Source of the DNA: Devosia sp. YIM 151766 | GTDB taxonomy: Bacteria > Pseudomonadota > Alphaproteobacteria > Rhizobiales > Devosiaceae | Assembly (NCBI RefSeq): GCF_030285925.1 | Contig: NZ_CP127251.1 | Coordinates: 2,294,001 to 2,358,000 of the forward strand | DNA length: 64,000 nt | Reading direction: 5' to 3' | In this document: positions 1-64,000 of the stretch, piece after piece | Layout: each line of letters begins with the position of its first letter | Position numbering within the stretch: the first letter of the stretch is position 1 | Made by a program: the position numbers and the translations under genes | Notes under the pieces: model-generated | What the model saw: the letters and a program-made list of their open reading frames with translations, nothing else | Told to the model about the DNA's origin: nothing | Database searches by the model: none

Positions 1-164
1 TCGATCAACACCCAGCGGCCACGGCGATCTTTGGCTAGTATATCGATAAAGCTTCTAGTACCCAGAGAGCTAGGTAAATACTGTTCTATTTTGATTAATT
101 CGATGCCGTCTTCTATTATTTCTAACTGCGTCGAGAGCAAGTCTCTTAAACGGGATTCTAACAT
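1..164 (-). CDS. NucS/DUF91-like nuclease, N-terminal part of gene cut by window edge
   Basis: Reading the minus strand from the ATG at 164 gives an open frame of 54 codons that runs off the window edge. It begins MLESRLRDLLSTQLEIIEDG and continues through SFIDILAKDRRGRWVLI. The spacing of a hydrophobic 'LE..L...L..IE.G..LI' helix followed by 'G.R.FIDILAKD..GRWVLIE' resembles the C-terminal nuclease domain of NucS (DUF91, a PD-(D/E)XK fold), where the D of 'DIL' and the following E-x-K are active-site residues. The E-x-K part would lie outside the window. Base composition is AT-rich compared with the rest of the window. The family assignment is by eye on a short fragment, so it is tentative. 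Confidence 0.5.
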   Translation of the reverse strand, partial: MLESRLRDLLSTQLEIIEDGIELIKIEQYLPSSLGTRSFIDILAKDRRGRWVLI

Positions 165-305
165 TGATTTTCCAGAGTAATTTTACAATAAGGCAAATTA
201 CTATTCATGCTATATTATATACAATAGAAACTGACGCGCGGTGTCTAGCGCAGCTTATTATGAGGGTTTTGACCTTATCATATAAGACGATTATGCAGCT
301 GCGGA

Positions 306-333
306 TGCGGTGATTAAAGTGGTCATTCACCGC
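306..333. promoter_or_regulatory. Inverted repeat upstream of the Fic gene
   Basis: TGCGGTGA at 306-313 and TCACCGCA at 326-333 form a perfect 8-bp inverted repeat with a 12-nt spacer. A third copy of the half-site (TCACCGC) lies at about 383-389, just before the ribosome-binding site of the Fic gene. This could be an operator for autoregulation or a small hairpin in the leader. It is seen directly; the role is inferred. Confidence 0.4.
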
Positions 334-405
334 ATTTTGAGCGGCGAATAAGGTTGCTTTATGCGACGAATATCTGGCATAATCACCGCAAGGAGTGCGG
401 AGATT

Positions 406-1527
406 ATGCCCATAAACTATAACCACCAGCTGTCGGATTGGCCTAATTTCACATGGGATGACAAAGCGCTGTCAGACCAGCTTGCTGCTGTCCGCCATCG
501 GCAAGGGCGCTTAATTGGACGCATGGAGGCACTGGGCTTCGAACTGCGCGGCGAGGCCGTTCTCCAAACGCTTACGCAGGACGTTATTAAGTCTAGCGAG
601 ATCGAAGGTGAAAGCCTCGACGCAGACCAAGTGCGATCATCCATTGCTCGGCGCCTTGGTATGGATATAGGCGGCCTCGTTCCAGCAGATCGTGACGTCG
701 AGGGCGTTGTAGAAATGATGCTGGATGCCACGCAGAACTATACGAAACCACTAACCCAAGAACGCTTGTTCGATTGGCATGCCGCCCTGTTTCCAACAGG
801 ACGCTCCGGCATGAGCCGCATAGTGGTTGGCGCGTGGCGCGATGATCGAGACGGCCCCATGCAGGTTGTGTCTGGCCCTATGGGGCGAGAGCGCATTCAT
901 TATGAAGCGCCAGAGGCAGCGCGCTTGGATGCTGAGATGTCTGCGTTTCATGACTGGATTGAGGGTTATGCAAAACTGGATTTGGTGCTCAAGTCGGCCA
1001 TCGCGCATCTTTGGTTTGTGACCATTCACCCGTTCGAAGATGGTAACGGGCGTATTGCGCGGGCGATAGCAGATTTGGTCTTGGCGCGTTCCGAAGGCAG
1101 CGCACAGAGGTTTTACTCAATGTCCGCGCAGATACGCATCGAGCGCAACGACTATTACGATATTCTGGAGAGCACGCAAAAAGACGGCTTGGATATCACT
1201 CCCTGGCTGTCATGGTTCTTGGGCTGTTTGGATCGTGCCTTTGACCATGCTGAAGAAACGCTAGCCAACGTCCTGCGTAAGGCGCGGTTTTGGGAGTATC
1301 ACGCCAACGATGCATTCAACGAACGCCAGCGTGACATGCTGATGCGCCTGCTAAATGGCTTTTTTGGAAACCTCACATCGGGTAAATGGGCGAAGATTCA
1401 GAGATGCTCATCCGATACGGCGCTGCGCGATATCAACGATCTGCTTGATCGCGGTGTGTTGGCAAAGGTGCCGGGCGGTGGCCGCAGTACAAGCTATGCT
1501 CTTGTTCCTCCCAACATGGAGCAATAG
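406..1527 (+). CDS. Fic family AMPylator-type protein
   Basis: A 373-residue Fic protein. The core motif HPFEDGNGR is at about residues 208-216, with the catalytic His, the acidic residue that binds Mg-phosphate and the terminal Arg all present, so it should be active in transferring AMP (or another nucleotide) to protein hydroxyls. An N-terminal DUF4172-like segment contains SSEIEG at about residues 63-68, which fits the (S/T)xxxE(G/N) inhibitory helix of self-inhibited class II Fic proteins. The C-terminal 100 residues look like a winged helix, often used for DNA binding. I chose the ATG at 406 because AGGAG lies about 10 nt upstream (391-395); an in-frame ATG at 361 has no such site. It converges on the coupling-protein gene. 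Fic proteins are common cargo of mobilisable elements. Confidence 0.88.
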   Translation: MPINYNHQLSDWPNFTWDDKALSDQLAAVRHRQGRLIGRMEALGFELRGEAVLQTLTQDVIKSSEIEGESLDADQVRSSIARRLGMDIGGLVPADRDVEGVVEMMLDATQNYTKPLTQERLFDWHAALFPTGRSGMSRIVVGAWRDDRDGPMQVVSGPMGRERIHYEAPEAARLDAEMSAFHDWIEGYAKLDLVLKSAIAHLWFVTIHPFEDGNGRIARAIADLVLARSEGSAQRFYSMSAQIRIERNDYYDILESTQKDGLDITPWLSWFLGCLDRAFDHAEETLANVLRKARFWEYHANDAFNERQRDMLMRLLNGFFGNLTSGKWAKIQRCSSDTALRDINDLLDRGVLAKVPGGGRSTSYALVPPNMEQ

Positions 1528-1619
1528 CTCGATCTCAAAGCTCACATCGAACGGTGGCAAACTGAAGAATCTGCCACCGAAATGATACACTCTGAGCGCG
1601 AGAGCATAAGCAGTGTGAG

Positions 1620-3548
1620 CTACGACAAGATATTGCCTAGCAGCCAAATCACCGATGCCACAAAGCCCAGATAGATGGCGGTGCGTAGAAATGCCCTAGT
1701 TTTGGAGAACCGCACGGATTGCGCCGTGGCGCTTACGCTTGCATCAATGGTTTTGGGCATTGCTCGATTGGCTTTTCGTCCTTGGACTTTCTGTTGGGCG
1801 CAAGCTTCGTCCATAATCGCTCTGATGAGCGATATGGGTTCGGCGTGGTCACGATGTGGATCGAACAGACCTTTGAACTTTGGGTCCGTGAAGTACATCG
1901 TGCGTTTGAGGGCCAGGGGCTGCAGGCCTGATGTTATAGCCAGCATGGCAGGGTTTTCGCGGTTTCCGAACAAGCGCCCGACTTCATCGGGGTTGAGCAA
2001 GTTACGTTTGTGGAATGTCTCCGTCGTGCCCTCAGTATGGCTTTCATTGCTGCCGTGACTAACATTTTGTGATCTGCCGTTCGACCATCCATGTGTAACG
2101 CTGCTGGATGAGCCAAAGCTCATGCTCAAATGCTCGCCATTCATGCCCATGCTGGAAGACGACCCTTGTGTCACGCTGCCGTATTTGCCGGAATGGGTGC
2201 CGTGACCCTCACTATGTGATGTGCCTTGCGTGTCACTTTCAGTTTTTCCCCAGCGGCGGACTTCCAACTCGCCCATGAGTTTGGAGGCATATTGGCGGGT
2301 AAAATGATCATCGTTGCCGAAGAAGAGTTTTAGTCCAGCGTTAGCAACCAAGGTTTCCCAGTTGTCTTTGTAGATGTCTTTGAGTTGGGCAAGGGTTTGC
2401 GCGACGAACATCAGCTTGACGCCGTAGCCTGCAATTTGAGCGGCAGCGTTTTCAATAACTTTCATGCGCCGTAGGGCTGGGAACTCATCCAGCACCATAA
2501 GCACCTGGTGTTCGGGTGTGGGCCTTGGGCGCGTGCGTTCCATCTCGCCCAATACCAGCGTGGTCATCATGCGTAGCCAACGGTAGTGGCTCTCCATGTA
2601 ACGCTGTGGCAAGCACAGATAGAGCGTAGTGGGCTTGTGCTTTAAATCAGCCAGTTGGAAGCTGGACGATTGCAAGCAACCGCGCAGCATGGGGCTCTCC
2701 AAAAACTCGGTATTCGTGCGAGCCACCTGTAGCACCGACATTAATGTGCGGGGCGAGGCTTCCAGCAATTCGGCGTACATGGCACCCGCATTGGCGATGA
2801 AACCATCATAGGCACTATTGCGTTGCATGGTCTGGAATAGAAGGCTCATGCCCGTGGGGGCATCCTCGGCATCATTCATCACCATTAGGCGGCGCATTTC
2901 GTCGTCACCCGCGAGCAGAATATAGCGAAGTGTAATCAGATTGCGTTTTTCTGGCGGGAACTCAGGCCAGCTGGCGACGTGTAGCAACAGGGCTTTGATG
3001 ACGCCCTTGGCAGAGTCATCAAAGAAGGGCTCGCGGGAATCTTCTGAGACGATCAACGCATCAGCCATGCGGGCGGCGTCATCGACGGCATCCCGCGCGT
3101 TGGCCTGCAAAAGATCCAGCGGATTGTAGGATGCCCGCAAATCGGCAAAATCGTCATGCCGTGTGGTGGTTTCGCCGAAGGGGTCGAGGATATGCACGGA
3201 TTGGCCCATGCCCAATGACCATTGCGATCCGCCCGCACGGCGTCTGGCCGTCACCATGGCGTTTTCACCTTTGGGGTCGATGACTACGACGGACCCAGGC
3301 CATAGGCACAGATTAGGGATGATGACGGATGCGCCTTTGCCGGAGCGCGTGCCACTGACAACCAGAACGTGACGGTCATCGCGGTAGCCTACCGGTTCAT
3401 CTGAAGGTAGACGAGAAAGCCAGAAATCACCGTCTTTGAAAATCGGCTTATTGTCGTTTTCAAAGACGAGCCAGTCCGCCGTTCCCAGTGGTATGAAAGT
3501 GTTATCAAGCCCATCATCATCGGAGGGCAGAGGAAGATTCAAAGACAT
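1620..3548 (-). CDS. VirD4/TraG-type conjugal coupling protein
   Basis: A 642-residue type IV coupling ATPase that would link the relaxase-DNA complex to a type IV secretion channel. Walker A is SGTRSGKGAS at about residues 65-74, followed by VVVIDPKGEN, the motif typical of VirD4/TraG; Walker B-like VLMVLDEFPAL lies further on. Classical VirD4 has two N-terminal membrane helices. None is visible here. Instead a single hydrophobic stretch sits at the extreme C-terminus (about residues 623-641). Residues about 440-514 are a low-complexity Ser/Gly/His-rich linker. It lies 11 nt downstream of the relaxase gene on the same strand, so it is probably the last gene of a mobilisation operon. No type IV secretion genes are present in the window, so transfer would need a helper. 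Confidence 0.9.
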   Translation of the reverse strand: MSLNLPLPSDDDGLDNTFIPLGTADWLVFENDNKPIFKDGDFWLSRLPSDEPVGYRDDRHVLVVSGTRSGKGASVIIPNLCLWPGSVVVIDPKGENAMVTARRRAGGSQWSLGMGQSVHILDPFGETTTRHDDFADLRASYNPLDLLQANARDAVDDAARMADALIVSEDSREPFFDDSAKGVIKALLLHVASWPEFPPEKRNLITLRYILLAGDDEMRRLMVMNDAEDAPTGMSLLFQTMQRNSAYDGFIANAGAMYAELLEASPRTLMSVLQVARTNTEFLESPMLRGCLQSSSFQLADLKHKPTTLYLCLPQRYMESHYRWLRMMTTLVLGEMERTRPRPTPEHQVLMVLDEFPALRRMKVIENAAAQIAGYGVKLMFVAQTLAQLKDIYKDNWETLVANAGLKLFFGNDDHFTRQYASKLMGELEVRRWGKTESDTQGTSHSEGHGTHSGKYGSVTQGSSSSMGMNGEHLSMSFGSSSSVTHGWSNGRSQNVSHGSNESHTEGTTETFHKRNLLNPDEVGRLFGNRENPAMLAITSGLQPLALKRTMYFTDPKFKGLFDPHRDHAEPISLIRAIMDEACAQQKVQGRKANRAMPKTIDASVSATAQSVRFSKTRAFLRTAIYLGFVASVIWLLGNILS

Positions 3549-3559
3549 TATTCGCCTCC

Positions 3560-4846
3560 CTACAGGCTGAAATCTGCGCCGCGACTTGGCTGGCGCGAGC
3601 GGGATGGATGGGGTTCCGGCGTATGTTCGGGCTTGCGTGTTAGACGCAGCATCTCTCCCACCTTGCCCGCGAGGGTTTGGCGTTCCTGCCGTTGTCGGGC
3701 AGTCAGGGCGGCATAGAGTTTGTGCAGCGTGGCGGTGTCGGCGGATTGCGATTTGAACAGCGCTTCGCGTTGCGCGCGGTCACGTAGAAAACCTTGATAG
3801 GCTTCTTGTTCGTTGCGTTTTTTGATGGCAGAGGCGCGACCGATGATGATGTCCAAAAGGCCTTTGATGCCCGTGCGCAAGCGTGCGCTACGTTCTTTTG
3901 TTTCGGTATCCCAACGGCGTTCTTGGCCGCGTAAGAGCATGTCCCGTTCCATACGGTGACGGATGACGAGCTGCTGGCGTTTTTGCCGTATGGGCTGCAA
4001 AGCCGCTTGTTGTTCGGTGCGCACCGTCTTGAGGTGGTCGCGCAGGCGGGCGGAGATACGCTTATGCGTATCGGCTTTCGCTTCATTCACGCTGGGCAGT
4101 GTATTGGGGCTGCCTAGACGCGCCTGAAGCTCTTTCGTTTTGACGCCGGCCATTCTCGAGACGGAGTAAACCTCGCCATGAATATCAGTGGCGACGAAAC
4201 CACGCTGATCACCACGGGCCAGGAAATAGCCGCGATCTTCCAAAGCGGCTTTGAAGCTGGGGAGATTGTCGGAGCGTTCCCACGCATCGCGGAACACCAG
4301 CTTGGTTTCGCGGGGGTCGAGATCGAGTCGTTTGGCTTGCTGCCATTCCGCCAGCGTGAAATTGAGAGGGTTTTTCCAGCCGTTTTCGCGGTGGCCGTCT
4401 GGTAGGTTCCAGCCATGTTCGAGAAACAGGGATTTGGATAGGTCGTTCAGGCGGGTTTTAAAGAAGGCCATGTTGATGGCCTTCATTTCCTGACCGTCGA
4501 TGCGCGACCACACGACATGAGCGTGGCGGCGACCGTTCTTCTCATGCACCACCAGGGCGCGGGGCTGGCCGATCAGGCCAAGCTTGGCTTCGGCTTGGTC
4601 AGCGGCACGGGTTAAGTCATCGAGGCTAGCATTCGTATCTTTTGGTGGATTGAGGCTGAGCGAAAACAGGAATTGTTTGCAGTTCGTGCCCAGCGACACG
4701 GCGTGCGCTTCTTCGAGCGCGCCGTGCAAATCCCGTGCGGTGAAGCCGCGTAGGTCTTGCACGGTCACATAGTCGTTTTCTTTGTCATTGAGCAAGTGGC
4801 GGGCAAGGTTGCCCGCACCGCCACGCTGGGAGCCAACCAAAATCAT
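3560..4846 (-). CDS. MobA/VirD2-type relaxase
   Basis: A 428-residue relaxase that should nick oriT and attach to the 5' end through a tyrosine. The N-terminal half carries a three-His metal motif: H101 in VVHEKNGRR, then H108 and H110 in RRHAHVVWSRID, as in the PF03432 relaxase family. Downstream is 'FFKTRLNDLSKSLFLEHGW', also typical of that family. The C-terminal third (from about residue 260) is charged, Arg/Gln-rich and probably coiled coil. It overlaps the upstream MobC-like gene by 4 bp (ATGA) and is followed at 11 nt by the coupling protein, giving a compact mobC-relaxase-T4CP operon. Confidence 0.88.
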   Translation of the reverse strand: MILVGSQRGGAGNLARHLLNDKENDYVTVQDLRGFTARDLHGALEEAHAVSLGTNCKQFLFSLSLNPPKDTNASLDDLTRAADQAEAKLGLIGQPRALVVHEKNGRRHAHVVWSRIDGQEMKAINMAFFKTRLNDLSKSLFLEHGWNLPDGHRENGWKNPLNFTLAEWQQAKRLDLDPRETKLVFRDAWERSDNLPSFKAALEDRGYFLARGDQRGFVATDIHGEVYSVSRMAGVKTKELQARLGSPNTLPSVNEAKADTHKRISARLRDHLKTVRTEQQAALQPIRQKRQQLVIRHRMERDMLLRGQERRWDTETKERSARLRTGIKGLLDIIIGRASAIKKRNEQEAYQGFLRDRAQREALFKSQSADTATLHKLYAALTARQRQERQTLAGKVGEMLRLTRKPEHTPEPHPSRSRQPSRGADFSL

Positions 4847-5313
4847 TGATCGACTCCCTCATCTATATCCGCCGCAGCCTGCGCGAAGCGAATACCTAGG
4901 CGCTGCCCTGGCACAGGTGCGCGAGGCGGCTTTTTGCCCAGAGCATCCAGCAAATGCAGATGCATGGCGCGGATGTCATCACACGCCGCACCAAACTTTG
5001 CAGCCAGACGGTCATCGACATAGAGACTGCCGTTCTGCGCGGCATACGACAGCCGTTCCAGCGACGCTGAAAGCTGGCTGGCACCTAGCGCCGCCAGCAC
5101 CTTTGCCAATACCCGTTGGTCGGCCTTCATGCGAACGGGTGCCCGGCTGGGTTTATGGCCGTCGAGAGCAACCATTTTGATAAAACCGGCCAGCGACATT
5201 GTGCCAGCCAGTTGTTCCAGCTTGCCGCGTTCTTCTTCCGTTAGGCGGATGGACAGCGGTGGGCGGCGTTTTTTGCCGCCCAATTCGGGAAATCCGGGGA
5301 AGTTGCTCATCAC
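4843..5313 (-). CDS. MobC-like relaxosome accessory protein
   Basis: A 156-residue basic protein. The N-terminus contains KKRRPPLSIRLTEEERGKLE, a ribbon-helix-helix-like start typical of MobC/MbeC/NikA relaxosome proteins, followed by 'AGTMSLAGFIKMVALDG' and a helical C-terminal part. Such proteins bind near oriT and help melt the nick region for the relaxase. Its stop codon overlaps the relaxase start by 4 bp, which supports translational coupling. The assignment rests on the motif layout and context rather than on catalytic residues. Confidence 0.75.
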   Translation of the reverse strand: MMSNFPGFPELGGKKRRPPLSIRLTEEERGKLEQLAGTMSLAGFIKMVALDGHKPSRAPVRMKADQRVLAKVLAALGASQLSASLERLSYAAQNGSLYVDDRLAAKFGAACDDIRAMHLHLLDALGKKPPRAPVPGQRLGIRFAQAAADIDEGVDQ

Positions 5314-5542
5314 AACACCTCCCGGATATCATTATCCGTATGTTTTAACTGGTGTTCCCAGTCCGAAAGGGCTTGGAACAATTCATCGAAATCGACTAAA
5401 TCAGGGTTCGAAGAGTCTCCCCGACTCTCCGCCATTTATCCTACATAATGATTTGATTTTGCTGATGTTTCGGATTTTACCCCGTCATCAACCCTAAAGT
5501 TTACCCTAAAGCCGAACGTCGTCTCGCTGCATGGGTCGATTC
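5314..5542. other. Candidate oriT region with a tRNA-Ser-like 3' end
   Basis: This 229-nt gap lies directly upstream of the MobC/relaxase operon, the usual site of oriT. It contains a perfect 6-bp hairpin AGAGTC-tcccc-GACTCT (5412-5428). The segment GGTTCGA (5405-5411) and ACTCTCCGCCA (5424-5434) resemble the T-loop and the acceptor/CCA end of an alphaproteobacterial tRNA-Ser. The spacing between them is wrong for a functional tRNA, so this may be a decayed attachment site or chance. Both the oriT and the att interpretations are inference. Confidence 0.35.
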
Positions 5543-5947
5543 CTAGTCATCGAGGTCATGGGCGTAGTCGATGGCCTTCAAGGCATCGGCATTGCGCAGG
5601 CGCTGGGGGATGTATTCGAGGCGAAACTTGCCGGGCTTGGGCTGGCCGATGCGCTTGCGAATGGTCCCAACTACCGATTCCACATCGTAGTGGTCGCTGG
5701 CATTGGTGCCCGCTGTCAGAATGGACGTGGCATAAGCGACAATATTCTGGACCGAAACCTTCATGTCCTTGAGGTCAACGTCCCGCTTGCGGTGCAGGTC
5801 GATCTGGCACATCAGGCCTTCCACCAGAGCGCGGTTCAGCACATGCGTGGTTGGAGTGCCAGACGCCTTTAGGTCATCACGGTGAGCTTGTTGACGGTCG
5901 CTGTCCTTCTTTTCACGGGCGAGGCGCGACGAATGGTGCTCGGTCAT
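5543..5947 (-). CDS. Unknown 134-aa protein in the mobilisation operon
   Basis: I do not recognise this protein. It is hydrophilic, starts with a charged segment (SRLAREKKDSDRQQAHRDD) and has no membrane segment or metal motif. Its start codon overlaps the stop of the upstream AlpA-like gene by 4 bp (ATGA), which supports it being a real translated gene. Together they form an alpA-orf pair on the same strand as the mobC-relaxase genes, separated from them by the candidate oriT region. A role in excision or plasmid control is possible but not shown by the sequence. Confidence 0.65.
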   Translation of the reverse strand: MTEHHSSRLAREKKDSDRQQAHRDDLKASGTPTTHVLNRALVEGLMCQIDLHRKRDVDLKDMKVSVQNIVAYATSILTAGTNASDHYDVESVVGTIRKRIGQPKPGKFRLEYIPQRLRNADALKAIDYAHDLDD

Positions 5948-6138
5948 TCCTCATCCCCGAAATCATGCAGGGCGGGCAAGCCGTCGAGCCATTCCTCCAG
6001 GTCGCGGGACAGGATCAGGCTGCGATTGCCGACCTTGCGGACCTTGATCTTGCCCGACTTGACCAACTGATAGAAGGTGGTGCGGCTGATGCCGACCATT
6101 TTGAGTACATCGGAAACAGAGTATGCCACGGGCTTCAT
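5944..6138 (-). CDS. AlpA/excisionase-type HTH regulator
   Basis: A 64-residue DNA-binding protein. The segment SVSDVLKMVGISRTTFYQLV followed by KSGKIKVRKVGNRSLILSRDLEEWLDGL is the MerR-like winged HTH of AlpA and excisionase proteins, which switch on or assist excision of integrated elements. I chose the ATG at 6138 because GGAG lies about 9 nt upstream; a longer frame back to 6231 lacks a ribosome-binding site and has no family similarity. The two palindromes at 6278 and 6459 lie upstream and could control it. Confidence 0.8.
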   Translation of the reverse strand: MKPVAYSVSDVLKMVGISRTTFYQLVKSGKIKVRKVGNRSLILSRDLEEWLDGLPALHDFGDEE

Positions 6139-6277
6139 GGACAATGCTCCGCCGGCTGGACGGCCGGTACGCACGCCTGCTGTCACAAGCGCACACTCTA
6201 TGAATACTGGATCCTGGAAATCCACACGCACGAATCTGCGGCCGGGCTAAAATAATCTGCCAAGGCATGGAAATCCC

Positions 6278-6298
6278 CATCGGACCATTAGTCTAATG
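6278..6298. promoter_or_regulatory. Palindromic operator, copy 1
   Basis: The 21-bp site starts CATCGGACC and ends GTCTAATG around a central ATT. It is extended by CCCC/GGGG on each side (6275-6301) to a longer palindrome. It matches the reverse complement of the site at 6459-6479 at 19 of 21 positions. Two matching palindromes 180 bp apart upstream of the AlpA gene suggest binding by one dimeric repressor, possibly with DNA looping. The binding protein is unknown. Confidence 0.5.
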
Positions 6299-6458
6299 GG
6301 GGAATCGCATTTGTCGGATAAGTGTTGCGGGTTTCCGGATCTTCCGCTCATCTTGAGGATGTAACGGGGGTGTTCAAGGGTCAAAATCGATGACCAAAAC
6401 TTCCGGGTAGCGCATATCCATTTTTGAACCGGGCGCCCCATCCCCACCCCGTATCCTC

Positions 6459-6479
6459 CATCAGACCAATGGTCCGATG
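6459..6479. promoter_or_regulatory. Palindromic operator, copy 2
   Basis: CATC-n-GACC-AAT-GGTC-n-GATG, a near-perfect palindrome. It is the inverse-orientation partner of the site at 6278. It sits just past the 3' end of the small ORF at 6495-6692. The stretch between the two sites also has a GGTCA/TGACC inverted repeat (6379-6383 and 6391-6395). Confidence 0.5.
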
Positions 6480-6494
6480 GCACAGGCGAAGCCG

Positions 6495-6692
6495 CTACCG
6501 ACCCGCTCTCTCTGCCCGATACAACTCTCGCGCCATGTCCAGCACCCGCGCCGGTGACAGGCTCCCCAGCACAGTCTCATGGGCGAACTGGACGGCGAGG
6601 CCCTCCTGCTCCGGATTGGCACCGTCGAACAGCGGCCGACCATGATGTTCATCGGGCGAGACGAAAATGCCTGTCTGTATGCCAGCCGCCAT
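6495..6692 (-). CDS. Small unknown protein next to the IS21 end
   Basis: A 65-residue frame starting MAAGIQTGIFVSPDEHHGRP and ending ARVLDMARELYRAERAGR. A GGTGAGGAA sequence lies directly before the ATG at 6692, which supports translation. I do not recognise the family. The IS21 left end lies only 10 nt upstream of the start, so the native promoter has been lost and any expression would depend on the IS. It could also be the tail of a longer gene cut by the insertion. Confidence 0.45.
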   Translation of the reverse strand: MAAGIQTGIFVSPDEHHGRPLFDGANPEQEGLAVQFAHETVLGSLSPARVLDMARELYRAERAGR

Positions 6693-6820
6693 TTCCTCAC
6701 CCTGTGTTTCGGCATGCAAATTTGACCCCTTACCGGGGGTAATCGGCGTCCAATATTGACCCCCCATTTTGTGTTTTAGGCAGACTGTCCGTCCTTTGGT
6801 TTGGGATAGGCGGTTGGGGG

Positions 6821-8323
6821 ATGAAGTGCGTGGATACGATTGCACGGGTTCGTCGGGCATATTTTGTGCAGGGCAAGTCCATCAAGCAGATTGAGCGGGA
6901 GTTGCATGTTGCGCGCAACACGGTGCGCAAGATCATCCGGTCGGGTGAGACGAGCTTTTCCTATGAGCGTGAGAAGCAGCCGCTGCCCCGGATCGGTCCG
7001 TGGCAGGGGGATCTGGATAAGCTATTGCTGGCCAATGAAGGGAAGGCTGCGCGTGAGCGGCTGACGCTGATCCGGGTGTTCGAGGAACTCACGGGACTGG
7101 GCTATTCGGGCAGCTACGATGCAGTTCGTCGCTATGCCCGGAACTGGGATCAGGATCGCTCCGCTACGGTTGCATCCGCCTTCGTGCCGCTGAGCTTTGC
7201 GCCGGGCGAGGCCTACCAGTTCGACTGGAGCCACGACGTGGTGCTGATCAACGGCACCACGGTGACGGTCAAGGTCGCCCATGTCCGGCTCTGCCATAGC
7301 CGGATGCTGTTCGTGCGGGCCTATCCACGCGAGACCCAGGAGATGGTGTTCGACGCTCATGATCGGGCCTTCGCCTTCTTCAAGGGCACCTGCACGCGCG
7401 GCATCTACGACAACATGAAGACGGCGGTCGATACGATCCTGGTGGGCAAGGATCGAGTCTACAATCGCCGGTTCCTGCAGATGTGCGGGCATTATCTGAT
7501 CGACCCTGTGGCCTGCACACCCGCCTCAGGTTGGGAGAAGGGCCAGGTCGAGAACCAGGTCGGGCTGGTGCGGGAGCGCTTCTTCACGCCCCGCCTGCGC
7601 GTGAGCAGCTATGACGAGCTCAATGCCCTGCTGCTGGACAAGACCATTGCCTATGCCCGGGCGCATCGCCATCCCGAGTTCCGCGACCAGACCATCTGGG
7701 AAGCCTTCGAGGCAGAGCGCGGCAGTCTGGTGCCTTATGCCGGCCGGTTCGACGGCTTCCATGCGGTGACGGCCTCGGTCTCCAAGACCTGCCTGGTTCG
7801 GTTCGATAACAACAAGTACTCGGTGATGGCCAGTGCGGTGGGGCGACCGGTCGAGATCCGGGCCTATGCCGATCGGATCGAGCTGCGTCAGGACGGCAGG
7901 CCAGTGGGTGAACATCCCCGCATCTTCGGTCGCGACCAGACCGTCTATGACCCCTGGCATTACGTGCCGGTGCTGGCGCGCAAGCCCGGCGCCTGGCGCA
8001 ATGGCGCGCCCTTCAAGGACTGGGTGCTGCCGGCCAGCATCGAGAAGATCCGGCGCCGGTTGGGCTCGGCAACCGATGGGGGCCGGCAGATGGTCACCAT
8101 CCTGACCGCCGTGCTCAGCGATGGCTTGCCGGCGGTCGAGGCGGCCTGTGCCGAGGCGCTGCGTGAAGGGGTCTGCTCCGCCGATATCGTGCTCAACATC
8201 CTGGCCCGGCAGCGCGAACCCCGCAGCCCGGTCACCATCCTCAATACCCCACAGGCCCTCCGGCTCCGCGTCGAGCCCATGGCCGACTGTTCCCGCTACG
8301 ACAGCCTGAGGAGGGCAATATGA
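6821..8323 (+). CDS. istA: IS21 transposase IstA
   Basis: A 500-residue DDE transposase. The N-terminus has a helix-turn-helix ([20 protein letters not shown]). The catalytic RNase H-like core begins at [14 protein letters not shown], where the D is the first acidic residue; '[11 protein letters not shown]' supplies the second D and '[12 protein letters not shown]' the Glu. The C-terminal part is the Mu-type beta-barrel region. Its last codons overlap the start of istB by 4 bp, the normal coupling in this family. An apparently identical copy lies at 31527-33029. Confidence 0.95.
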
Positions 8324-9051
8324 TGGAACGCTCCGAGATCCTGACCACCATGAACACGCTCAAGCTCTATGGCATGAAGAGCGCCTATGACGAGATCATC
8401 GCCACGGCGATCAAACGCGAGCATCAGCCCGCTCGCATCGTCTCGGACCTGCTCACCTCCGAGATCGCCGAGAAGCAGGCCCGCTCGATCAAGTACCAGA
8501 TGACCATCGCCAAGCTGCCCCTGGCCAAGGACATCGACGACTTCACCTTCGAAGGCACTGGCATCAACGAGACCCTGGTGCGCGATCTGGCCGCCGGCAA
8601 CTTCCTGGCCATGCAGCGTAACCTGGTGCTGGTCGGTGGTACCGGAACTGGCAAGACCCATCTGGCGATCGCCATTGCCCGGGCCTGCATCCGCAACGGC
8701 GCGCGAGGCCGCTTCTTCAACGTCGTCGATCTGGTCAACCGGCTCGAGGCAGAGACCCGCGCCGGTCGGCAGGGGCGCCTGGCCGACTATATGGGCCGCA
8801 AGGACGTCGTCGTGCTCGATGAACTGGGCTATCTGCCCTTCGCCCAGTCAGGAGGCCAGTTGCTGTTCCACCTGATCAGCCGCCTCTACGAGCAGACCTC
8901 GGTCATCGTCACCACCAACCTCACCTTCGGGGAATGGCCGTCCGTCTTCGGCGACGCCAAGATGACCACGGCGCTGCTCGACCGGCTCACCCATCACTGC
9001 GATATCGTCGAAACCGGCAACGACAGCTGGCGCTTCAAAAACCGTATCTGA
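8320..9051 (+). CDS. istB: IS21 helper ATPase IstB
   Basis: A 243-residue AAA+ ATPase related to DnaC, which directs IstA to the target. Walker A is [11 protein letters not shown] and Walker B is [11 protein letters not shown]; '[19 protein letters not shown]' is the sensor region characteristic of IstB. Length and motif order are normal and the gene looks intact. The frame overlaps istA by 4 bp. Confidence 0.95.
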
Positions 9052-9182
9052 CATCCTGCCCCCGCGGGCCGGATAGCGCCGCAACCCTGACCAGCTCTGC
9101 CATCCGCCCCGCTCCACAGCCATCCAATAAGGGGGTCAATATTGGGCGCCGATAAGGGGTCAAAGTTCGGTGCCGATTGACA

Positions 9183-10263
9183 AAGGTAAGGTTTTAGTGC
9201 GCGACGAACCTATCGCGTCCATTATCCAAGAAGCATTGGAAGGGTTCGCGTCGGGACGCTTTCAATCGCAAGCAGAGGTCCGGCGCTTCATTGAGGGGCA
9301 TCCAGGATACCCCACAAGCAAGCGGGGCATGGTGCGCAATACGCTTGTGCCAGAGCTTCTGACAAATCCAGTCTATGCAGGATACGTCGAGCGCCCGCAG
9401 TGGAGCATCTCGTTACGCCAAGGTCAGCATGAAGGTCTAATCAGCCTGGCCACGTTCCAACGCATTCAAGAGCGACTGAACAGCAAGGCGCGGATACCCA
9501 TTCGCCCGGATATCAGCGCGGACTTTCCGCTGCGTGGGGCGGTCGCCTGCGGCTGTTGCGAGCGGCCAATGACCTCGTGCTGGTCAAAAAGCAAAACAGG
9601 CGTCAAACACGCTTATTATCTATGCGTGACGAAAGGCTGTGAACCAGGTCAAAATCCATTCGGCGCGACAAGCTGGAAGGTGATTTTAAAGGTCTTCTAG
9701 GTGATCTGACGCCCGCGCCAGCGCTGTTTTTACTGGTCCAGGACATGTTTCGCGATGCATGGGATCAGCGACTGACCCAAGCCCGCGCGATGGCGCTTAG
9801 CTATGAACGTGAAGTGGCGAGGGTTGAGAAGCAGATATCTGGCTTGCTTGACCGCATTGTGGAGGCCACGACTTCAACCGTTATGGGCGCATTTGAGCGC
9901 AAAATTAAGGTACTGGAACGCAGCAAGCTGGTGCTGGAAGAAAAACGCCAGAATGCAGGGCGTTCGCGAGGCACATTTGAGGAAATGTTCGAACTCGCCT
10001 TCGAATTTATCGCAAACCCTTCAAAATTATGGAGTTCTGGCAATCCTGCGCACCAAAAATTAGTCTTGAAATTGGCTTTCGCTGACCACCTGGTCTATGA
10101 CCCGATTCAGGGCTTTCGAACCCCAAAAAAGTCTTTACCGTTCAATATGTTAGGAGGATTTATGATGCCGATTAGCAAAATGGCGGAGGGGATGGGCCTG
10201 ACATCCAACCTTCTCCATTCCAAGTTCTATCAACCTGCTCGCCTCGGCACCTTTCTCCTATAG
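9183..10263 (+). pseudogene. Large serine recombinase, 5'-truncated and frameshifted
   Basis: The remnant starts abruptly at the IS21 right end. It reads KGKVLVRDEPIASIIQEALE, then the recombinase domain (TSKRGMVRNTLVPELLTNPVYAGYVE) and a zinc ribbon (CGCCERPMTSC...YYLCVTKGC). The N-terminal catalytic domain with the active serine is missing. After about 9650 the frame shifts: the next part of the protein (RRDKLEGDFKGLLGDLTPAP, then a long coiled coil, 9662-10263) continues in another frame. The distal end overlaps the 3' end of the convergent P-type ATPase gene by 34 bp. It cannot make a working recombinase. Confidence 0.85.
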
Positions 10264-12221
10264 GCCTCTCGCGGAATGGGCTGGCTCGAACTCGCAGGAA
10301 CAGAGGTGTTTGGCGCTGTTTTCGTTCCGTCCCGGCGAATGGGATCCCTCAGTAAGCGCAAGCCATTGAGTACGACCAGAACTGTTCCACCTTCGTGGCC
10401 GATCACGGCAAGTGGCAGGGGCAGTTCGAAAAATAGCCCGCCGGTGACGAGGATCGCCATGGCGCCCATGGCAAAGACGAGGTTTTGCCGAATAATTGTC
10501 GCTGCGTGGCGGGCAAGTCGATGCGCATCCGCCAGCCGTCCCATGTCCTCCGATAGCAGCGCCACGTCGGCAGCCTGCAATGCGACGTCCGACCCTGCCG
10601 CCCCCATGGCAATGCCAACATCGGCACGAGCCAGCGCCGCCGCATCGTTGACGCCATCACCGACAAATGCGATCTTCCCGTCCGCCGTCAGTTCGCTCAC
10701 CATCCGCACCTTGTCTTCAGGCAGCATGTCGGCATGGATTTCCGTGGGCTTCAATCCAAGTTCAGCACCGATCCGCTGCGCGACGGGCAATCTGTCACCC
10801 GTCATCATAACGATGGTGGCGACCCCGCTTTGCCTCAATGCCGCAAGGGCGCGAACTGAGGTCGGGCGAATCTGGTCGGCAATCGTGACCGCCCCTAGCA
10901 CCTGCGCGCCGCGCCCCAGATAAATGACGGTCTGAGTGTCAGCAGCCAGCGATTTCAAGGCGGGGTGGTCGATCGCAGCCTTCATCTGTGCAGCAAGGCG
11001 TGGATTGCCGGCCCAGACCTGCTCATCGCCCCACTCGCCGACAATGCCGGCGCTTGGTCGGGCTGCAACATTTACGACAATTGACGGTTCAATATCGCGA
11101 TCTTCAGCTTCCTGCCGAATTGCCGCTGCGCTGTGATGCTCGGAATGGGCTTCAAGCCCTGCGAGCAACGACAGAAAGCCCTGCTCATCACCGTCAAGCG
11201 CGACAACCGCAGTGACGGTTGCCTTCCCGGTCGTCAACGTTCCAGTCTTGTCGAAGGCGAAAGTGTCGACGGCAGCGAGGGTTTCAAGTGCGCCGCCACC
11301 CTTGAACAACACACCGCCACGTGCGGCAGCAGAAAGGGCAGACAGAATTGCAGCAGGAACAGAAATGACAATGGCACAAGGACTGGCCGCCACCAGCAAT
11401 GTCGCCGAGCGATAGAGTGCTTCTTCCCAGTCGCGCCCGAGCCAGTAGAAGGCAGCAAAGGCCAGGACAGCCCCTGCCATCACCGCGACCGTATAGCGTT
11501 GGCCGAACCAGGCGCTGAAGCGTTCGGACGGGGCCCTGGCCGCCTGCGCCTCCGTCACAAGGGCGATCATGCGGGCAATCGTGCTTTCCTCGACCGTCTT
11601 GGTCACTGCGACCTCAAGCACGCCATCGAGATTGACCGTTGCCTCAAAGACCTGTGCGCCAGGTTCCCTGGCGACCGGCATCGACTCGCCGGTAATGTTT
11701 GCTTCATCTAGAGAGCCGCGCCCGCTGACGATCAGACCGTCCACCGGCACGCGCGCGCCGGGCCGCAGCACCACGACATCGCCTACGCCAAGGTCGACTG
11801 CAGCAACTTCCGTCACTGAACCATCCGGTGCCTTTCGAAGGGCCGTTTCGGGTCGAAGTTCCATGAGTGCCTCGATGGCGCGGCGTGCCCGGCCGAGCGC
11901 CCGTTCCTCCAGCGTGGTGGAAATGCTGAACAGCGTCAGCAGAACCGCACCTTCAAAAGGAGCACCGACCACTGCCGCAGCGACGGCCGCAACCACCATC
12001 AGGAGGTCGATGTCGAGAACGCGCTCTTGCCACAAGGTGACGGCCGCCCGCCAGCCCACGGGCAGACCGCCAGCCAGATAAACAAGCGAAAGACCCGTCA
12101 CGGAAGCGGATGCCGCAAGGGAGCCGTCCAGCGGCCATAGCGCTAGCGTTGCCAGCACCATTCCGAAGACGGTGAGCACCGTCAGCAAGGAAGAACGATC
12201 GATCTGCAACAGGCGTTTCAC
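10230..12221 (-). CDS. P1B-4-type heavy-metal exporting ATPase
   Basis: A P-type ATPase of about 663 residues. The metal-site motif in the sixth membrane helix is SPC (about residues 280-282) rather than CPC, and the C-terminal helix carries HEGGTVLVVLNGLRLL. Together these mark the P1B-4 group (CoaT/CtpD-like, exporting Co, Fe(II), Zn or Ni). DKTGTLT (phosphorylated Asp about 324) and GDGVNDAAALARADVG are intact; there is no N-terminal metal-binding domain. I prefer the GTG at 12221, preceded by GAGGAG and one base below the LysR stop, over the ATG at 12257 inside the LysR gene. The last ~30 residues overlap the recombinase remnant and may not be native. It is probably co-transcribed with the LysR gene. 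Confidence 0.88.
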   Translation of the reverse strand: MKRLLQIDRSSLLTVLTVFGMVLATLALWPLDGSLAASASVTGLSLVYLAGGLPVGWRAAVTLWQERVLDIDLLMVVAAVAAAVVGAPFEGAVLLTLFSISTTLEERALGRARRAIEALMELRPETALRKAPDGSVTEVAAVDLGVGDVVVLRPGARVPVDGLIVSGRGSLDEANITGESMPVAREPGAQVFEATVNLDGVLEVAVTKTVEESTIARMIALVTEAQAARAPSERFSAWFGQRYTVAVMAGAVLAFAAFYWLGRDWEEALYRSATLLVAASPCAIVISVPAAILSALSAAARGGVLFKGGGALETLAAVDTFAFDKTGTLTTGKATVTAVVALDGDEQGFLSLLAGLEAHSEHHSAAAIRQEAEDRDIEPSIVVNVAARPSAGIVGEWGDEQVWAGNPRLAAQMKAAIDHPALKSLAADTQTVIYLGRGAQVLGAVTIADQIRPTSVRALAALRQSGVATIVMMTGDRLPVAQRIGAELGLKPTEIHADMLPEDKVRMVSELTADGKIAFVGDGVNDAAALARADVGIAMGAAGSDVALQAADVALLSEDMGRLADAHRLARHAATIIRQNLVFAMGAMAILVTGGLFFELPLPLAVIGHEGGTVLVVLNGLRLLRDPIRRDGTKTAPNTSVPASSSQPIPREAYRRKVPRRAG

Positions 12222-12222
12222 A

Positions 12223-13212
12223 TCATCTCCTCGTGGCCGAGGCACGAGCCTCGGCATTCATGGGGTGGTTCTGCATTGATGAAGCGGGCCCGGCACGACC
12301 GTTTCCTTTCAGCAATGGCGCTTCCCTTGCCAATTCTCCGGCCAGGAAATCAAGAAATGCGCGAATCCGTGCCGTCTGACGCAGATCCTCATGGGTCAGA
12401 AGCCACAGATCGAGCGTGAAGTCTTCCGGCAGCGCGGCAACATGCACGAGATCGGGTTCGAGATCGGCAAGCCCACAAGGTAAAGGAGCCAATCCCATGC
12501 CAGCCTTTGTGGCGGCGATGGCAGCGGCGATCGAATTTGTCCGCAGCAGCGGCTGAGCCGCTGGCAAGAACGCGCTAAAGCGGCGCGTGAGCGCGGCGTG
12601 CTCGGTATCGAACCCGATCCAGTCATGCTGCTCCAGCCCGGTACCGCCCTTGCCGGCCAGATAGTTCTCGGAGCCGTAGATTGCGAAGACCAGCTGCCCG
12701 ACACGGCGGCCGACCAGGGTTTCTGGTGGAGTGTTTCCAACCCGCAAGGCGATGTCGGCCTCGCGCCGGTTCAGGTTCAACGTTACATTGCCAACGATCA
12801 GTTCCACCTCAATGCCAGGATAAACGGTCCGGAAATTGGCAAGGTGGCGCGGCAGCAAACCAAAGGCCAGCATGTCAAGCGTGGTCACGCGGATCGTGCC
12901 GCTGAGGCGCAGATCCTGCCCGGTCACCTTGCGACTGAGGCTTGCAATCTCATCCTCGACCCGCAGCGCACCTTCGCGCATCTCCTCTCCCGCTTGGGTA
13001 AGCAGATAACCACTTGGCAGGCGTTCAAATAGACGAACTCCGAGCTGCGTCTCAAAGGCCCCAATGCGGCGAAATACGGTCGAGTGATTCACCCCGAGCC
13101 TTCTTGCAGCACCAGATAGCGACCCGGTCTTCGCGACTGCCAGGAAGTAGCGCAGGTCATCCCAATTTTGTGCCTTTGCATCCATGCAAGACGTCTTTGC
13201 TGCTTTTGCCAA
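12223..13212 (-). CDS. LysR-family transcriptional regulator
   Basis: A 329-residue LysR protein. The HTH is DLRYFLAVAKTGSLSGAARRLGVNHSTVFRRIGAFETQLGVRLFER, followed by the substrate-binding domain of usual length. The start may be at 13212 or at the internal ATG at 13185 (MDAKAQNWDDLRYF), which gives a more typical N-terminus. It is directly upstream of the P1B-4 ATPase with no gap and divergent from the HMA chaperone, so it probably controls both sides. LysR control of metal export is less usual than MerR or ArsR control. Confidence 0.88.
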   Translation of the reverse strand: MAKAAKTSCMDAKAQNWDDLRYFLAVAKTGSLSGAARRLGVNHSTVFRRIGAFETQLGVRLFERLPSGYLLTQAGEEMREGALRVEDEIASLSRKVTGQDLRLSGTIRVTTLDMLAFGLLPRHLANFRTVYPGIEVELIVGNVTLNLNRREADIALRVGNTPPETLVGRRVGQLVFAIYGSENYLAGKGGTGLEQHDWIGFDTEHAALTRRFSAFLPAAQPLLRTNSIAAAIAATKAGMGLAPLPCGLADLEPDLVHVAALPEDFTLDLWLLTHEDLRQTARIRAFLDFLAGELAREAPLLKGNGRAGPASSMQNHPMNAEARASATRR

Positions 13213-13293
13213 TCAAAATGCAGTCTCGCACAGACCATATCTGAAAGCGAGGGCCAGCATCACCCGTCTGGCCGAAGCTGAAAGGAGAAAGCC

Positions 13294-13521
13294 ATGTCTC
13301 AAGCGATGAAAACCGTCCTGCGTAGCGACGAACTTTCCTGCCCGTCCTGCGTGCCGAAGATCGAGAAGGCGCTGAATGCCTTGCCGGGCGTCGAGAAGGC
13401 AGCTGTGCGTTTCAACACCGGCAAGATCGAGGTCGAGCACGATCCAAACCAGACGAACGTCGAAGCGCTGGTCGAGGCGGTCAGGAGCACTGGCTATGAG
13501 GCAAGACCATCGGCCTTCTGA
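13294..13521 (+). CDS. HMA-domain metallochaperone
   Basis: A 75-residue ferredoxin-like heavy-metal-associated protein. The metal site is CPSC at residues 16-19, in the loop before helix 1, and the rest (IEKALNALPGVEKAAVRFNTGKIEVEHDP) fits the fold. It should bind a soft metal and hand it to the ATPase encoded next, which has no HMA domain of its own. An AGGAGA ribosome-binding site precedes the ATG. Metal specificity cannot be read from the sequence. Confidence 0.88.
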   Translation: MSQAMKTVLRSDELSCPSCVPKIEKALNALPGVEKAAVRFNTGKIEVEHDPNQTNVEALVEAVRSTGYEARPSAF

Positions 13522-13596
13522 CCAACCCCACTCACCGGCCGCGTCGAAGAACCGCGCGGCCGGTTCATTTTGTGGAAGATGAAAAGGAGAGTTGAG

Positions 13597-15546
13597 ATGA
13601 GCGGTGTCACAATGAAGATCAGAAACGCCTTCGCGCACCCGGCGCGCCGGCGCTTCTGGCTGACTGTGGGCAGTGGCGGACTGATCGCCACCGGTCTTCT
13701 TGCGCGCTATGGCTTTGGCATGATCGAGCTGTGGTCCGCCTTGATGGTCGCCGCCGCCCTACTGGCTGGTTCCGACATTGCCGTGCGCGCTTGGCGGGCG
13801 TTACGGGTCAAACATCTGAGCATCGAGCTCCTTGTCACCGTTGCTGCTGTCGGCGCACTGGTGATTGGCGAAGTCTGGGAATCGGCCGCCGTCACCTTCC
13901 TCTTCATGTTCGGTGCATGGCTCGAGGTGCGGACCATGGGTCAGACCCGCGGCGCATTGAAGGAACTGCTGGACGCCGCGCCTGCTACCGCCACCGTCCT
14001 GCGCAATGGTCAGCCGGTCGACATACCGGCCCATGAAGTGCAGCCGGGCGAGATCGTGCTGGCCAAGGCTGGCCAGCGCATCCCGGTCGACGGTGAGGTG
14101 ACCGAGGGTACGGCCGCCGTCTCCGAGGCCGCCATCACCGGCGAGCCAATGCCGGCCGAGAAGGCACCTGGCAGCCACGTTCACGCCGGGACCATAGCGG
14201 AGAACGGTCTCCTGCGCATTCGCGCCACCAATGTCGGCGCAGACACCACGCTTGCGCGCATCATCCAGCGCGTCGAGGAAGCGCAGGAGGAAAAAGCGCC
14301 CAGCCAGCGCATGATCGAGCGCTTTGCGCAATGGTATACGCCGGCGATCATCGGGCTTGCAGTTTTGACCTTCGCCTTCACGCAGGACATCAGGCTGGCG
14401 CTGACCTTGCTGGTCGTCGGCTGCCCCGGTGCGCTGGTGATCTCGACGCCGGTGTCAATTGTCGCCGGAATCGGCCGGGCGGCAAGAAGCGGCATCCTGA
14501 TCAAGGGCGGTCAGCATCTGGAAAGTGCCGGACGGATCGACACGCTGGCGCTCGACAAGACCGGCACCCTGACGGAAGGCAAGCCACGCCTGGCAACGGT
14601 GATCGCGCTAGAAGGCATGGGCGAGGACGAGTTGCTGCGCCTTGCCGCTACTGCCGAAGCTGGATCGGACCATCCACTTGGCCGCCCCATCGTCGTAGCT
14701 GCTCGCAAGCAAGGGCCGTTGCTGACGCCTGAAGCCCTGGACGAACATGCCGGAATGGGCATCAGCGCCCGCATCGAGGGGCGTGATATCGCCGCCGGCA
14801 ACCGTCGCCTAATGGAAAGGCTTGGCATCCCGCTCGGCACGGAGGGCGAAGCCGGGCTGGAACAGCTGCTCAAGGCCGGCCAGACGCCGATCCTGGTTGC
14901 AGCGGACGGCAGGCTAATCGGCCTGCTGGGCATGTCGGACATGGCTCGCGAAGGTGCGAAGGACGCCATTGCCCGCTTGCGCGAGATTGGCATCAGGCGC
15001 GTCGTCATGCTGACCGGCGACCAAGAGGGCGCGGCAAAGGCCATTGCCCGCGAGGTCGGCATTGACGAGGTTCATGCCGGCCTGATGCCGGAGGACAAGC
15101 TGGAACTGATCCGCAAGATGAAGGCCGAGGGCGCCCATGTCGCCATGGTCGGCGACGGCATCAATGATGCGCCCGCCCTTGCGGCTGCGGATACCAGCAT
15201 CGCCATGGGTGCCGCGGGCAGCGATGTTGCCATCGAGACCGCCGATATTGCGCTCCTCAACGATGATCTCGGCAAGATCCCCGAGGCCATGGCGATCTCG
15301 CGTGCGACACTTGGCAATATGCGCCAGAATCTGGTGATCGCTCTGGTGACCGTTGCCGGACTGCTGGCCGGTGTGTTCTCGGGCGACATTCATATGGCGG
15401 GCGGCATGCTGGTGCATCAGTTGTCGGTGCTGATCGTCATCGCCAATGGCATGCGGCTGCTGCGGGTGCCGAAGGCGGCCCGGCGCGCGGCCATCAGTCG
15501 GGAAACGCAGGCGTCCGCCGCAACGGTAGTCAGGGCTAGAACCTAA
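13597..15546 (+). CDS. P1B-type metal ATPase with CPG metal motif
   Basis: A 649-residue P-type ATPase from the ATG at 13597, which has AAGGAG upstream; the frame extends to 13570 without a better site. It has GEPMPAEK in the actuator domain, DKTGTLTEGKP (Asp about 320), the HP motif in GSDHPLGRP, and GDGINDAPAL. The transmembrane motif is GCPGALVIS: CPG (about residues 276-278) in place of the common CPC. The C-terminus ends with a HQLSVLIVIANGMRLL helix. The N-terminus lacks HMA repeats; the separate chaperone 76 nt upstream probably supplies that function. The substrate is uncertain. Confidence 0.87.
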   Translation: MSGVTMKIRNAFAHPARRRFWLTVGSGGLIATGLLARYGFGMIELWSALMVAAALLAGSDIAVRAWRALRVKHLSIELLVTVAAVGALVIGEVWESAAVTFLFMFGAWLEVRTMGQTRGALKELLDAAPATATVLRNGQPVDIPAHEVQPGEIVLAKAGQRIPVDGEVTEGTAAVSEAAITGEPMPAEKAPGSHVHAGTIAENGLLRIRATNVGADTTLARIIQRVEEAQEEKAPSQRMIERFAQWYTPAIIGLAVLTFAFTQDIRLALTLLVVGCPGALVISTPVSIVAGIGRAARSGILIKGGQHLESAGRIDTLALDKTGTLTEGKPRLATVIALEGMGEDELLRLAATAEAGSDHPLGRPIVVAARKQGPLLTPEALDEHAGMGISARIEGRDIAAGNRRLMERLGIPLGTEGEAGLEQLLKAGQTPILVAADGRLIGLLGMSDMAREGAKDAIARLREIGIRRVVMLTGDQEGAAKAIAREVGIDEVHAGLMPEDKLELIRKMKAEGAHVAMVGDGINDAPALAAADTSIAMGAAGSDVAIETADIALLNDDLGKIPEAMAISRATLGNMRQNLVIALVTVAGLLAGVFSGDIHMAGGMLVHQLSVLIVIANGMRLLRVPKAARRAAISRETQASAATVVRART

Positions 15547-15564
15547 CTGTGTTCATGACGAGTC

Positions 15565-15588
15565 TCCCCGCGCCCACCGGCGCGGGGA
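15565..15588. terminator. GC-rich hairpin after the metal ATPase
   Basis: TCCCCGCGCC and GGCGCGGGGA form a perfect 10-bp stem with a CACC loop, 19 nt after the ATPase stop. No T-run follows, so it may be a Rho-independent-like stop of low efficiency or an mRNA-stabilising hairpin. Confidence 0.55.
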
Positions 15589-15644
15589 TGGAACTTTCGA
15601 TAAGGTACAAAAAGCGGCAGCAATGATTTGACGGAGATGCGGAC

Positions 15645-16295
15645 ATGAATACTCACTCCCACGAACAACCCTGGGACGAGGTTCTTCAGTTCTGGTTCCC
15701 CGAGGGACGCTTCGCGGCAATCGCATCGAACGCCCACCGGGAACACTGGTTCTGGCGGATGCGAGGCGGCGCGGACCGCGAGGTCATCGCCCGCTTTTCA
15801 GACATGACCGCACAAGCTGCGGCTGGCAATCTCAATCACTGGGCCACCGATCCTGAGGGAAGGCTCGCACTCATCATATTGCTGGATCAATTTTCGCGCT
15901 CGGTCTGGCGCGGTTCCCCACGCGCCTTCGCACAGGACCCGGCGGCGCTGGAGCTTTCGCTGGATGGGTTGGTGAATGGTCATTACGCCGCCCTGCCAAC
16001 CCCATGGTTCAAGATCGTTCACGGCCTGCCGCTCGGTCATTGCGAAGGGCCGGATCACCTTGCACGCATCAATCGCCTCATCGGGCTGCGCAAGGAGATC
16101 GCTGCAGAAGCACCAGAGCCATTACAGCCGATCTACCAATCACTGGTGAAACAGGCACGGGACGTAAAAGAAGTGATCGAAGCTTTCGGTCGTCACCCTC
16201 ATCGCAATCGCGTTCTTGGCCGCAGATCCACCGAGGCGGAAGACGTGTATCTTGAAAAAGGCAGTTTCCCGCACGAACGGGCGTTCCAGCGCTGA
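15645..16295 (+). CDS. DUF924 family protein
   Basis: A 216-residue protein of the DUF924 family, alpha-helical and TPR-like. Recognisable segments are VLQFWFPEG at the start, LIILLDQFSRSVWRGSPRAFA in the middle, and FGRHPHRNRVLGRRSTEAEDVYLEKGSFP at the end. The molecular role of the family is unknown. The gene lies between a metal ATPase and a CueR-like operator, but this may be chance. Length is usual and the frame looks intact. Confidence 0.85.
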   Translation: MNTHSHEQPWDEVLQFWFPEGRFAAIASNAHREHWFWRMRGGADREVIARFSDMTAQAAAGNLNHWATDPEGRLALIILLDQFSRSVWRGSPRAFAQDPAALELSLDGLVNGHYAALPTPWFKIVHGLPLGHCEGPDHLARINRLIGLRKEIAAEAPEPLQPIYQSLVKQARDVKEVIEAFGRHPHRNRVLGRRSTEAEDVYLEKGSFPHERAFQR

Positions 16296-16306
16296 AGCGA
16301 TTGCTC

Positions 16307-16337
16307 TTGACCTTCCAGCGCTTGGAAGGTGCACCGT
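16307..16337 (+). promoter_or_regulatory. CueR/MerR-type promoter-operator without its gene
   Basis: A -35 element TTGACC (16307-16312) runs into the palindrome CCTTCC-AGCGCTT-GGAAGG (16311-16329), the arrangement seen at CueR-controlled copper promoters, where an over-long spacer of about 19 bp is corrected by the regulator. The -10 region (from about 16332) is weak. No metal gene follows: 120 nt downstream an IS3-type end begins at 16457. The regulated gene was probably lost when the insertion sequences arrived. Confidence 0.5.
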
Positions 16338-16507
16338 CTTCCATAACGATTTTCGGATGACTGGATCGAAACCCGACCCGACGAGCGGTACAAGCAGATT
16401 ACCGCGCGCCTTACCGGGATCGTTCGCTCGACGTCCGAGGGGTCGCCCACAAGGTTTGAACCGCCCCGGGTTTGCCGGAGGCTCCAACTTCCAAAAAGGA
16501 TGGAGCC

Positions 16508-16837
16508 ATGACGAGCAAAACGACGAACAAGTTTTCCCCTGAGGTGCGCGAGCGTGCCGTGCGGATGGTGTTGGATCACGAAGCTGATCATTCCTCCCGC
16601 TGGACTGCCTGCCAGTCGATTTCCGCCAAGATCGGCTGTGCGACGCACACGCTGCTGGATTGGGTGAAGAAAGCCGAGATCGATGCCGGCAAGCGGGCCG
16701 GTTTGTCGACGGATATGGCGGCGAAGATGAAGGCTCTTGAGCGGGAGAACCGGGAGCTTCGGCAGGCCAACGAGATTCTGCGCAAGGCGAGCGCTTATTT
16801 TGCCCAGGCGGAGCTCGACCGCCCATTCAAACGATGA
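16508..16837 (+). CDS. IS3-family OrfA
   Basis: A 109-residue protein with the OrfA HTH ([17 protein letters not shown]...[20 protein letters not shown]) and a C-terminal leucine-zipper-like coiled coil ([29 protein letters not shown]). The ATG at 16508 follows AAGGATGGAG. Its end overlaps the orfB start by 4 bp, as usual for -1 frameshift fusion in this family. The gene itself looks intact, but its partner is truncated. Confidence 0.85.
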
Positions 16838-17030
16838 TCTCGTTCATTGACGATCACCGCGAGGCGCATGGGGTCGAGCCGATCTGCAAGGTGCTGCCGA
16901 TCGCCCCATCGACCTACCACGATCATGTCGCCAAGCGCGCTGATCCCGCGAAGCTGTCGGCGCGGGCGAAGCGGGACCTGGAGCTCAAACCGGAGATCGA
17001 GCGCGTCTTCGCAGAGAACTTCGAGGTCCA
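16834..17030 (+). pseudogene. IS3-family OrfB, N-terminal fragment
   Basis: It begins [31 protein letters not shown], the start of an IS3 OrfB, and reaches PEIERVFAENFEVQG. The integrase core with the DDE residues is missing because the sequence joins an IS256 fragment at about 17030. The open frame continues to 17181 but is no longer OrfB. Confidence 0.8.
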
Positions 17031-17514
17031 AGGGCCAGCACACCATGGTCGCGGCCGCGATCCGGCAGGCCTTCATCCAGCCCGACCAAGACAATGCCGT
17101 GCAGACCTGGCGGCATGTCGCCGACCAGCTTCGGGCCAGATGGCCCAAGCTGGGAGCCTTCATGGACGACGCCGAAGCTGATGTGCTCGCCTACATGGTG
17201 TTCCCATCCCAGCACAGAACGAAGTTGCACAGCACGAATCCGCTGGAACGTCTGAACAAGGAGGTGAAGCGCCGCGCCGATGTGGTCGGCATCTTCCCCA
17301 ACGAGGACAGCATCATCCGCCTGATCGGAGCCGTCCTGCTCGAGGCCAATGACGAGTGGCAGCTTCAGCACCGATACATGCAGGTCGAGGCCATGGCCGA
17401 CCTCAACACTCCAGCAGTCGAGGAGGAGAAGACGCTTCAGATTACACCAAGAGCCGCCTGATCATGACAGCCCGGAACCACACCCGAAATTACACCACGT
17501 TGACGGACGCTACC
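17030..17514 (+). pseudogene. IS256 (Mutator)-family transposase, C-terminal fragment
   Basis: From KGQHTMVAAAIRQAFIQPD to a stop at 17461 the frame encodes the last ~140 residues of an IS256-type transposase, including FMDDAEADVLAYMVFP and HSTNPLERLNKEVKRRADVVGIFPNE, which holds the catalytic Glu of this family. The first two Asp residues are missing. The right end of the element, with ACACCACGTTGACGGACGC, lies at about 17493-17514. The junction with IS3 sequence falls at about 17030, giving a chimera of two broken elements. Confidence 0.83.
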
Positions 17515-17530
17515 CAATCGACCGTCCATA

Positions 17531-19456
17531 TCACGGTGGAGTCGCACCCTGTCCCTCGGGCACCCAAACCACCATCGAGCCTTGCTCGCGGTTTGCCCAG
17601 AGGAAATAGGGAATTGCGGTGAGCGTTGAGGCCGTTTCCTTGGGCGGTGCAGTTCGATAAAGCTGGTTAAACTCACTCTCGTCGATGGCAGTGGCGTCGG
17701 CCTTGAGAGCGACAATGCCGTCAAAGAGGTCCAACTTTTCGGCGCGCAATTCTGACGTGCGTGGCAATTTCAGACGTTGCACCCGCCCCCCTGGGTTATC
17801 GACTTCTTCGAGACAATAAACCAGAGGCCCGCGCTTCAGCGCGACGCGGCCGGCATCCATGATGACGCCCGGATGGGCGTAAAGGCGCTCGGGCGGCATA
17901 GGCAGATCAAGGGTGATCTTGTCCTCCTTCTGCCAAGTCCGGTGGATGGTCAGGTAACCGCTTTCGGTTGCCGCGACATCGACAGCCTGGCCGTTGACCG
18001 CAACCTTTGGGCCCCTGCACCAGGACGGAATGCGCAGTTTGATGTCGAACGCGGCGGGCGTTTCCGGATCGATATGGATTGCGATGTCGCCGGACCATGG
18101 ATAGGTCGACACTTCGCGCAGACTGACCCGGGTTCCGGCAATTTCAACGTCCGAAGCAATGCCACCATAAAGGTGGAATGCGACACCATTGGGTGCAGTC
18201 GAAAGGAAATACTGCCCCACGGACGCAACCAGACGCGACACGTTCATGGTGCAGCAGGGGCAAGTATGCCATTCCCAACGGGTCGGCGTGCCGTCGCTTT
18301 CCAGCGGATTGGCGTAGAAATAATGCTCGCCATCGCGGCTGAGACCCGAAAGCGCGCCGTTGAACATGGCGAGTTCAAGAATGTCGCCATATTTGCCGTC
18401 GAGATCGAGATGCAGCATGCGCTGCGCCCAGAAGATTAACGCCACCGACGCGCAGGTTTCGGCATAGGCCGTCTGGTTGGGCAGGTCGAAGTCGTGGGTA
18501 AAACCTTCATTATGCGCCGAGGGGCCGAGACCTGCGGTCACATACATCTTGGTTTCCATGACGTCGTCCCAGAGGACCTCGCAGGCACGCTTGAGACTCT
18601 CATCCTCGAGCTTGGCGGCCAGATCCGCCATCGCGGTATACAGATACATGGCGCGCACGGCATGGCCGACCACCTTGTCCTGCTCACGCACCGGCTTGTG
18701 TGACTGCGAATATTCGTAATTCGGAAAGACATAAGGCTGACGCTTGTCGCCGCTGCCTTCGCGCTGCTCGCGCTCGATGTCGAAATAGTGCGGCTTCTGG
18801 TTCCCGCGCTCATTGATCATATAGGTCGCGAAATCGAGATGTTTGCGCTCACCGGTCAGGTAGTAGAGCTTCATCAGCGCCAGCTCGATTTCCTCGTGGC
18901 CGTCATAACCGCGGCGCTGGCCGGGACCGGTGCCGAAAGTGGCGTAGATATGGTCGAGATAGCGCTCCATCACATCAAGGAAGCGCCGACGCCCGGTGAC
19001 CTGGAAATAGGCCACGGCCCCTTCGAGCAGATGCCCGGCATTATACATTTCGTGGTTATCACGCAGATTGGTCCAGCGCTTGTCGGGCTCGCGACCCAGA
19101 TACCAGCAATTGAGATAGCCATCCGGCGCCTGGGCCTTTTCCAGATCATCGATGGCAGCCTCGATCTTGGTCTCGATTTCGGCGTCGCGGCGATGGGCCA
19201 AGGCATAGCTGGCCGCCTCGATCCATTTGCCCACATCGCTGTCCCAGAACACCTGCACGGTAAAGCCGTTTGAGTGGCGGGGAAAGCGTAGCGGAGGCGG
19301 TGGATTGGGGAGTTTGAGGGAGTCGAGAATGCCGTATTCGGTCAGCTTTTTATGCTGGCTGGGCACGGTGCGATGGAGGACGGTATCGAGCCGCTCGTGC
19401 CAGAACTGGCCTTCGAGCTTGACCTGTGGAAAGGGAACGGGAGCATAACGGGACAT
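17531..19456 (-). CDS. GH127-type beta-L-arabinofuranosidase
   Basis: A 641-residue enzyme of the GH127/DUF1680 class, with no signal peptide, so cytoplasmic. The zinc-thiolate active site of Bifidobacterium HypBA1 can be traced: E317 in HNEGFT (acid/base), E333 and C335 in YAETCAS, and C401/C402 in HTCPCCTMN, where the first of the pair would be the nucleophilic Cys. It should remove terminal L-arabinofuranose or a related sugar from imported oligosaccharides. It is the last gene of the ABC transporter operon, 9 nt after the ATPase gene. Its stop lies only 16 nt from the IS256 end, but the C-terminus looks complete. Confidence 0.88.
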   Translation of the reverse strand: MSRYAPVPFPQVKLEGQFWHERLDTVLHRTVPSQHKKLTEYGILDSLKLPNPPPPLRFPRHSNGFTVQVFWDSDVGKWIEAASYALAHRRDAEIETKIEAAIDDLEKAQAPDGYLNCWYLGREPDKRWTNLRDNHEMYNAGHLLEGAVAYFQVTGRRRFLDVMERYLDHIYATFGTGPGQRRGYDGHEEIELALMKLYYLTGERKHLDFATYMINERGNQKPHYFDIEREQREGSGDKRQPYVFPNYEYSQSHKPVREQDKVVGHAVRAMYLYTAMADLAAKLEDESLKRACEVLWDDVMETKMYVTAGLGPSAHNEGFTHDFDLPNQTAYAETCASVALIFWAQRMLHLDLDGKYGDILELAMFNGALSGLSRDGEHYFYANPLESDGTPTRWEWHTCPCCTMNVSRLVASVGQYFLSTAPNGVAFHLYGGIASDVEIAGTRVSLREVSTYPWSGDIAIHIDPETPAAFDIKLRIPSWCRGPKVAVNGQAVDVAATESGYLTIHRTWQKEDKITLDLPMPPERLYAHPGVIMDAGRVALKRGPLVYCLEEVDNPGGRVQRLKLPRTSELRAEKLDLFDGIVALKADATAIDESEFNQLYRTAPPKETASTLTAIPYFLWANREQGSMVVWVPEGQGATPP

Positions 19457-19465
19457 GGGTGTGCC

Positions 19466-20521
19466 TTAGAGTGCGATGCCGGTTTTGGGATCGAAGAGAT
19501 GGACGCGGGACGGGTCGATGCTGAGACCGACACGATCGCCCGAGGCGAGTTGTGTGCGTTCCGATTGGAGCAACTGGAAATTTCCGTCGCGTGAGGTGAG
19601 GTAGGTGGCCGATCCGGTGGATTCGACGGCGCCGATCTCGAGATGAAAAGTGGCCTGGTCTGCCTGAACCAGCAGGTGCTCCGGACGGACACCCGCGACC
19701 ACCGGCCGTCCGGGCTCGATAGTGCGGGCCAGCGGGATCGTGCCGCCACCATCGAGGTCCACGGTATTACCGCTTTCCGCAAGGCAGCCGGGCAGAAAGT
19801 TCATGGCCGGTGAGCCGATGAACCCGGCGACGAACCGATTGACCGGCTTGTCGTAGAGATCGAGCGGGCGGCCCTGCTGCTCGATGATCCCGGCGCGCAT
19901 TACCACGACCCAGTCAGCCATGGTCATGGCTTCGATCTGATCGTGCGTGACATAGACCGAGGTGGCGCCAAGGCGATCATGCAGGGCTCGGATTTCCTTG
20001 CGCATCTGCACGCGCAAGGCGGCATCGAGGTTGGATAGGGGTTCGTCGAACAGGAAGGCCTTGGGGTTGCGGATAATGGCTCGGCCCATGGCCACACGCT
20101 GCCTCTGCCCTCCTGAAAGCTGGCGCGGATAACGCGCCAAGAGCTCAGAAAGACCTGTAGTGGCCGCCACTTCGACCGCCTTCCGCTTCGCTTCGGCCCT
20201 GTTCACACCATGCAGCCGCAGCGAATAGGTGAGGTTTTCCTCCACCGTCATATGCGGGTAAAGTGCGTAGGATTGGAACACCATGGCGATGTTGCGGTGT
20301 CGCGGCGGCACGCCTGTCATCTCCTTGCCGGCAATGGACATGCGGCCCGACGTGATGGTCTCCAATCCGGCAATGGAGCGCAGGAGTGTAGACTTGCCGC
20401 AGCCCGATGGCCCGACCAGGGCAACGAAGCTCCCCTTGTCGATCGTCAGCGACACATTCTTGAGCGCATGGAAGCTGCCATAGTGCTTGTCGATATCGAC
20501 AAGCTCAATCTGTGCGGTCAT
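19466..20521 (-). CDS. Sugar ABC transporter ATP-binding protein (UgpC/MsmK type)
   Basis: A 351-residue CUT1-type ATPase. Walker [13 protein letters not shown]-loop in [14 protein letters not shown], signature [14 protein letters not shown], Walker [16 protein letters not shown] and the switch His in VYVTHDQ are all present. The C-terminal OB-like regulatory domain typical of MalK/UgpC follows. Its start overlaps the upstream permease stop by 4 bp. It powers the two permeases encoded before it. Confidence 0.95.
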
Positions 20522-21345
20522 TTCAGGGCTCCCGAGGTAAGGCCGGACACAATGCGGCGCTGCAGGATGACGAAGACAAGGAGGATCGGCGTCACGTAGA
20601 TGGCGGAGTAAGCCATGATGCCGTTCCAGTCGGTCGAGTTGGGGCCCAGGAAACCGCTGAGGCCAACGCTGGCGGGCTGCAGGGCGGGGCTTTGGATGAT
20701 CGACTTGGAATAGATGTATTCGCCGAAGGCGCTCATGAAGGTGAGGATGGCGCAGACCAGGATGCCATTGCGTGCCAAAGGCAGGACAATGTTGAAAAAG
20801 GCGCCGACGCGGGAATTGCCGTCAACCAGGGCCGCTTCTTCGAGTTCGCGCGGGACACTCATGAAAGTGGCCCTGACCAGAACAACAAAGAAGGGCATGG
20901 CCTTTGCAGCAGCGGCAAGGACCACCGCTGTGCGGGGGAAGTTGAGCAGGCCGATCTGGTTGAAGCCGACGAACAGCGGCGTCACCATGACCGAGGCCGG
21001 CAGGACCTGCAGCATGAGCACGCAGAACAGTCCAACATCGATCCACACATTTCGGTATCGCGCCAGCACGTAGGCACAACCCGTGCCCAGGATGACCGTG
21101 AGGGCGGTAATGCCTCCGGCAATGATGACCGAGTTGAGAAGGAAGACCGGCATGGTGCGCCGTGTCCAGGTTTCCGGATAGATGTCGGCATTGGGGGCAC
21201 TGGGCCATAAGGTAGGCGGATTAGCGAAGATTTCAGAGCCCGTCTTCAGGCTGGTCACATACATCCAATAGAGCGGGAACAGATAGACGGCGGCCAGTGC
21301 CAGTGCGACGACCAGCAGAAACCAGGGCGTATAGGTCTTGGTCAT
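20518..21345 (-). CDS. Sugar ABC permease, MalG-like
   Basis: A 275-residue inner membrane protein with about six helices. The EAA loop reads LEEAALVDGNSRVGAFFNIVLPLAR, the contact site for the ATPase. The N-terminal helix followed by a periplasmic stretch (TSLKTGSEIFANPPTLWPS) is typical of the MalG/UgpE side. Both ends overlap neighbouring genes by 4 bp. Confidence 0.93.
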   Translation of the reverse strand: MTKTYTPWFLLVVALALAAVYLFPLYWMYVTSLKTGSEIFANPPTLWPSAPNADIYPETWTRRTMPVFLLNSVIIAGGITALTVILGTGCAYVLARYRNVWIDVGLFCVLMLQVLPASVMVTPLFVGFNQIGLLNFPRTAVVLAAAAKAMPFFVVLVRATFMSVPRELEEAALVDGNSRVGAFFNIVLPLARNGILVCAILTFMSAFGEYIYSKSIIQSPALQPASVGLSGFLGPNSTDWNGIMAYSAIYVTPILLVFVILQRRIVSGLTSGALK

Positions 21346-22244
21346 CCGCGCACCTCATGGCGGGTCGAGCGCACATAGATGATGGACGCCAGGAACACGA
21401 GCAGGAACATCATGACGGACACTGTCGCGCCCTTGGCAAAGTCATAGAGCTTGAAACTCAACTGCCAGGACCAGAAGCCTGCTACGTTTGATGAATTGGC
21501 GGGACCGCCCTCCGTCAGCGCCGGGAACAGGTCGAATTGCTGCAGCGTACCGATCAGGCCAAGCGACAGCACAGCGCCAATGGTGGAGCGCATCATCGGC
21601 AGGGTGATCGTCCAGAATCGTTGGAAGGCATTGGCGCCATCAAGCTCGGCGGCCTCGTAGAGGTCACGTGGAATAGCCGCCAGTCCCACCGAGAGCAGCA
21701 ACATGTTGAAGGCCAGACCCAGCCAGATATTGGCGATGATCACGGCCCAGATGGAAAAGTTCGGGTCCGATTTCCAGAATATGTTGGACTGGATGATGCC
21801 CAGATTTTTGAGGATGACATTGAGCACGCCAAAGTCACCGGCCAGGATCCAACTCCAGATGGCGCCGACGACCAGGCCTGGCATGACCCAGGACACGAGG
21901 AAGAGGCCACGAATGGTGGCTGCGCCCGGGAAATTCTGGGCGAAAAACAGGGCAAGGGCGAAACCAAGAACGAATTGGCCACTCATGGAGCCAAATACGA
22001 AAATCAAGGTGTTGCGCGTGACCAGCCAGAATTCTGACTGCTGCACCACGGCTACATAATTGTCGAAGCCGACAAAGGGCCGGAACAAAACACCCAGAGT
22101 GAACATGTCCACCTGCTGGAAGCTCATCAGCACATTATAGACAAGCGGGGCGCCTGCAAGAGCGAGCAAAAAGAGCAAGGCCGCGCCGACAAGCAGAATA
22201 TCGAAGCCCACCCCGTCGCGCAGGGTGTTGAAAAATCGTGTCAC
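21342..22244 (-). CDS. Sugar ABC permease, MalF/UgpA-like
   Basis: A 300-residue membrane protein with six helices and the EAA loop LYEAAELDGANAFQRFWTITL. It forms the channel with the MalG-like subunit. It lies 67 nt downstream of the binding-protein gene. Confidence 0.93.
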   Translation of the reverse strand: MTRFFNTLRDGVGFDILLVGAALLFLLALAGAPLVYNVLMSFQQVDMFTLGVLFRPFVGFDNYVAVVQQSEFWLVTRNTLIFVFGSMSGQFVLGFALALFFAQNFPGAATIRGLFLVSWVMPGLVVGAIWSWILAGDFGVLNVILKNLGIIQSNIFWKSDPNFSIWAVIIANIWLGLAFNMLLLSVGLAAIPRDLYEAAELDGANAFQRFWTITLPMMRSTIGAVLSLGLIGTLQQFDLFPALTEGGPANSSNVAGFWSWQLSFKLYDFAKGATVSVMMFLLVFLASIIYVRSTRHEVRG

Positions 22245-22311
22245 CGGACCCTCCAGCGCAATTGAAGAAGATGCCGGCCGGAGCGCACCCCGGCCGGTCA
22301 GTCCGGGAGGA

Positions 22312-23547
22312 TTACTTCTTGATGATCGTGTCGATGCTTGCCTGAGCCTGGCTCAGCGCCTGATCCGGCGTCATCTGACCGGTGAGTGCTGCCTGCTCGG
22401 CATCATAGATGGCCTTGGAGATTTTCTGCCATTCCGGGTGCGGACCGCGCGGCTGGGCGTATTTAAGCTGCTCCTGGAACACCGCGAGTGCGGCATCCTT
22501 CTTGGCAATGCCCGAGGCTGGGAGCTCGACGTCTCCGCGGGTCGGCAAGTAGCCGAATTCCGGGAACAATCGATCATCCTGGCTGACAAAATATTCAAGC
22601 ACCTTGAAGGCCTCTTCGGGATGCTTGGTTGTCGACATTATGCCCAGGTTGAAGCCACCGAGAGCCGAAGAGCGCGCATCGCCCTCGCCGAAGGTCGGCA
22701 GGAGGGTCACGCCCCAATCAAAATCAGCGTCTTCGACCATGCGGTCGATTTCCCACGGGCCGGAAATGGCCATGGCAGCATTGCCCGAGTTGAACGTGCC
22801 GGTAGAATCCCACTGTCCGAGCGAGAGCACGTCCTGGCTCAGTACGCCGTCGTCAATCATGCCCTTGACCATGGAGAGCCAATTGCGGGCACCTTCGGTG
22901 TTGACGTTTTCATAGCCGCCGCCGGACATCTGGATGACGGGTAGGAACTGGAACGTGCCTTCCTCATTGCCACGCGCGGACAGTGTCGCGCCGTATACGC
23001 CTGTGTCGGGATTGGAGAGCTTGCGAGCATATTCCTCGAACTCAGCCCAGGTTTGTGGCGGGTTCTCAATGCCGGCGGCTGCAAACATGTCCTTGTTGTA
23101 GAACACGCCGATCGTGTCGGTATATTTGCCCACGCCATAGAGGCGTCCATCCCAGCTCACCGAATTGAGCGGACCTTCGAAATAGACGTCAGGATTGATG
23201 ATGTCGCTGTTGGCGGCCATGTCGGTGATGTCGAGGAAAGCGCCGCGAGACGAGAAGAGCGCGAAATCCGGATTGTCCAGGCTGACAATGTCCGGGGCAT
23301 TGCCAGTCGCATAGGCGCGGAGCGTCTCGTTGACGATCTCGTCAAACTGCAGGATCCGGTAGTCAACCTTAATTCCGTTGTCCATCGCGTCGAACTCGGC
23401 CGAGAACGTATCGGACGGGCCAACCTGATTGGCACCGTCAATCGACCAGACGGTGATTGTGACGTCTTCCTGTGCCTGTACCGTTGTGGCTGCGACCAAT
23501 GTGCCAAAAGCGAGACCGGCCAATAGACCGTGCTTGGTGAACTGCAT
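22312..23547 (-). CDS. Extracellular sugar-binding protein
   Basis: A 411-residue periplasmic binding protein of the CUT1 (SBP_bac_1) type. The signal peptide MQFTKHGLLAGLAFGTLVAA ends at about residue 25 (VQA-QED). The body has typical segments such as YGVGKYTDTIGVFYNKDMF and AMAISGPWEIDRM. It should capture the sugar or short glycan for the permeases. It starts the transporter operon; the LacI gene upstream is separated by 107 nt containing a hairpin. Confidence 0.93.
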   Translation of the reverse strand: MQFTKHGLLAGLAFGTLVAATTVQAQEDVTITVWSIDGANQVGPSDTFSAEFDAMDNGIKVDYRILQFDEIVNETLRAYATGNAPDIVSLDNPDFALFSSRGAFLDITDMAANSDIINPDVYFEGPLNSVSWDGRLYGVGKYTDTIGVFYNKDMFAAAGIENPPQTWAEFEEYARKLSNPDTGVYGATLSARGNEEGTFQFLPVIQMSGGGYENVNTEGARNWLSMVKGMIDDGVLSQDVLSLGQWDSTGTFNSGNAAMAISGPWEIDRMVEDADFDWGVTLLPTFGEGDARSSALGGFNLGIMSTTKHPEEAFKVLEYFVSQDDRLFPEFGYLPTRGDVELPASGIAKKDAALAVFQEQLKYAQPRGPHPEWQKISKAIYDAEQAALTGQMTPDQALSQAQASIDTIIKK

Positions 23548-23619
23548 TATATCCTCCCTTGCGGCCTCGGCCGCGCTGCGCCGCTTGGGTTTCCTCTTCC
23601 CTTGCGGCTATTTCCTCGC

Positions 23620-23647
23620 TGCTACGGGCACGCCAATGCCTGTAGCA
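23620..23647 (-). terminator. Hairpin between lacI and binding-protein genes
   Basis: TGCTAC-g-GGCA, a 6-nt loop, then TGCC-t-GTAGCA form a 10-bp stem with one mismatch, just after the LacI stop on the minus strand. There is no T-run, so it may only weaken read-through or act as a processing site that lets the binding protein be expressed more strongly. Confidence 0.4.
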
Positions 23648-23654
23648 GCACTCC

Positions 23655-24704
23655 TCAGGTCTCCTGCTGCACCTCCAGCTTGCCTGCGACGGGCACTGTA
23701 CCCCCACAGGATTGGCGCACCACGAGCTTGCACGGCAGCGTGCGGATGCCCGGCTCGACTGGCTTGCCTTCGGCAAGATCCAGGATCAGGCGTCCGGCTT
23801 CGCGGCCGAGTTCCTTGAGATTCATGTCAATGGTGGTAAGCGGCGGTCGCGTTGCCGCGGCGACAATTTCCCAATTGTCGAAGCCGATGACCGATACGGC
23901 GCCCGGCACCGACACGCCGCGCTCGCGCAGCGCATCGATGACCCCGCGCGCGATCTGGTCATTGCCGCAAAAAATACCATCTGGAGGGTTTGGAGTGCCC
24001 CAGAGCCGGGTGACGGCCTCATGCCCCCATGCTTCGGACCAGGGACCGTGGAACACCGGGGTTGCGGACCCCGCGACGGCGTGGAATGCGTCCGCACGCG
24101 TTCTTACCGAGGCAAAGCTCTCCGGGCCGGTGACATGGACAAGCCGGCGTCGTCCGATGGCGGCCAGATGCTGCGTAGCCTCGCGCGCGCCCTGCGCGTC
24201 GTCGGAGACGAGAGTGACTGCGTCTTCGGGGCCCTGGGTGAAGGCATAGACCACAGGCACCGGGAGGCCCGAAAGGTCAATCGGCAGGCGGCGGTCGATG
24301 CGCTTGCCCGTGGCGATGATCCCGTCCACTTGCTTGTCAAGCATGGCATTGACATGCACCTCCCCGAGCGCCGCGTCGTCTTCAATGCCACAAAGGAAGA
24401 CCGAAACGCCCTGATCCACCAGGGCCTCGTTGATGCCTGCCATGACCGGCAGGGTGAAGCGGCCATAGGTGTCGTCGGTCAGGAGGCCCACAGTGAAGCT
24501 GCGGTTCTGGGTCAGCGCCCGCGCCATCGCATTGGGGCGGAAACCCAGCGCCGCCGCTGTCTGCTTGACCCGCAGGCGTGTCGCCTCGGTCATTCGTCCG
24601 GTATCGTTGAGCGCTTTCGAAGCCGTGGCCACGCTGACGCCAGCAACGCGGGCGACATCGTAGATGCGAATGCGCTCTGCCTTGGCCAAGTCAGCGTACC
24701 TCAC
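23655..24704 (-). CDS. LacI-family regulator of the GH127 locus
   Basis: A 349-residue LacI protein. The HTH is IYDVARVAGVSVATASKALND and the hinge helix FRPNAMARALTQ; the effector domain is of usual size. It lies between the isomerase gene and the transporter operon on the same strand. A LacI-type palindrome at 24728-24743 lies 24 nt above its start, suggesting autoregulation. The likely inducer is the sugar imported by the adjacent transporter. Confidence 0.92.
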   Translation of the reverse strand: MRYADLAKAERIRIYDVARVAGVSVATASKALNDTGRMTEATRLRVKQTAAALGFRPNAMARALTQNRSFTVGLLTDDTYGRFTLPVMAGINEALVDQGVSVFLCGIEDDAALGEVHVNAMLDKQVDGIIATGKRIDRRLPIDLSGLPVPVVYAFTQGPEDAVTLVSDDAQGAREATQHLAAIGRRRLVHVTGPESFASVRTRADAFHAVAGSATPVFHGPWSEAWGHEAVTRLWGTPNPPDGIFCGNDQIARGVIDALRERGVSVPGAVSVIGFDNWEIVAAATRPPLTTIDMNLKELGREAGRLILDLAEGKPVEPGIRTLPCKLVVRQSCGGTVPVAGKLEVQQET

Positions 24705-24727
24705 TGGTAAACCCTTTTCTCACCCTT

Positions 24728-24743
24728 GATAAAACGGTTTCTC
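24728..24743. promoter_or_regulatory. LacI-type operator upstream of lacI
   Basis: GATAAAAC-GGTTTCTC is a 16-bp imperfect palindrome with a central CG, the usual form for LacI-family sites. TT/AA extend it on either side (24726-24745). It lies between the isomerase stop and the LacI start. Confidence 0.55.
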
Positions 24744-24764
24744 AATTACGGTCAATAGTCATAC

Positions 24765-25679
24765 TTATATATTCACGTAGGTACCGCCGCGGGCCGCCTT
24801 GAGGTGGTTCAGAGCATGCATCTGCCCGGTCATCTCTAGTGCATCGCGATAGACAGGATCGTGCCAGCCCTCGATGTCGATTGAGCCGGACCAGCCCGCG
24901 AGGCGAAGTTCGGAGATGATGTTGGTCCAATTGCTGTCGCCGAAACCGGGCGTCCGCATGAACACAAACTTCTCCTTGCCGAAAATGCCGTGTTCCTTGA
25001 TCACGTCCCAGCGGATGGTCGCATCCTTGCCGTGCACGTGAAAGAACTTGTGTGCCCATTTGCGGATCTGCGGCAGTGGGTCGATGAGGTAGACCATCTG
25101 GTGGCAGGGCTCCCATTCAAGCCCGATATTGTCGTCCGGCGTCTCGTTGAACATCAGCTCCCAGGCATCGGGATTGTGAGCGATATTCCAGTCGCCAGTC
25201 TGCCAATTGCCATCCATGGCGCAGTTCTCGAAGGCGATTTTGACACCCTTGTCGGCAGCGCGCTTGGCCAGTTCCGACCAGACCTTTTTGTATTGCGGCA
25301 GGCTTTCGGGTAGCGGTCTGTTGCGAATGCGGCCGGTAAAGCCTGCCACGCAGGTCGCGCCGAAATGATGGGCATTGTCGATGCAATCTTTCCAGCCCTG
25401 CAGGGTCTGGCGATCAATTTCCTGGTCTTCGAGCGGATTGCCGAACATGCCGAGGGTCGAGATGGTGATATCGCGGTCGCCGATGGCGTCCAGACAGCGC
25501 TTGCCCAGTTCGGCAATGTCCTGACCATTGGTGGTCTGCCAGAAGAAGGGCTCGAAGCTTTCAAACCCGGCATCGGCGATTTCGCCGATGCGCTCGGCAG
25601 CCCTGCCTGCGGAGGCCGAAATCATCGTGCCGATGCGAATGAATTTGGCAGGATCGCTCATCTTGGAAAAAGTCCTCAA
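24765..25679 (-). CDS. Sugar phosphate isomerase/epimerase (TIM barrel)
   Basis: A 304-residue protein of the xylose-isomerase-like AP_endonuc_2 class. Landmarks are GFESFEPFFWQTTNG near the start, KIAFENCAMDGNW with a metal-binding Glu in the middle, and FHVHGKDATI near the metal site. It probably acts on a keto-sugar made by the adjacent oxidoreductase, whose stop overlaps its start by 4 bp. The exact substrate cannot be read from the sequence. Confidence 0.88.
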   Translation of the reverse strand: MRTFSKMSDPAKFIRIGTMISASAGRAAERIGEIADAGFESFEPFFWQTTNGQDIAELGKRCLDAIGDRDITISTLGMFGNPLEDQEIDRQTLQGWKDCIDNAHHFGATCVAGFTGRIRNRPLPESLPQYKKVWSELAKRAADKGVKIAFENCAMDGNWQTGDWNIAHNPDAWELMFNETPDDNIGLEWEPCHQMVYLIDPLPQIRKWAHKFFHVHGKDATIRWDVIKEHGIFGKEKFVFMRTPGFGDSNWTNIISELRLAGWSGSIDIEGWHDPVYRDALEMTGQMHALNHLKAARGGTYVNI

Positions 25680-26710
25680 ACTGAAATGGTGACGCGCTGG
25701 CCGGTCCGAGCGCTTTCTATTGCGGCAAGAACCATGGCGAGGCTGTTGATATTGTCGCTGCCGGCCGTTTCCGGCGCGCGCCCGGATTCGATGGCCGACA
25801 GGAATTCCGCGATGACGCTGGCATGACCATGGGTCTGGTCTTCATCGGCCGGTGAAGGGATCTCAATGTCCTTGAGATCGCGGAAGAAGCCGGTCTCGCC
25901 TGCAACCACACGCGCCTCGAAACGATCCTCGCCGTCCCAGATCAGCGTGCCGTTGGTGCCGATGATGCGCCAGACACTTTCCCAACTGGTATTGGCGCCT
26001 TCGGCAGCCCAGGAGCCGCGATAGTTGAAGACAATATCATCCTCGAATTCGAAGATCGCGTTGGCCGCGGCCCCATGGCGATACCAGGAACCGCGCGGAT
26101 TGGTTTCGAGGCAATAGACGGCGCGCGGCGCCTTGCCGGCCATGAAGCGGGCAGCATCAAGCGTGTGGATGGCCATGTCGAGCAGCAGGACATTGTCCAT
26201 ATCTTCGCGGAAGCCGCCAAAATGCGCACCGATGAAAAAGTCGCAATTGAGGCTGGTGATCTCACCTAGCGCGCCGCTTTCTATAAGACGACGAATACGT
26301 CGGATGCCGGAAATGAAGCGGCGGTTCTGCACCACGGCATGCACTCTTCCGGCGGCCTTGGCATGAGCAACCATCGCCTTAGCGGCTGCAAGAGTGGTGG
26401 CCATGGGCTTTTCGGTCAGCACGTGGCAACCATAGCGCAGCCCGGTTTCGACCAGGTCGGCGCGAGCCGCTGGCACCACAACATCGAAGAGAAGGTCGGG
26501 CTTTGTTTGGGAGAGGACGGCATCCAGGACTGTGCCGATGAGTGCATCCTGAAGGCCGAATTCGGCAGCGCGTGCCTCAACCTTGGCCCGATCCAGATCG
26601 ACCAGCCCGACGATGTTCACGCGCCCCTTGAGCAGCGGATGCTCGCAAAGCGCCGACAGCCAGCCCTTGGACATGGCTCCGCATCCGGCGAGAACCGCAG
26701 AATAGACCAA
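25676..26710 (-). CDS. Gfo/Idh/MocA family oxidoreductase
   Basis: A 344-residue NAD(P)-dependent sugar or polyol dehydrogenase. The N-terminal Rossmann fold has AGCGAMSKGW and the family motif HVLTEKPMATT, where the Lys is catalytic; 'DMAIHTLDAARF' carries the conserved Asp and His. It is the first gene of a minus-strand series and is divergent from a second LacI gene, with two LacI operators between them. Oxidation of a sugar before isomerisation is the likely role. Confidence 0.92.
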   Translation of the reverse strand: MVYSAVLAGCGAMSKGWLSALCEHPLLKGRVNIVGLVDLDRAKVEARAAEFGLQDALIGTVLDAVLSQTKPDLLFDVVVPAARADLVETGLRYGCHVLTEKPMATTLAAAKAMVAHAKAAGRVHAVVQNRRFISGIRRIRRLIESGALGEITSLNCDFFIGAHFGGFREDMDNVLLLDMAIHTLDAARFMAGKAPRAVYCLETNPRGSWYRHGAAANAIFEFEDDIVFNYRGSWAAEGANTSWESVWRIIGTNGTLIWDGEDRFEARVVAGETGFFRDLKDIEIPSPADEDQTHGHASVIAEFLSAIESGRAPETAGSDNINSLAMVLAAIESARTGQRVTISV

Positions 26711-26771
26711 GATTTCCTCCCACTGGACTTTGCGCGCCCCTGCCGTCTTTTGCGACCTTGGGCAGTCAGTC

Positions 26772-26787
26772 TCGTAAACGTTTACGA
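26772..26787. promoter_or_regulatory. LacI operator 1 in the divergent promoter region
   Basis: TCGTAAAC-GTTTACGA is a perfect 16-bp palindrome with a central CG. It lies 61 nt upstream of the oxidoreductase start. A near copy is at 26824. Together they fit repression of both divergent genes by the regulator at 26873. Confidence 0.8.
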
Positions 26788-26823
26788 CGCTATATTTACA
26801 GCCTTGCTGCTGTCAATAGAATT

Positions 26824-26839
26824 TCGTAAACGTTTTCGG
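26824..26839. promoter_or_regulatory. LacI operator 2 in the divergent promoter region
   Basis: TCGTAAAC-GTTTTCGG matches operator 1 at 14 of 16 positions. The spacing of 52 bp between centres is about five helical turns, so both sites face the same side of the DNA and looping or cooperative binding is possible. It lies 33 nt before the LacI start. Confidence 0.75.
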
Positions 26840-26872
26840 ATGCAGCTTGCCGCCGTAGAAGGGAAGAATAAA

Positions 26873-27913
26873 ATGGTCGGCATCAGGGACTTGGCGCAGC
26901 GGTTGAACCTCTCGATCGGCACGGTCTCGCGGGCGCTCAACGGTAAGCCGGACGTCAACGAGGAGACACGCAAGCGCGTTTTAGATGCCGCCGACGCGAT
27001 GGGTTATGTGCCCAATCAGGCGGGCCGGGCCTTGCGCAAAGGCTCGACGGGCGTGGTCGGCTTCATGATGCAGACTGGTTCTGAAATCACTGGCGAGGGC
27101 GACATGTTCTTCATGAGTGTCTTCGACGGCGTTCAGACCGTCTTTGCTCGGCATCAGCTCGACCTTGTCGCCTTGCTCTGCTCATCCCAGGAAGATCCGG
27201 ACGCCTATCTTCATCGGGTGGTGGCCCGCGGCTTTGCCGATGCACTGATCATTTCTGCCACTAAACGCGAAGACCACCGGATCGATTTCCTCGCCAATCG
27301 GAAAATTCCGTTTATCGCACTGGGCCGTTCCGAGACCGACGCCGGCCACCCCTGGCTTGACCTCGACTTCGAGGGCATGGCCGAAACGGGTATCACCCGA
27401 TTGGTCGAGAAAGGTCACCGTCGCATTGGCATCTTTGCTCCGCTCGACGACGCTAATCTCGGCTTCATACTCATAAGTGCCTATCGCGACGTACTGAACC
27501 GGCATGGTATTGACTTCGACCCCGACCTCGTATTTCGCGGCTATCCCAACGAGCGTGGCGGTCATGCCATTGCCCATGCGATCGCAGCAATGCCGAAGGA
27601 ACGGCGACCAACCGGCTTCCTGCTGGCCAACGAAGCCCTGTCACTCGGCCTCTACAATGGCCTTTATGAAGTTGGTCTACCGCCGGGCCAGGCTATCGCG
27701 GTCATTGGCCGCGATAGCCCGCAGGCGCATTTCCTAGTTCCTAAACTGACCTGCTTCACGTTGTCTCTGCGAGAACTCGGTATCGCACTGGCGGAATCAC
27801 TCTTGGCGACCGTGCCTGGCTATGAGCAACTATATCCGCTCGGCACCGTCCGCCGGGTCGTTCCACTCGAACTGTTTGAGGGCCAAAGTGACAGGAACCG
27901 CGGGGGCGCATAA
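26873..27913 (+). CDS. LacI-family regulator, second of the GH127 locus
   Basis: A 346-residue LacI protein with HTH GIRDLAQRLNLSIGTVSRALNG and hinge YVPNQAGRALRKGS. I chose the ATG at 26873, which follows GAAGGGA; the frame is open far upstream but that part is antisense to the oxidoreductase. It is divergent from the oxidoreductase and probably binds the two operators between them. Its stop codon (27911-27913) lies at the edge of an IS21-end relic, so its last residues may have been altered. Confidence 0.92.
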   Translation: MVGIRDLAQRLNLSIGTVSRALNGKPDVNEETRKRVLDAADAMGYVPNQAGRALRKGSTGVVGFMMQTGSEITGEGDMFFMSVFDGVQTVFARHQLDLVALLCSSQEDPDAYLHRVVARGFADALIISATKREDHRIDFLANRKIPFIALGRSETDAGHPWLDLDFEGMAETGITRLVEKGHRRIGIFAPLDDANLGFILISAYRDVLNRHGIDFDPDLVFRGYPNERGGHAIAHAIAAMPKERRPTGFLLANEALSLGLYNGLYEVGLPPGQAIAVIGRDSPQAHFLVPKLTCFTLSLRELGIALAESLLATVPGYEQLYPLGTVRRVVPLELFEGQSDRNRGGA

Positions 27914-27940
27914 GGGGGTGAACTTCAGTGCCGATTGACA
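27912..27940 (+). repeat. Relic of an IS21-type right end
   Basis: The 29 bp ending TGCCGATTGACA match the right end of the two complete IS21 elements at 24 of 29 positions, including the final 13 bases. No transposase lies next to it. The differences show that it comes from a related element rather than from the two copies present. Confidence 0.7.
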
Positions 27941-28135
27941 CGCTATCGTCATGAGTGCCCGAGATGTGGTGCTCTGGTCATCAGCGTGAACATGCCCAAT
28001 GGTGGCTGGGCGCACTTCGAGGGCGCGAAAGGTTTGTCGCGCATCAAGCACCCATGTCTGCACCTCGGCGAGGGGCTGTCAAAGAAGCACGACGCCGATA
28101 CGCCCGATTTGTTTGCTGCGGTACTGCGAAGGTAG
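27941..28135 (+). pseudogene. Zinc-ribbon protein fragment cut by the IS relic
   Basis: Directly after the IS21-end relic an open frame reads RYRHECPRCGALVISVNMPN and continues to a stop at 28135 (about 64 residues). CPRC is one half of a possible zinc ribbon; a later Cys (HPCLHLG) may be part of it. There is no proper start codon other than a TTG inside the relic, so the 5' part of the gene was probably lost on insertion. I do not recognise the family. Confidence 0.45.
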
Positions 28136-28413
28136 TCCTTGACCACAGCTGCAATCGATGGCCGCGAAATACCGCCACTGACAGAGGCTGGGTTTCGTAA
28201 CCTGTTCAACGTGACGATCAGGTCCCATCCTGAAATTGGCTGATCGTTACCTTGTTGTCTCTGCCTGTAACCGAAAGCCTCAAGTTCGCCCCGCTGGCGT
28301 CTGCTCGTCCATGCATCATGGGGGGGGAAGGTGAGTGTTTTCTCACCTTCAACGTGTCCAGTAGTGGTCAGGCACGTTGATTATGGTTCGTTGTCGTCTA
28401 GCATGTTCCTGTC
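28136..28413. other. Non-coding stretch with strong hairpin
   Basis: No gene is visible. GAAGGTGAG (28327-28335) and CTCACCTTC (28342-28350) form a perfect 9-bp stem with loop TGTTTT, preceded by a run of seven G. AACGTG and CACGTT lie on either side of the next 16 nt. This could be a terminator or the end of an older mobile element. Confidence 0.4.
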
Positions 28414-29076
28414 ATGCAGCACTCTCATTCCGAGCTCGTCGAAATCGCCAAAGCGCGCCTGGTCGATCTGGGCGCGTTGGTAGGTCGGGTTGACTTGCCA
28501 GCGCTGGAACGCAGAGTGGCCGATCTGCTCGAGCATCTCGAGGAACTCTGCCAGGAATTTGATCATGACAAGCCCCCTCATTCTGGACAAGGTCAAAGTC
28601 TTTCCAGCGTTGACCTCGCAAACGCCTGGCGGCGGGGACTAGCGCCTGATGGAGCCAGTGCTCTTCCGAGTCACGCATACCTTGAGAAGCTTGAGGAGCT
28701 TGGTCGCCGATGCTCTGCAGACCCGGCAGCGTTCGACGCCCTTGCTTTTCATGCAGCAGCAAGAATTGCGGAAGATCAGCGTTTGTCCGTTCCGCTCCGT
28801 CGGTTCGTATGCGACCACCTGGGTGGCAAGCTGATGCGTCCCCGTCCACCTGGACGAACGCGGAAAACTGTTCTGTCTGACCTGATGCTCGCTCAGGTTG
28901 TAGCAGAGTTGGTCGAGAAGCATGGCATCAAGGCCGTTGGCAATGTAGCTTCCGAGAATGAAGGAAGTGCGTGCGCAATTGTGGCGCAGGCCATGAAGGA
29001 ACTCGGTCAGCCGCCGCGCTCATTTTCGGCAGTCGAGAAGGCATGGTTTGCGTCCAGGCGTGGCAAGCGCGATTGA
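28414..29076 (+). CDS. Unknown 220-aa protein
   Basis: I do not recognise this protein. It is mostly helical; the first 50 residues (SELVEIAKARLVDLGALVGR...ADLLEHLEELCQEF) look like paired amphipathic helices, and the C-terminal 70 residues (SDLMLAQVVAELVEKHGIKAVGN) could be a small helical DNA-binding domain. There is no clear ribosome-binding site before the ATG. A 145-codon frame runs opposite but has a less protein-like composition. It lies between two mobile-element remnants and may be accessory cargo. Confidence 0.5.
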   Translation: MQHSHSELVEIAKARLVDLGALVGRVDLPALERRVADLLEHLEELCQEFDHDKPPHSGQGQSLSSVDLANAWRRGLAPDGASALPSHAYLEKLEELGRRCSADPAAFDALAFHAAARIAEDQRLSVPLRRFVCDHLGGKLMRPRPPGRTRKTVLSDLMLAQVVAELVEKHGIKAVGNVASENEGSACAIVAQAMKELGQPPRSFSAVEKAWFASRRGKRD

Positions 29077-29220
29077 GCGTTTCATGAGCTGATGCGGCCG
29101 CCAACCATGGGGTCTGCCATGCACCGTTACTTTTCGTGAACTTCCTCATTTCAGCCCTGCCTGTTCTGCTCTCTCGTACTTATCCTGTCCCGATCAGCTC
29201 TGCTCCTGTTGGGCCCTGAC

Positions 29221-30041
29221 TGGAGTGGACCCCATTTGACCGGACAGTCGGCGGTTTGGTTTAAGCACTGAGGCGCAGGAACTCGCGTGGTGAGCGGTAC
29301 TTGAGCCCGGAGTGCGGGTGGACCTCACAGTAATCGTCGATCCATTCGGGCAGCAAGGCCAGGATGGTCTCGGCGTCAGGAAGGATGACGGTGGAGGCAT
29401 AGTCCCTTTTCAGGGTTTTGACGAAGGCCTCGGACATGCCATTGCTTTGCGGGCTTCGTACCGGGGTAAAGAGCAGGTCAATGCCCAGTGCCGCGGCCAC
29501 CTGTGCGGTCTGCCTGGCGATATAGGCACTGCCATTGTCCGAGAGCCATTCCAACCGGTGTGGAACCTTGAGTGCCTGGAAGCGGCGTTCAACGGCCGCG
29601 ATCATCAGATCACAGACCATTTCGCCGGAGATGCCGGCATTGGCCGCAGCCGACCAGGCGATGATCTCCCGGTCACAGGCGTCGATGACGAAGACGATGC
29701 GCACCACCTCGCCATTGCGGGCATGGATCTCGAGATGATCGGAACACCAGCGGATATTGGAGCGCAAAGCAACAACGACACCGTCATGGGTCCGCGCGGG
29801 CCGCAGCGCCGTGTTCTTTTGAAGGGTGAGCCCGTTCTGCTGCATGACCCTGAGGACGCGCTTGGTGTTGACGGTGGGCTTGCCCTCTTTGCGCCGCTGC
29901 CGGTTGAGCAATGCCGTCACGCGGCGATAGCCATAGGTGGGGCGCTGGTCATCGGAACTCTTGGACATAGTCGTACTCATGGGCGCATGCCTATGCCTTA
30001 TCGGCTAGGCCGCCTGTCCGGTCAAAATGGGGTGCGTTCCA
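29221..30041 (-). mobile_element. Minimal IS3-family element with only orfB (821 bp)
   Basis: The ends are TGGAGTGGACCCCATTTGAC at 29221 and the inverted GTCAAAATGGGGTGCGTTCCA at 30041, an imperfect inverted repeat of about 28 bp. Only an orfB-like gene lies between; orfA, normally about 300 bp, is absent. Flanking bases are CTGAC and ATGAC, a 4-of-5 match that could be a worn target duplication. Confidence 0.7.
29261..29980 (-). CDS. IS3-family OrfB transposase
   Basis: A 239-residue integrase-type transposase. It has the HTH_21-like YGYRRVTALLNRQRR, then the DDE core: D in FVIDACDREIIAWS, D in RLEWLSDNGSAYIA, and E in RSPQSNGMSEAFVKTLKRDY. The first part of the core normally begins WCSDHLEI, which is present. 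It lacks an OrfA partner upstream, so production of the usual OrfAB fusion is not possible from this copy. Confidence 0.85.
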   Translation of the reverse strand: MSTTMSKSSDDQRPTYGYRRVTALLNRQRRKEGKPTVNTKRVLRVMQQNGLTLQKNTALRPARTHDGVVVALRSNIRWCSDHLEIHARNGEVVRIVFVIDACDREIIAWSAAANAGISGEMVCDLMIAAVERRFQALKVPHRLEWLSDNGSAYIARQTAQVAAALGIDLLFTPVRSPQSNGMSEAFVKTLKRDYASTVILPDAETILALLPEWIDDYCEVHPHSGLKYRSPREFLRLSA

Positions 30042-30136
30042 ATGACAAGCTGTATCGGCAGCAACTCGCCCTCTTGAAGGGTGCGAACCTGCTCCGCAAG
30101 ACACGCAAGAAACGCCCCCTGATTTACTGCGTGTGA
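30042..30136 (+). pseudogene. C-terminal fragment of an unknown gene
   Basis: Right after the IS3 end a frame reads NDKLYRQQLALLKGANLLRK and ends in KKRPLIYCV with a stop at 30136. It has no start codon of its own. It looks like the tail of a gene interrupted by the IS3 element, but it could be chance. Confidence 0.3.
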
Positions 30137-30197
30137 CAGCCCCGGTCCGATCCAGTTACGTCCGTTGGTGAACGATCCGACTGGAAGTAATTCGACA

Positions 30198-30389
30198 ATG
30201 ACCGATGAGATCTGGCGGCTCCGCCGCGTCATGGCGGTAATCGGGATGAGCCGGAGCTGGCTCTACGAGGAAGTCGCGGCTGGCCGTTTCCCCGCTCCCC
30301 TGCAGCTTGGCCAACGCGCCATCGGCTGGCGCCGCTCGGAGGTGGAAAACTGGTTGGGGGGCCGTGTCCGCAAGGAGGGCAATCGATGA
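30198..30389 (+). CDS. AlpA-family HTH regulator
   Basis: A 63-residue AlpA-type protein: RLRRVMAVIGMSRSWLYEEV followed by GRFPAPLQLGQRAIGWRRSEVENWL. These small regulators usually sit beside an integrase in integrated islands and promote excision. I chose the ATG at 30198 (MTDEIWRLRR); a start at 30165 is possible. It overlaps the next gene by 4 bp. Confidence 0.82.
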   Translation: MTDEIWRLRRVMAVIGMSRSWLYEEVAAGRFPAPLQLGQRAIGWRRSEVENWLGGRVRKEGNR

Positions 30390-30667
30390 GTCAGGAAGCG
30401 TTGATCTGGCTTAACGGACTGCCTAAAGGCGAAGTGCGGCTCAAGCCAACCGCCAGACGTCTTCTCGAATGCCTGGCACTGCATCACCGCCATGAGACAG
30501 GGTGTTACATCTCGCAGGCGCGTTTGGCCAATGAAGCGGTGGTGTCGAGGGGCACCGTCAACAACTGCCTGAACATCCTCGAACGTGAGGGGCTTATTGC
30601 ACGTGAGCGCAGAGGTTCACCGGCGCGAGGCGTGATGCAGACTACGCGCTATCACTTTCCCTTCGAA
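30386..30667 (+). pseudogene. Helix-turn-helix protein truncated by IS21
   Basis: The frame starts MSQEALIWLNGLPKGEVRLKP and contains a winged HTH (YISQARLANEAVVSRGTVNNCLNILEREGLIARERR) of the HTH_36 type found in small replication or island proteins. After FPFEC the IS21 right copy begins (30668), so the C-terminal part is lost; the frame runs on into IS sequence to 30856. It overlaps the AlpA gene, so the two were an operon before the insertion. Confidence 0.7.
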
Positions 30668-30798
30668 TGTCAATCGGCACCGAACTTTGACCCCTTATCG
30701 GCGCCCAATATTGACCCCCTTATTGGATGGCTGTGGAGCGGGGCGGATGGCAGAGCTGGTCAGGGTTGCGGCGCTATCCGGCCCGCGGGGGCAGGATG

Positions 30799-31530
30799 TC
30801 AGATACGGTTTTTGAAGCGCCAGCTGTCGTTGCCGGTTTCGACGATATCGCAGTGATGGGTGAGCCGGTCGAGCAGCGCCGTGGTCATCTTGGCGTCGCC
30901 GAAGACGGACGGCCATTCCCCGAAGGTGAGGTTGGTGGTGACGATGACCGAGGTCTGCTCGTAGAGGCGGCTGATCAGGTGGAACAGCAACTGGCCTCCT
31001 GACTGGGCGAAGGGCAGATAGCCCAGTTCATCGAGCACGACGACGTCCTTGCGGCCCATATAGTCGGCCAGGCGCCCCTGCCGACCGGCGCGGGTCTCTG
31101 CCTCGAGCCGGTTGACCAGATCGACGACGTTGAAGAAGCGGCCTCGCGCGCCGTTGCGGATGCAGGCCCGGGCAATGGCGATCGCCAGATGGGTCTTGCC
31201 AGTTCCGGTACCACCGACCAGCACCAGGTTACGCTGCATGGCCAGGAAGTTGCCGGCGGCCAGATCGCGCACCAGGGTCTCGTTGATGCCAGTGCCTTCG
31301 AAGGTGAAGTCGTCGATGTCCTTGGCCAGGGGCAGCTTGGCGATGGTCATCTGGTACTTGATCGAGCGGGCCTGCTTCTCGGCGATCTCGGAGGTGAGCA
31401 GGTCCGAGACGATGCGAGCGGGCTGATGCTCGCGTTTGATCGCCGTGGCGATGATCTCGTCATAGGCGCTCTTCATGCCATAGAGCTTGAGCGTGTTCAT
31501 GGTGGTCAGGATCTCGGAGCGTTCCATCAT
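30799..31530 (-). CDS. istB: IS21 helper ATPase IstB, second copy
   Basis: The translated protein is the same 243 residues as the copy at 8320-9051, with the same Walker A and B motifs. The identity suggests recent duplication by transposition or recombination. It overlaps istA by 4 bp. Confidence 0.95.
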
Positions 31531-33029
31531 ATTGCCCTCCTCAGGCTGTCGTAGCGGGAACAGTCGGCCATGGGCTCGACGCGGAGCCGGAGGGCCTGTG
31601 GGGTATTGAGGATGGTGACCGGGCTGCGGGGTTCGCGCTGCCGGGCCAGGATGTTGAGCACGATATCGGCGGAGCAGACCCCTTCACGCAGCGCCTCGGC
31701 ACAGGCCGCCTCGACCGCCGGCAAGCCATCGCTGAGCACGGCGGTCAGGATGGTGACCATCTGCCGGCCCCCATCGGTTGCCGAGCCCAACCGGCGCCGG
31801 ATCTTCTCGATGCTGGCCGGCAGCACCCAGTCCTTGAAGGGCGCGCCATTGCGCCAGGCGCCGGGCTTGCGCGCCAGCACCGGCACGTAATGCCAGGGGT
31901 CATAGACGGTCTGGTCGCGACCGAAGATGCGGGGATGTTCACCCACTGGCCTGCCGTCCTGACGCAGCTCGATCCGATCGGCATAGGCCCGGATCTCGAC
32001 CGGTCGCCCCACCGCACTGGCCATCACCGAGTACTTGTTGTTATCGAACCGAACCAGGCAGGTCTTGGAGACCGAGGCCGTCACCGCATGGAAGCCGTCG
32101 AACCGGCCGGCATAAGGCACCAGACTGCCGCGCTCTGCCTCGAAGGCTTCCCAGATGGTCTGGTCGCGGAACTCGGGATGGCGATGCGCCCGGGCATAGG
32201 CAATGGTCTTGTCCAGCAGCAGGGCATTGAGCTCGTCATAGCTGCTCACGCGCAGGCGGGGCGTGAAGAAGCGCTCCCGCACCAGCCCGACCTGGTTCTC
32301 GACCTGGCCCTTCTCCCAACCTGAGGCGGGTGTGCAGGCCACAGGGTCGATCAGATAATGCCCGCACATCTGCAGGAACCGGCGATTGTAGACTCGATCC
32401 TTGCCCACCAGGATCGTATCGACCGCCGTCTTCATGTTGTCGTAGATGCCGCGCGTGCAGGTGCCCTTGAAGAAGGCGAAGGCCCGATCATGAGCGTCGA
32501 ACACCATCTCCTGGGTCTCGCGTGGATAGGCCCGCACGAACAGCATCCGGCTATGGCAGAGCCGGACATGGGCGACCTTGACCGTCACCGTGGTGCCGTT
32601 GATCAGCACCACGTCGTGGCTCCAGTCGAACTGGTAGGCCTCGCCCGGCGCAAAGCTCAGCGGCACGAAGGCGGATGCAACCGTAGCGGAGCGATCCTGA
32701 TCCCAGTTCCGGGCATAGCGACGAACTGCATCGTAGCTGCCCGAATAGCCCAGTCCCGTGAGTTCCTCGAACACCCGGATCAGCGTCAGCCGCTCACGCG
32801 CAGCCTTCCCTTCATTGGCCAGCAATAGCTTATCCAGATCCCCCTGCCACGGACCGATCCGGGGCAGCGGCTGCTTCTCACGCTCATAGGAAAAGCTCGT
32901 CTCACCCGACCGGATGATCTTGCGCACCGTGTTGCGCGCAACATGCAACTCCCGCTCAATCTGCTTGATGGACTTGCCCTGCACAAAATATGCCCGACGA
33001 ACCCGTGCAATCGTATCCACGCACTTCAT
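31527..33029 (-). CDS. istA: IS21 transposase IstA, second copy
   Basis: The protein is the same 500 residues as at 6821-8323, with the DDE core intact. With two active copies present, both could still mobilise the DNA between them or cause inversions. Confidence 0.95.
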
Positions 33030-33147
33030 CCCCCAACCGCCTATCCCAAACCAAAGGACGGACAGTCTGCCTAAAACACAAAATGGGGGGTCAATATTGG
33101 ACGCCGATTACCCCCGGTAAGGGGTCAAATTTGCATGCCGAAACACA

Positions 33148-33268
33148 CACAGGGAATTTGCGGGCCATTCAAATCCTGCTTGGTCACAGCAAGATCGAGA
33201 ACACGGTTCGCTACCTCGGCGTGGACGTCGACGACGCCCTATCGCTTTCCGAGGCAACGGAAATATAG
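33148..33268 (+). pseudogene. Tyrosine recombinase, C-terminal fragment
   Basis: Beginning at the IS21 end the frame reads TGNLRAIQILLGHSKIENTV followed by RYLGVDVDDALSLSEATEI and a stop. LLGHS carries the conserved His region and TVRYLGV the nucleophilic Tyr of phage-type integrases. The rest of the integrase is missing. With the AlpA and HTH genes on the other side of the IS, it marks the 3' end of a former integrated island. Confidence 0.8.
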
Positions 33269-33721
33269 CTATCACCGTCTTCGCCGACCGCCACTTTAAG
33301 ACCGTCGGCGAAGCGCCCCATTCCAGTCGTTTCGACTGGGATATCGATATTCGCGGATGGGTATTACTGGTTGCAAGGTCAGGGCAGCGTCTCGCGAATG
33401 CACCCCATTAAGACGTTCACGCGACTCCGGTAAACTCTCAAAGCGGACCGTCAGGCTGTGTTCGCAAGCCAGGGAACCGCGCGCCATTCCAACTGCTGGA
33501 TATGTGGGGCGGAATTGTATCGGGCGGGAGCCGCAAGCTTTAGACCAATTCTGGCGCGCATCTTGTCAGAGAGATACCTCGCGCCACTCGGGAAATCGGT
33601 GGTATCGATAGCTATGTGTTCTGCAGGTCTTGGGTTCCAGGCTTTCTTGACCATCATGGGTCCTTCGCTCATGACTAAACCCAAACGCTCCTCAAATCTG
33701 TGGGTGCAGACGGAGAACAGC
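33269..33721. other. Integrase 3' region: hairpin and no firm gene
   Basis: CTTCGCCGAC (33279-33288) and GTCGGCGAAG (33304-33313) form a perfect 10-bp stem with a 15-nt loop just after the integrase stop, a likely terminator. The remaining ~400 nt hold one possible minus-strand frame (33451-33732, 93 residues, starts MQSKLFSVCTHRFEERLGLV) that I do not recognise and that overlaps the next gene by 11 bp. An attachment site might be expected here, but none could be identified. Confidence 0.4.
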
Positions 33722-34705
33722 TTAGATTGCATATTCTCTGCGGTTCAGATTTGCCAAGCTCACGGCCTCAACAATATCAATTAAGTGAGCGGCATATTGG
33801 CCATCGATGGCGACGGGGGCGGCGGTTTTTATGGCGGCACGCAGGGATTCCCACTGGCGGACCAATGCGTGGTGCTGGGCATTGGGTTCCGATGAATCGG
33901 GAACATGCTCCCATTTGTCGTTTTGGCCGATCATTACGCCGCGATCTGCATCCAGTTTGAGTGTTGCGCCTTCGCAGATGATGTCGATATCGACGGTGGG
34001 TGCTCCATTCGTGTAGCCGATGCTCTGCACCTGACCGAAAGCCCCATTGGCGAAGCGCAGAGAGATCAAAGCCGTGTCATCAACGGCTTGCTGATGCTGC
34101 AGGCTGGCACTGAGCGCACTGACGCCGTTTACGCGTGAGCCCATGAGCCACACCAGTGCATCCAGCATGTGAATGCCCGCTGTCATAAGCATTCCGCCGC
34201 CAGTTTCGGGCAAGAGGTGCCAATCGCGGCGATTGCCTTGCATCCAAGTCTTGATCATCCGGGCATTGCCTGCAACTGGCCTGCCATATCGTCCTGAAGC
34301 GATGATGTTTTGAGCCGTCATGATGTGTCGCATGAAATGCATGACATGGCCGACCGCCATGGTAGCGCCGGTTTCGGCAATCACGTCATTGATTGCCGCA
34401 CAGGAAGCGGCATTGTGCCCGAGGGGCTTTTCGATAAGCAGATGCTTGCCGTTGCGGGCGGCTTCGATCGCCATTTTTTCATGCAAATGGTGCGGTGAGG
34501 CAATGACGACAGCATCAATTTCCGGATCAGCGAGCAGATCGTGATAGTCTAGATAGGCGCGACAGCTGAATTGCCTTGCAAACTCGGCGATTGCATCGGC
34601 GTCATTGCGACAGGCAGCCACCAGTTCAACGCCTTGTGCATCGGCTATCGCAATGGCATGAGCTGCCCCAAAATAACCTGCACCGATAATTCCTACGCGG
34701 ATCAC
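33722..34705 (-). CDS. Gfo/Idh/MocA oxidoreductase, amino-sugar locus
   Basis: A 327-residue NAD(P)-dependent dehydrogenase with Rossmann GIIGAGYFGAAHA and the catalytic motif HLLIEKPLGHN. 'GGGMLMTAGIHMLDALVWL' carries the conserved Asp and His. It is the last gene of a five-gene minus-strand operon in which every junction is a 4-bp ATGA overlap. The substrate is unknown; the partners suggest an N-acetylated sugar or one of its derivatives. Confidence 0.9.
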   Translation of the reverse strand: MIRVGIIGAGYFGAAHAIAIADAQGVELVAACRNDADAIAEFARQFSCRAYLDYHDLLADPEIDAVVIASPHHLHEKMAIEAARNGKHLLIEKPLGHNAASCAAINDVIAETGATMAVGHVMHFMRHIMTAQNIIASGRYGRPVAGNARMIKTWMQGNRRDWHLLPETGGGMLMTAGIHMLDALVWLMGSRVNGVSALSASLQHQQAVDDTALISLRFANGAFGQVQSIGYTNGAPTVDIDIICEGATLKLDADRGVMIGQNDKWEHVPDSSEPNAQHHALVRQWESLRAAIKTAAPVAIDGQYAAHLIDIVEAVSLANLNRREYAI

Positions 34706-35685
34706 GTCTTTGCCCTTTCGTAGATGCGATCGATCAGGTCCATCGCTGTGCGGTAATCATGCAATGTGACCCCGGCACCTTGCCCCGCTTCGATGCGGTT
34801 GAGCGTGTCGCGCAGGAAATCACGATAGCGCAGGCCGGGTGGCGGCGAGTGGATTTCGTCGTTCCGGCCATCGTCAAGCGTTGCGCAGCGCGAGATTGAG
34901 CCATGGTCGTGCAGAACTGCATTGGTGGTGACCAGGCGAAGCTCGAAATCACCACCGGGGGCTAGCGTTGGAAATGTGTAGCCGGCTTCGAGGGTGAACA
35001 GCACTCCTGCCGCATCGCGCAAGACAACATGGGCGTAGTCCTCGACTGGCTCATCATGAATGGTGTTGAGGATCTGGGCGCTGATGATTTCAAGCGGGCC
35101 GGTTGCATGAGCAAGGATCAGGTCAACGCCGTGAATGCCAATATTTCTCAGAGCACCGCCGCCACTGATTTCCGGGTCGAGCAGCCAGCCAACGCCTTGA
35201 TCGCGATAGCGTCGCGGACTGCCATTGACGATGCGGAAGTGCAGTTGAACAAGACGACCGGAGCGCCCCTCCGCCTCGAGCTGACTGCGTCGTTCCAGAA
35301 CCGGGCTCAGCCGATGCCCGAACGGGATGGCAATATGGCACCCATGGCGTTCCGCCGCCGCGGCTATAGTGTCCAGATCTGAACTGGTCGGCACGGCTGG
35401 TTTTTCCAGCACCAATGTGGGCACGGTCTCGACAATGCGCATTGCCTGCTGCGGCACATGGAGTGGATGCCCCATCAGAATGGCGATGTCAGGCGCAGCG
35501 GCAAGCAGGGCCTCAAAAGACAGCGCTTCCAAGCCGTGTTGTTCGGCAAAGGAAATGGCGACCGCCTGATCCTCATCCCAGACGCCAATGACATGAGCAC
35601 CAGCGTGCAGGGCAGCATCGAGATGCATTGCTGCGTGCCAGTGACCGACACCAAATAGAGCAATGCGCCATTTGGTTTGCATCAA
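34702..35685 (-). CDS. Second Gfo/Idh/MocA oxidoreductase
   Basis: A 327-residue protein of the same superfamily but quite different in sequence from its neighbour. Rossmann LFGVGHWHAAMHLDA; the motif TLVLEKPAVPTSSD has the conserved Lys. 'ISGGGALRNIGIHGVDLILA' carries the conserved His. Two non-identical members side by side suggest a two-step oxidation and re-reduction, as in epimerisation or redox-assisted cleavage of glycosides. Confidence 0.9.
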   Translation of the reverse strand: MMQTKWRIALFGVGHWHAAMHLDAALHAGAHVIGVWDEDQAVAISFAEQHGLEALSFEALLAAAPDIAILMGHPLHVPQQAMRIVETVPTLVLEKPAVPTSSDLDTIAAAAERHGCHIAIPFGHRLSPVLERRSQLEAEGRSGRLVQLHFRIVNGSPRRYRDQGVGWLLDPEISGGGALRNIGIHGVDLILAHATGPLEIISAQILNTIHDEPVEDYAHVVLRDAAGVLFTLEAGYTFPTLAPGGDFELRLVTTNAVLHDHGSISRCATLDDGRNDEIHSPPPGLRYRDFLRDTLNRIEAGQGAGVTLHDYRTAMDLIDRIYERAKT

Positions 35686-36899
35686 TTGCTTGCCCCGGTG
35701 GCGGCGATAGCACCCAGCAGGCTCAATGCGGTGTGATAGAGCGGATCGAGATCAGGTGTTGCTGGCGTTATGTCCACGGGACCAGACAGATCGCGGTTCT
35801 GAATGGAATATGGCGGCTGGCCCCGCCAATAGCTGGTCGTGAAGCGCTGGTCGGCCTCGGCCCAAATGTCCAGAAATCGCTGCTCGCCGCTCATGGCATA
35901 GGCATAGGCGGCAGACCGAATGGTTTCGGGTAATGTCCACCATGGATAGGTGGGGATGAGGGTTTCGCCAGTTGCAATTGAAGCGCCGATGGAGACGCCG
36001 GGGCCGCGGAAACCAAAGGCGGTGCAGCCGGCAAGCAGTTCGAGCAGCTCCGGAACAGCACTGGTTTCACCTGCTGCACGACAATGGGCCAGCGCAAAGC
36101 CCACAAACTCGATGGCATGACCGGGATTGGCAAAGTCTCCACCAATCTCATCGCTCAACACCTGACGCGATGTGTTCAAATGATTGTCCAGCACCTGACG
36201 GACAAAACGGCTGCCAAAGGCCGTATGTTCACCCAGATTCAGCCGGTGCAGAAGCGGGGCTGCGCCCAGAGCGATCATGCGGGGGCCGTAATTGGTCGCC
36301 TGAGCGGCGCAGGTGGATGAGTTGAATGCCTGCTTTTCAGCCATGATGAAACGGTCGCCTTCAATGGCGGCAATGCAGTCATCGAGATAATCGAGCCATG
36401 TGTTCAGCCTTTGCGGATCAAAGGCATGGGCTCCAGCAATCAGGCCCTTGGCTGCGAAAATATCGGAATAGGAGCGGAAACCGGTGCCGAGATGTTGTGG
36501 CAGGAGGTTGATGCCATCTGGCGACCAGGAGGGAACCATCGTCTTGTCATATATGAAATAGACGCCGCCATCGCGCTCAACCAGATCGGCCAATACGCCA
36601 TAAAGCACCTTTGCACGATCCATGGCCTGTGCCGCCATCTCCGAGCCTTCGGGCAGCCATTGCGCATGGGCAATCAGCGCTTCCAGCCCGCGCCCCTGTA
36701 TCCAGCCATAGATATAGCCGGGCGCTCGCAAACCGTCCGCATCGGTGAAGTCCTGCATGGTGATGCTGTTGATTTTCAACTCGATGAAAGGCGCGCGGGC
36801 AGTGTCGCGGCTCAAGGTCCACGCAAGCGCGCGGCGGTTCATATCCGCATACCGGGCGATTGCCGCGTCAATAAAAGCGGGTGGCGTGTGATGCGTCAT
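35682..36899 (-). CDS. AGE-family (N-acylglucosamine 2-epimerase-like) protein
   Basis: A 405-residue (alpha/alpha)6-barrel protein. The segments PGYIYGWIQGRGLEALIAHA, NPGHAIEFVGFALAH and PTYPWWTLPETIRSAAYAY match the active-site His/Glu/Trp positions of the AGE/cellobiose-epimerase superfamily. It may interconvert ManNAc and GlcNAc or another aldose pair, feeding NagA and NagB encoded upstream. The family also contains hydrolases and isomerases, so the exact reaction is open. Confidence 0.8.
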   Translation of the reverse strand: MTHHTPPAFIDAAIARYADMNRRALAWTLSRDTARAPFIELKINSITMQDFTDADGLRAPGYIYGWIQGRGLEALIAHAQWLPEGSEMAAQAMDRAKVLYGVLADLVERDGGVYFIYDKTMVPSWSPDGINLLPQHLGTGFRSYSDIFAAKGLIAGAHAFDPQRLNTWLDYLDDCIAAIEGDRFIMAEKQAFNSSTCAAQATNYGPRMIALGAAPLLHRLNLGEHTAFGSRFVRQVLDNHLNTSRQVLSDEIGGDFANPGHAIEFVGFALAHCRAAGETSAVPELLELLAGCTAFGFRGPGVSIGASIATGETLIPTYPWWTLPETIRSAAYAYAMSGEQRFLDIWAEADQRFTTSYWRGQPPYSIQNRDLSGPVDITPATPDLDPLYHTALSLLGAIAATGASN

Positions 36900-38047
36900 T
36901 GGAAGCGCTTTCCATTTGCAACGATGTTCTGAATGTCCAGATTTGTTGCACCGGCTTGCCAGTTGAATGTGATGAGGTCTGCAGGTGAACCCACGGCAAT
37001 GCGACCGGGCTGGCCCAATAGGTGGCCGGGATTACGCGTGGCGAGAGCAAGTGCTTCGTCCAGCGCGATGGCGGCCATTTGCGTGGCGATGGCGACGCAT
37101 TGCGCCAGATTCATGCCCGATCCGGCCAGATAGCTGGTGCCCACTATGCCGAGACGACCCTCGGGCGTCAGCTCAAGCTCGCCGCCGACGCCACGGTAGC
37201 GGCCCGGCTTGAGACCAGCAGATGCGACCGAATCGGACACGAGGACGACCCTCTCTTGCTGTTTTGCACGCAGCATTGAGCGGAACACCGAGCCGGGAAT
37301 ATGGAAGCCATCGGCAATCAGGCAGGCCGTCAGGCGGTCGTCGTCCAGTTGGGCCCAGATGGGGTTGGGGTGACGCGGCAGATTGAGCGCTATGCCATTG
37401 CCAAGATGGGTCGACATTGTAGCGCCGGCATCAGCAGCACGCTGAATATCTTCCTCGCTGGCAGCGGTATGGCCAATGGAGACAATGACGCCGCGCGCGA
37501 CCATATAGGCGATGATTTCGGCCGAATTTGTCCAATGCGGCGATAGCGTCACAAGCCCGACCAGGCCGCCGCTTGCAGCCTGCCAGGCATCAAATTCCTC
37601 GATAGATGGGGGCCTGACATGGTCTATGGGATGGGCGCCCCGTGGGCCGTCTTGGGGGGAAATCCATGGACCTTCCACATGGATTGCCGGAATGGCGTGA
37701 GCGACTTGCGGATCGGCTCTTCGGGCTTCGGCTACGGACGACAATCCCGCTAGCAGATCCTCACGCGAGGCAGTGACCAGCGTTGGCAGAAAACACAATG
37801 TGCCGACCTGCCGCTGTACCCTGACGAGATCGATCACGTTCTGGGAGGTGACGCCGGCGGCATTGATGTCGACCCCGGCATAGCCGTTGACCTGCAGGTC
37901 AATGAGGCCCGGCGCAATATAGAGATTATCCGGGCATGGGGAGGCGGGAGCCACCTCAACAGTGGTCACGAGGCCATTGTCATATGTGACCCGCAAGGGC
38001 TGGCCATTTTCTGGTGCCCGTCCGACCAATTCGCCCCGTTCACTCAT
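36896..38047 (-). CDS. nagA: N-acetylglucosamine-6-phosphate deacetylase
   Basis: A 383-residue amidohydrolase. Metal and substrate residues are visible in HVEGPWISPQDGPRGAH (Glu), VSIGHTAA and TMSTHLGN (His), and VLVSDSVASAG (catalytic Asp). It removes acetate from GlcNAc-6-P, giving GlcN-6-P for NagB. I chose the ATG at 38047 (MSERGELVGRAP), which overlaps the nagB stop by 4 bp; the longer frame up to 38266 lies within nagB. Confidence 0.88.
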   Translation of the reverse strand: MSERGELVGRAPENGQPLRVTYDNGLVTTVEVAPASPCPDNLYIAPGLIDLQVNGYAGVDINAAGVTSQNVIDLVRVQRQVGTLCFLPTLVTASREDLLAGLSSVAEARRADPQVAHAIPAIHVEGPWISPQDGPRGAHPIDHVRPPSIEEFDAWQAASGGLVGLVTLSPHWTNSAEIIAYMVARGVIVSIGHTAASEEDIQRAADAGATMSTHLGNGIALNLPRHPNPIWAQLDDDRLTACLIADGFHIPGSVFRSMLRAKQQERVVLVSDSVASAGLKPGRYRGVGGELELTPEGRLGIVGTSYLAGSGMNLAQCVAIATQMAAIALDEALALATRNPGHLLGQPGRIAVGSPADLITFNWQAGATNLDIQNIVANGKRFQ

Positions 38048-38787
38048 CTGGGCTGAGACTCCGGTTCGAGAAACAGGCTGCAATTGGGATGGGTGCGCAA
38101 AATGCTTGCGGGGCATTCTGTAGTAATCGGTCCACTGAGGGCACGCTCTACAGCATCGCGCTTGGCTGCGGTCGGCACAACGCCGATCATGCGGCGGGCT
38201 TTCAGCAATGCCGGAATGGTCAGCGTCAGCGCTTCCGCTGGCACATCTTCCAAAGTCGCGAAACACCCGTCGTCCACCTGCTGCTGGCGGCAGACGAGGT
38301 CAAGGGTAACCCGCTTCACCAACATTGGGTCATTGAAATCGGCGACGGGAGGGTCGTTGAATGCAATGTGCCCATTTACGCCAATGCCAAAGCAAACAAG
38401 GTCAATGGGCCGGGCACTCAGATCCTTGGCATAGGCCGCGGCAACGTCATCAGCATTCCCTTCCGGCGAAATGAGATTGATGCTGCGAAAGGCCTTGGCA
38501 TCGAAGAAGTGACGGCGCAGCCAATTGCCGAACCCTGCCGGATGGTCGGCGGGCAGTCCGACATATTCATCCATGTGAAATGCGTTGACGCGCGACCAGT
38601 CCACATCATCCAGCTTCAGGAGTTCCGTCAGCGTCCCTGCCTGGCTTGGCGCTGCTGCGAACACCACATTCGCACTATCCTGCCCGGCAAGGACATCGCG
38701 GACGGCATCGCCGATAGCGCGCGCCGCAGACACATCCATTGCCGCGCGGCTTTCGTGCAGCCTGATATCGATCGGTAGTTCATGCAT
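38044..38787 (-). CDS. nagB: NagB-type glucosamine-6-phosphate deaminase
   Basis: A 247-residue sugar-phosphate isomerase/deaminase. The motif AFHMDEYVGLPADHPAGF carries the proton-transfer Asp. The second active-site loop is GIGVNGHIAFNDPP, where Escherichia coli NagB has NDGHIAFNEP, so the catalytic Asp and Glu appear as Asn and Asp. It is therefore a divergent NagB subclass and may accept a different amino sugar. It is the first gene of the operon, divergent from a LacI gene, with an operator at 38879. Confidence 0.8.
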   Translation of the reverse strand: MHELPIDIRLHESRAAMDVSAARAIGDAVRDVLAGQDSANVVFAAAPSQAGTLTELLKLDDVDWSRVNAFHMDEYVGLPADHPAGFGNWLRRHFFDAKAFRSINLISPEGNADDVAAAYAKDLSARPIDLVCFGIGVNGHIAFNDPPVADFNDPMLVKRVTLDLVCRQQQVDDGCFATLEDVPAEALTLTIPALLKARRMIGVVPTAAKRDAVERALSGPITTECPASILRTHPNCSLFLEPESQPR

Positions 38788-38878
38788 CGAAGGGACTTTC
38801 GTATCGGTGTAATGCCGGCTGCGGCGGCGCAGAGTGGACGCGCCCGCAGCGGATCGTCCCTACTGGCTAATAAAGTAT

Positions 38879-38890
38879 GCAACCGGTTGT
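38879..38890. promoter_or_regulatory. LacI-type operator in the nagB/lacI promoter region
   Basis: GCAACCGGTTGT is a near-perfect palindrome with a central CG. On the minus strand TTGACA (38893-38888), a likely -35 of the nagB promoter, overlaps its edge. A related palindrome GGTTGCAACC lies at 38920-38929. The same GCAACCGGTTG core occurs at 40151 before the transporter operon. Confidence 0.75.
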
Positions 38891-38976
38891 CAAGGTCGTC
38901 ATGACGAAACGGGATGAAAGGTTGCAACCGACCGCCATTTGCCTATTGTCCCAGTTGCGAATGTAGGGGCACGACA

Positions 38977-39981
38977 ATGACAGCCAGAAGAAGGAAACGC
39001 CCAACCATTGGCGAAGTCGCCCTGGCCGCCAATGTAGCGCGCTCGACAGTTTCCCGTGCTTTCTCGCAGCCCGAAAGGCTGACGACTGAAACGGTGGAGC
39101 GCGTGCTGAGCGTTGCGAGACGGCTCGGCTACACGCCCAACCCGGTCGCACAGGCACTGAGCACCGGCCGCTCCCGCAATGTCGCCCTCATCGTACCGGA
39201 CGTCGCCAACCCATTCTTTCCGCCCCTGATCCGTGCTGCACAACGGAAGGCCGAAGAGCATGAATTCTGTCTGTTTCTGGGCGATTCTGATGAAGACCCC
39301 GCCCGTGAGCAGCAACTTCTGGATCGTTTTTCCAACCAGGTGGAAGGGATCGTCATCGTCTCATCGCGCTTGCCTGACGAGGCAATCCGCGCCAGTGCCG
39401 CCCGCGTACCCGTGGTTCTCGTAAACCGTGACGTAGAGGCAATTCCGCGCGTCCTGATCGACAGTGGCGAGGGCGTGGAAGCCGCGGTCGAGCACCTGCA
39501 CGGCCTTGGACACAAGCGCATAGCCTATGTGAGCGGCCCCACGGGGTCATGGTCCAATGCGCAGCGTCGACTGGCCCTGCGCCGAGCAGCAGACCGTGTG
39601 GGGGCGAAAGTAACCTCCGTGCCGGCAGCCAAGTCCACATATGATATTGGCAAGAAGGTGGTGAGCAAGCTGCTCGCAACGGATGCCACGGCCTGCATAG
39701 CCTTTGACGACCTGCTCGCCCAGGGGATACTGGCCGGCCTGGCCGAAGTCGGCGTCAATGTCCCTAAGGATTTCAGCGTCGTAGGGTGCGATGACGTTCT
39801 GGGATCAACCACAACACCAGCCCTCACGACGGTTTCCAATCACTGCGAGCTGACAGGCGAGATTGCCGTGACATTGCTGATGGACGGCCTCAGAACGCAC
39901 GCAATACGCGATGCGAGACACGTTCTGGGCACCCATCTGGTCGAGCGCTCCAGCACCGGACCAGCATCAAACCGAACCTGA
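38977..39981 (+). CDS. LacI-family regulator of the amino-sugar locus
   Basis: A 334-residue LacI protein with HTH TIGEVALAANVARSTVSRAF and hinge YTPNPVAQALSTG. The ATG at 38977 gives the usual start (MTARRRKRPTIGEV); the frame is open from 38914. It is divergent from nagB and 248 nt upstream of the transporter operon. The matching operators at 38879 and 40151 suggest that it represses both. The inducer may be an imported amino-sugar derivative. Confidence 0.92.
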   Translation: MTARRRKRPTIGEVALAANVARSTVSRAFSQPERLTTETVERVLSVARRLGYTPNPVAQALSTGRSRNVALIVPDVANPFFPPLIRAAQRKAEEHEFCLFLGDSDEDPAREQQLLDRFSNQVEGIVIVSSRLPDEAIRASAARVPVVLVNRDVEAIPRVLIDSGEGVEAAVEHLHGLGHKRIAYVSGPTGSWSNAQRRLALRRAADRVGAKVTSVPAAKSTYDIGKKVVSKLLATDATACIAFDDLLAQGILAGLAEVGVNVPKDFSVVGCDDVLGSTTTPALTTVSNHCELTGEIAVTLLMDGLRTHAIRDARHVLGTHLVERSSTGPASNRT

Positions 39982-40143
39982 AATCCCGCATTCCATGGAA
40001 CCGGTGAGTTTTATTTTCTAACGTTCCAGGCACCGATGAAGTATCAGTTTTGTTATATAATACATTAATTTCAATGCCTTATAGGGCAGCGCAACCCCAC
40101 CACCACTAACCGAACGGCCTGTATTTTTGCATAATTGCACATG

Positions 40144-40172
40144 TTGACATGCAACCGGTTGCCCAGCATAGT
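40144..40172 (+). promoter_or_regulatory. Promoter with LacI operator before the transporter operon
   Basis: A -35 TTGACA (40144-40149) is followed by the perfect palindrome GCAACC-GGTTGC (40151-40162) and a -10-like CATAGT (40167-40172) at 17-bp spacing. The operator fills the spacer, so a bound repressor would block RNA polymerase directly. The start codon of the binding-protein gene follows 57 nt later. Confidence 0.75.
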
Positions 40173-40229
40173 CACCGATGTTCAAGGGCGCGTGGATAAC
40201 CGTCGGCCCCGCAGAATAGGGAGCGCAAA

Positions 40230-41774
40230 ATGACAATGACCATAAACCGGCGTCATATGATGATGCTGACCGCCGCAGGTGTAGGCGTTGCGGCATTGGG
40301 CGGCACGAATGCCGTCTGGGCACAGGATGGGGCCGTGCTGGCCTATGGCGAGTCCGGATCGTTCGTCACATTCAACCCATGGGCGCAGGTGCTGACCCAG
40401 TCCTCCACCGCCAATCAGGTCTTCTCACGGCTGGTCTATTCCGACCTCGACGGCAATCTGGTTGGCGATCTCGCCGAAACCTGGGCATTCTCCGATGACG
40501 GCAAAGCCATCACTCTGAAGCTGCGCCCTGGCGTTCTCTGGCATGACGGCAAGGCGCTGGTCGCTGACGACTTCGTGACCATGTACAGCTATCTCTCCGA
40601 CCCCACCTATGAAGGCGATCAGGGCGTGGGCAAGATAAAGTCTCTGTTTGCACCGGTCACCGCTGTGGAGGCACCGGACGCATCCACGGTCGTCATCTCA
40701 TTCTCCGCCCCGGTGCCCTACGCCACCGCGATCCTGGGGTATTTCTACGCAATTCGGTTCGATAGCGCCGAAGACACCGTCATGCTTCAGAATGGCCCGG
40801 TCGGCACGGGTCCGTTCAAGTTCGGCGAGCATGTGGCCGGCCAATATGCGACATTCACAAGGAACGAAGAGTATTTTGGTGACCAGGCCAAGCTCGACGG
40901 CTTCCGCTTCAGCCTTTATGCGCAGGGTTCCAACGTTTCGCCTAACCTGACTGCAGGCGAAGTGAACGGCATCCTCGTAGCCAATCAGGCCGAGGTGGAG
41001 GCGCTGCGCGCCAATCCCGATTTCAGCGTCATGCAGGTTCCAGTTGGCGCCCATGTGCTGATGGTCAACGCATCCAAGCCGCCTTTCGACAATCCGCTGG
41101 TGCGCCAAGCGCTTTCCTATTCGATGAACCGCGAAGCCTTCTCGGAAGCTGCACATTTCGGGTTGGAGGTGCCGACGGCATCGCCATTCTACGACGCAAA
41201 CAGCATCGGCTATGCCGAAGAGCTGGTGAATGCCCACGCTTTCGATCTGGACCGGGCCGCCGCGCTGCTTGCGGAAGCTGGCGTCAGCGACCTCAAGCTC
41301 ACCTACCCGGCGCCGAATTCGAACCCCAATTACGGGACCTATGGCGAGATCTGGCAGTCCGACCTGGCCGCAATTGGCGTTGACTTGCAGATCGAACGTG
41401 TGGATGCCGCCCGCTGGCGCGATATGGGCGCGGGCAAGGTGCCGGAAATTGACTTCGTGCCCTGGACCGTTGGGCGCTCACTGATCGATCCGTCGATCTT
41501 CTTTGCCGCCAACAGCCTCTATCGCGCCGTCAACCAGCGCTTCGGTTACGTCAATCCGGCATTTGAAGAGCTGCTGGTCAGTGCGGCAGTGGAGATCGAT
41601 CCGGCCAAGCGCCGCGAGCTGTTCCTGCAGATCGGCCATGTCCTGCTTGACGAGTCGTGGAACATCGCCATGCTGTCAGACACCAAGGTCTATGTGTGGG
41701 ACAAGAAGTTTGAAGGTCAGACCGCCGACCGTGGCGGCAACGTGTCCTTCGGCAACATCGCCCAGGTTGGATAA
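40230..41774 (+). CDS. Family 5 (peptide/oligosaccharide) ABC binding protein
   Basis: A 514-residue periplasmic binding protein of the DppA/OppA type (SBP_bac_5). The signal peptide has INRRHMMMLTAAGVGVAAL, with a twin-arginine-like start, and is cut after about residue 31 (VWA-QDG). Typical segments are AETWAFSDDGKAITLKLRPG and VLWHDGKALVADDF. In Hyphomicrobiales such systems also import oligosaccharides and opine- or sialic-acid-like compounds; the adjacent amino-sugar genes favour a sugar-derived ligand. Confidence 0.92.
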   Translation: MTMTINRRHMMMLTAAGVGVAALGGTNAVWAQDGAVLAYGESGSFVTFNPWAQVLTQSSTANQVFSRLVYSDLDGNLVGDLAETWAFSDDGKAITLKLRPGVLWHDGKALVADDFVTMYSYLSDPTYEGDQGVGKIKSLFAPVTAVEAPDASTVVISFSAPVPYATAILGYFYAIRFDSAEDTVMLQNGPVGTGPFKFGEHVAGQYATFTRNEEYFGDQAKLDGFRFSLYAQGSNVSPNLTAGEVNGILVANQAEVEALRANPDFSVMQVPVGAHVLMVNASKPPFDNPLVRQALSYSMNREAFSEAAHFGLEVPTASPFYDANSIGYAEELVNAHAFDLDRAAALLAEAGVSDLKLTYPAPNSNPNYGTYGEIWQSDLAAIGVDLQIERVDAARWRDMGAGKVPEIDFVPWTVGRSLIDPSIFFAANSLYRAVNQRFGYVNPAFEELLVSAAVEIDPAKRRELFLQIGHVLLDESWNIAMLSDTKVYVWDKKFEGQTADRGGNVSFGNIAQVG

Positions 41775-41782
41775 TCTCCACC

Positions 41783-42736
41783 ATGCTCCGCTATTGTCTG
41801 TCGCGTCTGGGTCAACTCGCACTCCTGCTAGTCATAGCATCTGTCCTCGTTTTTGCGGTTATCCAGAACGCGCCAGGCGATCCTGCTCTTATGCGGCTTG
41901 GCCTCGACGCCATGCCCGAGCAGGTGGAAATCGAGCGTGAGAGGCTTGGCCTCAATCGTTCGCTCCCGGAGCGATATCTCATATGGGTGACGGACGCGCT
42001 GAGGCTCGACCTCGGCGTGTCCTTCTCTTCAGGCCTTCCTGTCACTCGCGTTCTTGCCGATGCCCTTGGCCATACGCTGAAGCTGGCGGGCTATGCGTCG
42101 CTGATCGCGCTGATCCTGGGGACCACTTTGGGGATCGTTGCTGCGCTGAACAGAGGCAGGCGGATCGACTCCATCATCTCTGCAATCTGTTCTATAGGCC
42201 TGTCGCTTCCCGCCTTTGCATTGGGCACCATTCTCATTGTGATCTTTGCCATCACCCTGCGCTGGCTTCCCCCATCCGGGGTGGGCACTTCCGGCCAGTC
42301 ATTTTTCAGCGCCCTGCGCTATCTCACTTTGCCTGCCATTACTTTGGCGACACCCTTCACAATGATCCTTACACGCTTCATGCGCGGCACGCTTATCGAG
42401 GTCATGTCTCAGGACTACATAACCACGGCGCGCGCCAAGGGCATTCCCATGAATGGCGTAGTCATCGGCCATGCCCTGCGCAATGCTCTGATACCGACAG
42501 TGACGGTAGCGGGCCTGCAAATCGGCTCGCTGCTAGCAGGGGCAACGGTGACAGAAACCGTCTTCTCCTATCCCGGCATCGGCAGGCTCACCATAGAAGC
42601 CGTGCAGGGACTGGATTACCCGGTGGTGCAGGCCGCATTGCTGCTGACCGCTGCCCTGTTCCTGATCAATACGTTCATCGTTGATCTTCTCTACGGCTTG
42701 ATCGACCCCCGTATCCGGACGGGAGACAAAAAATGA
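41783..42736 (+). CDS. ABC permease, DppB-like
   Basis: A 317-residue membrane protein with six helices. The N-terminus (LLLVIASVLVFAVIQNAPGDPALMRLG) and the EAA-loop TTARAKGIPMNGVVIGHALRNALIPTV are classical for DppB. It starts 8 nt after the binding-protein gene. Confidence 0.94.
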   Translation: MLRYCLSRLGQLALLLVIASVLVFAVIQNAPGDPALMRLGLDAMPEQVEIERERLGLNRSLPERYLIWVTDALRLDLGVSFSSGLPVTRVLADALGHTLKLAGYASLIALILGTTLGIVAALNRGRRIDSIISAICSIGLSLPAFALGTILIVIFAITLRWLPPSGVGTSGQSFFSALRYLTLPAITLATPFTMILTRFMRGTLIEVMSQDYITTARAKGIPMNGVVIGHALRNALIPTVTVAGLQIGSLLAGATVTETVFSYPGIGRLTIEAVQGLDYPVVQAALLLTAALFLINTFIVDLLYGLIDPRIRTGDKK

Positions 42737-43608
42737 GCAATTCTGCTTCTGCTCTCCCGGCAATGGATCTCCGCCGCTTTGTACAGATCGCGGGCCGCAA
42801 TAAGCGGCTAGCCATCGGCTTGCTGGTTCTTGCCATTATCGTGCTTTTGGCCATTTTTGCCCCGCTGATTGCGCCATACAGCCCGATCCAGCAGAACCTC
42901 AAGCTCCGTCTTCAGGCTCCCTCATGGGGGCATCTGCTGGGCACTGACCATCTGGGACGCGATACGCTGAGCCGCCTCATATACGGGCTGCGTCCTTCGC
43001 TGATGTCGGGCGTCATGGCGGTCAGTCTCGCCGCCGTTCTCGGCACACTGATCGGCGTAACCGCTGGCTATGCCGGTGGGGTATTCGACGCCATTGTCAG
43101 CCGCATCTTCGACCTACTGGTCGCTTGGCCAGCAATCTTTATCGCTATCGGTCTCATTCTCATCGTGGGGCCGGGGCCAACCAGCGTCGTCATTGCCATT
43201 GCCCTCAGCGAATTGCCTGTGTTTGGCCGCGTGGTCCGAGCGGTGACGCTGTCCAATCTCAATGCAACCCATGTCGAGGTGGCCAAGTCCATGGGCGCTT
43301 CGGGCGGGCGGGTAATCCATCGCCACATTCTGCCATTCACCATCAACCCATTGATCGTGCAGTTTGCCATCAGCGCCCCGGCGGCAGTCGTGGCAGAGGC
43401 AGCATTGAGCTATCTGGGACTAGGCAGCCAGCCTCCTAATCCGTCACTGGGTATGCTGGTGAGTGATGCCCAACTGTACCTTTCGCACAGCATCTACAAT
43501 GCGGTGTTCCCCATCATTGCCATTGCGTGTCTCGTGCTGGCGCTGACCCTGATCGCCGATGGCATACAGGATGTGCTTGATCCACGCCGGCGGAGGATCA
43601 TGCGATGA
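42733..43608 (+). CDS. ABC permease, DppC-like
   Basis: A 291-residue membrane protein. It has the long N-terminal segment and PSWGHLLGTDHLGRDTLSRLIYGLR, a hallmark of DppC. The coupling loop is VEVAKSMGASGGRVIHRHILP. It overlaps both neighbours by 4 bp. Confidence 0.94.
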   Translation: MSNSASALPAMDLRRFVQIAGRNKRLAIGLLVLAIIVLLAIFAPLIAPYSPIQQNLKLRLQAPSWGHLLGTDHLGRDTLSRLIYGLRPSLMSGVMAVSLAAVLGTLIGVTAGYAGGVFDAIVSRIFDLLVAWPAIFIAIGLILIVGPGPTSVVIAIALSELPVFGRVVRAVTLSNLNATHVEVAKSMGASGGRVIHRHILPFTINPLIVQFAISAPAAVVAEAALSYLGLGSQPPNPSLGMLVSDAQLYLSHSIYNAVFPIIAIACLVLALTLIADGIQDVLDPRRRRIMR

Positions 43609-44597
43609 GCGGACCATTGGTCAAAGTCGATAATCTCAAGGTCACGTTTCAGCACCCCGATGGCGACAAGGTTGCCGTCCGTGGCATCAGTTTTGATATC
43701 CATCGCGGTCAAAGCGTTGCTCTGGTGGGGGAATCCGGCTCGGGCAAAAGCCTGACCTCACTCGCCCTGCTGCGGCTGACGCCTTACGGCTCCTCGGTGA
43801 GCGCCGATATGCTGGGTCTCGAGGGTGCCGATCTGATGGCGCTCGACGAGAAAGCCCTGACATCCATTCGGGGTCGGCGCATATCGATGATTTTTCAGAA
43901 CCCGATGTCCGCTCTGAACCCGGTGCTGACCATTGGCCGGCAGATCACCGAGTCGCTTCACCGCCACCTTGGTCTAAAGGGTGGGGTGGGACGCAGCCGC
44001 GCAATCGAATTGATGCAACTGGTCGAGATTTCCGACCCTTTGCGCCGCTTCAAGCAATATCCGCATCAGCTATCGGGCGGAATGCAGCAACGCGCCATGA
44101 TTGCAATCGCGCTGGCCTGCAATCCTGACCTGCTGATTGCCGACGAGCCGACTACAGCGCTCGACGTCACATTGCAGGCACAGATCATGGCACTGCTCGC
44201 CCACCTGCAGGCCGAAATGGGCATGGCTATGTTGCTCATCTCGCACGATCTCGGCGTGGTTGCCGAAACGGCCAGCGTGGTCAATGTCATGTATGCCGGG
44301 CAGATCGTTGAGCGGGCGCCGACCCGGCAGCTTTTTTCCAATCCGCAGCACCCTTATACCCGCGCCCTCCTCAAGACGTTCCGCGATCTTGAATCGGCAA
44401 CGGGAATGGACCTGACTCCCATCCCGGGCATTCCTCCCGCCCTTGGAAAGCCGATACCCGGATGCGCCTTCGCGCCGCGCTGTGCCCATGCGGTCGAGCG
44501 CTGCCTTTCCGAGTCTCCGAGACTGCGCGAAGTGGGTGAAAGCCATATCGCTGCCTGCCATTTCTCCGGCACCTTTGAGCAGGGAGTTTCAGCGTGA
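43605..44597 (+). CDS. ABC ATP-binding protein, DppD-like
   Basis: A 330-residue ATPase. Walker [16 protein letters not shown], signature [15 protein letters not shown], Walker [15 protein letters not shown] and switch His [12 protein letters not shown] are present. The C-terminal oligopeptide-transporter domain ends with Cys residues in [16 protein letters not shown], which in DppD bind an iron-sulfur cluster. It pairs with the next ATPase. Confidence 0.94.
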
Positions 44598-45589
44598 GTA
44601 CGGGATCATCACTTCTCGAAGTTGAGGGGCTTGAAGTTCGCTATGGGCGCGTACGCGCTGTCGATGGCGTGTCCCTCTCGATCGGCGCAGGCGAAACGCT
44701 GGGCCTTGTCGGGGAATCCGGGTCCGGCAAAAGTACGATTGGGCGGTCGATCATCCATCTGGTGCCCAAGGCGGCGGGCCGGATTCTCATCGACGGACTG
44801 GAAGTCAATTCGGGTGACAGAGAGGCTCTGAGGAAGCTGCGGCAGACCACCCAAATGGTGTTTCAAGACCCCTATGGCAGCCTCAACCAGCGCATGAAGA
44901 TCGGTGACATTGTTGCCGAGCCGCTTGAAATCAACCGGATAGGCACACGCAAGGGCCGTGCGGAGCGTGTACGAGAATTGCTTGATCTCGTGGGATTGCC
45001 GCTTGATGCAGCCGAGCGCCATCCGCATGAATTTTCGGGGGGTCAGCGCCAGCGCGTCGGCATAGCCCGTGCTCTCGCCGTCGAGCCACGCCTGCTGATC
45101 CTCGATGAGCCGGTCGCTGCTCTCGATATGAGCATTCAGGCTCAAATCCTGCAATTGCTGCGCACATTGCAGGAGCGGGCTGGCATCTCCTATCTGTTCA
45201 TCGCTCACGATCTCAATGTCGTGCGCCATGTCTCCAACGCAACTGCTGTGATGTATCTTGGCTCCATCGTGGAGATCGGTCCGAGCGAAGAGGTGTTCAG
45301 TACGCCAAAGCACCCCTATACGCAGGCCCTGATCTCGGCCATTCCAGCGATCGACCCCAAAAAATCGCGCAACAGGCAAATCCTCAAGGGCGAAATTCCC
45401 AGTCCGGCTGATCCGCCGTCAGGATGCCGCTTCCGTACGCGCTGCGTTTTCGTGCGGGAGCGGTGCAGCCAGGAACGACCCCAATTGCGCCCGGCTGGTA
45501 AAGTCCAAGTCGCCTGCCATTTCTGGGAGGAATTGCAGTCCGCACCCTCTCGCCCCTCCATCACAGCAGATTTGGGCACCCCGCCCTAA
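44594..45589 (+). CDS. ABC ATP-binding protein, DppF-like
   Basis: A 331-residue ATPase with Walker [15 protein letters not shown], signature [15 protein letters not shown], Walker B LLILDEPVAALDMS and a C-terminal CRFRTRCVFVRERC motif. It completes a five-gene transporter (binding protein, two permeases, two ATPases). Confidence 0.94.
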   Translation: MSTGSSLLEVEGLEVRYGRVRAVDGVSLSIGAGETLGLVGESGSGKSTIGRSIIHLVPKAAGRILIDGLEVNSGDREALRKLRQTTQMVFQDPYGSLNQRMKIGDIVAEPLEINRIGTRKGRAERVRELLDLVGLPLDAAERHPHEFSGGQRQRVGIARALAVEPRLLILDEPVAALDMSIQAQILQLLRTLQERAGISYLFIAHDLNVVRHVSNATAVMYLGSIVEIGPSEEVFSTPKHPYTQALISAIPAIDPKKSRNRQILKGEIPSPADPPSGCRFRTRCVFVRERCSQERPQLRPAGKVQVACHFWEELQSAPSRPSITADLGTPP

Positions 45590-45606
45590 CAACACAGGAA
45601 TTCGAA

Positions 45607-46407
45607 ATGACAGGTCTTCGTTCGCGTCTGGATGCCGGCAAGGTCCAGCTCGGTCTTTGCGCCATGTATCCCTCTCCCGGCATCATTGAGCGGATCGGGC
45701 GGGACTGGGATTTTGTCTGGATCGACTCCCAACATGGGCAGCAGGATTATCGCGACATTCTTGAAACCATACGTGCCTGCGAGATTGCCGGAACAGGTTC
45801 GCTCGTGCGCGTTCCCTGGCTTGAGGCCGGCGCGATCGGCAAAGCCCTCGATGCGGGCTGCGATGGCGTAATCGTGCCCTGCATCGACACAATCGAAGAA
45901 GCAAAGCTGGCAGTGGATGCGGCAAAATTCCCGCCCTATGGCCGCCGGTCCTATGGCGCGCGCCGCCAGATCGACCTGCATGGCCGCACCTATGCCGACA
46001 CGGCCAATCACGATCAGCTGCTGGTGGTGCAGATCGAGTCACCCGCAGCCGTCGATATTGCCGAGGAAATTGCAGCATTGCCCGGTGTTGATGCATTGAT
46101 GATCGGACCTGACGACCTGTTGTTGCGCCGTGGCATTTCCATGAGCCAGCCGCGCTCACCGGACCTGCTGCGCAGCGACATGGAGCGCATTGCCACGGCA
46201 GCACGCAATCAGGGCAAGCTGGCCGTTGGCCTCGGCTTCGACACGGCCATGATCAATCTCAACCTTGAACTGGGCTATCAGTTGATCATCAGCGGGGGCG
46301 ATGTCGGCTTTCTCGCGACCTCTTCAGCTGCTGCATCGGCGCAGGCGCGGACTGTGGTTGAAGGCGTAACTGTTACTGCCGCCAAGCCCGGCAACGGCCC
46401 TTACTGA
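45607..46407 (+). CDS. HpcH/HpaI-family aldolase
   Basis: A 266-residue TIM-barrel class II aldolase. WIDSQHGQQDYRDIL carries the catalytic His, LVRVPW the phosphate- or carboxylate-binding Arg, and QIESPAAV...IGPDDL the metal-binding Glu and Asp. Members split 2-keto-3-deoxy acids into pyruvate and an aldehyde. It follows the transporter by 17 nt and precedes a hydroxyacid dehydrogenase, so the two probably act in series on a keto-acid product. Confidence 0.9.
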   Translation: MTGLRSRLDAGKVQLGLCAMYPSPGIIERIGRDWDFVWIDSQHGQQDYRDILETIRACEIAGTGSLVRVPWLEAGAIGKALDAGCDGVIVPCIDTIEEAKLAVDAAKFPPYGRRSYGARRQIDLHGRTYADTANHDQLLVVQIESPAAVDIAEEIAALPGVDALMIGPDDLLLRRGISMSQPRSPDLLRSDMERIATAARNQGKLAVGLGFDTAMINLNLELGYQLIISGGDVGFLATSSAAASAQARTVVEGVTVTAAKPGNGPY

Positions 46408-46415
46408 GGTCAGGC

Positions 46416-47372
46416 ATGAACACCGAAGGCTATCGCGTTCTCTGCCTGTGGGATGTCACGCTGTTTCCATCGGTGCTCGACCAGCTCAAAGCGGTCGCTC
46501 AGGTTGATATTCATCCGCCTGATCGGGAACTGGTAGCCGCAATTATCGGCAACTACGACGCCATTCTGGTGGCGCTCAGCGTGCCATTGGACCGCGAGCT
46601 CATCGCTCTGGCCACCAGAATGAAGACTGTCGTTACCCCAAGCACGGGGCTGGATCATCTCGACCTCGCAGCGCTTTCGGAGCGCGGCATTGCGGTGCAG
46701 AGTATAAAGGTCGAGTACGACCTGCTCGATCAGGTTTCAGCCACAGCCGAACTGGCTTGGGCGCTCCTCCTGGCCGCGTCACGCAAGCTACCTGCAGCCC
46801 ACAATGCCGCCCTTGAGGGACGATGGGCCAGAGACGAATTTCGGGGCACCCAGATACGCGGCAAGACCGTTGGCATAGTCGGCGTTGGGCGTCTGGGCGC
46901 AATGATGGCCCGCTACGCACAGGCATTTGGCCTGCAAGTCCTGGGATGCGACCCCGCCCCGCGCCTTACGCTGGATTTCGTGGACTATGTTGACCTCGAC
47001 ACCCTGCTGGCACGCGCCGACATCATCAGCCTCCATGTCCATCTCAACGAAAGCACACGGCATCTGCTGGACCGCGCGGCCTTTTCGCGCATGAAAGAAG
47101 GGGTGACGCTTATCAATACCAGTCGTGGGGGCCTGATTGATGAGGCTGCGCTCGTCGAGGCTCTGGAGAGTGGCAAGGTAGGAGCGGCGGGCCTTGATGT
47201 GATCGACGGCGAATGGCGCACCGATCTTGACCAGCACCCGTTGATAAAGCTGGCACAGCAGCATCCGGGCGTCGTCATAAGCCCGCATATCGGCGGAGTG
47301 ACCCTTGAATCGCAGTCCATAACCCTGAAATTCTCGGCCGACCGCTTGGCGCGCAGTCTAGCTGCCGGATAG
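46416..47372 (+). CDS. D-isomer-specific 2-hydroxyacid dehydrogenase
   Basis: A 318-residue NAD-dependent dehydrogenase. The Rossmann motif is GIVGVGRLGAMMARYAQAFG. The catalytic Arg is in LINTSRGGLIDEAALVEAL, and the His in VISPHIGGVTLESQ. The likely substrates are 2-keto acids or D-2-hydroxy acids such as hydroxypyruvate, glyoxylate, tartronate semialdehyde or D-lactate. It is the last gene of the plus-strand operon. Confidence 0.92.
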   Translation: MNTEGYRVLCLWDVTLFPSVLDQLKAVAQVDIHPPDRELVAAIIGNYDAILVALSVPLDRELIALATRMKTVVTPSTGLDHLDLAALSERGIAVQSIKVEYDLLDQVSATAELAWALLLAASRKLPAAHNAALEGRWARDEFRGTQIRGKTVGIVGVGRLGAMMARYAQAFGLQVLGCDPAPRLTLDFVDYVDLDTLLARADIISLHVHLNESTRHLLDRAAFSRMKEGVTLINTSRGGLIDEAALVEALESGKVGAAGLDVIDGEWRTDLDQHPLIKLAQQHPGVVISPHIGGVTLESQSITLKFSADRLARSLAAG

Positions 47373-48255
47373 AGGGTCGATAGATCCCAAATTTTTAGGC
47401 CGAGACCCAAAAGGGCGGGAGGTGGTCCCGTTTGAGCTTACCTCCGACACTAAGGCCAACTTACTCTCCGGGCTTGAATGTTGAGGTGGCAGTTCGATCA
47501 CTTTGCCTTCCCAAGACACGTCGCAGTGAGTGCTACTTTTGGGATAATGGAGGCAGGATCGACCGGCGCGAAGGTGGCCGCCACCAAAAGTTGACTGTCG
47601 GCTACCGGCCCCAAAGAGGCCCTTGATGCCGTCGGACTCGGAGGATGTCGGCTTTCGTTCGACGATCACCAAAAGCGGACAGGCTGCTGCCGGCCCCGAA
47701 TCTGCCGTTCGTAGAGTAGTGAATGAATGGCAAGTTTCAGGCGATGGGGAAACCACACGAAACGGCGACAATGGGTCGAAAGCAGAACAGCATCGGGACA
47801 GTAAACCGATCAAAACGACACATTTCACAAGCACCCAAGCAAAGACCAGCGATAGTTCGACTCCAGCTCCATCAGCAACCGAACGCGACGGGAATCGAAC
47901 ATCGGAAATGCGCCGCCAAGAACCCTTATGTTTCAATGGTCTACACGGCTATTCACTAAAATGGCTTAGTCATCAGGTCCAGAGAATAAGGGGCGGGAGA
48001 GCGCACGTTCGAGCATCCTGGCGATTGAGCCAGTGTTCAGCCCCATCGCTATAACCCCTCGAAAACAACAAGAAATCCGGCCGCAGGCGGATCGGGAGAA
48101 CACTTTCGCGGAGGCAAGTGGCGGGCCGAAGCCGACGAAACAGAGAACTACACCTACGCTATACCCCTCCAAAATGAAACCTGAAAATCACATTTAACTA
48201 CTTGAAGCAATGAGGATTTTTATCCTGCGATTCGTACAAAAACCTCTGTAGATGA
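47373..48255. other. Gene-free stretch of about 880 bases
   Basis: Two overlapping long frames on opposite strands (47358-47936 minus, 47623-48054 plus) are present, but neither has a ribosome-binding site or a family resemblance. Two imperfect copies of a segment beginning CACCAAAAG and including CCGGCCCC lie about 86 nt apart (about 47582 and 47668). The stretch separates the sugar locus from the defence-like operon and may be a decayed gene or an old junction. Confidence 0.5.
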
Positions 48256-49869
48256 TCATGCAGCGTCAATGTCAGATTTGAGAGTCCCGAACAGTGCCTG
48301 AAGTTCGACGAGGGCTTCGGGATCGTCCATCAGCATTTTTCGCACGGAGTTTTCGTACTGGGTTCTCCCTTGAAAACCGAGCTTGATTGCGATCTCGCGA
48401 AGGGCCGGCGTCTCACGCACAGGATATTTCGCGATTATCATGCTGAGATCGCCATCGTCGCATGCTTGTGTTAGGCGCGCGACCTCTTCCGCAACAACTG
48501 TTGGTACATCAATCGTAATCTCAATCGGCTGCGCTTCCGCGATATCTGAGCGCTTCGGCAGTTTGCTCATCAACTGCTGCCGAACAGACGCTTCTATCAC
48601 CCGCTCAGAGAGACGTTGAATGTGTGATCGAACAGCGTTGATCGCCGCAACCTTAGCCTGCTCAAGCAATTGGTTCGTATCTGCCCCTGTCATCTCGTTT
48701 TGACGAGCCGCAAGGCGTTCAAGAACCAAGGTGTTATAATAAATGGACTCAACAGCGAAGACAGATACCGCGTAAACACCTTTTGCTTTTAGTTCGGCAA
48801 TTGTCTCTTCCGGTCGACGGTCGTTATCTACAATTCCAAACGCTCTCAGCCAGTGCAGTTCATGCGCGTCCCTGATGCTGGATACTGCATGCTCAACATC
48901 GCGGCAGGTGGACTTGGGGATCACCGACACCTGAGGAAATAGAAGACTATAGAGAGGCAGGTCTAAGCTGGCTTCGGTGCCTTCGATGAAGAGCAGCTTT
49001 CGGCGGTTGCCGAGAACGTCCTGCTTCAACTGATCATCAATCTCACCGTCCGCGTCCAGCAGGTCGGCATCCCAATTCACGACATTCGACTCTCGGTACG
49101 TGCAGCCACGGATCAGGAGTGTTCTAGCTTCGCGATTATCTAGAGGAAGCATCACATCGTGCGTGGAGATGACAAACGCGCAATCTACCCGTTTTGAGAA
49201 AAGTAGTGTTAGCAGCGGTGATATGATTGACCGATGCAGGTGCCGCTCTGGTTCATCAATGAATAGGATTGATCCAGGCTTGCACGTTAGGACGTTTGCT
49301 GCGATCAGAAGCGCGTTTCGCTCCCCATCCGAGAGTTCGGATATACTATATTTCGTTCCCCCGTTTCGTGATGCCATGACCTGTTCGGATTCTTGAACGG
49401 ATATCTCCACAGGGATGTTCGAGAGGCGGAGAAGTTCATTTATGATCTTGATGGGGGCGTCTTTCTTCGACAGCGCCAACGCAAGATCCATATCCTTGTC
49501 GTCTACAGCTCCCGCTATTGAACGCGCCCTTACATTTTCAGCGTCAATTAGGTCATATATTGCGACGCTCGCTCTCTGTGCAGAATAGTCATCCTTCCAG
49601 CGCGAATGTGGGTTCGCATCATCATTTAAAATATACGTCTCTGTATTCTTCTTTTCATGCGCTGAAAGGGTTAGAGCATTTGATTGAAACCAAGTCTGGC
49701 GATGCGCTGAAATTCGTCGGCCATTTTTCCGATGTTGAGAGTAGAATTGTTGGAGTAAACTGGATTTACCTGTGCCATTCGCTCCAAGCACATATAATGC
49801 CTGCCCAACGTCGACACTGAAGTTAATTGCTTCCCCAAGCGGCAAAGGCACAGAAAAATCGAACGCCAT
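48256..49869 (-). CDS. ABC/OLD-type ATPase with DUF4435-like C-terminal domain (PARIS-like fusion)
   Basis: A 537-residue protein. The ATPase half has Walker A LGANGTGKSSLL (about residues 28-39), an ABC-type signature in SISELSDGERNALLIA, Walker B SILFIDEPERHLH and an H-loop in FVISTHDVML. From about residue 310 it reads KLLFIEGTEASLDLPLYSLL, then AFGIVDNDRRPEE and VYAVSVFAVESIYYN, which fits DUF4435, a TOPRIM-related domain with an acidic metal site. In the PARIS anti-phage system the same two modules are AriA (ATPase) and AriB (DUF4435), sometimes fused. The last gene of a four-gene operon. The family link is by motif only. Confidence 0.7.
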   Translation of the reverse strand: MAFDFSVPLPLGEAINFSVDVGQALYVLGANGTGKSSLLQQFYSQHRKNGRRISAHRQTWFQSNALTLSAHEKKNTETYILNDDANPHSRWKDDYSAQRASVAIYDLIDAENVRARSIAGAVDDKDMDLALALSKKDAPIKIINELLRLSNIPVEISVQESEQVMASRNGGTKYSISELSDGERNALLIAANVLTCKPGSILFIDEPERHLHRSIISPLLTLLFSKRVDCAFVISTHDVMLPLDNREARTLLIRGCTYRESNVVNWDADLLDADGEIDDQLKQDVLGNRRKLLFIEGTEASLDLPLYSLLFPQVSVIPKSTCRDVEHAVSSIRDAHELHWLRAFGIVDNDRRPEETIAELKAKGVYAVSVFAVESIYYNTLVLERLAARQNEMTGADTNQLLEQAKVAAINAVRSHIQRLSERVIEASVRQQLMSKLPKRSDIAEAQPIEITIDVPTVVAEEVARLTQACDDGDLSMIIAKYPVRETPALREIAIKLGFQGRTQYENSVRKMLMDDPEALVELQALFGTLKSDIDAA

Positions 49870-49941
49870 CTTGCAACACCCCCAGCTTCAAATCGCTACC
49901 ATCTAGGATAGCTCTCGACAAACTTATCCATCGATTTTCAT

Positions 49942-50781
49942 CTAGTGTCCGAGGATGGTCTGCATCTTGCTTTGCAACGTAGCAGCTAGAGCACCGCGCC
50001 CTTCGGCATTGTTAAGGTAACGGACATGGCGAAGGTGCCGCAGATCGAACGGAATGTCGTGCTCGCTCTGCGTGATGAGAATCACCTCACGCCCAAGCGT
50101 GTGCGCAATGCCCGCCTCATAGAACACGTTTGGGTTTCTGCCGGTGCAGTCGCATACGACGACGCGCGAACGGTCGATGAGGGAGACCACGTCCTGAATG
50201 ATTGCCGGGTTCTCCCAAATGTCGTCCGCCCGCCTGCAACGAAGGCCAGCATTGCCAGCGCCAAGTTGGATGGCAGCATAAACATCATTGAAGCCCGCAT
50301 CGAACGGCATCATCACTGATGCTAAGGCAGGCTCGATGTTTTCATGTTCGGGGATTTGAAACACGGCCGGGCGCTGGCGGCGGGGGCGCACGTTGCGGAG
50401 TAAGAATCTATAGAGGTCAACGTCCTTCACCGCCCAGTGATTTCGTGAAAACTCGAATTCGTGGGGCATGTGCAACTCTGCACGGTTCGCGTGAATCATG
50501 CTGTTCTGAAGCGGTGGCACCTCCGCGTCGAAGCCGACTTCAAGAGACACATCCCTGCCGACAATGCGCGCACGGTTGATCTGACCGATATAAGCGGTTT
50601 CGTCGGTCGTGCCTTCTTCGCAGAACAAGCACGGCAAAGCGGTGAGACGATCTAGAAGAGGGTTGCCGCCTTCGCGAAACTGCTCGGTGATGTGGTCATC
50701 CGTGTATTCAAACATCCGCCCCATAGGGACGGTGACTCTGCCCGAGGGCCAATCGACGTTGAACATCAAGAGATTAAACAT
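49942..50781 (-). CDS. Protein with nucleoside 2-deoxyribosyltransferase-like domain
   Basis: About 279 residues. The C-terminal ~125 residues read SVMMPFDAGFNDVYAAIQLG, then DIWENPAIIQDVVSLIDRSRVVVCD, CTGRNPNVFYEAGIAHTLG and REVILITQ, the layout of nucleoside 2-deoxyribosyltransferase-like folds, where the Glu of YEAGIA is catalytic. Relatives in defence operons act on nucleotides or NAD+, or sense them. The N-terminal ~150 residues are an unfamiliar domain. I chose the ATG at 50781, preceded by GGGGGAG; a TTG at 50796 is possible. It lies 66 nt after the TIR-like gene. Confidence 0.7.
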   Translation of the reverse strand: MFNLLMFNVDWPSGRVTVPMGRMFEYTDDHITEQFREGGNPLLDRLTALPCLFCEEGTTDETAYIGQINRARIVGRDVSLEVGFDAEVPPLQNSMIHANRAELHMPHEFEFSRNHWAVKDVDLYRFLLRNVRPRRQRPAVFQIPEHENIEPALASVMMPFDAGFNDVYAAIQLGAGNAGLRCRRADDIWENPAIIQDVVSLIDRSRVVVCDCTGRNPNVFYEAGIAHTLGREVILITQSEHDIPFDLRHLRHVRYLNNAEGRGALAATLQSKMQTILGH

Positions 50782-50847
50782 TGCTCCCCCAAGCAATTTG
50801 GAATGGGCCTAGCTTCCGCGCTTCTTGTAGGGGCCTGCCTCATCCAA

Positions 50848-51342
50848 TCAGCTTGCATCGAACTGAGTATAATGCCTAGCGCCACCGTTTCTATCGGTAT
50901 AGCTGAGCCGGCTAAACTCGCTCGGCCAGTTAGCCATCGCGTGCTTCAATGCAGAAAGCTTATATGGGATGTGAACGACACAGCCCTTGTCGCGAATGAT
51001 TGCGGGACATCTGTTGCTATCTTGTCGATTTGTTTCATTCAAATTTGCCGCAATGATCGGCAGGCCAAGCTCAAGGGCAAGCTCCAATTCCCATCGCACA
51101 TACTTGTATAGATTTTTTGTTTTTTCACCTACCAAGACAACAACAGCAGACGAATGCCTCATCCTCTCGCGCAGCTTCGATTTGACGTATTGCTCATCTT
51201 GTGCGCGGCCTGTCATTGTGTCCAGATCGTGCGCATTTTGATACGTGAAATCTATATTTCTATTGGCCTTCCAGCCGTTCATGTAGGCATACGCCCATTT
51301 ATCATTGTCGCCGTCAAATACGACATAAGCAGCGCCAGACAT
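50848..51342 (-). CDS. TIR-like (DUF1863/ThsB-type) protein
   Basis: A 164-residue protein with the MTH538/DUF1863 flavodoxin-like TIR fold: YVVFDGDNDKWAYAYMNGWK at the start, KLRERMRHSSAVVVLVGEKTK in the middle and YVRWELELALELGLPIIAAN near residues 81-100. The Glu of the WELELAL segment (E85 or E87) is at the place of the catalytic Glu of NAD+-processing TIR proteins such as ThsB of Thoeris. No SIR2/ThsA partner is present; the neighbour is a membrane protein 10 nt upstream. It probably makes a nucleotide signal or consumes NAD+. Confidence 0.78.
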   Translation of the reverse strand: MSGAAYVVFDGDNDKWAYAYMNGWKANRNIDFTYQNAHDLDTMTGRAQDEQYVKSKLRERMRHSSAVVVLVGEKTKNLYKYVRWELELALELGLPIIAANLNETNRQDSNRCPAIIRDKGCVVHIPYKLSALKHAMANWPSEFSRLSYTDRNGGARHYTQFDAS

Positions 51343-51352
51343 TTATTCCCCC

Positions 51353-52222
51353 TCAGTCCGATTGCCTTGCAAGCCACAAGGTATGTTCTCTTGAAAATGC
51401 TTTTTCCGCATCATTCACAAATTCCGAGAACTGTTCATCAGATCTCATGTCGTCTGTTAGTGCTTTAATCAAGCCGATTTCATGTGCGGTTACTGTGTAA
51501 GCGGCAGATAGCTCATTAAACTTTTTAATTTGCATCCAGCCTACGATGGAAGCTGCGACGACAATGAGCGGCTCGATTGGCCAATATTGCCAACTTGGCA
51601 AAGCGATACGACTTAAGGCCATCGAACCCGCGATGACGTAACAGGCACCACTTATCCATACCCACATCCGGGAAGCATTGCGATTGGCCTTGGATTTCCG
51701 CCTATACCAGCTCCGCTGATCCTCGACACGATTCTTTAGATAATACGCCATTCTGTCTTCGCGGGTTTTAACTCGCACGGCGTCCATGGCCCGGGTGATT
51801 TGGTCATTTCCAGACCAATCGTCCGTGATGCGTTTCGCGGTTTCTATGTTTTCGCGAAAAATTGTATTCAGTTGGCCTCGAAACTGCGTCCTTGCTTGTG
51901 CATCTTCTCCCTCGAAAGGTGCGGCGTGCATCATATACCGCCAAGTCAATGTTTTGACGCTTTCAGCTAATGCGCGGCATCTATACCACCACTGCTCCGG
52001 TTTACTGTGCGCGCGAGCAATGAGGATGACTAATCCAACAACGAAAACTCCCGCGTAAAGCACGTAGTAGATGATATCATTCATGAAGCTCATGGAAAAT
52101 ATCGCTGCAAAAAACAACGCAATGTATTCGCCACGAATTAGCCGCAGAAACGTTCTTTGATACATATTGGAAGCGTTGTCTGCGTCTAGAAATAGCGCAG
52201 GGAAATCGTCGTGATTCATCAT
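51353..52222 (-). CDS. Four-helix membrane protein of the DUF4231/SLATT type
   Basis: About 289 residues with membrane segments at roughly residues 32-48, 50-69, 187-206 and 214-232 and a helical, charged middle part. RSWYRRKSKANRNASRMWVW before the third helix is the usual DUF4231 pattern. SLATT-type proteins are predicted pore-forming effectors coupled to nucleotide-signalling defence systems. The ATG at 52222 (or 52219) follows GGGAGGGG; the frame is open to 52384 but that part is upstream non-coding sequence. It is the first gene of the operon, 10 nt before the TIR-like gene. Confidence 0.75.
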   Translation of the reverse strand: MMNHDDFPALFLDADNASNMYQRTFLRLIRGEYIALFFAAIFSMSFMNDIIYYVLYAGVFVVGLVILIARAHSKPEQWWYRCRALAESVKTLTWRYMMHAAPFEGEDAQARTQFRGQLNTIFRENIETAKRITDDWSGNDQITRAMDAVRVKTREDRMAYYLKNRVEDQRSWYRRKSKANRNASRMWVWISGACYVIAGSMALSRIALPSWQYWPIEPLIVVAASIVGWMQIKKFNELSAAYTVTAHEIGLIKALTDDMRSDEQFSEFVNDAEKAFSREHTLWLARQSD

Positions 52223-52413
52223 GCCCCTCCCGTCATCGTCGCAAATATTATTGTTGCGTCCTGCACGGAGAAGCAAGCGCCATCGCGACAGTGCCCTAGA
52301 AATGCCAGAATATTCTGGCCCCACATTTCCCAAGTAAGGCGCTGATTTCGCTGTCCTGACCATTATATTTCCTATATAAAACATGGTGTTGAAGGCTGCG
52401 AGGGGCGCGTTTC

Positions 52414-53769
52414 ATGGATCACCCAGAGGGTGCGGGCTTGCAACGGGCAGATCGTGTGGATTTCGACCCTCGCGTGCGGCTGGAATTTCGCGGCACGCAG
52501 CTCAGTTCCGACGGCGGCCTTCTGGTGATGCGCGAGCTTGATGACGCGCTCGGGTTGTCCGATTTGGCGTCAGCGGCGCTGCGCGATACTCGCTCTGGCA
52601 AGAACACGGTCCATCGGCTCGACGGCCTGTTCCGGCAATCAGTCTTTGGGCGGCTGGCCGGATACGAGGATGTCAACGACGCCAACCGTCTCGCCTGCGA
52701 TCCGGTCATGCGCCAAGTTGTCGGCGGCAGAGCGGTCGATGCACAAGCGGCCTCGGCATCGCAGATGGGACGGTTCGAGACCGAGACGCTGGCTCTGGCC
52801 GGGAACCGTGCCGCGCTGGCCGACCTGAACGGGCAATGGATCGACCGGTTCCATGACCGTAACGGGCTGAAGTACATCGTTCTGGACATGGACAGCTCGG
52901 TCAGCCCGACCCATGGCGACCAGGAAGGGTCCGCCTGGAATGGCCATTTCGACTGTAGCTGCTATCACCCCAACTTTCTGTTCAACCAGTTCGGGATGCT
53001 GGAACGCTGCGCCCTGCGCCATGGCAACGTCCACAGCGCCGATGGCTGGCGTGATGTTCTCGACCCCGTCATTGCGCGCTACGCGGAGCGCGACCTTGGT
53101 GGCAGGTTCTTCCGGGCCGATGCTGCCTACGCGATCCCGGCGATCTATGAGCGATTGGAAGAAGCGCGGTTCTTCTACGCCATCCGGCTGCCCGCAAACG
53201 CGGTCCTCAAGGACAAGATCGCGCATCGGCTAACGCGCCCTGTCGGGCGGCCGTCACTGACCAAGGTCAAGCGGTTCTTCGAGGAATTCGAGTATCAGGC
53301 GGCGTCCTGGGACAAGGAACGCCGGGTGATCGCCAAGATCGAATGGCATCCGGGCGAACTGTTCCCGCGTGTCGGCTTCATCGTCACCAACCTGCCGATG
53401 GAGCCGGACTGGGTGGTGCGGTTCTACAACCAGCGCGGCACCGCCGAGCAGCACATCAAAGAGGGCAAATACGCCTTTCGCTGGACGCGGCTGTCGTGCC
53501 GGAAGTTCCGCGACAATGAGGTGCGGCTGCAACTGCACGCCCTGGCGTACAACCTGGCCACCTTCTTGCACTGCATCGAGCTGCCCGAGGCCATGGCCGA
53601 CTGGTCGTTGACCAGCCTGCAACTGAAGCTGATCAAGATCGGGGCACGTGTGGTCCGTCACGCCCGCACCATCACCTTCCAGCTGGCCGAGGTCGCTGTC
53701 ACCGGCACGATGGTACGCGCCATCCTCGCCGCTATCCGCCGATTGCGAGCGCCACCGCTATGCGCATGA
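52414..53769 (+). CDS. IS1380-family transposase
   Basis: A 451-residue DDE transposase. The segments LSSDGGLLVMRELDDALGLS, YIVLDMDSSVSPTHGDQEGS (first Asp), FFRADAAYAIPAIYERLE (second Asp) and NQRGTAEQHIKEGKYAFRW (Glu) are typical of IS1380. The gene appears intact. The element ends could not be fixed: a match to inverted repeats was not found before sul2, so the right end may be lost. IS1380-type elements (for example ISEcp1) can carry along adjacent DNA and its resistance genes. Confidence 0.9.
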   Translation: MDHPEGAGLQRADRVDFDPRVRLEFRGTQLSSDGGLLVMRELDDALGLSDLASAALRDTRSGKNTVHRLDGLFRQSVFGRLAGYEDVNDANRLACDPVMRQVVGGRAVDAQAASASQMGRFETETLALAGNRAALADLNGQWIDRFHDRNGLKYIVLDMDSSVSPTHGDQEGSAWNGHFDCSCYHPNFLFNQFGMLERCALRHGNVHSADGWRDVLDPVIARYAERDLGGRFFRADAAYAIPAIYERLEEARFFYAIRLPANAVLKDKIAHRLTRPVGRPSLTKVKRFFEEFEYQAASWDKERRVIAKIEWHPGELFPRVGFIVTNLPMEPDWVVRFYNQRGTAEQHIKEGKYAFRWTRLSCRKFRDNEVRLQLHALAYNLATFLHCIELPEAMADWSLTSLQLKLIKIGARVVRHARTITFQLAEVAVTGTMVRAILAAIRRLRAPPLCA

Positions 53770-54030
53770 TCGCGATCCACGCTCAAACTGAACGAAAGCG
53801 GCTGGACAGATCTGTCCGCTGCGCTGAAAAACGCCGCCCCTGGGCAAGGAAACAGCGGCTTCGCGGTCTGATCCGTCCAGATCCAGCAGTCTGCGCGACC
53901 GCAGGTGCCGCTTGCGGCAGAAAATCCTTGTCTAGCGCTCGGATACAGGCGATCTTCACCTCAAACGACACGCCACTTGGGGAATGCAGGATGAGACTCA
54001 TGCTCGATTATTATTATTATAGAAGCCCCC

Positions 54031-54846
54031 ATGAATAAATCGCTCATCATTTTCGGCATCGTCAACATAACCTCGGACAGTTTCTCCGATGGAGGCCGGT
54101 ATCTGGCGCCAGACGCAGCCATTGCGCAGGCGCGTAAGCTGATGGCCGAGGGGGCAGATGTGATCGACCTCGGTCCGGCATCCAGCAATCCCGACGCCGC
54201 GCCTGTTTCGTCCGACACAGAAATCGCGCGTATCGCGCCGGTGCTGGACGCGCTCAAGGCAGATGGCATTCCCGTCTCGCTCGACAGTTATCAACCCGCG
54301 ACGCAAGCCTATGCCTTGTCGCGTGGTGTGGCCTATCTCAATGATATTCGCGGTTTTCCAGACGCTGCGTTCTATCCGCAATTGGCGAAATCATCTGCCA
54401 AACTCGTCGTTATGCATTCGGTGCAAGACGGGCAGGCAGATCGGCGCGAGGCACCCGCTGGCGACATCATGGATCACATTGCGGCGTTCTTTGACGCGCG
54501 CATCGCGGCGCTGACGGGTGCCGGTATCAAACGCAACCGCCTTGTCCTTGATCCCGGCATGGGGTTTTTTCTGGGGGCTGCTCCCGAAACCTCGCTCTCG
54601 GTGCTGGCGCGGTTCGATGAATTGCGGCTGCGCTTCGATTTGCCGGTGCTTCTGTCTGTTTCGCGCAAATCCTTTCTGCGCGCGCTCACAGGCCGTGGTC
54701 CGGGGGATGTCGGGGCCGCGACACTCGCTGCAGAGCTTGCCGCCGCCGCAGGTGGAGCTGACTTCATCCGCACACACGAGCCGCGCCCCTTGCGCGACGG
54801 GCTGGCGGTATTGGCGGCGCTGAAAGAAACCGCAAGAATTCGTTAA
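54031..54846 (+). CDS. sul2: Sulfonamide-resistant dihydropteroate synthase Sul2
   Basis: A 271-residue protein starting MNKSLIIFGIVNITSDSFSD, recognised as Sul2. It performs the dihydropteroate synthase step of folate synthesis but binds sulfonamides poorly. Family motifs are VNITSDSFSDGG, LGPASSNPDA and DPGMGFFLG. Length is exactly that of the usual Sul2. As in other settings it is followed by a stub of glmM. Upstream is an IS1380-type transposase; no ISCR2 was recognised in the window. This is the only antibiotic resistance gene seen here. Confidence 0.96.
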   Translation: MNKSLIIFGIVNITSDSFSDGGRYLAPDAAIAQARKLMAEGADVIDLGPASSNPDAAPVSSDTEIARIAPVLDALKADGIPVSLDSYQPATQAYALSRGVAYLNDIRGFPDAAFYPQLAKSSAKLVVMHSVQDGQADRREAPAGDIMDHIAAFFDARIAALTGAGIKRNRLVLDPGMGFFLGAAPETSLSVLARFDELRLRFDLPVLLSVSRKSFLRALTGRGPGDVGAATLAAELAAAAGGADFIRTHEPRPLRDGLAVLAALKETARIR

Positions 54847-54932
54847 CTGCACATTCGGGATATTTCTCTATATTCGCGGTTCAGCAGGCATGTCCCCTTT
54901 GAGGGCGACCCGACGACAGGATAATCGACCTT

Positions 54933-55104
54933 ATGGTGCGCAAATATTTCGGCACAGACGGTATTCGTGGCAAAGCCAACGAAGGCGCGATGACGGCGGA
55001 AACCGCCTTGCGCGTCGGCATGGCGGCTGGCCGTGTCTTTCGTCGCGGTGACCACCGCCATCGTGTCGTGATCGGCAAGGATACGCGCCTGTCGGGCTAT
55101 ATGC
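54933..55104 (+). pseudogene. glmM: glmM, 5' fragment
   Basis: The frame starts [20 protein letters not shown] and reaches [14 protein letters not shown], the first ~57 residues of phosphoglucosamine mutase. After about 55104 the protein no longer follows the family, and the frame ends at 55232. The catalytic Ser region is missing. This stub is a known companion of sul2 and marks the edge of the captured segment. Confidence 0.88.
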
Positions 55105-55450
55105 TCTGGCATGTCCATCCCTCCACGCTTCCGTGTCGGGGCATTGTCATTGACTGCCCTCCGGCTCTCTACAGCTACAGCGCAATGTGGAAGCCCATTC
55201 GCCTCCGGGCCGGCGCGGCTGCCGCCGCGTGACCATCAACAAATTTGCTAAGGGCCTTGCCCTCGCGCCAGCAAGGTAAGTGAAACCGTCCGGGGCGGTA
55301 TCCCCAGCCTTCCGCGCTTCGCTTGTGCAGACCGGGTGATCCCCCTCCACCCCGGCCGCCCTTGCTCGTTGCTACCCCAGTCTCGGCGACGGCCAGAAGG
55401 TCAGGCGCGGCGTTCCGCTTCGCTGACCTTCAGACCCGAGGAACAGAGAC
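55105..55450. other. Leader region upstream of ardA
   Basis: After the glmM stub there is no gene for about 345 nt. The stretch is rich in GC hairpins, including GGTCAG (55399-55404) and CTGACC (55423-55428). It appears to be the native upstream region of the ardA backbone, fused to the sul2 segment at about 55104. Confidence 0.4.
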
Positions 55451-55978
55451 ATGACCAGCCCAGCCGACAGCAACCCCCGCATCTATGTTGCCTGCCTTGC
55501 CGCCTACAACAACGGCTATCTGCATGGAGCGTGGATCGACGCGGATCAGGACGCAGGCCAGATCAGGGACGAGATTGCCGCGATACTTGCCCGTTCCCCC
55601 GTCGAGGATGCGGAGGAATACGCCATTCATGACTATGAGGGTTTCGAGGGCGTCAGCATCTCCGAATATGCCGGCATCGACAGCGTGGCACGGATGGCTG
55701 CTTTCATCGCAGAGCATGGCGCACTTGGCGCGGGCCTGCTGGAGCAGTTCAGCGGCGACATGGACCAAGCCGAATCCACCTTGGAGGACTGCTATCATGG
55801 TCAGTTCGCCAGCCTCGCCGATTACATGGAGGAGTTGACCTCCGAGAGCATCACCATCCCTGAGGCGCTGCGCTACTATGTCAATTGGGAAGCGATGGCG
55901 CGCGACGCAGATATGAGCGGCGACTTGTTCACCATCGAGACGGCGCACGGCGAGGTGCATGTGTTTTCCAGCAGATGA
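55451..55978 (+). CDS. ardA: Antirestriction protein ArdA
   Basis: A 175-residue acidic protein. NPRIYVACLAAYNNGYLHGAWIDA at the start, EEYAIHDYEGFEGVSISEY in the middle and the strong acidic bias are typical of ArdA, a DNA mimic that inhibits type I restriction enzymes and protects incoming conjugative DNA. GAGGAACAGAG precedes the ATG. It belongs to the mobile backbone that follows and may counter host defence during transfer. Confidence 0.92.
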   Translation: MTSPADSNPRIYVACLAAYNNGYLHGAWIDADQDAGQIRDEIAAILARSPVEDAEEYAIHDYEGFEGVSISEYAGIDSVARMAAFIAEHGALGAGLLEQFSGDMDQAESTLEDCYHGQFASLADYMEELTSESITIPEALRYYVNWEAMARDADMSGDLFTIETAHGEVHVFSSR

Positions 55979-56172
55979 GAACATGACTGCCTGTCCGTGC
56001 TCATACGGGCAGGCGTCGCGGAATCACCGGCTGTCGCCAAGCCAAAAATACTAAAAGATGTTCGGGTTAGCCGCTCAAGGTATCTGCTTTGAGCGGCTTC
56101 TATATCTGCAGTGATCCTTGAACCTCTTTTTGCCGGGCGCTGCTCAGCATCCCGGCTTGGGGAGGTGACGCC

Positions 56173-56956
56173 ATGCTCAGCATCGATTGGCGATCTCCGG
56201 CGGCATACGGGCACACAAAGCACATCCCTGCCGCTGGTTTCGCTTGGGAATACCTGCGCCGTAACGACGAATATCGTCGGGACTGCCAGACCATCGCATT
56301 GACCGGAGGGGCGGCTGCCCGCGAGCTTGAAGAGTTCGCGCATCGCTGGGGTTTGCGATTTCCCCTGCGATCCCGACGCGCCGCATGATCGGCAATCGCC
56401 GATCTGGAATCCGCGCCTTCAACCGCAAGCCGTGATGTTGTCGCCGGTCGATCACAAGGACGACGACACCGAACCAATATTGACGCTGGCGCATCTCTAC
56501 GGCCTCGACCTGCGCCGCGCTGCCGATGGCTGGCACGGCATCTGGCAGGTGGATGGCGTCAAACACCAATTTTGGCTGCCCGAGGCAACGCCGGGCGCGG
56601 GCGCTTTTTATGCCGCTACGCTGCCGATGGATTCATTTCTTGAGCTGCGCGTTCACGCGGTCCGCCGTTTCTGGCGATCCCTCAACGGCCGTGCGCCCGG
56701 TCCCGACTTCCGGGCGATCCCCACCCAGCTCCGGCAATGGCACATCCTGTCCCTGCGCGCGCTCGACGCGCGGTTGCGCGGCGAAAGCTATCGCACCATC
56801 GCTGAAGTCCTGCTCGGCTTTCGTGGCACCAAGGAGGATTTTGAGAGCGATCCGCGCAAGAACAAAGCTCGCCGCCTGGTCGCGCACGGCATCAAGATGA
56901 TGCGCGGGGGCTATCGCCTCCTGCTCCACTATCCGATCAAGCCCGACAAGCGTTGA
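56173..56956 (+). pseudogene. DUF6499/DUF2285 regulator split by a frameshift
   Basis: The first frame (56173-56388) encodes MLSIDWRSPAAYGHTKHIPA...EFAHRWGLRFP, a DUF6499-like start. The second (to 56956) continues CDPDAPHDRQSPIWNPRLQP and then a DUF2285 domain (FRAIPTQLRQWHILSLRALD...GGYRLLLHYP). The two halves join at a run of four C (56362-56365): dropping one C gives a single protein of about 260 residues with no gap. DUF2285 proteins are putative DNA-binding regulators on integrated elements. It is a frameshift mutation or a sequence error. Confidence 0.78.
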
Positions 56957-56975
56957 TCGTTCTCGGCTGTTGACC

Positions 56976-57263
56976 TCACGCCTTGTTGGCTGCCGCCTGT
57001 TCCAGAATCTTCCGATAGCCCTCGCGCGACAGCCATTGCGCACGTTCGAGATGACTTTGCCAGCAACGGCGCGTCCGAAGTTCCTCGACCACCGGATCAC
57101 GGTGCAGCACGATCCGCGCGACTTCCTTCCAGTCCGCGTCCTCGGCCTTGGCATCGAGAAGGCGCAGATAGGTAACGTAGTGCCGTTCGTCATAGGCGGT
57201 TATGGCGTCGCCGGTCGGCGCTTCATCGTCCACATCGGGATCGAGTTCGACGGGCACCTTCAT
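56976..57263 (-). CDS. Conserved small protein of alphaproteobacterial mobile elements
   Basis: A 95-residue protein: PTGDAITAYDERHYVTYLRL, then DADWKEVARIVLHRD and RCWQSHLERAQWLSREGYRKIL. This pattern is common beside DUF2285 regulators in such elements; its function is unknown. I chose the ATG at 57263 (MKVPVEL) because GGGG lies about 7 nt before it; starts at 57269 or 57278 are possible. It faces the upstream regulator. Confidence 0.7.
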   Translation of the reverse strand: MKVPVELDPDVDDEAPTGDAITAYDERHYVTYLRLLDAKAEDADWKEVARIVLHRDPVVEELRTRRCWQSHLERAQWLSREGYRKILEQAAANKA

Positions 57264-57336
57264 AGTCATTCCCCGCATCCGAGAGGCTGTGTCTGCGGTG
57301 CGCCCCCGCAAACGATTCTCTCTGACTCTTGGTGAT

Positions 57337-57478
57337 CGGGGAGTTCGAAACCGCTGTTACACGGCCCCATGGCCTTTAGCTCGGAAAGCCTGTTGTATAC
57401 GCCACAGGCTCCCCGACCATAAGGTCAAGGAGTTTGGTGCCGTCACGGCCGGCACCAACCGGTAACAGAGGGGTTTCG
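57337..57478. other. Structured non-coding region upstream of repA
   Basis: Several inverted repeats are nested here: CGAAACC/GGTTTCG (57346-57352 and 57472-57478), CTGTTAC/GTAACAG (57354-57360 and 57462-57468), AGCCTGT/ACAGGCT (57387-57393 and 57404-57410) and the perfect 9-bp TTGGTGCCG/CGGCACCAA (57434-57442 and 57450-57458). CGGGGAG (57337-57343) can also pair with CTCCCCG (57409-57415), which would cross the outer stem. No gene is present from 57264 to 57727. An origin, oriT or regulatory RNA is possible. Confidence 0.5.
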
Positions 57479-57727
57479 ACGCCCCAGAGCAGCGCGTCTG
57501 CTCCATCCACATTCTTAGCCGAACCGCGTGCGAATGTCTTCGCCTATTCAGCGCGGCAGGCGATGAGCCGCTGAAATCCCTCATCTATTGGCCGCGCACC
57601 GCCCCGAAGGGGGGTGCCGCCAGCGCATAGGCGCAAATGCGGCACGCTACGCGCCGCCGATCCCTCGCCAAGGTTCGCCACAGTCCGCTGCCGTCCCCGG
57701 CAGCCCAATTCCGACTGGAGGTGATCC

Positions 57728-57997
57728 ATGCCCAACCCGCTTGCGGGCCTGCCGCCGCGCCTGTTGCGCACCAAGGAAGCCGCGCGCTTCCTCGGCATAT
57801 CCGTCCGAACCCTTGAGAAACATCGCACCTATGGCACCGGGCCGACCTATCGCAAGGTCGGCGGCCGCGTCCTCTACACCGTCCGCGATCTGGAAGACTG
57901 GAGCGCGACGGGCGAGCGCAAATCCACCCGCGACAAGACCGCCGGCACCGTTTTTCCCGCGCGTCCGCTCACGCCCGAAGAACGGGGCGACTGCTAG
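57728..57997 (+). CDS. AlpA/MerR-like HTH protein before repA
   Basis: An 89-residue protein with RLLRTKEAARFLGISVRTLEKHRTYGTGP followed by YRKVGGRVLYTVRDLEDW, the HTH_17 fold used by excisionases and plasmid regulators. GGAGG lies about 7 nt before the ATG. Its stop is directly followed by the repA start, so the two are one operon. It may control repA. Confidence 0.85.
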   Translation: MPNPLAGLPPRLLRTKEAARFLGISVRTLEKHRTYGTGPTYRKVGGRVLYTVRDLEDWSATGERKSTRDKTAGTVFPARPLTPEERGDC

Positions 57998-59074
57998 ATG
58001 CTGCGCGAGGACGATCACGACCCCGCGCGGCCGGCCGAGGACAGCGAGCGCAGCCGCCTCGACCCCTTCGTGGTCGCAACGGGCGACGCGCCGCCCCGCG
58101 ACCAGCGCGATTTGATGGAACGGCCGTTTTTCTCGCTGGCGAAGACCCCGCGCACCAAGCCGATTCTCTACAAGGCCGCCGACATAGAGGTGCAAGTGTT
58201 CGGGATGCCCGAGCACGGCATGGCGACCATCTGGGATGCCGATGTGCTGATATGGGCGGCCTCGCAGATCGTCGCGGCCGAAAACAACGGCCTCACCACC
58301 TCGCGCTTCGTCCGGTTCACGCCTTATCATCTGTTGCGCGCCATCGGGCGGCCGACCGGCAATCACCAATACCGGCTTCTGAAAGCCGCGCTGGCGCGGC
58401 TGCAATCGACCGTCATTGCCACCACGATCCGCAACGGCCCGCATTGGCGTCGCCGGCAATTCTCATGGATCAACGAGTGGGAGGAAATGACGACGCGCGC
58501 CGGCCGCGTCGAGGGCATGGAGTTCGTCCTGCCCGAATGGTTCTACAATAGCGTCATCGACCATTCGCTGGTCCTGACCATAGACCCGGCCTATTTCCGG
58601 CTGACTGGCGGCATCGAGCGATGGCTTTACCGCGTCGCTCGAAAGCACGCCGGGCACCAGCGCCACGGCTGGATTTTCGAGGTCGCGCACCTTCATCAGA
58701 AATCCGGCAGTCTCGCGCGGCCGTCCGACTTCGCGCTGGACCTGCGCCGGATAGCGGCCCGCCAGCCGCTCCCCGGTTATCGCCTCCAGATCGAGCGGGG
58801 AGACGGCCGCGAGCTGCTGCGTATCCGCCCCGAAAACTTATCAACAGGCACTGTTGATAACCCTGTTAATACCATCGGCACATCAGGCGCACGGGGTATC
58901 GGCACATCAGGCGCATCACTATCGGCAGATCAGGCGCACGAACCGCAGCTAACGCTTTGGCCTGAAAAGCGGAATCCGACCGCTAACTTATCTAACAGAG
59001 AATCTAACTCTTTTTCTTTGACGCGCGCGCAGGTGAAGCGTGGTGCCGGTTCTGCCCGGAGGAGCGAGCCATGA
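57998..59074 (+). CDS. repA: Replication initiator protein RepA
   Basis: A 358-residue protein of the plasmid RepA type (PF10134). It has DLMERPFFSLAKTPRTKPIL, WDADVLIWAASQIVAAEN, RFTPYHLLRAIGRPTGNHQY and GGIERWLYRVARKHAGHQRHGW, all usual for the family, which binds iterons and starts plasmid replication. The C-terminal ~70 residues (GTSGARGIGTSGAS...) are low complexity with Gly/Thr/Ser repeats. In relatives a parA gene often follows; here it does not. Confidence 0.88.
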   Translation: MLREDDHDPARPAEDSERSRLDPFVVATGDAPPRDQRDLMERPFFSLAKTPRTKPILYKAADIEVQVFGMPEHGMATIWDADVLIWAASQIVAAENNGLTTSRFVRFTPYHLLRAIGRPTGNHQYRLLKAALARLQSTVIATTIRNGPHWRRRQFSWINEWEEMTTRAGRVEGMEFVLPEWFYNSVIDHSLVLTIDPAYFRLTGGIERWLYRVARKHAGHQRHGWIFEVAHLHQKSGSLARPSDFALDLRRIAARQPLPGYRLQIERGDGRELLRIRPENLSTGTVDNPVNTIGTSGARGIGTSGASLSADQAHEPQLTLWPEKRNPTANLSNRESNSFSLTRAQVKRGAGSARRSEP

Positions 59075-59136
59075 TGGCCGCGCTCGACGCGCTGCGCCCG
59101 AGCGGCCCCCAGCACATCACCGGAGACGAACAATGA
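59071..59136 (+). CDS. Very small ORF between repA and DUF2840 gene
   Basis: It encodes MMAALDALRPSGPQHITGDEQ (21 residues). GGAGGAG lies just before its ATG. It overlaps the repA stop and, by 4 bp (ATGA), the next gene, so it could serve as a coupling leader. It may be all that remains of a parA-like gene that usually sits at this point. I do not recognise the peptide. Confidence 0.35.
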   Translation: MMAALDALRPSGPQHITGDEQ

Positions 59137-59651
59137 CCCGTCGCGCCCATCGCAGCGCGCACGGCCGTCCGCTGCCGGACGGGCCTGCGCCCTTCACAAC
59201 ATTGGTCGAGCTGACCTTCGAGAAACGCAAGGTCGAGCACTGGATACGCTTCGGCCGCAAGAGCTACGAACAGATCATCGACCGCCGCCGCAGCGTCGTC
59301 GGCTTCGCGCCGGGCAGCGTCTTCACCTTCGTCCGATGGGCATCTGGCGAGCATGGCACGGTCGTTTCCCGCATCGACATTGTGCGCGCCATCGGTCGGG
59401 GCGAGCCGTTCCAGACATTGCCGTTTGTGCGCCCCGGTGGCGAAATCCTGTTGCGCCTCGATAGCTGGCCCAAGGTGCAGCGCGCGCTTGCAGCCATCGA
59501 CGCCGTGGATGCACTCGGCCTCGATCCGGCCGACGCCTCGCCGGACCACTGGCGGCACGTCCACAACCGTTTGACCGCCAATCTGGAGCCGCACGCCTAC
59601 ACCCCCGAGCGACACGCCGCTTGGCTTCATCGCCGAAGGATCGACCCATGA
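59133..59651 (+). CDS. DUF2840 protein
   Basis: A 172-residue protein of the DUF2840 family: FTTLVELTFEKRKVEHWIRF, GRKSYEQIIDRRRSVVGFAP and FVRWASGEHGTVVSRIDIVRA. Its function is unknown; it is a standard member of this alphaproteobacterial transfer operon. I chose the ATG at 59133 with GGAG 8 nt upstream and a 4-bp overlap with the preceding small ORF. It overlaps the peptidase gene by 4 bp. Confidence 0.85.
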   Translation: MTRRAHRSAHGRPLPDGPAPFTTLVELTFEKRKVEHWIRFGRKSYEQIIDRRRSVVGFAPGSVFTFVRWASGEHGTVVSRIDIVRAIGRGEPFQTLPFVRPGGEILLRLDSWPKVQRALAAIDAVDALGLDPADASPDHWRHVHNRLTANLEPHAYTPERHAAWLHRRRIDP

Positions 59652-60193
59652 CGCGCCGCCGCACTCTCACGGCGACGGCGCTGGCCGTCATCGGCGTCGC
59701 CACCGGAGGCATGGTCGATTGGCCTGCGAAACTCATCTGGAACGCCACGGCCAGCGCGCCCATCGGCTTCTACACCGTCGAGCCGGCCGACGCGCTCGAC
59801 GTGCCCGAGCTGGTCGCCGTCATGCCGCCCGAACCACTCGCCGCCTTCATGGCCGAGCGCGGCTATATCGCGCGAGGCGTCCCGCTCTTGAAGCGCGTCC
59901 TCGGCCTGCCGGGGCAGCGGGTCTGCCGCATCGGCCGCACGATCACCGTTGACGGGATCGAGATGGGCGAGGCGCTGGAGCGCGACAGCCTCGGCCGCGA
60001 TCTGCCTGTCTGGCAGGGCTGCCGCGTTATCGGCGACGACCAGCTTTTCCTCATGAACTGGGACGTCCGCGACAGCCTCGACGGCCGCTATTTCGGACGC
60101 ACCCCCGCAGCTTCCGTCATCGGCCGAGCGGTCCCGCTCTGGACCGATGAGGAAGGCGTCGGCCGCTACGAATGGCGCGCGCAGACGCACTGA
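59648..60193 (+). CDS. traF: TraF-type S26 signal peptidase
   Basis: A 181-residue inner membrane protease of conjugation systems. One N-terminal membrane helix (TLTATALAVIGVATGGMV) is followed by NATASAPIGFYTVEPAD, where the Ser is the nucleophile, and GVPLLKRVLGLPGQRVC, where the Lys is the general base. TraF matures and cyclises pilin. The ATG at 59648 overlaps the previous gene by 4 bp; the frame is open from 59621. Confidence 0.9.
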   Translation: MTRRRTLTATALAVIGVATGGMVDWPAKLIWNATASAPIGFYTVEPADALDVPELVAVMPPEPLAAFMAERGYIARGVPLLKRVLGLPGQRVCRIGRTITVDGIEMGEALERDSLGRDLPVWQGCRVIGDDQLFLMNWDVRDSLDGRYFGRTPAASVIGRAVPLWTDEEGVGRYEWRAQTH

Positions 60194-60227
60194 AACCACC
60201 CCCGAGAACCAACCGCAGGAGATTTTC

Positions 60228-60563
60228 ATGGCAGAGATAGGCACCTTCACGCGCACCGAAACCGGCTATGCGGGAGAGCTTCATTCGTTCGGCCTCCACG
60301 AGAAGCTGTTCATCGTCCCGGCCAAACCGAGCGATGTGAAGAACGCGCCCGACTATCGCGTGCGTCTCGATAGCGAGGATGGCCCGGACGCCGGCCCGGC
60401 ATGGAAAGACTCCAGCGAAAACGCTGGCGAGTTCGTCTCTATGAGACTGGAAGGGCCGATCTTCCCGTCTCCGATCCGCGCCAAACTGTTCCAGTCCAAT
60501 GACGATCCTTCGGTCTGGACCCTGCGCTGGAAGCACCCCCGGAAGATCGAGGACGAGGAATGA
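60228..60563 (+). CDS. DUF736 protein
   Basis: A 111-residue protein: MAEIGTFTRTETGYAGELHS...FIVPAKPSDVKNAPDYRV is the usual DUF736 start. The function is unknown; it is nearly always found with this transfer operon in alphaproteobacteria. CAGGAG lies before the ATG at 60228. It overlaps the next gene by 4 bp. Confidence 0.9.
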   Translation: MAEIGTFTRTETGYAGELHSFGLHEKLFIVPAKPSDVKNAPDYRVRLDSEDGPDAGPAWKDSSENAGEFVSMRLEGPIFPSPIRAKLFQSNDDPSVWTLRWKHPRKIEDEE

Positions 60564-61492
60564 AGGCCGCGCGCGTCCGGCCCGCCATCCGGTCAAAGAT
60601 CGGCATCCCTTTGTTCGCGGAAAAGCCGTCTCATCCCTTCGTCCCGCTCGGCGACCAGACGGCCGGCGCGCGCAGCGAAGGTCAGGGGCGGTCATCGGCC
60701 GGCGCTTACGCCTTGCCCTTGACCGCAGCGAGCACGCTGGCAGGCTGGCGGCGAAGCGGAGACAGGCCGGTATGGCATTATGCCGTCCTGCTGCTGGCGG
60801 GGGCGCTTTCCGTCTGCACCGGATCGGGCGTCGCTGTCGCGCAATCCGCGTCGGTTGAGCGCCCGGCTGTCGCCCATCCCTATGCGGCGCACATCGCCGA
60901 GGCGTCGCAGCGTTTCGGCATCCCCGAGCACTGGATTCGCGCCGTGCTGCGCGCCGAGAGCGCGGGCGATGTGCGCGCGGTCTCAATGGCCGGCGCGATG
61001 GGATTGATGCAGGTGATGCCCGACACATGGGCGGGCCAGCGCGTCCGCTGTGGCCTCGGCCGCGATCCCTACGACCCGCGCGACAACATCATGGCAGGCA
61101 CGGCCTATCTGCGCGAGATGTTCGACCGCTACGGCAATGTCGGCGCGATGCTTGCGGCCTATAATGCCGGTCCCGGCCGCTACGACGAGCACCGCGCGAC
61201 GGGCCGACCGCTTCCCGCCGAGACACGCGCCTATGTCGCCGCGCTCGCCCCGATCCTTGGCGGCGCGGCTCCATCGGATGCGCCGTTGCAACCACCGGCA
61301 CCGCCGCCCGATTGGCGCGAGGCACCACTATTCGTCATGCGCCCGGCCGACACGCGGGCTGCCAGTGCGCCGCCGTCCGAGGCGCAATCTGGCGACGGCC
61401 GCGCTGCCGTTCCGGCGCACGACCCCGCCCGTGCGGAGCCGCAGGACGGCAGCATTTTCGTGGCGAGCGCCAGCGACGGGGGAACGCCATGA
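60560..61492 (+). CDS. Lytic transglycosylase (VirB1-like)
   Basis: A 310-residue exported murein transglycosylase. A membrane or signal segment (HYAVLLLAGALSVCTGSGVA, residues about 73-92) follows a long basic N-terminus, so the true start may be later. The catalytic Glu is in IRAVLRAESAGDVRAVSMAGAMGLMQVMPDTW; AAYNAGPGRYDEH completes the SLT fold. It opens peptidoglycan locally for the transfer apparatus. The C-terminal 70 residues are Pro/Ala-rich. Confidence 0.88.
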   Translation: MKAARVRPAIRSKIGIPLFAEKPSHPFVPLGDQTAGARSEGQGRSSAGAYALPLTAASTLAGWRRSGDRPVWHYAVLLLAGALSVCTGSGVAVAQSASVERPAVAHPYAAHIAEASQRFGIPEHWIRAVLRAESAGDVRAVSMAGAMGLMQVMPDTWAGQRVRCGLGRDPYDPRDNIMAGTAYLREMFDRYGNVGAMLAAYNAGPGRYDEHRATGRPLPAETRAYVAALAPILGGAAPSDAPLQPPAPPPDWREAPLFVMRPADTRAASAPPSEAQSGDGRAAVPAHDPARAEPQDGSIFVASASDGGTP

Positions 61493-61804
61493 GGGCGGCG
61501 TTCCCGCGCTCGGCGGCGCTGTTTTCGGCATCCAGTCGGGCAGGTTTGCGCCCGGCTGGATTCCCGGCAGGTGGGGCAGAAAGGCAGAAAGGGCGGAGGG
61601 CAAGATTAAAGAAGACGGCACCATATCGGGCCGCTTCTGGAAATTATTGTTGTCTGCACACTGGTTAGGTTGCCGGTTCCGGCACCATGGTTTTGAGGGG
61701 CCGCGTGCCGCGATTTCGCGCAAAGCCTTGGCTTTGCAGGGTTTCGAGCGGCACCATAGGCCGATATCGGCCGTTTTTCGGCGGTTTCGTCAGGAGTCGC
61801 GCCC
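61493..61804. other. No firm gene between transglycosylase and relaxase
   Basis: One small frame (61489-61668, starts MRAAFPRSAALFSASSRAGL) overlaps the transglycosylase stop by 4 bp, but its composition is Arg/Ala-biased and I do not recognise it. Nothing else is evident. The region probably holds the leader of the relaxase gene. Confidence 0.4.
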
Positions 61805-63859
61805 GTGAGCGCCGACGACGAAAACCGCTTCCGTCCGAAGCCCGGCCGCATCCGATCCGACACGCCGAAGGCCGGCAAGACCAAGAGCTTTTTCACGCAG
61901 GTCAAGAAGATCACCCGCCAGCATCAGGCGGCAGCCTCCCGCGATCCTTCCATGCCGTCATCCGCTCGCCCGTCATCGCCGGGGCGGTCCCGCGCCATGG
62001 TCGCCAGCGGCAAGGGCGTGAAGCGCGGGCGTGGCACGAGCTTCGTGCGCGCCCGGAACATCTCCGGCCACTGGCATCATCGCCAGCCGGGCAGCCGCCG
62101 CGTGATCGTCAAGCAGCGCAGCATCCGGGCCGCATGGAAGGGCGGCCGCGCCCGCGCACATCTGCGCTATGTCCAGCGCGACGGCACGTCACGCGATGGC
62201 GAGCGCGGCAGGCTCTATTCGGCGACCGAGGACCGCGCCGATGGCGACGCCTTCCTTGATCGCGGCAAGGACGACCGCCACCAGTTCAGATTCATCGTCT
62301 CGCCCGAGGACGGCGCGGAGTTGTCGGACCTCACGGCCTACACCCGCGATTTCATGAAACAGGTGGAAGCCGACCTCGGCACGAAACTCGATTGGGTCGC
62401 CGTCAATCACTACAACACCGGCCATTCCCATGTGCATGTCATTGTCAACGGCCGCGACGATACGGGCGGGGATCTAGTCATCAATGGCGACTATCTGTCC
62501 GCTGGCCTGCGCGAACGCGCCAGCGAGCTTGCCAGTCTGGAACTCGGCCCCGTCACCGAGATCGAGCAGACCCGCAAGCTGTCCGCCGAAATCGACCAAG
62601 ACCGTTTCACCCGCATCGACCGCGCCATGGTCGAGGAAGCCGATGCCCGTTTCCTCGACCTGCGCCATGAACCGGCGGAGCCGAAGCGGCAGTTCGAGCG
62701 GACGCTGCGTTTGCGCAGGCTCGGCAAGCTGGAGAAGATGGGGCTGGCGACCGAGCACGCGCCCGCCGTTTGGGAATTGAGCAAGGACATGGAGCCTGCC
62801 CTGCGCGAGCTAGGCGAGCGTGGCGACATTATCCGCACCATGCAGAAGGCGCTCGGCCCGCAGGGAGGCGAACGCGATCCCATGAGCTTCCAAATCCATG
62901 ACGGAGCGCCCGAGACGCCTATCGTCGGTCGCGTCGTGGACAAGCACCTGTCCGACGAGCTGGGGGAGAACCTGACCGTTGTGGTGGACGGGATCGACGG
63001 CCGCACGCACCACATCGCCGGCATCGCGCCCGAGCGGCTGGAGGATGTCCGCATCGGCAGCGTCATTGAGGTCGGCCCGGCCGAGGCCACGGCCCGACCG
63101 TCCGACCGCTCCATCACAGCCATCGCCGAGGACGGCATCTATCGGCCGAGCCGCCATCTGGAGCAGGCGAAGTTTGAGGGCCGCGTTCCGAGCGGCGACT
63201 ATGAGGGCTATGTCGATGCCCATGTCCGCCGACTGGAGGCGCTACGCCGGGCCGGGATCGTCGAACGCATCGACGCAGATCAATGGCGCATTCCCGATGA
63301 TCTGGTCAGCCGCGCCGCCGTCCATGACGCCGGCCGCGACCGGCAGGCCAGCGTTCGCGTCCTGTCCCCGTTCGATCTAGGCAAGCAGGTCGGATCGGAT
63401 GGCGCGACCTGGCTGGACCGGCGATTGGTCCATAGCGAAACGGACGATCTTGCGCCGGCCGGCTTCGGACAGCAAGTGCGTGAGGCGATGGACCAGCGCC
63501 GCGAGCATCACATCGAAGAGGGCGACGCTGCCCGAGCGCGGAACGGCCGCATCTTCTATCGGCGCAGCCTTCTCGCCACCTTGCGCGAGCGGGAGGTCGC
63601 CCGCGTCGGCGCGGAGATGGCCGAAAGGAAGGGGCTGCCGTTCCGCGCCGCCACGGACGGCGAGAACGTCAGCGGCAAGTTCACCGGCACCGTGCAGCTA
63701 TCGAGCGGCAAGTTCGCGGTGGTCGAGCAATCTCATGAGTTCACCCTTGTCCCTTGGCGGCCAGTCATCGACCGCCAGCTCGGCCGCGAGGTCATGGGCG
63801 TCGTGCAGGGCGGATCGGTGTTGTGGCAGCTAGGGCGGCAAAGGGGGTTGGGACTTTAG
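61805..63859 (+). CDS. RlxS-type relaxase with DUF3363 domain
   Basis: A 684-residue relaxase. The N-terminal part has RAHLRYVQRDGTSRDGERGR, FRFIVSPEDGAELSDLTAYTRDFM and the metal motif HYNTGHSHVHVIVNGRDD; a Tyr nearer the N-terminus of the domain should attack the DNA. The C-terminal part is the DUF3363 domain (RRHLEQAKFEGRVPSGDYEG in outline, ending LGREVMGVVQGGSVLWQLGR). The start could be the GTG at 61805. It is unrelated to the MobA-type relaxase at 3560, so the window holds two separate transfer initiation systems. Confidence 0.9.
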   Translation: MSADDENRFRPKPGRIRSDTPKAGKTKSFFTQVKKITRQHQAAASRDPSMPSSARPSSPGRSRAMVASGKGVKRGRGTSFVRARNISGHWHHRQPGSRRVIVKQRSIRAAWKGGRARAHLRYVQRDGTSRDGERGRLYSATEDRADGDAFLDRGKDDRHQFRFIVSPEDGAELSDLTAYTRDFMKQVEADLGTKLDWVAVNHYNTGHSHVHVIVNGRDDTGGDLVINGDYLSAGLRERASELASLELGPVTEIEQTRKLSAEIDQDRFTRIDRAMVEEADARFLDLRHEPAEPKRQFERTLRLRRLGKLEKMGLATEHAPAVWELSKDMEPALRELGERGDIIRTMQKALGPQGGERDPMSFQIHDGAPETPIVGRVVDKHLSDELGENLTVVVDGIDGRTHHIAGIAPERLEDVRIGSVIEVGPAEATARPSDRSITAIAEDGIYRPSRHLEQAKFEGRVPSGDYEGYVDAHVRRLEALRRAGIVERIDADQWRIPDDLVSRAAVHDAGRDRQASVRVLSPFDLGKQVGSDGATWLDRRLVHSETDDLAPAGFGQQVREAMDQRREHHIEEGDAARARNGRIFYRRSLLATLREREVARVGAEMAERKGLPFRAATDGENVSGKFTGTVQLSSGKFAVVEQSHEFTLVPWRPVIDRQLGREVMGVVQGGSVLWQLGRQRGLGL

Positions 63860-64000
63860 AGCACCTGAAACGGCGTTGCGACACCGGCGCTATTCGGATA
63901 GGAGATAGATATTCGTATTGCCAAGTGTGGAGCTATCAGCATGGGAAACGCTAAGTCAGCAGACAAGTAAGCCGCAACAACAAGCACTGTTGTTGCGGCG
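63860..64000. other. Region after the relaxase with a strong terminal hairpin
   Basis: No firm gene is present; a coupling-protein gene often follows at this point in related elements but is not seen. GCCGCAACAACA (63971-63982) and TGTTGTTGCGGC (63988-63999) form a perfect 12-bp stem with loop AGCAC at the very end of the window. It could be a terminator or part of an element end that continues outside. Confidence 0.5.

Follow-up and report, generated by a model that had tools for sequence, protein, structure and literature searches.

The described systems closest to this locus are Thoeris, the TIR-SLATT gene pairs of phages, and PARIS. In the part of PMC11204291 that deals with the subfamilies of 426 ThsB proteins, an active-site tyrosine beside the catalytic glutamate is reported in three subfamilies, which occur only with TM-macro ThsA; this Tyr class is there suggested to make histidine-ADPR and is linked to nucleotide-gated membrane effectors. 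SLATT proteins have been predicted to act as nucleotide-gated membrane pores (passages of PMC7159879 and PMC9503650), and in Firmicutes phages, according to a passage of PMC9503650, a TIR gene is conserved with a 2TM SLATT gene whose product is a predicted ADPr-regulated effector. TIR-SLATT neighbourhoods are, to that extent, already published. In the literature surveyed, nothing was found beyond that general TIR-SLATT statement to place SLATT with ThsB, and no description was found of SLATT with a Tyr-class ThsB, a statement that does not extend to the make-up of a 'Thoeris type III', named in PMC12390725 in a passage that leaves out its composition. A single-gene PARIS fusion is described in a passage of PMC9122126. 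The locus analysed here is, with a probability of about 0.7, a stack of three defence modules rather than one system; it divides into a Thoeris-like TIR-SLATT pair, an accessory nucleotide-glycosidase-like gene and a fused PARIS, because of how often the genes are found paired or alone.

The four genes lie on the minus strand of a 64,000-nt stretch of the genome of Devosia sp. YIM 151766 (the window). They encode a SLATT_3-SLATT_1 membrane protein and predicted effector (51353-52222, 289 aa), a ThsB-type TIR protein, predicted to be an NAD+-using signal enzyme (50848-51342, 164 aa), a protein resembling nucleoside deoxyribosyltransferases (NDT-like; 49942-50781, 279 aa counted from ATG, with an alternative TTG start at 50796 that would add five residues), and an ATPase-DUF4435 fusion of the single-gene, AriAB type of PARIS (48256-49869, 537 aa). 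The reading frames of the first-pass annotation, and its gaps of 10, 66 and 72 nt from SLATT to ATPase, were reproduced, and a purine-rich stretch precedes the start codon of each gene. Scans of the locus for promoters and terminators gave results at chance level. The third-position GC of the NDT-like gene is 0.675, against 0.507-0.521 in the other three, a jump that is compatible with assembly from separate sources and by itself is no proof of it.

The IS1380-type transposase given earlier as one border is that of IS1247 (IS1380 family; plus strand, 52320-53996, ends approximate), as annotated in plasmid matches, with the transposase itself at 52414-53769 (Pfam DDE_Tnp_1_4, 1.5e-142). The element bounds the block, its end at about 52320 lying 98 nt from the SLATT start. 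The other border had been called gene-free; no convincing gene was seen at 47372-48256, a description that holds if a 192-aa minus-strand reading frame (47358-47936) is left out. Beyond IS1247, and adjoining it, is sul2 (54031-54846, and 54933-55232 with the next reading frame included), which plasmid matches identify as a sulfonamide-resistant dihydropteroate synthase, so that the defence block sits beside a mobile resistance gene. The start of the reading frame after sul2 presumably resembles a truncated glmM. Elsewhere in the window (1620-4846 and 58001-59074) are a conjugative coupling protein, a relaxase and an RPA-type replication initiator, which point to a plasmid origin of the region or to an integrated element.

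Among 297 genomes of the order, a number that includes the window's own, 9 gave a match to SLATT, 7 to the TIR and 29 to the NDT-like gene, 2 of these over nearly its full length; at E<=1e-20 the ATPase matched in 11. No genome but the window's own held all four. A scan for SLATT with one genome per species gave 282 relatives, and the 80 best were fetched as loci; plasmid records were examined for 4 of 18 NDT-like, 3 of 28 ATPase and 5 of 76 SLATT matches, each with at least 80% coverage. The quartet was met again in L073, a metagenome-assembled contig labelled Caulobacteraceae, where the common block (48113-52396) is 99.977% identical over 4284 bp by blastn. Identity ends at 48113, beyond which the flank differs and leads into a tyrosine integrase, while the contig begins at 52396, about 77 nt inside IS1247. 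A near-identical block beside a different flank indicates that it moved recently as a whole. That L073 comes from the window's own species was considered and dropped, as the folP-like protein of its genome is clearly diverged from the second folP-like hit of the window genome. No diverged quartet was found in the 297 genomes, the best 80 of 282 SLATT relatives or the other fetched loci, and at 99.98% identity the L073 copy is not an independent case. Since the quartet recurs in the searched genomes and loci as one near-identical copy, it was ruled out as a conserved unit. The four genes may share transcription, being co-directional and closely spaced in a block that has moved whole at least once.

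The ATPase-DUF4435 protein matches the PADLOC AriAB model (9.3e-57, residues 5-405), and both Pfam AAA_21 (3.5e-15, 57.3 against 27 bits) and DUF4435 (3.4e-8, 34.0 against 27 bits) exceed their cut-offs, which bears out its earlier assignment as an OLD/PARIS-type protein. In PARIS, the ATPase half keeps the TOPRIM-like half in check until infection supplies a trigger. The residues of the P-loop, of Walker B and of the TOPRIM-like part (G34, K35, D205, E206, E296, D348 and D350) are kept in 10 of 10 relatives, and those of the last kind we take to have a TOPRIM role. The gene is mostly solitary: judged by their own profiles, the other three were lacking from 29 of 30 ATPase loci (3 plasmids, 10 genomes and 17 viral contigs, the five weakest viral loci, L253-L257, being excluded), among which are small plasmids of E. 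coli, L013 for example, one of them of 5.3 kb. The exception, L247, has the NDT-like gene and is the same prophage contig as L169. At one locus (L014) a TIR-domain gene is annotated 575 nt upstream; it gave no match to the profiles used. Near SLATT, no ATPase was found at E<1e-10 in any of 79 loci (best 80 of 282, L073 excluded), and on synteny of this scale the ATPase was rejected as sensor for TIR-SLATT; weaker profile matches, of 3e-5 to 2e-9, occur in four SLATT loci (L075, L076, L077 and L136). The window genome also carries a second, PARIS-like pair with ATPase and DUF4435 in two genes (G000:C1:2424698-2427185, equivalent to L285:4699-7186).

These results bear directly on the first-pass annotation, which had proposed one four-gene system with the ATPase as sensor. 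Co-directional, closely spaced genes and the intact block beside a different flank in the second contig speak for such a system, but the near-identity of that copy, the failure to find any other quartet in the searches, and the solitary occurrence of the ATPase make it highly improbable. Of the checks then suggested, co-occurrence across genomes gave no independent quartet among the genomes and loci searched, and profile comparison matched the ATPase to fused PARIS, which is a single-gene system. The alternative offered at the time, two adjacent systems, came nearer as regards adjacency but counted two modules where three are seen. The defence reading and the domain assignments of the four proteins are supported by Pfam and PADLOC and, for the NDT-like protein, by its fold.

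The TIR protein is, as first described, ThsB-like: it matches Pfam ThsB_TIR (9e-18, 65.0 bits against a cut-off of 21.2), PADLOC ThsB (3.1e-48) and, at 2.4e-16, PDB 8V6T, which a passage of PMC11204291 gives as E. coli ThsB2 (EcThsB2). Its Y6 and E85 align with Y8 and E89 of EcThsB2 (chain numbering offset by 3). Across 52 aligned ThsB-type TIRs, the window's included, the catalytic glutamate is invariant and the tyrosine is present in 44, with phenylalanine in the other 8; for distinct sequences the counts are 33 of 33 for Glu, 27 of 33 for Tyr and 6 of 33 for Phe. None of the four proteins contains a ThsA domain, either SIR2-SLOG or TM-macro, by Pfam, and the neighbour of ThsB is SLATT. That protein, too, had been correctly named as DUF4231/SLATT, matching Pfam SLATT_3 (3.5e-38), SLATT_1 (3.5e-35) and DUF4231 (1.4e-11), the first two above curated cut-offs (Pfam, NCBIfam). 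No PADLOC model matches it and Pfam finds no macro domain in it. AlphaFold2 predicts an all-helical fold (pLDDT 91, pTM 0.85), and in the hydropathy profile the N-terminal hydrophobic pair is clear and the C-terminal pair marginal.

The pairing of these two genes is the most regular feature of the neighbourhoods. In 69 of 79 loci (best 80 of 282, L073 excluded), no more than 300 nt separate SLATT from a co-directional TIR gene; with L073 counted, the figure is 70 of 80, corresponding to 45 of 53 clusters when grouped at 85% identity. The reading-frame caller gave 69 of 80, having missed the TIR of L139, which tblastn and Pfam recovered. The TIR gene may be upstream or downstream of SLATT, and in three of the plasmid records (Vibrio, E. 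coli and Serratia) it faces SLATT from the opposite strand. The gene ahead of SLATT encodes a TRAFs-binding/TPR-S protein in Agrobacterium (L003); in Rhizobium (L004) a gene of the same size stands there. A longer operon, L265:2287-7575, ends in or adjoins TIR-SLATT and comprises genes for a PfkB-like protein, a TIR_2 protein with a weak TGT-like match, an Ogg-type glycosylase, QueC, a ThsB-type TIR and SLATT. Similar sizes and order are seen in L112, L114, L115, L123, L144, L283 and L235, and by annotation in L003; domains were assigned with Pfam for L265, along with PfkB for L112, and elsewhere by gene size, order or annotation. In one case, L068, a ThsB-type TIR of the window's kind adjoins a true TM-macro ThsA, and for this reason SLATT seems to occupy the place of ThsA. 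This is the simplest reading, with the exchange of partners resting on that single macro-ThsA case.

The pair could also work the other way round, the TIR itself being a toxic NADase and SLATT its sensor or restraining partner. The two genes nearly touch, and some bacterial TIRs deplete NAD+ directly (as stated in a passage of PMC12847820), both of which suit this arrangement. It is nevertheless quite improbable, since the relevant passages of PMC11204291 report that EcThsB2, the closest solved relative, lacks NADase activity in vitro and tie its class to nucleotide-gated membrane effectors.

The NDT-like protein is less easily placed. AlphaFold2 and a fold search divide it into an N-domain of unknown fold (about residues 1-130) and a DNPH1/NDT/TIR-like C-domain (about 149-277), the latter matching the DNPH1/NDT-like fold. 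The earlier label, deoxyribosyltransferase-like, is favoured by this fold but misses the cut-off of Pfam PF05014 (E 0.15, 12.7 against 28.8 bits), so the assignment rests on the predicted fold; 35 of 38 relatives also match PF05014 weakly, at a best E of 4e-5. D197, Y221 and E222 are kept in 38 of 38 aligned relatives, and E222 and D197 presumably correspond to E104 and D80 of DNPH1. The family has many members, with 6645 relatives at E<=1e-10 (C-domain-only matches possibly among them), and none of the 120 of these matches that were listed carries a Pfam label. It occurs in prophages and plasmids, and its N-domain is elsewhere fused to TIR (L081, L286) or FRG (L287) domains. In L008:6001-7621, L163:1427-3110 and L165:791-2614 a full NDT-like gene adjoins one with the same C-domain and a different N-part, perhaps a paralogue.

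A division into two systems, a three-gene TIR-SLATT-NDT system, with the NDT-like protein as second nucleotide enzyme of the pathway, beside a fused PARIS, would account for the 8 SLATT loci out of 79 (best 80 of 282, L073 excluded), or 7 of 52 clusters, that have the NDT-like gene or its N-domain close by, where the ATPase has none at E<1e-10. It would fit, too, with the same-strand position of the gene or N-domain 9-110 nt after SLATT in L081, L082, L127 and L139, and with an NDT-like gene directly after a ThsB-type TIR in G457. This division is unlikely, given that 71 of the 79 SLATT loci lack the NDT-like gene, that it is on the opposite strand to SLATT in L087, and that L081 and L144 share its N-domain alone. 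Moreover, 25 of 27 loci found through the NDT-like gene have no SLATT, ThsB-type TIR or ATPase (excluding G306, which matches NDT residues 132-277 only, and 61 viral loci, L171-L231, without an N-domain match). Of the four-part unity first proposed, the quartet does not survive; what does, in weaker form, is that in several lineages this gene or its N-domain recurs close to SLATT, in most cases to TIR-SLATT. On the prophage contig L169 the NDT-like gene is upstream of the ATPase. In Halomonas (L082:7942-8632) the NDT-like gene that follows TIR-SLATT is cut short close to the contig end, after some 120 residues, apparently by an insertion element.

Beside the observed gene order, families, pairing, active-site residues and predicted folds, we infer the following biochemical steps for the three modules. 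The TIR probably detects infection and converts NAD+ to an adenine-nucleotide signal, perhaps histidine-ADP-ribose, judging by its active-site class; the signal would cause SLATT to permeabilise the inner membrane, halting the infected cell. The negative NADase result for EcThsB2 in vitro (PMC11204291) counts against this reading. The NDT-like protein is probably a one-gene effector in which the N-domain senses or regulates and the C-domain cleaves a nucleotide glycosidic bond; as it sometimes travels with TIR-SLATT, it may assist that pair. The PARIS module would answer a trigger of its own, its ATPase half restraining the TOPRIM-like half until then. The pairing of a Tyr-class ThsB with SLATT is the part of the locus worth following. 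It could be speculated, though the odds are against it, that SLATT_3-SLATT_1 is the receptor for a histidine-ADPR-type signal of Tyr-class ThsB, replacing macro-domain ThsA in a Thoeris subtype whose membrane effector escapes current models, and that the NDT-like protein is an optional third part, for instance a second effector or an enzyme acting on the signal by editing or clearing it, its N-domain being common to TIR and FRG effectors. If true, SLATT proteins would be linked to a specific upstream enzyme and to a candidate for the signal, open to immediate testing; Thoeris would gain another type of membrane effector, and orphan-looking ThsB genes a possible partner. The NDT-like family would merit attention for its size, its presence in prophages and plasmids and the swapping of its N-domain between effectors.

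Compared with known systems, the NDT-like protein differs from DNPH1 and the nucleoside 2-deoxyribosyltransferases in its extra N-domain and in scoring under the Pfam cut-off for the family, and a TIR-STING chain, at a score of 13.8, ties with them. The ATPase shows no difference in kind from the single-gene AriAB fusion of PARIS (as described in PMC9122126), having AAA and DUF4435 in one protein that usually occurs without the other three. With the TIR-SLATT pairs of Firmicutes phages, in the account given in PMC9503650, the locus shares a TIR gene with a 2TM SLATT gene, but it is proteobacterial, its TIR is of the ThsB2-like Tyr class and its SLATT is a SLATT_3-SLATT_1 fusion. Thoeris type II, in which ThsB is paired with TM-macro ThsA and the signal is histidine-ADPR, differs in its effector, that of the window being SLATT_3-SLATT_1 with no macro domain by Pfam, whereas the Tyr-Glu active site, the conserved tyrosine of the C-terminal tail and a membrane protein encoded next to a ThsB-type TIR are common to both.
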